Source: a candidate division WOR-3 bacterium (GTDB lineage Bacteria; Hydrothermota; Tepidihabitantia; SM23-42; JAOAFX01). Taken from it: DNA of 32,175 bases. The notes beneath the pieces are model-generated. The model ran no database searches. It had not been told where the DNA came from and saw only the letters and a list, made by a program, of their open reading frames with translations. The stretch covers positions 1-32,175 of the forward strand of contig JBDRVV010000029.1 of assembly GCA_039802005.1 (NCBI GenBank), written 5' to 3'. The position numbers and the translations under genes are program-made. Positions 1 through 32,175 of the stretch are shown here, in pieces; within the stretch, counting starts at the first letter, position 1; every line of letters starts with the position of its first letter.

Positions 1-63
1 ATTATAGATGTACGAAGATTCCTAAACATATTGTTATTAATAATTCGCAAGAATTGCATTTTT

Positions 64-525
64 CTATTTACCTCCATTTTCTGATTCTCCAAACTTGAGA
101 AGGCTTTCGCCTTCTTCAATTTCCTCTTTTTTGAAGGGCCTTCGACTTACTGAAACTTCCCCTCCCTTGAGGGGAGGGGATAAAGGGGAGGGTGACAATT
201 CACTGATTATCACTTCCATCACCCCATCAATATTTCTCAATACATCGTTATTCCAAAATCTTAATACCATGTATCCTTGTGCCCGAAGCCACCTATCCCT
301 TATTTTATCACCCCTGCTCTCAAAATGCCCACTGCCATCAACCTCAATAATCAATTTTTTCTCAAAACAGACAAAATCCACAATATAGCGTCCTATCATC
401 TGCTGTCTTCGAAATTTTACACCTAATTGTTTATCTCGTATCTTATACCATAATCTTTTTTCTGCTAAGGTCATATTACCTCTTAGGCGTTTTAATATTA
501 TTTTGTTTTGTGGGGTTAGTTTCAT
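64..525 (-). CDS. DUF559 domain protein (Vsr/restriction-endonuclease-like fold)
   Basis: A 153-residue protein. Residues 1-110 match the DUF559 family: an N-terminal helical part (LTPQNKIILKRLRGNMTLAE), then GVKFRRQQMIGRYIVDF with D50, and IIEVDG with E61 and D63, the D...ExD layout of PD-(D/E)XK-like nucleases, then GYMVLRFWNNDVLRN. The family is related to very-short-patch-repair nucleases; its biological job is not established. Residues 111-153 look foreign to the domain: they translate a G/C-rich palindromic repeat (SPSPLSPPLKGGE) and a further hairpin at 98-115, so the reading frame runs through repeat DNA. The 5' end is also bordered by palindromic repeats (544-650). A single gene with no same-strand partner. 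The family call is confident; nuclease activity is inferred from the motif. Confidence 0.85.
   Translation of the reverse strand: MKLTPQNKIILKRLRGNMTLAEKRLWYKIRDKQLGVKFRRQQMIGRYIVDFVCFEKKLIIEVDGSGHFESRGDKIRDRWLRAQGYMVLRFWNNDVLRNIDGVMEVIISELSPSPLSPPLKGGEVSVSRRPFKKEEIEEGESLLKFGESENGGK
158..180. repeat. G/C-rich palindrome inside the 3' end of the DUF559 gene
   Basis: CCCCTCCC (159-166) and GGGAGGGG (172-179) form perfect 8-bp arms around TTGAG, with one more A/T pair outside. A G-rich tail (GATAAAGGGGAGGG) follows. The hairpin resembles the copies on the other side of the gene at 544-650 (an AGGGGGAGG type), suggesting one interspersed repeat family. A second hairpin, AGAAGGC/GCCTTCT with a TTTC loop, lies at 98-115 inside the same gene tail. 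Confidence 0.8.
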
Positions 526-543
526 TCTTCACCCCCACCTTAA

Positions 544-650
544 TCCTCCCCCCTCAAGGGGGAGGAAAAGCGAAGGAGAACTCCCCTCAAGGGGGAGGAA
601 AAGCGAAGAAACCCTGCCATCAAGGGGGAGGAAATGCAAAAGAGCTCAAT
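544..650. repeat. Palindrome followed by three 33-bp tandem repeats
   Basis: A perfect palindrome lies at 544-566: TCCTCCCCC and GGGGGAGGA around CTCAA. Its right arm plus tail (core TCAAGGGGGAGG, then AAAAGCGAAG) recurs with a strict 33-bp period; the core starts at 554, 587 and 620. The third copy is the most diverged (AAATGCAAAAG). The period is a multiple of three, so open frames run through on both strands, but these are repeat translations, not genes. The array begins about 20 bp upstream of the DUF559 start codon. Confidence 0.85.
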
Positions 651-731
651 ATAAAGAAGGAAAGAAGTCAAGAAAATTTTGGCATCAAAAGGAAGCAAGA
701 TAAGAGAGAGTATTTTGTGAAAGTTTGACAT

Positions 732-1319
732 TTATGGTAGAAAGAATTTTAAGCCGAAGCCGTTGACAAAAAATTTTTCGTCTTTGTCAAAAAAACCGTA
801 TTTGTAGATATTGGAACTCGTAAGATAATGATATTGCAGATGGGAAAATAATGCAAGATTATCCAATGGCTTAATCTGGAATTCAAGACCACCGGTAAAA
901 CCAAGGTCTTTTTCATCCATTTTATCACCGGTCGGCAGTGTAATCACCTGGTCGTTAAACAATCCCTGCCACAGATACCAGCCAAAGCCAGTCTTCAGAT
1001 GGAGCTGGAACAAGCCGGTCTTTAAAAATGGCAAAAGATTGTAGGTGATGGTGAATGTCAAAGGTGTGTATTTGTATGCAAAAGGTCCCTGATCAGGCGG
1101 AGCATCATAGCGAACGATCGCACCGCTGAACTCAATCCCAAGTTTAGGAATAATATTCGCCACACCTATCTGGATACCCCACTGGTACTTGCCTTTTGAT
1201 TCCTTTAAGGTATCCTGAAAAAGAAGATAATTTGAATAATTGGGTCCAATGAAGACCTGTCTTGCATCTATTCTGGGATTTAATATCCCGGCAAAGAGCA
1301 AGATTGATATGAAATTCAT
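732..1319 (-). CDS. Putative outer-membrane beta-barrel protein
   Basis: 195 residues with a short hydrophobic N-terminus (MNFISILLFAGIL) that could be a signal peptide. Alternating hydrophobic/polar strands and many aromatics follow, and the C-terminus is strand-like (VNGFGLKFFLP), as in small outer-membrane barrels. There is no recognised catalytic motif. The start codon overlaps the stop of the upstream TetR regulator by 4 bp (ATGA), so the two are co-translated and this gene is almost certainly under that regulator. A role in the surface response to whatever the TetR protein senses is inferred. The specific family is not recognised. Confidence 0.65.
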   Translation of the reverse strand: MNFISILLFAGILNPRIDARQVFIGPNYSNYLLFQDTLKESKGKYQWGIQIGVANIIPKLGIEFSGAIVRYDAPPDQGPFAYKYTPLTFTITYNLLPFLKTGLFQLHLKTGFGWYLWQGLFNDQVITLPTGDKMDEKDLGFTGGLEFQIKPLDNLALFSHLQYHYLTSSNIYKYGFFDKDEKFFVNGFGLKFFLP

Positions 1320-1906
1320 TTTAACTCCTTTCGGTTTTTTAGACCATCAAAAAATAATCCAAGAATCTCTTCACTTGATTCTATCTTCTTTTCAGTAAAA
1401 AGATTTAAGAGCAGTGGCGCTCGCATTATGTTAAGAAAACCAATCGCCGCAATCTTTGAATTTATCTTACGAAATTCACCGTTTTTTATTCCCTCATCTA
1501 TTATGTGTGCAACCGCAGCAATTATCTGATAGATTATTGGAAATACCCTTTTCTTAATTTCCTTCATTATTTTCAATGCCTGATTTATATTCTCCATTGA
1601 TATCACCGGGAAAAATTTGTGGAATTCAACTGAATGGAGGAGCCAGTCTTCGGCAATCTTCTTTAATTTCTCACTGCTTTTCAAATTTTCACTATTTATT
1701 TCTTTTAAATCTGCAAGCGCCGATTTTAACTGTTCTTCAATTATGCTTATATAGATATCGGATTTATCCTTGAAATAAAGATAGACCGTGCCTTTTGCCA
1801 CCTTTGCCGAACGGGCAATATCTTCAACCGTTGTCTTAAAAAATCCCTTTCGGGCAAAAATCACCATCGCTGACTCCATAATCTTCTGACGTATATCTTT
1901 CTTCAT
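1316..1906 (-). CDS. TetR/AcrR-family transcriptional regulator
   Basis: 196 residues. The N-terminal TetR helix-turn-helix is plain: an IMESAMVIFARKGF helix, TTVEDIARSAKVAKG and TVYLYFKDKSDIY (residues 9-52). The C-terminal part is a helical ligand/dimerisation domain with no recognisable ligand signature. A 13-bp-arm inverted repeat 38 bp upstream of the start is its probable operator, and it overlaps the -10 box, so autorepression is expected. The gene forms an operon with the downstream beta-barrel gene (4-bp overlap). Oddity: the AAAGGAG ribosome site lies about 15 nt from the ATG but 6 nt from an in-frame CTG 9 nt upstream, so the true start might be CTG. Confidence 0.93.
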   Translation of the reverse strand: MKKDIRQKIMESAMVIFARKGFFKTTVEDIARSAKVAKGTVYLYFKDKSDIYISIIEEQLKSALADLKEINSENLKSSEKLKKIAEDWLLHSVEFHKFFPVISMENINQALKIMKEIKKRVFPIIYQIIAAVAHIIDEGIKNGEFRKINSKIAAIGFLNIMRAPLLLNLFTEKKIESSEEILGLFFDGLKNRKELK

Positions 1907-1943
1907 AATAACCAGTTTAGACTCCTTTTAAGATAAAAAAGTT

Positions 1944-1971
1944 TATAATGACTGACCAGTCAGTCATTATA
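1944..1971. promoter_or_regulatory. TetR-type operator, perfect inverted repeat
   Basis: Perfect 13-bp arms (TATAATGACTGAC and GTCAGTCATTATA) flank a 2-bp centre (CA). The core TGACTGAC-N2-GTCAGTCA is typical of AcrR-type TetR regulators. Each arm carries a TATAAT on its own strand. The minus-strand one (1966-1971) is the -10 box of the tetR promoter, so bound repressor would cover the -10 box and transcription start. Confidence 0.9.
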
Positions 1972-1993
1972 TCTAAAAATTAGAATATGTCAA
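1966..1993 (-). promoter_or_regulatory. Sigma-70-type promoter of the TetR/beta-barrel operon
   Basis: On the minus strand TTGACA (1993-1988) and TATAAT (1971-1966) are separated by 16 bp; both hexamers are perfect consensus. The expected start near 1959 falls inside the operator palindrome. Confidence 0.85.
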
Positions 1994-2119
1994 CAGGCCG
2001 ATTTACAGAGTACTCTCAACATTTTTTCTTGAAATTTTAGTCTTCATGCTAAATATTATTATGCACATATTTTTGCTGTTTTAAATACTTTTAACAGATA
2101 TGTATTAAATCACACTTTC

Positions 2120-2257
2120 AATCCCCCTCTTTCCCCCTTTTGTAAAGGGGGATAATGAGGGATTAAAATTTTGTAAAGGGGGATAATGAGGGATTAAAAT
2201 TTTGTAAAGGGGGATAATGAGGGATTAAAATTTTGTAAGGGAGATAATGAGGGATTA
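2120..2257. repeat. Palindromic element with its right arm amplified as four 31-bp tandem copies
   Basis: The element starts as a hairpin: AATCCC (2120-2125) outside, CCCCCTTT (2133-2140) inside, loop TGT, AAAGGGGG (2144-2151), then GAGGGATT (2157-2164). The right half plus an AAAATTTT linker repeats with a 31-bp period; the GTAA cores start at 2142, 2173, 2204 and 2235. The last copy is slightly diverged. It lies in the gene-free 1907-2519 strip. No spacers, so not CRISPR. Confidence 0.85.
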
Positions 2258-2360
2258 TTAAATGAGTTTTTTATATAAAATAATCGTAAGGCAAACCTTC
2301 AATGGCTGTATTGCAATTTCTATATGTCACCCCGAAATAAATGCAGGAAAGTTTTGCTTT

Positions 2361-2516
2361 GTAAATTGTCGAGCAATCTCGACCACTACAGTAAAAAATG
2401 ATTGATGTAGTAAGTTGTTGAGCAAGCTCAACCACTACATAATTGGATGGTTGGTTGTAGTGGCAGAGTTTACTCTGCAAAATTTAATAGTTGTAGTGGC
2501 AGACCTTGCTCTGCAG
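2361..2516. repeat. Four interspersed CCACTACA/TGTAGTGG hairpin elements
   Basis: Four short hairpins share a CCACTACA (or TGTAGTGG) side tag. Two face one way: GTCGAG-CAAT-CTCGAC at 2368-2383 and GTTGAGC-AA-GCTCAAC at 2417-2432. Two face the other: GCAGAG-TTTA-CTCTGC at 2463-2478 and GCAGA-N6-TCTGC at 2499-2514. Stem sequences differ while pairing is kept, so the structure seems conserved rather than the sequence. A degenerate fifth copy is at about 4671-4695. The last copy directly follows the stop of the FG-GAP gene and could also end its transcript. Confidence 0.75.
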
Positions 2517-2519
2517 TAA

Positions 2520-4427
2520 TTATTGTATTTTTATAACTTTTTCTATCTTCTTTAAATCTTTTTGTCTTATTTCTATGAGATATATGCCCGGTTGTAAGCC
2601 ATCTGCGTGCCAGATAATATTATCTTTACCATCAAAAGATTCCCTGAGCCGACCTGAAATATCAAATATCCTGACTCCGGTAATGCCTATTCCCTTTATC
2701 AATAATTCTTTTTTAAACGGATTTGGTTTTAATTCAATTCCCGCATTAAAATCTGATTTCATTTCCGCAATTCCCAGCTGGGCAGAGGTCTCATTGCTCA
2801 GGCGCGATTCCGCAAACGCCCTTATCTGGGCAGTGGCACAGTAATAATAGGTAATCCCTGGCGAGACATTGTAATCATTATATGTAGTATCGGTTATGAG
2901 TGCCGTATTTATTTTTGTATAAGGTCCGCCCGATGTCTGACTGCGGTAGATATTATATCCGGCAATATCAGGTTCTTTATTTTTATTCCAGATCAGATTG
3001 ATATGGTCAACCGCGGCGGTTGCACTTAAATTCTGGGGTGGTTTGGGATGGAACCATCCGGTATTCCACTGGTCATGATAATAAGTTCCCCAGTCAGTGT
3101 AATAGCCACAATATGGAACACCCGAAATCGTCCAGAGATTGACCGTGCCATCGCTTGTTAACAGGGCAATCTCAATATCACCGTCAAGGTCAACATCACC
3201 GACAGAAGGACTGTTAACAATCGCGGCTGAGGTTGTTGGAATGGGCCAATCAGTAACTAAAGAACCATTTCCCTCATAGGCATAGAAATGTCCAGGATTT
3301 GCATTATCTGCAACCAAGACTTCACGCAGATTGTCGTTGTCAACATCAAAGACGATTGGTGAACATTCAAGCATATCACAATTCACAGGCCAGCCGCTGA
3401 CCTGGATTCCATTATGGTGTCTTGCCAGGAGATTTGGTGCATTAATGATATGCCCACCGCCAAATATCTCTAAATCATGGTCACCATCAATATCACCGAC
3501 CACGGGCATTGTATAAGTCTGGGGTCCGGGAAATGTCTGGGGCCAATTCGTAAAATTTGTGCCATCGTGGTGATAGATGTTTACATAGTTGACACTATTG
3601 GTATAATAGGAATGTAAAATCTCCTGGTCACCATCATTATCTAAATCAGCAATCACGGGCTGGGCATAACTCATACCACCCGCAACATTGAGTTTGGGCC
3701 AGCCCGGTTCAGTATTCCCATTCTGGTCCCATACATATACTGAGCGATAAGATAGACAGACGATTTCAAAGAGATTATCATTATCTATATCTGCAACCGC
3801 AACCGAAGCGACGGCAAGATAGTCGGTATTCTGGGGCCAGCCCGTATAGACCGTGCCATTATGATGCCAGACATAGACATGGCCTGGCTGTCCTGACTGC
3901 ATCTGCGCCATTATAATCTCTAAATCGCCATCACGGTCAAGGTCAAAAAGGACGGGTGCGATAAAACCGAGAACTCCATTCGCATTCTGGGGCCAGTTGG
4001 GAAAAGTCGTGCCATCATGATTATAGATATAGACATACCCATTCCGTGCCGCAATCACTATCTCCATATCTCCATTATTATCAATATCACCTACTGCAAC
4101 CTTTGCCTGCACCATACTACCGACTGTTACTGGCCAGCCCGGCATTAAATTTCCCTGATAATCCCAGATATAAACTTGATTATTCGTGGAGCCGACGATA
4201 ATCTCTAAATCGCCGTCGTTGTTAATATCGGCAAGATTGACACCGCTTGGTGCATAATATGGATTGACACTGATTGACTTTGGCCAGTTTGGCATCTGCT
4301 GGGGTGGGGTGAATATTTGTATCCAGTTTCCCTCAAAATTTCCAACCGGGTATGTTCTGCCATCAAGATCTGTGCAAACAATATTCCCCACATTTCCTAA
4401 TAACAAAACACCGATTAATACTAACAT
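2520..4427 (-). CDS. Secreted FG-GAP/VCBS-repeat protein with fibronectin-III and sorting domains
   Basis: 635 residues from the ATG at 4427, chosen because it has a good ribosome site (AAAGGAG, about 6 nt away) and opens a signal peptide (MLVLIGVLLLGNVGNIV). The longer frame upstream would run into the tRNA gene. Residues about 66-450 hold eight FG-GAP-type calcium loops (ADINNDGDLEI, GDIDNNGDMEI, FDLDRDGDLEI and so on), predicting a beta-propeller. A fibronectin type III domain follows (about 485-570; LIWNKNKEPDIAGYNIYR). The C-terminus (ELKPNPF...GIYLIEI...KVIKIQ) is a Por/T9SS-like sorting domain. A surface or secreted adhesin-like role is inferred; no enzymatic motif seen. It lies 67 bp downstream of tRNA-Leu on the same strand with no clear promoter of its own between them. 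Confidence 0.9.
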   Translation of the reverse strand: MLVLIGVLLLGNVGNIVCTDLDGRTYPVGNFEGNWIQIFTPPQQMPNWPKSISVNPYYAPSGVNLADINNDGDLEIIVGSTNNQVYIWDYQGNLMPGWPVTVGSMVQAKVAVGDIDNNGDMEIVIAARNGYVYIYNHDGTTFPNWPQNANGVLGFIAPVLFDLDRDGDLEIIMAQMQSGQPGHVYVWHHNGTVYTGWPQNTDYLAVASVAVADIDNDNLFEIVCLSYRSVYVWDQNGNTEPGWPKLNVAGGMSYAQPVIADLDNDGDQEILHSYYTNSVNYVNIYHHDGTNFTNWPQTFPGPQTYTMPVVGDIDGDHDLEIFGGGHIINAPNLLARHHNGIQVSGWPVNCDMLECSPIVFDVDNDNLREVLVADNANPGHFYAYEGNGSLVTDWPIPTTSAAIVNSPSVGDVDLDGDIEIALLTSDGTVNLWTISGVPYCGYYTDWGTYYHDQWNTGWFHPKPPQNLSATAAVDHINLIWNKNKEPDIAGYNIYRSQTSGGPYTKINTALITDTTYNDYNVSPGITYYYCATAQIRAFAESRLSNETSAQLGIAEMKSDFNAGIELKPNPFKKELLIKGIGITGVRIFDISGRLRESFDGKDNIIWHADGLQPGIYLIEIRQKDLKKIEKVIKIQ

Positions 4428-4494
4428 AATACTCTCCTTTCCACTCCCTTCTTTATCCTCCCCCATAAAAGAGGACGATTTTTGAGGGATGAAC

Positions 4495-4576
4495 TGCCGG
4501 AGGGGGGATTTGAACCCCCACGCCCGAAGGCCTACGCCCCTCAAACGTATGTGTCTGCCAGTTCCACCACCCCGGC
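4495..4576 (-). tRNA. tRNA-Leu (anticodon GAG)
   Basis: Read on the minus strand, the acceptor GCCGGGG pairs with CTCCGGC, the D arm is GGTGGAACTGGCAGACAC, the anticodon stem TACGT/GCGTA encloses the loop TTGAGGG (anticodon GAG), a long class-II variable arm follows, then the T arm GGGGG-TTCAAAT-CCCCC. The discriminator is A and no CCA is encoded. Confidence 0.95.
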
Positions 4577-4629
4577 TAAAAAATGGTTATTAGTTCGTGG
4601 GCATTTATACCCGTTTTAAATTCTTAAAA

Positions 4630-4657
4630 ATTATAATTAAAATATATGATTTGTCAA
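4630..4657 (-). promoter_or_regulatory. Sigma-70-type promoter of tRNA-Leu (and probably the FG-GAP gene)
   Basis: Minus strand TTGACA (4657-4652), 16-bp spacer, TATAAT (4635-4630). The expected start near 4623 gives a leader of about 45 nt before the tRNA. Confidence 0.85.
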
Positions 4658-4721
4658 CCAGGTATTCAGCTCATCGTAAACTCGGCCACTACATTTAATT
4701 CACCACTTACGAAGTTATCCC

Positions 4722-4749
4722 TTGACATTATTTAACAACTTCGTATAAT
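4722..4749 (+). promoter_or_regulatory. Consensus sigma-70-type promoter in front of a gene remnant
   Basis: TTGACA (4722-4727), 16-bp spacer, TATAAT (4744-4749). An 8-bp inverted repeat (ACGAAGTT 4709-4716, AACTTCGT 4737-4744) brackets the -35 box and may be an operator. The promoter points into the truncated GWxTD gene; the open remnant frame begins exactly at its -10 box. Confidence 0.75.
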
Positions 4750-5487
4750 ATTTATATAATAATGTATTACCCGATACATCCTCATTTTATACAAGCGATC
4801 TTATTTTATCCGGTAAAATACGCAAACAGGGTTTGTTCAACCGGCATGGTATTGAATTAATACCTTTTATTAATCCAGCATATTCAATTTTAGATACACT
4901 CTTTTCATATATTGAGATCTACGGGCTTGTTCCGGACAGCCTACTTTATACCATTCGCTATCTGGTCAAAGATAAAGATAAATCGGTTTACGATAAATGC
5001 GTCAGTAGAATAAAATTTGAGTATTCAGAAAAGTTGTGAGTTTAAGATAAGCGAGATAGATTTTGATATAACAGATAAACCTTATGCCCGGGAGATAAAA
5101 TATCTCGTTTCCGAAAAAGAATATAAAAAATTTCTCAAAATGAGCCATTCAAAACAGATTGAATATCTTAAGAAATTCTGGTCCAAGCGTGATTATAAAT
5201 CATTTGAGAAAAGATTACTTGAGGCGGATCAAAAATTCTCTACTTCTAATTTGAAGGGTCGCGATACGAATCAAGGTAGATTTTTTATACTATACGGACC
5301 CCCTGATGAGATTGAATATAGACCTATGGAAACAACCGGGGCTCCAGCCCAGGTGTGGCACTATGAAGCGCGTGGCTGGTCATTACTTTGGTGTGATTCC
5401 GATAATGATGGAAATTATGAGTTAAAAGGAAATGTAGATTTTGGAAAGGATTTTACAAGGGACATTCCAATCCGATGGACAAAATAA
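4749..5487 (+). pseudogene. Truncated, frameshifted GWxTD-domain protein gene
   Basis: One frame is open from 4749 to 5039 (DTSSFYTSDLILSGKIRKQG, later YTIRYLVKDKDKSVYDKC) without a sensible start codon. The homologous continuation is in the next frame, 5017-5487 (EYKKFLKMSHSKQIEYLKKF, then GRDTNQGRFFILYGPPDEIE). Joined across a shift near 5017-5039, they read like the second half of a GWxTD family protein, a secreted family of mostly unknown function common in FCB-type and candidate phyla. The N-terminal part, including any signal peptide, is missing. The family's eponymous GWxTD is changed to GRDTN, also a sign of decay. The ATG at 4762 reaches a stop after 32 codons. A single sequencing error could explain the frameshift but not the missing 5' end. 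Confidence 0.8.
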
Positions 5488-5503
5488 ATAGAACTGAGAA
5501 CAC

Positions 5504-5531
5504 TTGACTTCCCTGATATTTCATATATAAT
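5504..5531 (+). promoter_or_regulatory. Sigma-70-type promoter of tRNA-Pro
   Basis: TTGACT (5504-5509), 16-bp spacer, TATAAT (5526-5531), with the tRNA starting 9 nt beyond the -10 box. Confidence 0.9.
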
Positions 5532-5539
5532 TGCCTAAT

Positions 5540-5614
5540 CGGGGCGTGGCGCAGTTGGTTCAGCGCACCAGCTTGGGGTGCTGGGGGTCGTCCGTTCAAA
5601 TCGGATCGCCCCGA
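5540..5614 (+). tRNA. tRNA-Pro (anticodon GGG)
   Basis: Acceptor CGGGGCG pairs with CGCCCCG, the D arm is GCGCAGTTGGTTCAGCGC, the anticodon stem CCAGC/GCTGG encloses TTGGGGT (anticodon GGG), and the T arm is GTCCG-TTCAAAT-CGGAT. Discriminator A; CCA not encoded. A T run directly after the gene may serve as terminator. Confidence 0.95.
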
Positions 5615-5643
5615 TTTTTATTTTGTTTAGAGCTTTCCGCACC

Positions 5644-5671
5644 TTGATTTTTTTGTCAATTTCAATATTAT
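5644..5671 (+). promoter_or_regulatory. Putative promoter for a leaderless SPOR-gene transcript
   Basis: TTGATT (5644-5649), 16-bp spacer, TATTAT (5666-5671), then seven bases and the ATG at 5679. There is no Shine-Dalgarno sequence before that ATG. Hexamers are imperfect, so this is weaker than the other promoters. Confidence 0.5.
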
Positions 5672-5678
5672 AGTTCTA

Positions 5679-6938
5679 ATGCTGATAGAAATTTTTTTAT
5701 TTTCTATAATCATAGTCAACGAAAACAAAATTTTGAATGTAAATATTGAAAATCTATCTTTTCAGGAGTTTATACTAAAAGAAGGGGTAATTGATTATCT
5801 AATTGACGGGAACCTATATGTTCTGACTGAAAAAAATATCCTTGCTTTTGACACAACGAAATTTCAGATAATAGACCGTACACCACTTCCTCAGAGGTTC
5901 AATTATATAACTGATACCAGAGACGAGATAATTTTAATCTCATCATCAGAGATAATTATTCTCAATAAAAAAAATCTTGCATTCAAAAATGGAATCGGGA
6001 TTGAACCCGGCGATTATCAACCAATGGTTTCTCCTGTAAAGTTGCCGCGTAAAGAGCTATTATATTTGTTCACGAAGAATGATAAAAGAAGTATAATCAA
6101 AATCATTGATTTGCATAAAGGTAGAACTATCAAGAGCAAAAACTTTACCGAGATAAAAAATTATTATTATTTACCACAGGAAAAAAATTTTGTCATTTTA
6201 ACCAGTTCAGGGCTCCACTATCTTGATACTGACTTGAAGGTAAAAAAGAGTGTAAAATTTGAATTTCCGGGAGAAAATTTCTTTTTCTACCGTGATTACT
6301 ACATAATAACAAATACACAGGCAATCTGTAAAATAGACAAAAATGGCAAGATGATTGATTTTCAACCCGTTTTATTGAATGGTACTTCAAAAAATTCAGA
6401 TTTTGTATTTTATAATAAAGATTTGATTGTTTTGATTGAGCCATTTACAATGCGGATAAAGAATCTTTTAGAGAACGAGAGAAAAATATATCAAATGTAT
6501 GAGATTGATTTTGACCAGAACTTATGTTTGAGCAGGGATGGTGAAATATTTTTAATGGACAACGAGACTGGACTATTCAAAGCTCTTTTGAAAAGTGAAT
6601 ATGCAATTAAACCACCAGTTATTAAAGAAACTATTTCTAATGATTCACTATTCTATATCCAGTTCGGGGCATTCTCAGAAATAAATCGGGCGCAGAATTT
6701 CTGTGATAGTATAAAGAATGGTGGATTACCTGTATTCATAGATTCAGCTCCCAATAATTTATATAGAATTAAACTCGGTGGTTTTTTAGAAAAAGAACTG
6801 GCACAGGAGTTGATGGAAAGGTCTGGAATTTCTTCCTGGCTTGTATATAATAAAAAGATTGAGCATGTAATGGACACAAAATTTATTTTTCAGGGACAGA
6901 TTTATGAAATAAAAAATGGCATTATAAAAAAGGAGTAG
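5679..6938 (+). CDS. SPOR-domain protein, envelope-associated, function unknown
   Basis: 419 residues. A short hydrophobic N-terminus (MLIEIFLFSIIIV) suggests export. The middle (about 30-310) is a series of short beta-strand repeats reminiscent of a propeller (YLIDGNLYVLTEKNILAFDT; DEIILISSSEIIILNKKNLA), which I cannot assign to a family. Residues about 325-392 form a SPOR domain (FYIQFGAFSEINRAQNFCDS ... YRIKLGGFLEKELAQELM), known to bind denuded peptidoglycan glycan strands at division sites. So a periplasmic wall-binding role is likely. The gene leads an operon with ridA (3-nt gap) and rnc. The ATG lacks a ribosome site and sits 7 nt after a -10-like box, so the mRNA may be leaderless. 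Confidence 0.75.
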   Translation: MLIEIFLFSIIIVNENKILNVNIENLSFQEFILKEGVIDYLIDGNLYVLTEKNILAFDTTKFQIIDRTPLPQRFNYITDTRDEIILISSSEIIILNKKNLAFKNGIGIEPGDYQPMVSPVKLPRKELLYLFTKNDKRSIIKIIDLHKGRTIKSKNFTEIKNYYYLPQEKNFVILTSSGLHYLDTDLKVKKSVKFEFPGENFFFYRDYYIITNTQAICKIDKNGKMIDFQPVLLNGTSKNSDFVFYNKDLIVLIEPFTMRIKNLLENERKIYQMYEIDFDQNLCLSRDGEIFLMDNETGLFKALLKSEYAIKPPVIKETISNDSLFYIQFGAFSEINRAQNFCDSIKNGGLPVFIDSAPNNLYRIKLGGFLEKELAQELMERSGISSWLVYNKKIEHVMDTKFIFQGQIYEIKNGIIKKE

Positions 6939-6941
6939 AAT

Positions 6942-7319
6942 ATGAAAAAAATCATAAAGACTGACAAGGCTCCAAAGGCGATCGGACCCTATTCTCAAGG
7001 TGTGATTGCCAATGGTTTTATATTTACTGCGGGGCAGATAGGTTTGAAACCCGATACCGGGGAAATGGTAGCAGGCGGTGTAAAAGAACAGACCAGACAG
7101 GTTCTGGAGAATCTCAAAGCAGTTCTTGAGGCAGGCGGGTCAAAGTTGGATAATGTAGTAAAGACGACTGTATATTTGACAAAATCTGAAGATTTCCCTT
7201 TTATGAATGAAGTATATGCCCAATATTTTACTGATGAACCGCCGGCAAGAACTACAATCTTTGTAAATGGCTTGCCAAAAGGAGCGCTCGTTGAGATTGA
7301 AGCTGTCGCAAAAATTTAG
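6942..7319 (+). CDS. ridA: RidA family reactive enamine/imine deaminase
   Basis: 125 residues, full length for the family. Typical motifs are present: APKAIGPYSQGV near the N-terminus, FTAGQIGL, VLENLKAVLEAGGSKLDNVV, and the C-terminal PPARTTIFVNGLPKGALVEI with the arginine that binds the substrate carboxylate in true RidA proteins. RidA hydrolyses 2-aminoacrylate and related enamines made by PLP enzymes, releasing ammonia and keto acids. The start has a GGAG site 5 nt upstream. The end overlaps rnc by 29 bp, so the two are translationally linked. Confidence 0.95.
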   Translation: MKKIIKTDKAPKAIGPYSQGVIANGFIFTAGQIGLKPDTGEMVAGGVKEQTRQVLENLKAVLEAGGSKLDNVVKTTVYLTKSEDFPFMNEVYAQYFTDEPPARTTIFVNGLPKGALVEIEAVAKI

Positions 7320-7962
7320 TGAAATTGAAAAAAAATTAGGAATACAATTCAATAATAAAAAACTCCTGAAAAAGGCACTAACCCATTCTTCGGCAGTTGC
7401 TGAAAACCGCATTAAATCCAATGAAGTCCTTGAATTCCTCGGGGATGCAGTATTGGAACTAATCGTGCGTGAATATCTCATAAAAAAATTTCCGAAAAAA
7501 AGCGAAGGAGAACTGAATGAACTCAAGAAAAGATTCATCCAGGAAGAAGTTCTGTATAAAATTGGAAGGGGATTGGGTATCGGTGAAATGCTCATTATGG
7601 ATAAAGGCGAAGAATTGACCGGAGGCAGGGAGCGACATTCCAATATCAGTTGCGCACTTGAGGCATTGATCGGTGCAATATATCTTGATAGGGGGTTAGA
7701 TTATACAAAAAGATATATTAAAAAAATTCTTCTACAAAAAAGATTCAAAATATCAAGGGATTGTAAATCGCTCATTAATGACTGGGCAATGAAGAATAAA
7801 AAAAAGGTTGAATATAAGGTAATTGAAGAGTATGGTCCACCACACGATAAAACATTTATTGTCGGGCTCTATGTCAATGGCAATAAAGTATCTCAAGGAG
7901 AGGGTCATAGCAAAAAACAGGCAGAGCAGTCAGCGGCAAGAGAATTTTTAAAAAAATTATAG
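7291..7962 (+). CDS. rnc: Ribonuclease III with altered metal-binding residue
   Basis: 223 residues from TTG 7291, chosen because AAAGGAG ends 7 nt upstream. An ATG at 7267 is possible but has no such site and would overlap ridA by 53 bp. The RNase III signature NEVLEFLGDAVLEL lies at residues 44-57 (E48 and D52 matching Aquifex E40 and D44), and the second acidic site ALEALIGAIYLD holds E124 (Aquifex E110). A dsRNA-binding domain follows (about 150-223; GPPHDKTFIVGLYVNG, GEGHSKKQAEQSAA). The enzyme cleaves double-stranded RNA in rRNA maturation and decay. Oddity: the Asp normally three residues before E124 (Aquifex D107, E. coli D114) is Cys121 (SCALEAL), although all other catalytic acids are present. 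It converges on the anti-sigma gene with only 5 bp between the stops. Confidence 0.95.
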   Translation: MRLKLSQKFSEIEKKLGIQFNNKKLLKKALTHSSAVAENRIKSNEVLEFLGDAVLELIVREYLIKKFPKKSEGELNELKKRFIQEEVLYKIGRGLGIGEMLIMDKGEELTGGRERHSNISCALEALIGAIYLDRGLDYTKRYIKKILLQKRFKISRDCKSLINDWAMKNKKKVEYKVIEEYGPPHDKTFIVGLYVNGNKVSQGEGHSKKQAEQSAAREFLKKL

Positions 7963-7967
7963 AAAAT

Positions 7968-8750
7968 TTAATTTGAATCTTTTTCTTCAGGGGTAAACTC
8001 TACAAACATCTGGGTTGGTCTGCCCTGGATTTTGGGTGGTGAGAGTTGTTTTCCTTTTAATGCACGGAAAATTGTTGTATCTTCTTCAGGGGTTAAAGAT
8101 TTCCCTTTTGCAACATTTATAATCCTTCCTGTTGAATCAACAATCGCCCTTATTACAACCGGCTCGGTAATTTCAGGCACAGATCGTTCTGCGGCGTAAG
8201 CACGGCTTTCAAGTTCTTCAGCCTGCCGGGAAGCAATTGTTGGTGCGGGCGCTGTAGTTTTTTTGTCTAAATGAGTTTCAGTTCTGGGTTTTGATTTTGC
8301 AATGGGTGCGGGTGCAGGCAGAGATATGTCGATCTTCTGGTCTTTTATGGCTTTTTCTTCATCAGAATAAACATAAGGAACCCTGTTATTCATACCCACA
8401 GGGGTTTCTAATCCTTCACTCCTGATGACGATAAGTATCAAGACTGCAACTGCAGCCGGAATGAGTATCGGAAAGAATTTCCAAAAGACAAACTTCGGCT
8501 TTTTACCAATCCTTTCCATTACATTTCTTTTGAGATTGAAGATGAATTCACGGGATGGCTCTTCTAATTCCAGCTGACGAATCTGCTCGTCCATTTCCTT
8601 GAATTGCTCAACTATCTTCCTGCAATAAACACAGGATTCCAAATGCTCTTTTATTCGTGCATATTCCTGTTCATCAAGTTCATTATCAATAAAAGCGCTG
8701 AGCAATTCAATAGAAATGCCGCAGCCTGATTTATTTAATTCTTCCCTCAT
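7968..8750 (-). CDS. Zinc-binding anti-sigma factor with TonB-C-like periplasmic domain
   Basis: 260 residues. The N-terminus has the anti-sigma zinc finger H36-x3-C40-x2-C43 (EHLESCVYCRK) that clamps ECF sigma factors. A single transmembrane helix runs about 89-109 (FFPILIPAAVAVLILIVI). A Pro/Ala-rich linker follows (LPAPAPIAKSKP, TTAPAPTIAS), then residues about 196-256 resemble the C-terminal fold of TonB (VVIRAIVDSTGRIINVAKGK ... FRALKGKQLSPPKIQGRP). This predicts a membrane sensor whose periplasmic module could contact envelope partners and control release of the sigma factor. It overlaps the sigma gene by 4 bp (ATGA), the usual pairing. The TonB-C-like assignment is from sequence pattern alone. 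Confidence 0.85.
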   Translation of the reverse strand: MREELNKSGCGISIELLSAFIDNELDEQEYARIKEHLESCVYCRKIVEQFKEMDEQIRQLELEEPSREFIFNLKRNVMERIGKKPKFVFWKFFPILIPAAVAVLILIVIRSEGLETPVGMNNRVPYVYSDEEKAIKDQKIDISLPAPAPIAKSKPRTETHLDKKTTAPAPTIASRQAEELESRAYAAERSVPEITEPVVIRAIVDSTGRIINVAKGKSLTPEEDTTIFRALKGKQLSPPKIQGRPTQMFVEFTPEEKDSN

Positions 8751-9310
8751 AGAACACCTTTGTTCATATCCTCAAATATCTCTCTTAATCTCTGCCTTGC
8801 CCTTGCCAGTCTTGACATCACCGTCCCCCGGGGAATATTCAATGACTGGCTTATTTCTTCATAGGATAACTCTTCTTCAACCCTTAAAATCAATATAATC
8901 CGGTATTCTTCAGGTAATCTTGCCATTGCCCGTGCAATCTTTTCTTTCAGCATTTTCTGCCCCACGATTTCCACTGGATCATTTTTACCATCATCATAAT
9001 TTTCTGCCCATTCAAGCGGCTGGACTTCAACTTTTTTCTCCTTTTTTATATAATTCAGCGTATGGTTGACCGCAATCCTGGATAGCCATGGAAAGAACCG
9101 ATTGCCCGATTTGAACCCCTTTATTCCATTATAAGCCTTGATAAATATCTCCTGTACCAGATCTTCGGCATCATCCCGGTTGCGCACCATTCTATAGACC
9201 AGGCGATAAATGGGGATTTTATACCGCTCAATCAGGGGACCAAATGCCTCACAATCCCCATCTTTTACTGCCTGGATTAAGACATCATCACTCTCATTAT
9301 TATTATACAC
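8747..9310 (-). CDS. ECF-type RNA polymerase sigma factor (RpoE-like)
   Basis: 187 residues from a GTG start. Region 2 is clear (PIYRLVYRMVRNRDDAEDLV, then FKSGNRFFPWLSRIAVNHTL), as is region 4 (LPEEYRIILILRVEEELSYE, then ISQSLNIPRGTVMSRLARAR). Size and two-domain layout fit extracytoplasmic-function sigma factors. The partner anti-sigma factor follows with a 4-bp overlap. Upstream, 25 bp away, is a periplasmic DUF4412-like gene on the same strand, and the whole block continues from cell-wall genes. It probably directs RNA polymerase to envelope-stress promoters and may regulate its own operon; its -35/-10 target is not recognised here. Confidence 0.95.
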   Translation of the reverse strand: MYNNNESDDVLIQAVKDGDCEAFGPLIERYKIPIYRLVYRMVRNRDDAEDLVQEIFIKAYNGIKGFKSGNRFFPWLSRIAVNHTLNYIKKEKKVEVQPLEWAENYDDGKNDPVEIVGQKMLKEKIARAMARLPEEYRIILILRVEEELSYEEISQSLNIPRGTVMSRLARARQRLREIFEDMNKGVL

Positions 9311-9335
9311 AAAAATCCCTAACTTTATTCCATTA

Positions 9336-10082
9336 TTAATCTGTATTGGGGGTTTTTACCGGATTATAGCCCTCTGGAATTTCAAAGACTCTATCACTGA
9401 TAGGGACGGTGGTTAATTTTTTTATGACGCTTGAACTCTTTAATTCCGTCTTTGTATAATTGTCTTCCATTTTTACATTTATTTCCATTTCTAAGGGAAA
9501 TCCATCTATTTCAGAAATCCTTTTTTGTAAATCCTTAAGCAGTTTATTATCAATATCAACCAACCCGGTTTCATTCACTCTACCCAAAACCTTATCATTG
9601 AATTCTTTGATTTCATCATAACCCGGAAAATCTTTGCCCATCCACATCGTCTGGGTAATCTCCATTTTTTCATCCCCGGAATTTATATCAACTGACACAA
9701 AATATTTTTCACATTTTATTTTTAGAATTTCTTTTGTTTCTTCCAATTTTTCAATTTTAAATTCAGGCATGACATTGGAGGAGTCAATAATACTACTTTC
9801 TAATTTTTCGCTGAGAGGCATTTCAATATACTCTTTATTTTCGGGGTTTAGAATCCAGGAAACACCCTTATCGAGACGAATAATTGCAATAAATGCCTCG
9901 TCCTTTGATTCTGAATTTCCGATTTTGACCTCAGTCCTCATCCGATCAAATTTTATAAAATTTCTGAATGTCATAACTTCGTCCCCTAATCCCATCATTC
10001 CATCGGTCTTGGTCTCCATTTCATACATTACATCTCCATAGATAATTGAGAATAAAAATACAAGCAGAATTATTCTGTGCAT
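9336..10082 (-). CDS. Exported DUF4412/LolA-like protein
   Basis: 248 residues with a signal peptide (MHRIILLVFLFSIIYGD). The body reads like the DUF4412/outer-membrane lipoprotein-sorting fold: VMYEMETKTDG near the start, RTEVKIG, an AIIRLDKGVSWILNPENKEY strand typical of 'the value in the cell is set by what is stored' domains of this kind, and MWMGKDFPGYDEI later. The exact family is uncertain; the LolA-like half-barrel is a structural guess. The start has GGGGAGG just upstream. It lies between the coiled-coil/TPR gene (23 bp) and the ECF sigma gene (25 bp), so it belongs to the same envelope operon and could be a periplasmic sensor or carrier for that system. Confidence 0.65.
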   Translation of the reverse strand: MHRIILLVFLFSIIYGDVMYEMETKTDGMMGLGDEVMTFRNFIKFDRMRTEVKIGNSESKDEAFIAIIRLDKGVSWILNPENKEYIEMPLSEKLESSIIDSSNVMPEFKIEKLEETKEILKIKCEKYFVSVDINSGDEKMEITQTMWMGKDFPGYDEIKEFNDKVLGRVNETGLVDIDNKLLKDLQKRISEIDGFPLEMEINVKMEDNYTKTELKSSSVIKKLTTVPISDRVFEIPEGYNPVKTPNTD

Positions 10083-10105
10083 AACCTCCCCTTTTTATCT
10101 ATTAT

Positions 10106-12637
10106 TCAGGCGCTGATCTTTCCCTGTTTGTATAGTTCTATTGCCTCTTTAGCCTCACTGTTAGTAGGATCAATTTCCAGGGCACGCTGGAATGCTGATA
10201 TTGCCTCATCATATTTTTCTAACTCAAGTAATGCCTTACCCATATGGACATAGGCAAGGCTATAATTTACATTTCTTTTGATTGCTTGCTGGAACATTCC
10301 AATTGCCTCGTTGAGTTTTTTGGTCTTTACATAAAGCAATCCAAAATTGTTATAAATCTCGGCAAGATTGGGTTCCAGTTGCAACGCCTCTTCAAATGAT
10401 TTCTGTGCCTCACTATCCCTGCCGAGTTCGGTAAGCACGAGTCCTTTAAGGTTTAGATACTCGGCAAGTTTATCAAGTTCTAATGCCCGCTCAATTTCGT
10501 TAAGGGCAAGTTCATAATTGCCCCGATAATAATAAAGGGTTGCGCGGTCAAAATGGTCAAGTGCATCTTTCTTTTTCTTTGCCAGCTGCTCTGCTTTGTA
10601 TTGCTCTTCCTGTTTTGCAAAATATTCCTTCAGATTCTTTAATACTTCGTTGCTGAATTTTGACATATCAAGTTGTTGTTCAAGAAGGTCTTTAAATTGT
10701 TTCTGTATTTCATTTGTCATACGATTGATTTGATTATTTAGTTCACCAAATTTTTCGGACAGCCGGGCAATATCACCAAATGTCTTTTCATATTGCTCTT
10801 CGAGCCCCCCGATTTCCTTCTTCATCTCAGATATCAAATCCTTTACTGACTCCTGCATGCCCGCACCAACAGCCTCTACACCTTTGCGCATGCCTTCTGC
10901 AAGTCCAGCAATCTTACCTAAAGATTCAAGATAATTGCGATTGAGATTATTCATCATTTCACTCATATTTGCGATATTAGTCTGGGTCTTTTCAAAGAGT
11001 TCTCCAAATTTTTCCACCCCGGATTGAATGGTATTAAGCGAATTAAGGTAATGTTGGCTTGTATTATTAAGAAATTCACCTATGTTATAGATTCCGCTCT
11101 TAAGCACATTATTCATATCATCATACTTTCTCAGTCCTTCCTGGATTGCATTGAGTTGATTATTCAGCGAATCTTTCAAGTTATTTATCGGTGTTTCATA
11201 ATTCTTTAAATTTTCCTGGATTGAAACCAGTTGACTGCTCAATGTATTTTTTAATTCATTTATCGGAGTTTCATAATTTTTAAGACCATCAACGATTGAA
11301 CCTAATTGCGCACTGAGCGAATTTTTCAATTCATTTATCGGACTTTCAAAATTCTTTATACTATCCTGGATTAAAACGAGCTGGTTGCTCAGGGATTCTT
11401 TTATTTCGTTCACAGGTGCGGTGAATGAAGCAAAACTGCCCTGGATATTTGTGAGACTATTTACAAATTCATTCTTTAAATTAATCAATTCTGTCTTGAG
11501 GGCATCTGTCGTCTGGTCAACCTTCTGGACTAAAGTGCTGGAAATTTTGTCAAATTGACTACCCATAAATTCGTTGTTGCCCTGCTGTAATTTTGAAAAT
11601 TCATTGAATAAAACCTTTAATTCATCAAGTTTGAAGCCTATCGTTCCTTCAAGGTCTTTTAATAAACCCTGTTGATTTGAGCCCTGGGTCTGCAAAAAGT
11701 TAGTAAGCGTAGATTTCAGCTCTTCCAGTTTGTTATTGATTGCTTCCTGCATTCCCTGATAAATCTTTTCTGAAGATTCCTGCTGACCTTTGATACCTTC
11801 CAGGAAAGATATTTTTAGTTCATCAAATTTTCCACCAAGATTATTAAGACTACTCACCGTTTCGGTTTTAATTCCAGCAATTTCGTTTTTGACTAAATCA
11901 GCAATATTGTTTACACCACTAACTATATTCTCAACAACTTCAAATTTTTTCAAAATTGCCTGGAATGTTTCATTGCTCTTTTCTATGCTCGCATTTAACG
12001 CCTCGGTCCCTGCCTGATAAGTGGTTGAAACCTTTTCAACGGCATTCTTCAGGGTATCGGCCTTATGACTGATATTTTCACTAAGTCCTTCAAAACTCAC
12101 TTTTACTTCATTGAAATATTGTTTCAGTTCCTCACTTAGTTTGTTCTGGACATTTGTAATATTATTGTTTGCCTCTTTTATTGATTTTAATTCTTCAATC
12201 TGCAAATGATTGGTATTGTTCAAGGCTTCAATCTGTGCAAGATGTTTTTCAGAAATGGATTTTAAAGTTTCAATAATTGAATTTTGAATTTCTGTTAAAC
12301 GATCAAATCCGAGGGCGATTACTTCATTCTGCTTTTTCATTATATCAAAGCGGTTGAGCAGGGCATCCTGCAGGGTTTGAACCGTCGTAGAGATAATAAC
12401 ACCCAATGCCTCATTGCGTTGGAACATTTCTTCTTTTATTTCCTTAACACCATTTTTAAAGTCTTCAATTATTATACCATTCTTAATATTTGTGGATAAT
12501 AACGAACATAACTTTGCGGCACCATCATATACCATGCATTCGTTTTTGATACATTCTTTGATCTCTATTTCTTCACCAATTTTTTTACCATCGCGGTCAA
12601 AAATCTCTTTTCTCTTAACAAGGAATGGACATTTCAT
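10106..12637 (-). CDS. Long coiled-coil protein with Cys-rich head and C-terminal TPRs
   Basis: 843 residues. The first 45 carry four cysteines (C3, C29, C34, C44: MKCPF ... ECIKNECMVYD ... KLCSL), spaced like a small metal-binding head. There is no signal peptide. Residues about 60-690 are almost all heptad-like coiled coil rich in N, Q, E, L and K, containing four tandem 25-residue repeats (404-503). The C-terminus (about 695-843) holds about four TPRs (RATLYYYRGNYELALNEIER; NFGLLYVKTKKLNEAIGMFQ). It is probably a cytoplasmic filament or scaffold joining partners through the TPRs. It shows a resemblance to chemoreceptor-like coils but lacks a signalling tip. The start overlaps the stop of the giant TPR gene by one base (TAATG), so the two are co-translated. 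No known family recognised. Confidence 0.8.
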   Translation of the reverse strand: MKCPFLVKRKEIFDRDGKKIGEEIEIKECIKNECMVYDGAAKLCSLLSTNIKNGIIIEDFKNGVKEIKEEMFQRNEALGVIISTTVQTLQDALLNRFDIMKKQNEVIALGFDRLTEIQNSIIETLKSISEKHLAQIEALNNTNHLQIEELKSIKEANNNITNVQNKLSEELKQYFNEVKVSFEGLSENISHKADTLKNAVEKVSTTYQAGTEALNASIEKSNETFQAILKKFEVVENIVSGVNNIADLVKNEIAGIKTETVSSLNNLGGKFDELKISFLEGIKGQQESSEKIYQGMQEAINNKLEELKSTLTNFLQTQGSNQQGLLKDLEGTIGFKLDELKVLFNEFSKLQQGNNEFMGSQFDKISSTLVQKVDQTTDALKTELINLKNEFVNSLTNIQGSFASFTAPVNEIKESLSNQLVLIQDSIKNFESPINELKNSLSAQLGSIVDGLKNYETPINELKNTLSSQLVSIQENLKNYETPINNLKDSLNNQLNAIQEGLRKYDDMNNVLKSGIYNIGEFLNNTSQHYLNSLNTIQSGVEKFGELFEKTQTNIANMSEMMNNLNRNYLESLGKIAGLAEGMRKGVEAVGAGMQESVKDLISEMKKEIGGLEEQYEKTFGDIARLSEKFGELNNQINRMTNEIQKQFKDLLEQQLDMSKFSNEVLKNLKEYFAKQEEQYKAEQLAKKKKDALDHFDRATLYYYRGNYELALNEIERALELDKLAEYLNLKGLVLTELGRDSEAQKSFEEALQLEPNLAEIYNNFGLLYVKTKKLNEAIGMFQQAIKRNVNYSLAYVHMGKALLELEKYDEAISAFQRALEIDPTNSEAKEAIELYKQGKISA
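11129..11428 (-). repeat. Four tandem 75-bp (25-residue) coding repeats
   Basis: Residues 404-503 of the coiled-coil protein are four 25-residue units with the pattern xxPINELKxSLSxQLxxIQxxLK: SFTAPVNEIK..., NFESPINELK..., NYETPINELK..., NYETPINNLK.... The two middle-to-last units are most alike, indicating recent duplication. A proline every 25 residues should break the coil at regular intervals. Confidence 0.85.
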
Positions 12638-15600
12638 TAAATCCTCCCTTCAATAAAATATCTTCCCCTGCCCAAACGCCTTTCCTGGGCAAGCCTTTCG
12701 TATCGCTCAATCCTTGGCTTGAGTGAATCATCATTAAGTAATTTCAGAACCCCCGCTGCTGCTGAATAAGAACCAAGCGATTCATAAATATCTGCATAGA
12801 GCATAGCGGTATCTTTATCAACCGGTAATTTTCTCAATGTTTCAAGGGCATCAATGGGCTGATTCTTTTTTAATAAAATTCTTGCCCTCAGCATTATATA
12901 ATCGCGTGTGTTTATTTTATCGCTGCCAAGTGATTGTATCTCTTTTTCTGCATCTTTAACTTTATCCATTAAAAGATAGACATTTGCCCTTAATAACCGC
13001 GCTTCGTCAGTCTCTTTAGGTATTTCTTTTAACTTTTTATTAAAATATTCATCCCTTACTTTTCTAATCGTTTTATATACCAGATTACGGTCTTTTGTTT
13101 CCTGCAAAAGTCTGGTATATATTTCAAGCGTTTTATTTACCTCTCCTTTTTCAAAATATAACTGTCCTTGTTTTAATAAAATTTCTTCTCTTCTTTGCGG
13201 TATTAATTTTTCTACTGTTTTGAGAGATTCAAGCGCATGTTCATAATCCTTTTTATATGTATAAATTTCACTCAAAAGTAAGTAGGCGGGACCAATCTTT
13301 TCGTTTTTCAATAAAATTTCTTTTATTTGAATGATAATATTGTCGGCAAAATCCGGGTCAGTATCAAATAATTTTTTGAATAATGCAATCGTGCGATTTA
13401 CCTCGCCAATTTCTTTATATAACACACCAGTAAAATAGGTCAACTCCGGGGATTTTTCATACTCTTGTTTCAAGGTCTCAATGATATTAGGAGTTTCCTG
13501 GGGTGCAAAATCTAAAAGTTTTTTAAAGACCTCAATTGCATTGACAAAGTTCCCTTCATTTATAAATAATTTCCCTAAAAAATGGTATGAAGGAATATGG
13601 CTTGGATTTTTTGAGAGAATCTGCATTACGAAATCTTTGACCCAGCGTATTTCATTTTTATCGATTTGAAATACCTCTTCAGTTGTGTAAAGGGCATCTT
13701 CAAGATTATTATAATTAAGATAAATTTGTGCCAGTCCTTTCCTCGCTTCAATATCCTGGGGTTCCTCATTACATATTCTTTTCATTTCGGATATTGCAGG
13801 TTCACGGAAAGCAGGCTCTTTTTCCTGGGCATCTATGAAAAACTTTATTGCTGATGATTTCAAATTTGCCAGATAATAAACCCTTGCCAGATTGAATGAC
13901 AACAAAGGAGACGGCAATTGGGTGTTTAATTTTTCAAGTAAAGGCAAAACCCGGGAAACAAGGTTATTGTCCAGTTCACAGGATTGCACAAGATGTTTTA
14001 TGCCTTCAGAATATTTCTTTAAATTTATTTCAATCGCCCCCATAGCAAATATCACCTTGGGATTGGCAATGGATTTTGTAGAAATTGTCTTCAATTCATC
14101 CAAAACATATTCAGCCCTCGCGGGCACGATTCGTGCCGTCAAAAGATATTCTTCAACTGCCTCATCAATCCGTTTTGCCCTTGCCAGCGCCCTACCCCGG
14201 GCAAAATGCGCAGGGACATTGCTTTTATCCACGGCAAGAATCTTATCAAGATAACTAATGACCTCATTTGAATAATCTGTATCACCATCAAGGGCAAGCA
14301 TTAAAGGCCTTACACTATCGCTTAGATTGCCACTTTCAACGAGTGCCTGTCCTAACCTGAGGTTGAAATACTGTGCCTGGTTACCGAAGACTTCTATACC
14401 CTTTTTTGCTTCTTCAATAACCCGGTCGTAGAGTTTACGATTAAAGAATGTGTCAATTAATAATACCCAGACCTCTCGATCTTTTGGAAATGCCTTCAAT
14501 GTATCATAAAATTCATCTATAATTTCAAAGAATGCCTTGGGATCGACCATTTGAGCGGTTTTAAAGAATTGGGTTGCAATTTCAATCTCTCCATCTTTCA
14601 AAAATATTCTTGCCGCAGTAAGAAGTAATGGAACTGCCTTCGGTCTTTCTTTTATTACTTCAAGCAGTGCGCGTTTTGTTGTGTCTTTGGTTTCGTCATT
14701 GGCAAGAAGTTCTTCAAATTTTTTAATTGCCTTCTCATTTTCACCTGAGTAGGCATAACCACGGGCAATTGCAATATCAAATAAAATAGGTTCACGCTCA
14801 CGATAGTCATTGTATATTTTTATTATATCCTTTGCCAATGCTGGTTTATGGTTCAATATCGCATCAAGTATTGAGATAAAATTTGTTATATTTTCTTCAT
14901 CAATGTGGGGTTTGATCAATGCAAATGCCTCATCATCTTTGTTCAGATTAATAAGCGCCTTTGCCTTGAGTACGAGATAGACTGGATCAGACGGTTTAGT
15001 TTTCAAAATCTCGTCCAATGCCTGATTTACCAGGTCGTATTTTTCATTTTCAAGAAGGGTTTCAAATATGATTGAGGCATTCTCATCCTCACCTTTGTGG
15101 CTATAACATAATCCTAACAGGTAGAGCCCATAAAAGTTTTCGGGCATCTGTTCCAGTATAGAATTCAGATTCTGGATATATTCATCTATGAGGCCACGGT
15201 CAATTTTATATGCCCGATCAATCACCTTTATTGCCTCATCAATCATTTTTTGTTTCAAATAGAAATTGACCAATCCCTGTATTACAAGTGGATTGTTAGG
15301 TTCTTTTTCAAATGCCTTCTCATATCTTTGCATTACTGTGGAATATTGTTCAGCGTCAATTTCAAGAATTTTATCAAATTCCGTGATTGCCAGAGAAATT
15401 CTTCCTGCATTGAGAAGATTATCAGCAAGGCTGAATAGTACCTTTAAATTCTGGGGATTCATACGCTGTAACTCACGGAGCGTTTTTATTACATCATCAA
15501 TCTTTGATGGGTCTTTTTTTAATAATTCTTCAAGCCTTGCCAGGGAGGCATCAAGGTCGCCTTTTTTTACATAGAGTTCGGTGACAAATTGATTGAAACT

Positions 15601-16362
15601 ATTTTCTAAGTCGGGTGGTGGATGGACGGTAATAAGGGTATCAAGTAACGGGTCAATAAAATCTGGAAATTTTTCATAGATCCTTTGCGCCTGGCTCAAT
15701 GCCTCTGGTGCGTTGCCCGAATATACTAAACTTTTAAGTAATAGTAGTGCGGCATAGGGATCATTAAACCGCTCACGCGCAATTGCCCGCGCCCATCCCA
15801 GAATCTGCTTTTGAAATCCTTCTGTGTTCAGAAGGAAATCAATATTCTCAAGTGCAGTCCTGCCGTCCTGAAATGTGAAGATTATTGTGCCGTATATAAT
15901 GAGATTTTCAAAATCCCTTTTTGAAAATATCTTTTTTGTCGCTATTCCCTGTTTTAATTTCTCATAACGATTTATGAGTAATTTTACCTCTCGCTCATTG
16001 AATGCCCTTAAGACCTTGAACAACTCATCGTATTCTTCCTGACTCACATACAATTGCAGTAAAAAATCGCCTGCATCTATTGATGTATATCGGAAAAAAT
16101 AATCGGAAAGCAATCCTATGATTTCATCAGTTCGGGAAGGTGCTACCACCTGGGCAGTTCTGAGTGTTTCCACTGCCTCAGCCCTTTGTTGATTTTCAAA
16201 ATATAAACGGGCAAGTTCTAAATATAAAGGAAATGCTTCTTCGGTTTCGGTTAAATTATCCTCAAGAACCTTGATTGCAGAATTTAACTTACCTTCTTTG
16301 ATATATTCCTGAGCACGCTGATACGCCTTTTGGGGATCCTTTCCAGCAAATATCTCAAACAT
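12637..16362 (-). CDS. Giant tetratricopeptide-repeat protein
   Basis: 1241 residues made almost wholly of TPR-type helix pairs (AYQRAQEYIKEGKLNSAIKV; VLFSLADNLLNAGRISLAIT; NVPAHFARGRALARAKRIDE; GPAYLLLSEIYTYKKDYEHA), several separated by a recurring 'Y/F-x-I-xx-I' linker. There is no signal peptide, membrane segment or catalytic domain, so it is probably a cytoplasmic superhelical scaffold. Translation is coupled to both neighbours: 8-bp overlap with the small membrane protein upstream and 1-bp overlap with the coiled-coil/TPR protein downstream. The three may form a membrane-linked complex. Partner identity cannot be read from the sequence. Confidence 0.85.
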   Translation of the reverse strand: MFEIFAGKDPQKAYQRAQEYIKEGKLNSAIKVLEDNLTETEEAFPLYLELARLYFENQQRAEAVETLRTAQVVAPSRTDEIIGLLSDYFFRYTSIDAGDFLLQLYVSQEEYDELFKVLRAFNEREVKLLINRYEKLKQGIATKKIFSKRDFENLIIYGTIIFTFQDGRTALENIDFLLNTEGFQKQILGWARAIARERFNDPYAALLLLKSLVYSGNAPEALSQAQRIYEKFPDFIDPLLDTLITVHPPPDLENSFNQFVTELYVKKGDLDASLARLEELLKKDPSKIDDVIKTLRELQRMNPQNLKVLFSLADNLLNAGRISLAITEFDKILEIDAEQYSTVMQRYEKAFEKEPNNPLVIQGLVNFYLKQKMIDEAIKVIDRAYKIDRGLIDEYIQNLNSILEQMPENFYGLYLLGLCYSHKGEDENASIIFETLLENEKYDLVNQALDEILKTKPSDPVYLVLKAKALINLNKDDEAFALIKPHIDEENITNFISILDAILNHKPALAKDIIKIYNDYREREPILFDIAIARGYAYSGENEKAIKKFEELLANDETKDTTKRALLEVIKERPKAVPLLLTAARIFLKDGEIEIATQFFKTAQMVDPKAFFEIIDEFYDTLKAFPKDREVWVLLIDTFFNRKLYDRVIEEAKKGIEVFGNQAQYFNLRLGQALVESGNLSDSVRPLMLALDGDTDYSNEVISYLDKILAVDKSNVPAHFARGRALARAKRIDEAVEEYLLTARIVPARAEYVLDELKTISTKSIANPKVIFAMGAIEINLKKYSEGIKHLVQSCELDNNLVSRVLPLLEKLNTQLPSPLLSFNLARVYYLANLKSSAIKFFIDAQEKEPAFREPAISEMKRICNEEPQDIEARKGLAQIYLNYNNLEDALYTTEEVFQIDKNEIRWVKDFVMQILSKNPSHIPSYHFLGKLFINEGNFVNAIEVFKKLLDFAPQETPNIIETLKQEYEKSPELTYFTGVLYKEIGEVNRTIALFKKLFDTDPDFADNIIIQIKEILLKNEKIGPAYLLLSEIYTYKKDYEHALESLKTVEKLIPQRREEILLKQGQLYFEKGEVNKTLEIYTRLLQETKDRNLVYKTIRKVRDEYFNKKLKEIPKETDEARLLRANVYLLMDKVKDAEKEIQSLGSDKINTRDYIMLRARILLKKNQPIDALETLRKLPVDKDTAMLYADIYESLGSYSAAAGVLKLLNDDSLKPRIERYERLAQERRLGRGRYFIEGRI

Positions 16363-16678
16363 TTTTTGCCTTCCTTTTCAATTCATCCTTTTTATATGCC
16401 AATCCCTCAACTATGGAGTGAACCGGTTCACTACCACAGGCAATTAAAAGTCCACTTATAAAATAGTCAACCCACTGGCTCAAATTTGAGCTGGTCGCCA
16501 ACCCCAATTCTCTGATAAATCCAAATCTGAATGAAAAGGAGATTATCAATCCAAGCGCTGTGCTTAAAATCCAGGCAAAAAACTTGTTTTTGCTATTCGG
16601 AATAACATATAAAATTTTCTCGGTAACTCTTTCAACGATCAGGGATAGAGCAAATAACAAAACTACTATCTTACCCAT
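16355..16678 (-). CDS. Small membrane protein with three predicted helices
   Basis: 107 residues. Three hydrophobic stretches are visible: IVVLLFALSLIVERV (about 3-22), FFAWILSTALGLIISFSF (about 33-51) and YFISGLLIACGSEPVHSI (about 72-89), followed by a basic tail (KKDELKRKAKNV). The GLLIACGSEPVHSIVEGL part resembles small holin-like membrane proteins of unknown function, but I do not assign a family. Its stop overlaps the giant TPR gene start by 8 bp, which suggests it could be the membrane anchor for that protein. Confidence 0.7.
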   Translation of the reverse strand: MGKIVVLLFALSLIVERVTEKILYVIPNSKNKFFAWILSTALGLIISFSFRFGFIRELGLATSSNLSQWVDYFISGLLIACGSEPVHSIVEGLAYKKDELKRKAKNV

Positions 16679-16721
16679 TTCTATAAAGATTTTCAGTATC
16701 TACCTTTTATCACCCCTTTGA

Positions 16722-17186
16722 TTAAAAAGTCTTCGCTATAGAAAAGATACTTTTTAACTGTTCGTCAGTTTTCCTCAACCGTGCTGAAAGGGTGCGGGTA
16801 AAAACCCAAAGAAGTTTATATGCAATGCCTGTATCCTTGGCAAGGAGTCTGCGAAAATCGTCTTTTCCAATTACCAATAGAATTGTATCATCATTGGCAA
16901 TCGCTGATGCGGAACGCGGGGCATCATCAATCAAAGCCATTTCACCAAAATATTCTCCTTCGCGCAGTATCGTCAATGCCTCTTCACCTACACCGGGAAC
17001 AATTGTAGAAATCCTGACACTACCCGAGACAATCAAATAAAAGGCATCACCAATGTCTCCTTCTTTGAAGATCACTTCATTTTTCTTTACCCGCTTTTCT
17101 TTTGAGATAGAAATAAGTATATCCATTTCACTCGGGGTCAATTCCCGGAAAAGGTAGACCTGGCTTAATGCCTCCTTCTCTTTCAT
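16722..17186 (-). CDS. Stand-alone cyclic-nucleotide-binding domain protein
   Basis: 154 residues. The ATG at 17186 is chosen because GGAGG lies 5 nt upstream and it overlaps the LysM gene stop as ATGA. The protein is a Crp-type cNMP-binding domain: VIFKEGDIGDAFYLIVSGSV, then the phosphate-binding cassette FGEMALIDDAPRSA with the conserved Glu and Arg. There is no DNA-binding domain after it; residues 115-154 are helical (LLWVFTRTLSARLRKTDEQL). So it is a cyclic-nucleotide-responsive adaptor, not a transcription factor. The PRSA cassette argues that cAMP or cGMP is really bound. It sits between the LysM protein and the membrane/TPR genes. Confidence 0.9.
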   Translation of the reverse strand: MKEKEALSQVYLFRELTPSEMDILISISKEKRVKKNEVIFKEGDIGDAFYLIVSGSVRISTIVPGVGEEALTILREGEYFGEMALIDDAPRSASAIANDDTILLVIGKDDFRRLLAKDTGIAYKLLWVFTRTLSARLRKTDEQLKSIFSIAKTF

Positions 17187-18214
17187 CGTGCCTCCATAAC
17201 CAGACGACATTTCTCACCGCGTTTTATCACGGGTATTTTTTCTTCCCATCTGAGAAGGCCTACACATGCCCTTTCAAAGATGCTAACCACCTGAACTTTG
17301 GCGACTGTGAAATCGGGCATTTTCTTTCCGCCAACAACCCTTTCCTGATAGATATCAAAAATATCACCTACTGCAACACCCGAATTCTCACCGAAATCAA
17401 GATATACAAAAATATGGGGTGGGGTTGAGTATGTGTGATATGTCTTCACCTCTACGACATAACCTTCAAGTGTTTGAGTGGCAGGCACAAGCGTGACATT
17501 CTCTGGAGCAAGCTGGGGTTGATAAGGTGTTAAGAAATCACCTTTTCTAATGATGTCATAGGAATCGATCACCTTGCACCTTGAACCTCCTTGCCCGACC
17601 TCCTCAACTTCTGCCCTTCCCAAAACGATAATCTCTTTACCTAAAAATGCACCTGTCTTTGGATGGTTAATGTTTTTGCCTGGACGGTAAATTGTGAGGA
17701 TGTCGCCCTTTTTCACATCTGCTGAACGGTCAATGTAAATTGTTTTATATGCTGAGATATTAACCTCGCCTGAAGGCTCGGTTCCCGTTATCTTACCCCA
17801 GTAAGGTAGTTCTTCAGTCAATATAAAACCTGCACGGTGAATGAGGTCTTCACTAAATATTCTTTCCTCGGGCTTCACCATTGAGACAATCTCCGCGGTT
17901 TTCTTACTTGGTGCTGGAATATATGTATATGTTTCAGGCACTACCTCGGGTGCAACCTCGGTTGGTGTTTCGGGCGCGGGAACCATCCCTAATGATTCTT
18001 CAGGAGAGGGTGGAATGACAAAGACCTGATCAGGATATATCCAGTGTGGATCTTCAATCTTGGTGAGATTTGCCCGCCATATATAGGGCCATAAGAACGG
18101 ATTTTGATAGTAAAACCCAGCAATATCCCAGAGTGTATCACCGGGTTTTACCGTATGGGTTGTCTCCTGGGCAAATATGGAGACAAAGACCAGAAGCAAA
18201 GCCAATCGCTTCAT
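17183..18214 (-). CDS. Exported LysM peptidoglycan-binding protein
   Basis: 343 residues. Signal peptide MKRLALLLVFVSIFAQ; then a LysM domain (HTVKPGDTLWDIAGFYYQNP, ending DQVFVIPP, about 20-68) that binds peptidoglycan. A Pro/Glu-rich linker follows (about 70-110). The C-terminal part has two related beta-rich modules (about 140-230 and 240-330; KKGDILTIYRPGKNINHPKT and VGDIFDIYQERVVGGKKMPD), the form seen in many LysM proteins of candidate phyla. A wall-bound structural role is likely. The gene begins one base after the alr stop with AAGGAGG as ribosome site. Confidence 0.9.
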   Translation of the reverse strand: MKRLALLLVFVSIFAQETTHTVKPGDTLWDIAGFYYQNPFLWPYIWRANLTKIEDPHWIYPDQVFVIPPSPEESLGMVPAPETPTEVAPEVVPETYTYIPAPSKKTAEIVSMVKPEERIFSEDLIHRAGFILTEELPYWGKITGTEPSGEVNISAYKTIYIDRSADVKKGDILTIYRPGKNINHPKTGAFLGKEIIVLGRAEVEEVGQGGSRCKVIDSYDIIRKGDFLTPYQPQLAPENVTLVPATQTLEGYVVEVKTYHTYSTPPHIFVYLDFGENSGVAVGDIFDIYQERVVGGKKMPDFTVAKVQVVSIFERACVGLLRWEEKIPVIKRGEKCRLVMEAR

Positions 18215-18215
18215 A

Positions 18216-19424
18216 CTAACCTCCTTTTCTATATTTTTTACAACTACTTAGGTTTATATGATTCTGCCATCTTCCTAACAAATTCCTTATGCTCACTATT
18301 TTATCTTTATTTTTAAAAACCCTGGCAACCCTTGGACCAATACCCGAGGTTATTTCGTAAACTATTGTATTGCACTTTTGCGCCACCTCTTCAGCCCTTA
18401 TTTCTTCTTTGCCATCCCTGCCAATGAGTGTGACAACATCTCTTAATTTTGCCTGTGGGATATCGGTCACATCAATCATCATCAAATCCATACATATTGT
18501 TCCAACGATCTTTGCCCTCTTACCATGACAAAGAACCTCCGCATTGTTTGATAACATCCTGGGATAACCATCTCCATAACCAACACTCAAGGTTGCTATA
18601 CGGCTCTTTCTATTTGTGCGGTAGGTATGACCATAACTTATTGGGGTACCTCTGGGGACAGTATGGATGTTAACAATCCTTGACTTCAAACTCATCACCG
18701 GTTTAAAATGAGCTTTGTAGTTAACCTCAGGGGAAGATCTTAAACCATAAAGAGAGATTCCCGGTCTGACCAGATTAAAATGGGATTGTGGATAGCGAAA
18801 TATACCAGAAGAATTTGCAAGGTGAATGAATTTTGGTCTTATATGCATTGTATTGAGACGCGCAAGCAGGTATGAAAATTTTTTAATCTGTTCCCTGGAA
18901 AATGCCCCGTCTGTATCTGCCATGGGAAAATGGGAGAATATGCCTTCTATCTTTATATAAGGTGAACTCAAAATTTTTTTTAATGCATCAATGGTTTTAT
19001 CATAAGGAAATCCTGTGCGCGTCATTCCGGTATCAACTTCAATATGCACCAATATCGGCTTTTTGTAATGCATTAGTTTTCTGTTCAATCTTTCAAAGAA
19101 TGCAAGTTCTGAAATTGTTGGAATGAGATTATATTCTATACATTCATCAATCTGTTCATCCATAATGGGACTCAATATCACTATCTTTGTTTTGATTCCC
19201 GCGAATCTCAACTCAATCCCTTCTTCAATACTTGCAACACCAAACATATCAACGCCGAGTTTCTGGAGTGTTTTTGCGATTTCAACTGCACCATGACCAT
19301 AGGCATCGGCTTTAATCGCTGCCATTATTTTTTTGTTGCCAACGGTTTTTTTTACCAATCTAAAATTATTTGCGAGCCGATCAAGATAAATTTCTGCCCA
19401 GGCTCTGCCAATTATTCCGTCCAT
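18216..19424 (-). CDS. alr: Alanine racemase
   Basis: 402 residues from ATG 19424. A longer frame exists upstream but lacks homology and would overlap the divergent gene. The PLP lysine is in MAAIKADAYGHGAVEIA; the second active-site Tyr is in PISYGHTYRTN, followed by the C-terminal domain (SVGYGDGYPR; CMDLMMIDVTD). The enzyme interconverts L- and D-alanine for peptidoglycan. It heads a nine-gene collinear block running down to the anti-sigma gene. No ribosome site precedes the ATG; a -10-like TATATT ends 7 nt before it, consistent with a leaderless message. Confidence 0.97.
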   Translation of the reverse strand: MDGIIGRAWAEIYLDRLANNFRLVKKTVGNKKIMAAIKADAYGHGAVEIAKTLQKLGVDMFGVASIEEGIELRFAGIKTKIVILSPIMDEQIDECIEYNLIPTISELAFFERLNRKLMHYKKPILVHIEVDTGMTRTGFPYDKTIDALKKILSSPYIKIEGIFSHFPMADTDGAFSREQIKKFSYLLARLNTMHIRPKFIHLANSSGIFRYPQSHFNLVRPGISLYGLRSSPEVNYKAHFKPVMSLKSRIVNIHTVPRGTPISYGHTYRTNRKSRIATLSVGYGDGYPRMLSNNAEVLCHGKRAKIVGTICMDLMMIDVTDIPQAKLRDVVTLIGRDGKEEIRAEEVAQKCNTIVYEITSGIGPRVARVFKNKDKIVSIRNLLGRWQNHINLSSCKKYRKGG

Positions 19425-19431
19425 TAATTTA

Positions 19432-19459
19432 AATATATACATAAATTTTAAAAAATCAA
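19432..19459 (-). promoter_or_regulatory. Putative promoter for leaderless alr mRNA
   Basis: Minus strand TTGATT (19459-19454), 16-bp spacer, TATATT (19437-19432), then TAAATTA and the ATG at 19424. Hexamers are imperfect, but the spacing repeats that of the SPOR-gene promoter. Confidence 0.55.
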
Positions 19460-19474
19460 GAGTGAAGTTTACTA

Positions 19475-19502
19475 TTGACTTTGAATTTTTTTTATATAGA
19501 AT
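19475..19502 (+). promoter_or_regulatory. Putative promoter of the TPR-lipoprotein operon
   Basis: TTGACT (19475-19480), 16-bp spacer, TAGAAT (19497-19502). It is divergent from the alr promoter; the start would be near 19509, before an AAGGAGG ribosome site at about 19511-19516. Confidence 0.6.
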
Positions 19503-19522
19503 AACCTTGAAGGAGGCAAATA

Positions 19523-20752
19523 ATGAAAAAAGCAATTACTATTATATTACCGGTGGTGGTTTTATTATTTTTAGGATGTCCACCTACATGGAAAAATGCG
19601 TGTAAGATTTATATTGGGCAGCAGGATTATGAAAATGCAAAAAAACAGGCATTGGAAGGAATAAAAATCGCACCGGACGATTATGAGGCATATTGCCTCT
19701 TGGGTAAGGCAGAACTTGGTTTAGGCAATTATCCGGAAGCAAGCAAGGCCTTTCAGGCCGGTTTCAAAAAAGATTCGTTGGCAACTATAAAATGGTTGAA
19801 AACTGATGAAAATGGTAATAATGTATCTGCATACTGGCAGATATTTTATAGCACTGCTTACAAGGCATTTTTAGACAGAAATTATGATGAGGCACTTGTA
19901 AACTTGAAATTCGCCCAGAGACTTGACCCAGAAAATGCGAGCCAGTATATACTTGAAGGAAATATGTATGTGGAAATGGGTGAAAAAGAAAAAGCAATGT
20001 CCGTATACCAAAGGGTTCTTGAATTTGATAAGGAAAATGCTGAAGCAAGTTATTTCATTGCCAGGGTTTATTTTGATCAACAGAAATACGACTCCTGTCT
20101 TTTTTACTTAAATAATTCTATAAAAACATTTGAAAAAGAGTATACCAAGTATAAAAATTTGTTGTTTAAAAATGTAGAATTCAATCAAAATCTTGGCGCC
20201 GAACTGGTAAAATTGTGGAAGGAAGGTAAAAAAGATGCGTTAGACCAGTTCATTAAAGTAAAACTCGGATATGATGATGGTTTGTCAGCCCATGAAAAAA
20301 ATGTGGAAAAATTTGTAAAGGAAAACGAAGGGTTGGGTAGGGCATATTATCTTACCGGTGTTGTTTATCTTAATACAAGAAATGATACGCTTGCACTGAG
20401 AAATCTCGCGAAGTCTGCAGAATTTATGCCCGAAGACGTAGATGCCCTTTATTTCCTCGGTGAGCTTCTGATTAGATTGGGTAAGTGGTCTGAAGCGAGA
20501 AAATATTTAGAAAAACTTGTAGAAGTAAAACCCGATGATTTCCCTGCCTGGTTTTATATCGGTGTGTCTTATTCCCAGGAGAAGAATTATAAAAAGGCGA
20601 TTGAAATTTATGAAGAAAAAGCACTGCCTCTGGAACCCAACAATATTGAAGTTTTGACAAACCTTGCATATGCCTATCGTGAAATAGGTAATACAAAAAA
20701 ATCCTGGGAATACCTGCAAAAGGCAGATAAGATATCAAAGGAGAAAAAATGA
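19523..20752 (+). CDS. TPR lipoprotein
   Basis: 409 residues. Signal peptide with lipobox LFLGC (MKKAITIILPVVVLLFLGC), so lipid-anchored, probably in the outer membrane. About eight TPRs follow (ENAKKQALEGIKIAPDDYEA; ALYFLGELLIRLGKWSEARK; VLTNLAYAYREIGNTKKSWE). A helical insert with many charges (about 200-255) interrupts the repeats. The stop overlaps the following binding-protein gene by 4 bp (ATGA), so the two work together, perhaps as a periplasmic sensor/scaffold pair. Divergent from alr with a 98-bp intergene. Confidence 0.9.
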   Translation: MKKAITIILPVVVLLFLGCPPTWKNACKIYIGQQDYENAKKQALEGIKIAPDDYEAYCLLGKAELGLGNYPEASKAFQAGFKKDSLATIKWLKTDENGNNVSAYWQIFYSTAYKAFLDRNYDEALVNLKFAQRLDPENASQYILEGNMYVEMGEKEKAMSVYQRVLEFDKENAEASYFIARVYFDQQKYDSCLFYLNNSIKTFEKEYTKYKNLLFKNVEFNQNLGAELVKLWKEGKKDALDQFIKVKLGYDDGLSAHEKNVEKFVKENEGLGRAYYLTGVVYLNTRNDTLALRNLAKSAEFMPEDVDALYFLGELLIRLGKWSEARKYLEKLVEVKPDDFPAWFYIGVSYSQEKNYKKAIEIYEEKALPLEPNNIEVLTNLAYAYREIGNTKKSWEYLQKADKISKEKK

Positions 20753-21735
20753 GCACAAAGACGACAGAGGCAATTCTTAATATCCTGATCTTCTTTGGTT
20801 TAGTTGCGCTTTTATTCGTTGTCGGGTATCCCCAGTATAAAGAAGCACAGCCTGTCAAAATTCGTATTGGTGTTGATAAATCCTTTGGTGGAATTGCTTT
20901 TTATGTTGCGCAAATTGATACCACGCGAAGATATTTTCAACTTGAGAAAATTGCACCTGAATTTGTGGATATCAAAGGTGACCCACTTGAGGGAATAAAA
21001 AATGGAAATTACGATGTTTGTGCGGTTCCATGGTATAAACTTTTAATCTCACCGAGTATAAATGGCGATACTGTAAAGGCAGTGGGAACAATCACATTCA
21101 AGGGAATTGCAGATGCAGTCATAATTCCAAAGGGTACGAAAATGAAGTTTCTTAAGGACCTAAATGGAAAGAAGATAGGTTATCTCAATGATGATTCCTA
21201 TATATTTGATCTAATTGCGCCAAACTTTGCGATTGAAAAACTCACGAAATATACCAGGGTTCCTTTAAGCGTTGAAGAATTGCCAACTGCACTATCAACA
21301 AAAAAGGTGGATGCAATTTTCATTCTTGAACCTTACCGAAGTTATCTGTTGTTTTCAGGTGATACTGTTCTTGATGAAGGATTGGTTAATCGTTACATTA
21401 TGCCTTCAATGCCTTATCTTGCGATCGTTATGCGTAAGAGTTTTGTCCAGAATGAACGCCTTGCTTCATTCAGATTAAAAAATGTAATTGATGGAGTGCT
21501 CGGCTATATCCGACTCCATCCTGAGATTGGAAAGCAAGTTCTTGTGAGGAATAATGACTGGCCATCAGATCCTACATTCCTTGCAAGCATAAGAATGCCT
21601 GATTTCCAGAGACTCGCAGAGGTTGATCTAAAGGCAATAGAAGGATTCCAGACTTATCTGGTAAGAAATGGTATTGGAACCTGTGGTATAAAACCCCAGG
21701 AATTTCTTTTTGAGAAAACAGATTTCAGAAGGTAA
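20749..21735 (+). CDS. Orphan NMT1/SsuA-type periplasmic substrate-binding protein, membrane-anchored
   Basis: 328 residues. Residues 8-27 are an uncleaved-looking hydrophobic anchor (ILNILIFFGLVALLFVVG). The remainder matches periplasmic binding proteins of the nitrate/sulfonate/thiamine-precursor class: RIGVDKSFGGIAFYVAQ, GIKNGNYDVCAVPWYKL, GIADAVIIPKGTKMKFLKDL, VEELPTALSTKKVDAIFILE. The ligand cannot be predicted. No permease or ATPase gene is nearby, unusual for this class, so it may signal or pass ligand to the co-translated TPR lipoprotein rather than to an ABC transporter. Confidence 0.85.
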   Translation: MSTKTTEAILNILIFFGLVALLFVVGYPQYKEAQPVKIRIGVDKSFGGIAFYVAQIDTTRRYFQLEKIAPEFVDIKGDPLEGIKNGNYDVCAVPWYKLLISPSINGDTVKAVGTITFKGIADAVIIPKGTKMKFLKDLNGKKIGYLNDDSYIFDLIAPNFAIEKLTKYTRVPLSVEELPTALSTKKVDAIFILEPYRSYLLFSGDTVLDEGLVNRYIMPSMPYLAIVMRKSFVQNERLASFRLKNVIDGVLGYIRLHPEIGKQVLVRNNDWPSDPTFLASIRMPDFQRLAEVDLKAIEGFQTYLVRNGIGTCGIKPQEFLFEKTDFRR

Positions 21736-21736
21736 T

Positions 21737-22031
21737 TCCGGTCGTGCTAAACGGGGAGCTAGCGGTGCCCTGACTCCGCCATCAGAATGGCGGATGACCC
21801 GAAATCCGCTTATGCGGGGTGAATGCCCTATGGAGCAGGTGATTTCAGGGGCAACAGCATGGATCAAAGGGCGTTGACGCTCGGGTCTTATGAAAGCACC
21901 GTCTACAAACCCCGCCAGGTCCGGAAGGAAGCAACGGTAAGTAGAAATGGGCTGGTCATAAGGGAGCCTGGGCTGAGTTCTTTACCCTGCTGTTCCTGGA
22001 ATGGCCGGCGAATTAGGGTTGCACGACCGGA
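21737..22031 (+). ncRNA. ffs: Signal recognition particle RNA, long form with Alu domain
   Basis: The domain IV signature GCCAGGTCCGGAAGGAAGCA lies at 21914-21933, between the CCG and AACGG that make up the tetraloop hairpin region. The 5' end has the Alu-type sequence GTGCTAAACGGGGAGCTAGC. The ends close the molecule: CCGGTCGTGC (21738-21747) pairs with GCACGACCGG (22021-22030), plus one T/A pair. About 295 nt, the size of the Bacillus-type long SRP RNA rather than the 114-nt E. coli form. It lies directly before dnaX, as in many bacteria. Confidence 0.95.
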
Positions 22032-22117
22032 TAATAGGGAAAAATGATTAGATAACGGAAAATAGGAATTGAAGAAGTTTTTCAATCATTTAATTATTTA
22101 GCCAGATACCAATAATT

Positions 22118-23548
22118 ATGGCGCACAGGGTTTTTTCATTAAAATATCGTCCTCAAAATTTTGATGAACTGACAGGACAGGATCATATTGTCCTTTCTCT
22201 TAAAGGCGCAATCAACAGTGGTGCGATAGGTCATGCATTTCTATTTGCCGGACCGAGGGGTGTTGGAAAAACAACCACCGCCAGGATATTTGCCAAGAGT
22301 TTGAATTGCATAAATGGTCCGACAGTTAATCCCTGTCAGGAGTGTCCATCCTGTAAAGAGATAGCAACGAGTAGAAGCATTGATGTTATAGAAATTGATG
22401 GTGCATCAAATCGTGGTATTGATGAAATAAGAAATCTACGGGAAAGCATCAAATACGCCCCGCTTCATGGTAAGTACAAAATTTATATCATTGATGAAGT
22501 CCATATGCTTACACCTGAGGCGTTCAATGCTTTATTAAAAACGCTTGAAGAACCACCACCGAGTGTTGTTTTTATACTTGCAACAACAAACCCCGCGAAG
22601 GTACCCGCAACGATTGTTTCAAGATGCCAGCGTTTTACATTTAAGCGCCTTTCCATTACTGAAATCAGTCAGCGGTTAAAGAAAATTGCTCAAATGGAAG
22701 GAATTGAAATAACTGATAAGGCATTATACTATCTTGCCCTGAGGGCTGATGGTAGTATCCGCGATGGCGAAAGCATTCTTGAACAATTGACTTCTTTCTC
22801 TGAAGGTAAGATAACCGAGGAGGATGTATTTAAACTCATTGGCTTTCTGAGTGTTGACTTTTATATTGAATTGATGAATAAAATCGTCCAGAATGACCTT
22901 GCAGGAATGATTTTATTGTTGAATAAAGGCATTGAAGAAGGGGCGGATGTTCTTGAGATCTATAAAGGATTGGTGGGTTATTTTAGAAAGACCTTACTTG
23001 CCCATATTGGAATTGATTATGAACTGATTGAATCATCGCCCGAAGAGCTCAATCTTTTGAAAAGTATAAATCTGGATCAGGCACGAATTATAAATTTAAT
23101 TGAAACCAGTCTGAGATCCGAGGATGTCATAAAAAGATCAATAAATCCAAGGATTGCGCTTGAATTGCTTTTTGCCCAGTTTATCTTGAATTCACAAACA
23201 AACAATAAGATTCAGTCAATAAAAAACAACCAGGATATATTCCAGGCGCAGAAGGTTTTGACCAGTAAAGAAAAATTGATTGCGTATCTTAGCAAAAAAA
23301 GCCCGAAAATTTCTGCAATAATCTATCAAACGGAATTAAAGATAAATGAGAATAATGTTGAAATAATTGTAAATAATGATTTCCAGCATAAAGAGTTGAC
23401 GGCACATCAAAAATTATTAATTGAGGCATTGAAAAGTATTATCGGGCAGGATGTAATTTTGAAAATAAATATTGTTGAGCCACAGAAGAAATCCAATGAT
23501 CTAACAGATACGATAATATCAATGTTTGATGGAGAAGAAGTTAGATAA
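22118..23548 (+). CDS. dnaX: DNA polymerase III subunit gamma/tau
   Basis: 476 residues. The clamp-loader ATPase is complete: Walker A GPRGVGKTTTA, a zinc module with four Cys (CINGPTVNPCQECPSC), Walker B IIDEVHML, and sensor/SRC motif TIVSRCQRF. Domain III and a C-terminal extension follow (from about residue 390; ISAIIYQTELKINENNVEII), short for a tau. It loads the sliding clamp and couples it to the polymerase. An A7 run at 23294-23300, codon 393, lies at the start of the C-terminal domain; a -1 slip there would end after about 17 codons, giving a gamma-like form. Between ffs and ybaB, the usual setting, but without recR after it. Confidence 0.97.
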   Translation: MAHRVFSLKYRPQNFDELTGQDHIVLSLKGAINSGAIGHAFLFAGPRGVGKTTTARIFAKSLNCINGPTVNPCQECPSCKEIATSRSIDVIEIDGASNRGIDEIRNLRESIKYAPLHGKYKIYIIDEVHMLTPEAFNALLKTLEEPPPSVVFILATTNPAKVPATIVSRCQRFTFKRLSITEISQRLKKIAQMEGIEITDKALYYLALRADGSIRDGESILEQLTSFSEGKITEEDVFKLIGFLSVDFYIELMNKIVQNDLAGMILLLNKGIEEGADVLEIYKGLVGYFRKTLLAHIGIDYELIESSPEELNLLKSINLDQARIINLIETSLRSEDVIKRSINPRIALELLFAQFILNSQTNNKIQSIKNNQDIFQAQKVLTSKEKLIAYLSKKSPKISAIIYQTELKINENNVEIIVNNDFQHKELTAHQKLLIEALKSIIGQDVILKINIVEPQKKSNDLTDTIISMFDGEEVR

Positions 23549-23581
23549 ATGGATATCATCCTGTATTAATCGGTATAAAGA

Positions 23582-23863
23582 ATGAAGGATATTTTTAAAC
23601 AGGCGTTAAAATTACAGGAAAAATTGCAAGAAGAATTAAAAAAGATAAGGGTTGAAGGTAGTGCAGGTGGAGGGATGGTGCGTATTGAAATGGACGGGGA
23701 ACATAATGTGCTTTCAGTAAAGATTGAACCGCAGATCATTGAAGAAAAAGATATCAATATGCTCCAGGATTTGATAATTGCGGCATTCAACGATGCCCAG
23801 AATAAGGTCAAAGAAAAAGTTCGGGAAAGTGTATCATCTTTAACTGGTTTACCTCTTTTTTAA
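23582..23863 (+). CDS. ybaB: YbaB/EbfC nucleoid-associated protein
   Basis: 93 residues, usual family length. Typical pattern: an N-terminal helix (FKQALKLQEKLQEELKKI), then VEGSAGGGMVRIEMDGEHNV and LSVKIEPQIIEEKDINMLQD, and a C-terminal helix (AFNDAQNKVKEKVRESVSSL). It binds DNA non-specifically as a dimer and follows dnaX in most bacteria. The gap to dnaX is 33 bp. The ATG has only a weak ribosome site, so coupling to dnaX is possible. Confidence 0.95.
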   Translation: MKDIFKQALKLQEKLQEELKKIRVEGSAGGGMVRIEMDGEHNVLSVKIEPQIIEEKDINMLQDLIIAAFNDAQNKVKEKVRESVSSLTGLPLF

Positions 23864-23881
23864 TTAAACCCAATTTTATCA

Positions 23882-23909
23882 TTGACAGGACAGAAATATT
23901 AAATATAAT
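23882..23909 (+). promoter_or_regulatory. Sigma-70-type promoter of the secreted sorting-domain gene
   Basis: TTGACA (23882-23887), 16-bp spacer, TATAAT (23904-23909); about 60 nt of leader before the ATG at 23978, which has AAAGGAGG as ribosome site. Confidence 0.9.
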
Positions 23910-23977
23910 TATTATGTGGATTTCGCTACCAGGGCCATTGGGAACTGGGGAAGACTTTTAAAAAGAAAGGAGGATTA

Positions 23978-25843
23978 ATGAAAGGCACTAAGATAAGTCT
24001 TCGGTTTTTGGTTATAGCACTTTTGCTTACACTACCTTATTCTTTATATGGAATCAGCTCAACCAAAAACGCAGAAACAAAAAATAATCAGATCCAATCT
24101 GTTGAAAAAAATGAGTCCGTTGTATTTGCAGCACGACAGGAATTTGTTGATAGTTTTGAAAGGGCAGATCTTGCACCCTGGACCACATACGGCTATCCGG
24201 GTAGTGTCCAGATGCTGACTTTTGGTATGAGGGATACAACTAATAATTATGGACCACAGGCACCAGCACATTCTGGTTATCGTTATCCTGGACACCCGAG
24301 CAATGATGTTGCGCTCTATCCTTCACCGGGTCAAAATCCTGGTAATGGCGTTTGTCTTGAATCACCAACAATCGATTTAACTGGTTGGGATTCACTCTTT
24401 GTATCATTCTCTTACTGGGGTGATTTTGAAGGTAATGCAACAAACTTTGATGGATTCATTCTGCAAATTACAACAAACAATGGCTCAACCTGGACACAGG
24501 TTGATGCATCTCATTTAGGACATTTAATCCCCACCTATGACCAGCGTCTTGCTAACACAGGTCTATTAGGAAATGCATGGGCATATTGTTATGATACAAG
24601 ACCAAACTGGGTTGATGTCGCCTCACTCAATCTTATGGCACTCGGCTATGCCGCACCTGGAAACCAAATCAAGATTCGTTTTGTATTTGCCTATGATGCA
24701 CTTGATGGTGGGCAGGGTTGCTTTATTGATGATATCAGAGTAGCATCTACCCCCTCTGCAGACCTCCAGCCACCTACGATTGAACACGCACCACTTGAGG
24801 ATACACCGGATACAACAAATGGTTATATCGTAACGGCGACGATAACTGACCCGGGTAGCGGAGTTAATCCCGATTCAGTGATTCTAAACTATCGCATTGA
24901 GAATGGTCCCTGGAATCAACTGACAATGCAGGAAGTCGGAACCGATATCTATGAGACAACCATACCACCACAGCACTATCATACCGATATCTACTATTAC
25001 ATAAGAGCGGTTGATAATGCAGGTAATGGCGCCAATACCCAGACATATAATTTTGAAGTAACAAGTGCAATTACACTATTTTACGATGATGGACAGCCGT
25101 ACTGGATACCGGGTGGATTGAGTATTGGTTCGGGAATGTTCGTGAGATTTGATTTTGCTCCAGCAGGCATTGACAGTGGGCTTCTCCACGAAGTAAAATT
25201 TTTCTTCAGCAGGGCAGGATATTTTGATTTAAAGGTTTATGCGATCGGTACTGGCGGAGCGCCCGGATCATTGATTTATACAAAACCCAATCTCCAATCC
25301 CCAGGATATGATTGGTACAGTGAAGAGATAACCAATGCCAATATTCGGGTAGTGCCTGGTGCGGTAGTTGGGTTTATAATTGGACCACCGATTGGAACAG
25401 ACACAGTCAGTTGTTTGATGGACCCGGCATTGAATTACCAGCAGAATATGTGGATATATCAAAATAACCAGTGGGGAAATCCAACGAGTGGTGGTGATTT
25501 TATGATAAGGCTTAAAGTCATTCCTCTACCTCAATATGGCATAAAAGAAAGTTCAAATAAATCCATTGTACCCAAATTAGAGCTACAACCTAACTTTATC
25601 ACTGGAAATGGCGCAACCATAAAATACACCGTCACAAACGCAGAAAAAATTAAACTGGTTGTTTATGATATAACCGGAAAGGTTGTGAAAACCATTGTTA
25701 ACAAATATCAGGAACCAGGTACATATACGGTCCGCTGGAACGGCAAAGACCAAAATGGGAAATCGGTTTCTGCGGGTATTTATTTTGTAACCCTTGATAC
25801 TGGAACAGAACCATTGACCAGGAAGGCAGTTCTTGTAAGATAA
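23978..25843 (+). CDS. Secreted multidomain protein with sorting domain
   Basis: 621 residues. A signal peptide opens it (LRFLVIALLLTLPYSLYGI). Residues about 50-260 form a jelly-roll-like domain of the MAM/immune-inhibitor-A accessory type (FVDSFERADLAPWTTYGYPG; DSLFVSFSYWGDFEGNATNF; RFVFAYDALDGGQGCFIDDI). An Ig-like domain follows (about 265-360; YIVTATITDPGSGVNPDSVI). The C-terminus (about 530-621) is a FlgD-Ig-like/Por-type sorting domain (KLVVYDITGKVVKTI; TYTVRWNGKDQNGKSVSAGI; RKAVLVR). No protease catalytic motif, so binding or structural. It has its own promoter and a strong terminator hairpin, so it is a single-gene unit. Confidence 0.9.
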   Translation: MKGTKISLRFLVIALLLTLPYSLYGISSTKNAETKNNQIQSVEKNESVVFAARQEFVDSFERADLAPWTTYGYPGSVQMLTFGMRDTTNNYGPQAPAHSGYRYPGHPSNDVALYPSPGQNPGNGVCLESPTIDLTGWDSLFVSFSYWGDFEGNATNFDGFILQITTNNGSTWTQVDASHLGHLIPTYDQRLANTGLLGNAWAYCYDTRPNWVDVASLNLMALGYAAPGNQIKIRFVFAYDALDGGQGCFIDDIRVASTPSADLQPPTIEHAPLEDTPDTTNGYIVTATITDPGSGVNPDSVILNYRIENGPWNQLTMQEVGTDIYETTIPPQHYHTDIYYYIRAVDNAGNGANTQTYNFEVTSAITLFYDDGQPYWIPGGLSIGSGMFVRFDFAPAGIDSGLLHEVKFFFSRAGYFDLKVYAIGTGGAPGSLIYTKPNLQSPGYDWYSEEITNANIRVVPGAVVGFIIGPPIGTDTVSCLMDPALNYQQNMWIYQNNQWGNPTSGGDFMIRLKVIPLPQYGIKESSNKSIVPKLELQPNFITGNGATIKYTVTNAEKIKLVVYDITGKVVKTIVNKYQEPGTYTVRWNGKDQNGKSVSAGIYFVTLDTGTEPLTRKAVLVR

Positions 25844-25856
25844 CTGGCTAAATGAC

Positions 25857-25897
25857 TATACCCCTGTCGGGTATATTTTGAACCCGACAGGGGTATA
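25857..25897 (+). terminator. Strong hairpin terminator after the secreted protein gene
   Basis: Perfect 16-bp arms TATACCCCTGTCGGGT (25857-25872) and the complement at 25882-25897, 9-nt loop, followed by TTTAGTTATATTTTT. The arms pair perfectly; the T tract is broken, so partly terminator, partly symmetrical hairpin. Confidence 0.85.
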
Positions 25898-25997
25898 TTT
25901 AGTTATATTTTTGTGCAATATATTATACTTTTGTAAAATTTGTTGTGAAAAATGATAACAAAAACCTTTGTTTTTCAGGAGTTTTTTTATACAAATC

Positions 25998-26013
25998 TGG
26001 CACAGATTTTGCA
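25998..26013 (+). promoter_or_regulatory. Sigma-54 (-24/-12) promoter
   Basis: TGGCAC (25998-26003), five bases, TTGCA (26009-26013). The GG and GC are 10 bp apart as in the sigma-54 consensus. The start would be near 26024, 34 nt before the lipoprotein ATG. An upstream 6-bp inverted repeat, AACAAA/TTTGTT with a 4-bp centre (25957-25972), is a possible activator site. Confidence 0.85.
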
Positions 26014-26057
26014 TATAAGGTTTTTAGAAGTAGTTATTTGGCAAAAAAGGAGGTAAT

Positions 26058-26801
26058 ATGAAGCCAAAACTCGTTATTGTGTGGTTTGCTGTGTTGCTGG
26101 TGTTTTTTGTAGGCTGTGGTAAAAAGGTAGATGAGGATGAACTTTACCAGGCAAACAATCTAATCCAGGGTCTTACCATGCTTGGAATGATGACTGATGT
26201 TGATGCCTACAGTAGTAGTTATCTATGTGCACCACCATTATGGGAAGGTCCGGCAGCATATAATGTGCCTGAGGAGTGGGCGGATCTTTACTACAGGTTT
26301 GTTATAAAATTTCCGGTTGACAGCCAGGGGGTTACTATTGACTCGGGACATCTTTATCTTATGTTTACCCCTGATATCTGGGATTCCGCGCATGCCAATG
26401 ATACAATCATAAAGATGGACATAGGATTGCTTGCTGATAATAGAAATATATGGTTCCGCGCAGTGGTCGGCATTCCTGATACAACCCATGTGACTGGTGA
26501 TTTGAAATGGAACTGGAATTCTACCTGGTATCGCTATGAATTTGATAATAGCACGGTCACAGAAGCAGCATTGATAAACATAACAACTTCTTCAGATATT
26601 AGACTATCAGCCCAATTCAAATTTGGTGATGATGGTGCTGGTACTACCGAAGACAACTGGGCAAAGTTTGATCAGACAATCTTTGTCCGCTATGAATTCT
26701 TTGCCCAACCCGACCCAAACGGATATGATGGCTATTTTATTCTTTTGAGCGAAGGATGGAAGGTAAAGCACTATTTCAAACTGGCAAGACCAGCAGCATA
26801 A
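26058..26801 (+). CDS. Lipoprotein of unknown function under a sigma-54 promoter
   Basis: 247 residues. Signal peptide with lipobox FFVGC (MKPKLVIVWFAVLLVFFVGC), so lipid-anchored. The mature part begins GKKVDEDELYQANNLIQG and is rich in aromatic beta strands (ADLYYRFVIKFPVDSQGVTI; WKWNS-like stretches such as LKWNWNSTWYRYEF; FVRYEFFAQPDPNGYDGYFI). I recognise no family. The gene stands alone between two strong hairpins. Its ribosome site is AAGGAGG. A product so tightly regulated, with the only sigma-54 promoter I see in the window, is probably a response to a nutrient or surface signal. Confidence 0.8.
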   Translation: MKPKLVIVWFAVLLVFFVGCGKKVDEDELYQANNLIQGLTMLGMMTDVDAYSSSYLCAPPLWEGPAAYNVPEEWADLYYRFVIKFPVDSQGVTIDSGHLYLMFTPDIWDSAHANDTIIKMDIGLLADNRNIWFRAVVGIPDTTHVTGDLKWNWNSTWYRYEFDNSTVTEAALINITTSSDIRLSAQFKFGDDGAGTTEDNWAKFDQTIFVRYEFFAQPDPNGYDGYFILLSEGWKVKHYFKLARPAA

Positions 26802-26816
26802 ACTGGATATTCAGTT

Positions 26817-26842
26817 AAAAGGGGAGCGTCTGCTCCCCTTTT
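26817..26842. terminator. Bidirectional intrinsic terminator
   Basis: AAAAGGGGAGC, loop GTCT, GCTCCCCTTTTTT. The hairpin has an A run before and a T run after, so it can end both the sigma-54 lipoprotein (+) and the convergent aminopeptidase operon (-). The aminopeptidase stop codon abuts it at 26843. Confidence 0.92.
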
Positions 26843-28693
26843 TTATTTTATTACGATTACCTTTCTTAAAGTATGAGCCGACTTTATGTAATAAACACCT
26901 GATGCTGTGGGTTCAAATTTTAATTTTTCAGTATTGTTTTTAAATACGAGTCTGCCACTCGCATCATATATTTCAATCTCCTTCGGTTGTTTAAATTCAA
27001 GATTTATTTTGCGCATAATAGTTGGAATATTTATTCTCTCTGATAGTGATTCATGTTTCTGTTCATCTATTCCGGTAACGATATTTTGCTGAATTATCCA
27101 GCGTTCAGGGTCAACAACGATTGATACTGGTTCTTGATTTACGAGAAATTCAAAATGTTGGGGTGATTGATTTATCTGGAGGGTTATTATTGTGTCACTA
27201 CTTAAGAAATGTATTCCAACCGGCAGGGGATTATGAAAGACTGCGGGACCGATTGTCTGGATCTGGGTGATATCAAGCGTCAAACGCCAGTTTGGTGATT
27301 CATAGATTTTGTTCCAGGTTACTCGGTAATAAGGATAACCCATTCCATAGACAAATTCATTAAAGAACCAGTCATAGTTATTACCCAATACTTGATTCAT
27401 TATACGATTCAGGTCATCGGTTGAGGCATTCTTATAGGCAAAGGAGTCGCGATATGTTGATAGCAACTCAAGCCACATACTATCACTGCCACAGAGATAA
27501 CGAATCATATGTAAGACCCAGGATCCTTTACAATAACTGTGTCCCCACGAAAAGATTAGATTTGACGGTGGATTGTAAATAGGGTGGGGGTTTACATTTT
27601 CTGCACCAAAATAACTGGTTAGTCTACTAATCATAGTATTTATGAATGCCTGATGTCCTTCTCGGCGTTCAAGATAGAGTGCATCACAATATGTGGCAAA
27701 TCCTTCATTGAGCCAGACATTCTGCCAGCCAAAACAGGTTATCATATCACCCCACCACTGATGGGAGAGTTCGTGCGCCATTCCATAATAATCATTGTTT
27801 ATAATCCATTGCCGGTGGATTGTGCTCATCGTCTGGTGTTCCATTCCACCGTAATAAAACGGACTCACGACATTCATACCATATCGTTCAAACGGGTAGT
27901 CACCAAATAGAGAATCGTAAAAATAAATCATATCGGTCGTCAGAGAGAATGCAGTTGGTGCATAGATTGTATCTTCGGGCCAGAGATAATATTTTATCTC
28001 AATACTTTCACCTGGGGCAGGATAAAACCAGTCAGAATATGTCTTATATATGCTTGAGGCAAAATGTATCAAATAGGGTGAAATTGGATAATTATGTTTC
28101 CAGTGATATGTAGCATAACCCTGGGATACGGTCTTACCGAGATATTCCCCCGTGGCACAGACAGTAAAAGAGTCGGGCACGGTAATATAAAATTCTACTC
28201 CATAATCAGCCTTGTCCCACAATCGGTCATAACAGGGAAACCATTTCTTCTCCGCAAATGGACAGCCCAGGGTATAAGAAATTGGATGAAGGTTTTGATA
28301 GAATAGATAGCCCATATTACCTGTCCCGGTCCCGCTATATCCAACCATAACGCTGAATGAATCACCAAGATTGTAAGAATGGGGTAAGTTTACAAAAATT
28401 GTGTCAGCAATGTGCGCATAAGTAGCTGAAATACCATCCACCTTTATTGAATCAACGCTCAATCCTGATAAATATAGGTCTATCTGATTTAAATTATTCA
28501 GATTGCTGCGCATTGCAACAGTAACCGCACCTGAAAGATAGCGAGAATTCATGGGCAGATGCAAATTTATCAAATAGTGGAGGACATTATATGAATGTGT
28601 TGATTCGGCAAAGACTGATTCAGGGTAAAAGACCTGTTTATTTTCAAAATCAGAAAAATTTTGATTAAGTATGATAAATAAAAGGACAAACAT
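26843..28693 (-). CDS. Secreted M1-family aminopeptidase with sorting domain
   Basis: 616 residues with a weak signal peptide (MFVLLFIILN). The aminopeptidase N/LTA4-hydrolase family is shown by the zinc site HELSH at about residue 305, the third ligand Glu 18 residues on (LNEGFATY), and the exopeptidase motif GGMEH near 279. The N-terminal beta domain (about 30-225) and C-terminal helical part are of normal size. It removes N-terminal residues from peptides, here outside the cytoplasm. The final 70 residues (KEIEIYDASGRLVFKN; GVYYIKSAHTLRKVIVIK) form a Por/T9SS-like sorting domain. Last gene of the GYD-polyferredoxin-agmatinase operon (18-bp gap). Confidence 0.95.
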   Translation of the reverse strand: MFVLLFIILNQNFSDFENKQVFYPESVFAESTHSYNVLHYLINLHLPMNSRYLSGAVTVAMRSNLNNLNQIDLYLSGLSVDSIKVDGISATYAHIADTIFVNLPHSYNLGDSFSVMVGYSGTGTGNMGYLFYQNLHPISYTLGCPFAEKKWFPCYDRLWDKADYGVEFYITVPDSFTVCATGEYLGKTVSQGYATYHWKHNYPISPYLIHFASSIYKTYSDWFYPAPGESIEIKYYLWPEDTIYAPTAFSLTTDMIYFYDSLFGDYPFERYGMNVVSPFYYGGMEHQTMSTIHRQWIINNDYYGMAHELSHQWWGDMITCFGWQNVWLNEGFATYCDALYLERREGHQAFINTMISRLTSYFGAENVNPHPIYNPPSNLIFSWGHSYCKGSWVLHMIRYLCGSDSMWLELLSTYRDSFAYKNASTDDLNRIMNQVLGNNYDWFFNEFVYGMGYPYYRVTWNKIYESPNWRLTLDITQIQTIGPAVFHNPLPVGIHFLSSDTIITLQINQSPQHFEFLVNQEPVSIVVDPERWIIQQNIVTGIDEQKHESLSERINIPTIMRKINLEFKQPKEIEIYDASGRLVFKNNTEKLKFEPTASGVYYIKSAHTLRKVIVIK

Positions 28694-28711
28694 AATTTCT
28701 CCCTTGAACTT

Positions 28712-29527
28712 CTATTTACTCATTATCAAAATTAACTCCCTCAAAATAACCGCAACTGCCGAACCAGATGCGTAGGGGGAACTAGCAAGGGGATTGTATT
28801 CCACTATATCCGCACCAATTATCTTTCTATTTTTTAAAAGTAGCAGGGAATCTATCAGCTCCTTAATGGTTATTCCATTAGGTTCAGGTGTTGCGACGGC
28901 GGGAACCTGTGAAGGGTCAATAACATCCACATCTATTGTTATATAAATAGGGTCGGGGATCTTTTTGAGAATCTTTTTTAAAGGTTTCAATGCTTCAAAT
29001 CTAAAGAGATTTTTATTCAAATAAAATTCATCTTCTGTACCGGAACGAATGCCGAATTGATAGATGTTATTTAACCCGATAATATCTCCTGCCCTGCGCA
29101 TTGCTGCTGCATGGCTGAATTTCTCTCCATGATAATTATCTCTTAAATCAGCGTGGGCGTCAAAATGGATGATTGAAAATTTCTTGATAACCCTATTTAT
29201 GCCTTTCACTATTGGAAATGATACGGTATGCTCGCCACCCAGGAATATCACCCTTTTACCCTTTTTATACAATTCAAATGCCTTTTCTTCCATTTCTTTT
29301 AACTGGTCATCAGTCTCAAATTCATAATCATCAAGGTCCGCAATCTTTACAGATTCAACTGATCGATTCTGATAAGGTGAGAACCACTCAATATTTTCTG
29401 TGCACATCCTTATGTACCGCGGTCCAAACCTGGAGCCCGGAACAAAGGATGATGTGCGGTCATAAGGGAAGCCGATAATGACAATATCGGCGCTTTTAAG
29501 AGCGGAATTAGCATATTCTATTATCAT
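28712..29527 (-). CDS. Agmatinase/arginase-family ureohydrolase
   Basis: 271 residues from ATG 29527, picked because AAAGGA lies 7 nt upstream; an earlier in-frame start at 29575 would overlap the ferredoxin gene. Two-manganese ligands are all present: GGEHTVS, FDAHADLRD, IDVDVIDPS. VIIGFPYDRTSSFVPGSRFG near the start is the ureohydrolase fold entrance. Agmatinase (agmatine to putrescine and urea) is the commonest activity for this sequence type, but arginase, guanidinobutyrase or others cannot be excluded. Middle of an operon with a polyferredoxin (19-bp gap) and M1 aminopeptidase (18-bp gap), suggesting amino-acid breakdown. Confidence 0.92.
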   Translation of the reverse strand: MIIEYANSALKSADIVIIGFPYDRTSSFVPGSRFGPRYIRMCTENIEWFSPYQNRSVESVKIADLDDYEFETDDQLKEMEEKAFELYKKGKRVIFLGGEHTVSFPIVKGINRVIKKFSIIHFDAHADLRDNYHGEKFSHAAAMRRAGDIIGLNNIYQFGIRSGTEDEFYLNKNLFRFEALKPLKKILKKIPDPIYITIDVDVIDPSQVPAVATPEPNGITIKELIDSLLLLKNRKIIGADIVEYNPLASSPYASGSAVAVILRELILIMSK

Positions 29528-29546
29528 TTTGTTTTCCTTTTTAATT

Positions 29547-30260
29547 TTATGCAGCGTTTGTATATCCGAGGGCACCAGCCATTGTTATAGCCTTTATTGG
29601 ACAGACTTCAAAACATCTTCCGCATCCTATACATTTGGATTTATCTATTGTGTGCCTTTGCCCCGGCATTCCATCTATTGCCTTGAACTGACATACTTTG
29701 ATACATTCGCCACATCCGTCACACTTTAAAGAGATAATGCCATAAGGTCTTGCCACGGCACGGTCAACAAAACAATTCAATGGACATTTATGAAAACAGA
29801 TTCCGCAGGAATTACATTTTTGGTAATCAATAATAGGAAGATTATCTTTTAATATTATCGCTCCATAAGGGCAGACTTCTACGCAAATCCCACATCCGGT
29901 GCAACCAAATTTGCAAAATTTTTTTACCCTTTCTTCAGTATCGTTTGAGTTACAGGCGAGATATATCAACTGGGAACGTGGTGCCAATGCAAGAACATGT
30001 CTGGGGCATTCTTCCACACATAGCCCACAACCGTCACACAGATCCTGGTTGATGACCGGTAATCTGTTTTTACTCATTTGAATTGCCTTTTTGGGGCAAA
30101 TATCAACGCAGTGTCCATCTCCAAGACAGCCATATACACAGGCTTTGTTCCCTCTAAACAATGTATAATTTAACCAGCAATCTTTAGGTCCTTTATAGAC
30201 AAATGAATCTTTTGCGTTAATCCCTCCTTTGCACCTCAGAACACAGATATATTCTTCCAT
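29547..30260 (-). CDS. RnfB-like polyferredoxin without membrane domain
   Basis: 237 residues, no signal peptide or membrane helix. The sequence follows the C-terminal part of RnfB (CVLRCKGG, then CVYGCLGDGHCVDICPKKAI), with six [4Fe-4S] motifs: CVYGCLGDGHCVDICP, CDGCGLCVEECP, CTGCGICVEVCP, CNSCGICFHKCP, CDGCGECIKVCQ and CIGCGRCFEVCP. It lacks the N-terminal anchor and Fe-S domain of RnfB, and no other rnf genes are present. Likely a soluble electron-transfer partner of an oxidoreductase encoded elsewhere. One cluster ends Cys-Gln rather than Cys-Pro. In an operon with a GYD protein upstream (6-bp gap) and agmatinase downstream. Confidence 0.9.
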   Translation of the reverse strand: MEEYICVLRCKGGINAKDSFVYKGPKDCWLNYTLFRGNKACVYGCLGDGHCVDICPKKAIQMSKNRLPVINQDLCDGCGLCVEECPRHVLALAPRSQLIYLACNSNDTEERVKKFCKFGCTGCGICVEVCPYGAIILKDNLPIIDYQKCNSCGICFHKCPLNCFVDRAVARPYGIISLKCDGCGECIKVCQFKAIDGMPGQRHTIDKSKCIGCGRCFEVCPIKAITMAGALGYTNAA

Positions 30261-30266
30261 TTATCT

Positions 30267-30563
30267 CTAAAGGTCTTTTATCAATTCAATAAATCTCTTG
30301 TATGGTATTGCTGTCCATGATTCGGCTGATACAGCACCACCAGAAAGGCTGATCATTGAAACCTTTGCTGCAGTTTCTTCATCGGGGGCTTCATATATAT
30401 CTAAGAAATCATAAGGTCCCAATAGCGCATAATGGGCAAGGAATTTAACATCAGGACAATCCTTTTTTACCCGCTCCATCCATTGTCTGCCAATTTCTGC
30501 CCTCTTTTTTAAATCCTTGGTAAGCTCCGGTGATAATTTTGTTGCAAGAATAAATGTTGCCAT
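30267..30563 (-). CDS. GYD domain protein
   Basis: 98 residues. Matches the small GYD family (DUF1330-related dimeric alpha/beta barrel): ILATKLSPELTKDLKKRAE at the start, LLGPYDFLDIYEAPDEETAA in the middle (GPYDF replacing the eponymous GYD), and ISLSGGAVSAESWTAIP after. Function of the family is unknown. First gene of the operon, with the GAAAGGAG site close before the ATG and a consensus promoter just upstream. Confidence 0.9.
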   Translation of the reverse strand: MATFILATKLSPELTKDLKKRAEIGRQWMERVKKDCPDVKFLAHYALLGPYDFLDIYEAPDEETAAKVSMISLSGGAVSAESWTAIPYKRFIELIKDL

Positions 30564-30581
30564 ATCAACTCCTTTCTCAAG

Positions 30582-30609
30582 ATTATATTCTGATTAAAAT
30601 TGAAGTCAA
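30582..30609 (-). promoter_or_regulatory. Sigma-70-type promoter of the GYD-ferredoxin-ureohydrolase-aminopeptidase operon
   Basis: Minus strand TTGACT (30609-30604), 16-bp spacer, TATAAT (30587-30582). The expected start is near 30575, giving a leader of about 12 nt. Confidence 0.88.
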
Positions 30610-30611
30610 TA

Positions 30612-31982
30612 TCAAACTTTGAATTCAAAAGGATTGATATTATGTTTTTTCATTAATCGGATCAAAAAATTTCTTGATACACCAATTAATTCTGCAGCCC
30701 GGGTTTGATTACCCTGGGTCTGGGAAAGTGCCTTCTTCACAAGTTCGCTCTCAAGTTTATTAATTGCCTCATTATAATTTAAAGTAGACGACTGTTCAAT
30801 TTTTGGCGGTTCAATGAATTTCAGGGTTATATCTTCAGGTTTTATAAATTTATCACGAGTAATGATTATTGCCTTTTCAATTGTGTTCCTTAATTCCCTG
30901 ATATTTCCTGGCCATTCATAATTTTTCAGAATTTCCATTGCCTCTTCTGTTATCCCTTGAATATCCTTATGGTATTCCTTCGCAATTTCTCTTAAAAAGT
31001 GTTCAACAAGGGGAACGATATCTTCTTTTCTTTCGCGCAGGGCTGGCAGATGGATGGGAAAGGTATTTATTCTAAAGAATAAGTCTTTTCTAAATAAGCC
31101 CTTGTTTACCATTTCTTCAAGATTTTCATTTGTTGCCACTATTATTCGCACATCTACCATAATATCTTTTTTGCCACCTAATTTTCTGAATCTCTTTTCT
31201 TCAATAACCTTCAACAATTTACCCTGAAGCAGCATTGGCATACTGCTGATTTCGTCGAGAAATAATGTTCCGCTATGGGCAAGTTCAACCAAGCCTTCTT
31301 TTCTTCTCCGGGCATCGGTGAATGCACCGGGTTCATAACCAAATAACTCAGATTCAAGAAGATTTTCAGGTATGGTTGTGCAATCAATATCTACAAATGG
31401 TCCATCATTGCGATTACTTATCTGATGGATATAAAGGGCGAGAAGTCCTTTCCCGGTTCCGCTTTCACCTTCTAACAAAACAGTTGAGTTTGTTTTAGCC
31501 ACCTCTTTCACCTGACTCAGAATTTCATCCATCTTTTTTGATTTGTATATTAAAGGTGTTAATTTTCCCCTTATCAAAACCTGCAGTTTATCACGATAAA
31601 GGTCGCGCTCTTTCTTTATTGTAAGATTTTGTTGAATCTGTTTTACAATGATCCGCAATTCCTGGGCGTCGAGCGGTTTCAAGAGATAGTTTATTGCACC
31701 AATTTCCATTGCCTTGACTGCATCTTTAATCTCTCCATAACCGGTTATGATTATGACATTTGCATCAGGATCATATTCTTTCATTTTTTTCAGAAGGTCA
31801 ATGCCCTTGATATCAGGCAGTCGCTGGTCAAGAATTACCACCATAGGTGAGTTCTGTGTAAATAATTTCCATGCCTGTTCACCATTTACTGCAGAAAACA
31901 CTGTATAATTTTCTTCTTCAAAAAGGGCTAAAAGGAAGTTTCTTACGGATTCATCATCATCTATAACAAGGATTGGATACAT
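30612..31982 (-). CDS. NtrC-family sigma-54-dependent response regulator
   Basis: 456 residues in three domains. Receiver: acidic pocket IDDDE, phospho-acceptor D52 (VVILDQRLPDIKG), K102 (YLLKPLDA). AAA+ activator domain: Walker A GESGTGKG at 172-179, the sigma-54 contact loop GAFTDA at 219-224 (a known variant of GAFTGA), Walker B GTLFLDEI, FRKDLFFRIN. Fis-type helix-turn-helix at the C-terminus (NQTRAAELIGVSRNFLIRLM). It turns phosphorylation by a histidine kinase into open-complex formation at sigma-54 promoters. No kinase gene is in the window. A sigma-54 promoter lies 4.6 kb away. The ATG follows a -10 box by 5 nt, implying leaderless mRNA. Confidence 0.97.
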   Translation of the reverse strand: MYPILVIDDDESVRNFLLALFEEENYTVFSAVNGEQAWKLFTQNSPMVVILDQRLPDIKGIDLLKKMKEYDPDANVIIITGYGEIKDAVKAMEIGAINYLLKPLDAQELRIIVKQIQQNLTIKKERDLYRDKLQVLIRGKLTPLIYKSKKMDEILSQVKEVAKTNSTVLLEGESGTGKGLLALYIHQISNRNDGPFVDIDCTTIPENLLESELFGYEPGAFTDARRRKEGLVELAHSGTLFLDEISSMPMLLQGKLLKVIEEKRFRKLGGKKDIMVDVRIIVATNENLEEMVNKGLFRKDLFFRINTFPIHLPALRERKEDIVPLVEHFLREIAKEYHKDIQGITEEAMEILKNYEWPGNIRELRNTIEKAIIITRDKFIKPEDITLKFIEPPKIEQSSTLNYNEAINKLESELVKKALSQTQGNQTRAAELIGVSRNFLIRLMKKHNINPFEFKV

Positions 31983-31987
31983 ATAGA

Positions 31988-32015
31988 ATTATATTCATGG
32001 TTTCTTATCTGTCAA
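31988..32015 (-). promoter_or_regulatory. Consensus promoter for leaderless response-regulator mRNA
   Basis: Minus strand TTGACA (32015-32010), 16-bp spacer, TATAAT (31993-31988), then TCTAT and the ATG at 31982. With a start 6-7 nt beyond the -10 box, transcription begins at or within one base of the start codon. No ribosome site is possible. Confidence 0.85.
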
Positions 32016-32037
32016 TAAATATTTCAAGCAGAATCAA

Positions 32038-32175
32038 TTATCGTACTACTACAAATTTGCCGGTCTGTTGACCAACCTTGGAATCAACATGGAAGACATA
32101 TACACCACTCGCCACTAACTGCCGATTATCCGTCAATAAATCCCACCACTCATCACCACCAGCATCTCCTAAAAC
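32038..32175 (-). CDS. C-terminal end of a secreted sorting-domain protein (partial)
   Basis: The last 45 codons of a gene continuing beyond the window end. It reads EWWDLLTDNRQLVASGVYVF and ends QTGKFVVVR, the pattern of Por/T9SS type A or FlgD-Ig-like C-terminal sorting domains (compare SGVYVFHVDS with SAGIYFVTLD in the protein at 23978-25843). The rest of the protein cannot be seen. It ends 55 bp before the response-regulator start, on the same strand. Confidence 0.8.
   Translation of the reverse strand, partial: VLGDAGGDEWWDLLTDNRQLVASGVYVFHVDSKVGQQTGKFVVVR

Follow-up and report, generated by a model that had tools for sequence, protein, structure and literature searches.

The window, a stretch of 32,175 nucleotides from a candidate division WOR-3 bacterium (assembly GCA_039802005.1, contig JBDRVV010000029.1), has as its first gene a DUF559 nuclease gene that lies between two inverted copies of a hairpin-bearing repeat. 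The features of the locus are:

64–525, minus strand: DUF559 nuclease gene of 153 amino acids, whose open reading frame reads through the downstream triplex motif
157–195, plus strand: downstream arm, putative triplex motif type B, with a hairpin at 158–180 (CCCCTCCC/GGGAGGGG) and a mirror tail (GGGGAGGG) pointing into the gene
196–495, minus strand: DUF559 domain, predicted Vsr/EDxHD-like PD-(D/E)XK fold
529–567, minus strand: upstream arm, putative triplex motif type A, with a hairpin at 544–566 (CCTCCCCC/GGGGGAGG) and a mirror tail (GGTGGGGG) pointing to the gene
550–648, plus strand: 33-nt tandem repeat in three copies, grown out of the upstream arm's hairpin

The gene encodes a DUF559 protein, as the first-pass annotation had proposed, with a match to PF04480 at residues 11–110 (E 1.2e-37). 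It belongs to the compact DUF559 subfamily, scoring 128.6 bits against a curated cut-off of 20.6 over profile positions 7–108 of 109, and residues D50, E61, D63, H67 and D73 (window protein numbering) are intact here and invariant in 30 relatives. The predicted structure has a pLDDT above 90 across most of the DUF559 domain. When a profile of 20 DUF559 domains was used as the query, the best match was 3hrl, an endonuclease-like protein of Neisseria, followed by 3r3p (E 3e-4); the same two structures ranked first and second in a Foldseek search with the predicted structure, and Vsr (1vsr, 1cw0) came lower. Judged by these models, the nearest characterised fold appears to be the catalytic domain of the homing endonuclease I-Bth0305I (3r3p), and a cyanobacterial study places a DUF559 gene among the EDxHD homing endonucleases (PMC9403480). 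The window protein does not contain the HUH tyrosine transposase domain (Y1_Tnp), carrying DUF559 with its predicted Vsr-like fold instead, and models of defence systems gave no meaningful match to the DUF559 unit. The last 43 residues had at first been read as translated repeat; this holds for about 13 of them (157–195, ..PSPLSPPLKGGE..), whereas the remainder (64–156) is other sequence.

The palindromes first reported at 158–180 and 544–566 are both present, and each is part of a larger arm. The 39-nt arms at 157–195 and 529–567 are inverted repeats of one another (82%) with their tails facing the gene. Each element of about 39 nt consists of a C-rich/G-rich hairpin and a tail of purines, the mirror image of the G-rich arm, and in both arms the tail mirrors 100% of the purine arm, giving a pyrimidine arm, a purine arm and a third purine stretch joined by short loops. 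By this sequence pattern we classify the arms as putative intrastrand triplex motifs (TMs), formerly called BoxC or PIT (Holder et al., 2015; PMC4666352). Such repeats have been known from E. coli since the 1990s and are found in more than 260 genomes, the E. coli motif has been examined by CD/NMR, and inverted TM pairs in E. coli always combine one type A with one type B (PMC4666352). We use A and B for the upstream and downstream arm by analogy, as the types of Holder et al. rest on the loop sequence. Rfam gave no match above the gathering score near the window DUF559 unit. In a mechanical test, a mirror tail accompanied 69–74% of the hairpins near DUF559 genes, compared with 6% when the flanks were shuffled, and where the hairpin nearest the gene had a one-sided tail, this pointed towards the gene in 136 cases and outwards in 32. 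Within one genome, an arm resembles its own partner only weakly better than it resembles arms belonging to different units (p 0.02).

The 33-bp expansion noted upstream of the gene is likewise real, with three 33-nt copies at 550–648. The orthologous array in a related genome, G069, has about six (L313, 2320–2620), and the array behaves like a minisatellite. Elsewhere in the window, at 2111–2257, lies a hairpin repeat whose sequence is of a different type (CCCCC TTTTGTAAA GGGGG). Its four 31-nt copies form a tandem array, and there is no DUF559 gene close to it; the same intergenic stretch holds further short repeats at 2361–2520, of the TTGTAGTGGCAGAG..CTCTGC and GTCGAGCAATCTCGACCACTACA types.

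The arrangement recurs far beyond the window. We chose 80 DUF559 loci from named genomes by protein sequence alone, 78 of which were usable; they came from about a dozen phyla, including Pseudomonadota, Thermodesulfobacteriota, Myxococcota, Chloroflexota, Omnitrophota, Chlamydiota, Cyanobacteriota and Melainabacteria, Nitrospirota, Nitrospinota, Bacillota and candidate phyla. C-rich hairpins lay within 200 bp on both sides at 60 of the 78 loci, the two-sided bracket being absent from 18, and hairpin density was 5.7 per kb near the gene against 0.125 per kb beyond 500 bp. With this enrichment of about 45-fold, the scatter of unenriched palindromes against which the first-pass annotation had set its suggestion is not the rule. 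Matched inverted arms (score ≥30) were present at 52 of the 78 loci, all from other genomes, the corresponding figures being 2 of 245 for neighbouring genes and 9 of 1740 for random placements. Within the phylum of the window, the bracket surrounds 40 of the 51 compact DUF559 genes, and retention of the gene without any repeats is again the exception, two of the 51 lacking a hairpin on either side. The longer, weakly matching DUF559 subfamily of the phylum showed the bracket in 0 of 19 cases, and of 30 Y1/RAYT loci none had these hairpins close by on its flanks. Downstream of E. coli ycjD there is one clear TM, and on its upstream side a perfect hairpin of a different kind. The association of bracket and gene and the structure of the unit are very likely real, and loci from many phyla strongly support the RAYT-like layout originally suggested, in which inverted hairpins of one family enclose an enzyme gene.

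The gene and the repeats also go together at the level of whole genomes. We counted TMs in 147 genomes of the phylum, mostly draft MAGs, with a covariance model of the arms; with no more than 44 candidates scored in any one genome, the counts are minimum values, and the model favours one TM type because it was built from the DUF559 arms of this phylum. The window genome has at least 32 TMs. TMs were present in 33 of 35 genomes with compact DUF559 and in 44 of 112 without it, with medians, as lower-bound counts, of 16 and 0 (Fisher odds ratio 25); p-values for this association are only indicative, since related genomes are not independent. Several TM-rich genomes lack DUF559 (G130, G056, G006 and G120), as expected after loss of the gene or from another route. 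The closed genome G075 has no intact DUF559, and its sole TM match lies directly at a DUF559 remnant. A separate observation concerns a repeated element of G069 with an IS4-type-looking transposase (L282; G069:C51:13700-16500), which carries a TM hairpin just inside one end and whose many copies break the assembly (contig ends L252–L261). The window genome has two related copies of that end (G000:C21:17662 and G000:C24:35590), so some of the TMs of that genome probably came with this element, and carriage by other elements counts among the rival readings.

Orthologous loci were compared as the first-pass annotation had recommended, and at five orthologous sites the unit was present or absent among near relatives. 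The only other DUF559 gene of the window genome (G000:C1) lies between atpG and atpD in the same inverted bracket; atpG and atpD are directly adjacent in two congeneric species and in another species of the family. A site occupied in G059 (L153) has neither gene nor TM in G064 and G062, and at another, occupied in G057 (L149) and G061 (L206), G059 and G060 have other hairpin pairs and no gene. In G058 (L154) the gene sits between two TM pairs, where G057 (L204, paired with L154) has one TM pair and no gene. Homing into a TM pair would produce this pattern, and recombinational loss between the flanking pairs would look alike. Inward-facing A-B pairs without a gene, with spacers of 14–35 nt, occur at four sites, and a control with the reversed pattern gave none. 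To judge from sequence, the orthologous sites, the gene-less pairs and the TM beside the remnant show gain or loss of the unit, two directions that the site comparisons do not distinguish. As for the marks of a classical transposon or MITE, the window unit has inverted arms, and no target-site duplication was recognised at the compared sites. The tree of the proteins, built on 104 columns, leaves 70 of 123 inner branches unresolved and is too coarse to show transfer.

G069 has the window unit itself at the orthologous position, behind a TolC-type gene; G068 lacks it. In G069 and G068 (L313 and L312) the TolC-type gene follows an outer-membrane-protein gene, and in the window (650–732) it is missing. 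As the DUF559 unit comes directly next there, a deletion appears to have ended beside the hairpin array. In E. coli, at least 80% of the ycjD unit region is found in one place in 3362 of 5426 genomes, and ycjD with its TM is polymorphic (L193, L194 vs L187); the boundaries are not clean, because two strains without ycjD have a TetR/efflux pair beside fabI. Since inverted TMs usually flank DUF559 genes on both sides, the gene and its repeats have the look of a single unit subject to gain and loss.

The feature is one unit, an inward-facing TM pair, A upstream and B downstream, around a compact DUF559 gene. On balance we take it to be a minimal selfish element, similar to a REPtron or to a free-standing homing endonuclease gene and copied by means of its own nuclease. 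DUF559 would thereby probably be the mobiliser of the repeats, and the nuclease is a good candidate for the agent that spreads TMs. First, the nuclease, with its Vsr/EDxHD fold, would nick or cut DNA at or near TMs, perhaps when these are extruded as a hairpin or triplex. Repair of the break with a TM-flanked template would then copy the gene into TM sites and spread or convert TMs. Finally, gene-less A-B pairs and scattered single TMs would represent deleted or truncated offspring of the unit. That the nuclease cuts TMs, and that this cutting drives copying, is our inference.

Among the alternatives, the one that survives best is that DUF559 is a Vsr-like repair nuclease acting on mismatches, breaks or stalled forks at TMs, and that TMs are tolerated only alongside the nuclease, giving co-inheritance without spreading. 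Vsr is a relative by fold, Caulobacter VsrA contains a DUF559 domain and has been proposed to be a mismatch-repair nuclease (PMC12907096), and TMs have been tied to genome instability (PMC4666352). However, given that this explanation accounts neither for the place of the gene between inward-facing TMs nor for the joint presence and absence of gene and TMs at orthologous sites, and that TMs persist in genomes without the gene, we regard it as unlikely. We find it quite unlikely, too, that the TMs serve as boundaries, blocking read-through or replication, around a horizontally moving gene that enters by other means and whose nuclease has no mobilising role. Hairpins around mobile genes can restrict read-through, and a TM likewise lies just within one end of the IS4-type element of G069. 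However, TM pairs of the same inward order also exist without a gene, only one DUF559 subfamily has the bracket, and earlier tests of PIT/TM elements, cited in PMC4666352, revealed neither promoter nor terminator activity.

That a RAYT/Y1 (IS200-like) transposase mobilises the repeats, with DUF559 as a passenger, seems very unlikely. Y1_Tnp was found in 87 of the 147 genomes of the phylum, the window genome included, Y1 and TMs show a weak correlation (odds ratio about 4), and elsewhere some RAYT-like genes are flanked by terminal inverted repeats (TIRs) bearing a GGGGWSAS motif (PMC3733652). However, DUF559 is a much stronger correlate of TMs, none of the 30 Y1 loci has closely flanking hairpins of this kind, and Y1_Tnp/RAYT matches are absent from several genomes that have units and many TMs (G023, G061, G109 and G111, with DUF559 and at least 13–22 TMs), and on these grounds we reject RAYT as the main mobiliser. 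Although TMs are intergenic and common in some genomes, the chance that DUF559 genes merely sit in intergenic spaces where G/C-rich palindromes gather anyway is negligible, and we reject it, since all four controls, with neighbouring genes, random placements, the other subfamily and RAYT loci, came out near zero.

The broader claim, that compact DUF559 is a dedicated mobiliser of BoxC/PIT/TM repeats across Bacteria, homing on triplex- or hairpin-forming DNA, seems to us evenly balanced. If true, it would provide a function both for these repeats and for the DUF559 family. Even short of that, tying a widespread nuclease family to TM repeats yields a testable role for both, and E. coli K-12, with ycjD and its neighbouring TM, is a possible test system. 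In a search limited to the open literature, we found neither a link between DUF559 and palindromes or triplex repeats nor any report of Vsr together with repetitive extragenic palindromes.

Among known systems, the arms match BoxC/PIT/TM repeats in having a hairpin with a mirror purine tail, in composition, in the inverted pairing of A with B and in intergenic position. While those are known as orphan repeats with no associated gene reported, here they bracket a nuclease gene; the 2015 study called the origin of TMs unclear and found no mobility activity near them (PMC4666352). Vsr and Caulobacter VsrA are relatives by fold, and VsrA contains DUF559; in contrast to Vsr, the unit has no methyltransferase gene, and the fold match is weaker than that to 3r3p. 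The EDxHD homing endonucleases, represented by I-Bth0305I, are the nearest characterised relatives by both sequence profile and predicted fold, differing in that no intron or intein is involved here and the unit is intergenic and framed by repeats. In layout the unit resembles the REPtrons and TIRtrons (PMC3733652), in which a single small RAYT or TIRYT gene also lies between inverted REPs or TIRs, palindromes of a genome-wide family whose members occur alone or in inverted pairs as well; the DUF559 gene is likewise flanked by inverted copies of a repeat present elsewhere in its genome. However, its enzyme is a PD-(D/E)XK, Vsr-like nuclease rather than an HUH tyrosine transposase, and its repeats are polypurine triplex motifs without GTAG, which the RAYT loci of the phylum do not have. 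The link carries the REP-RAYT idea over to an enzyme unrelated to RAYT and to a putative non-B DNA structure, and, if our reading is true, a partnership of repeat and enzyme built on a Vsr/EDxHD nuclease would stand beside RAYT-REP and transposase-MITE.
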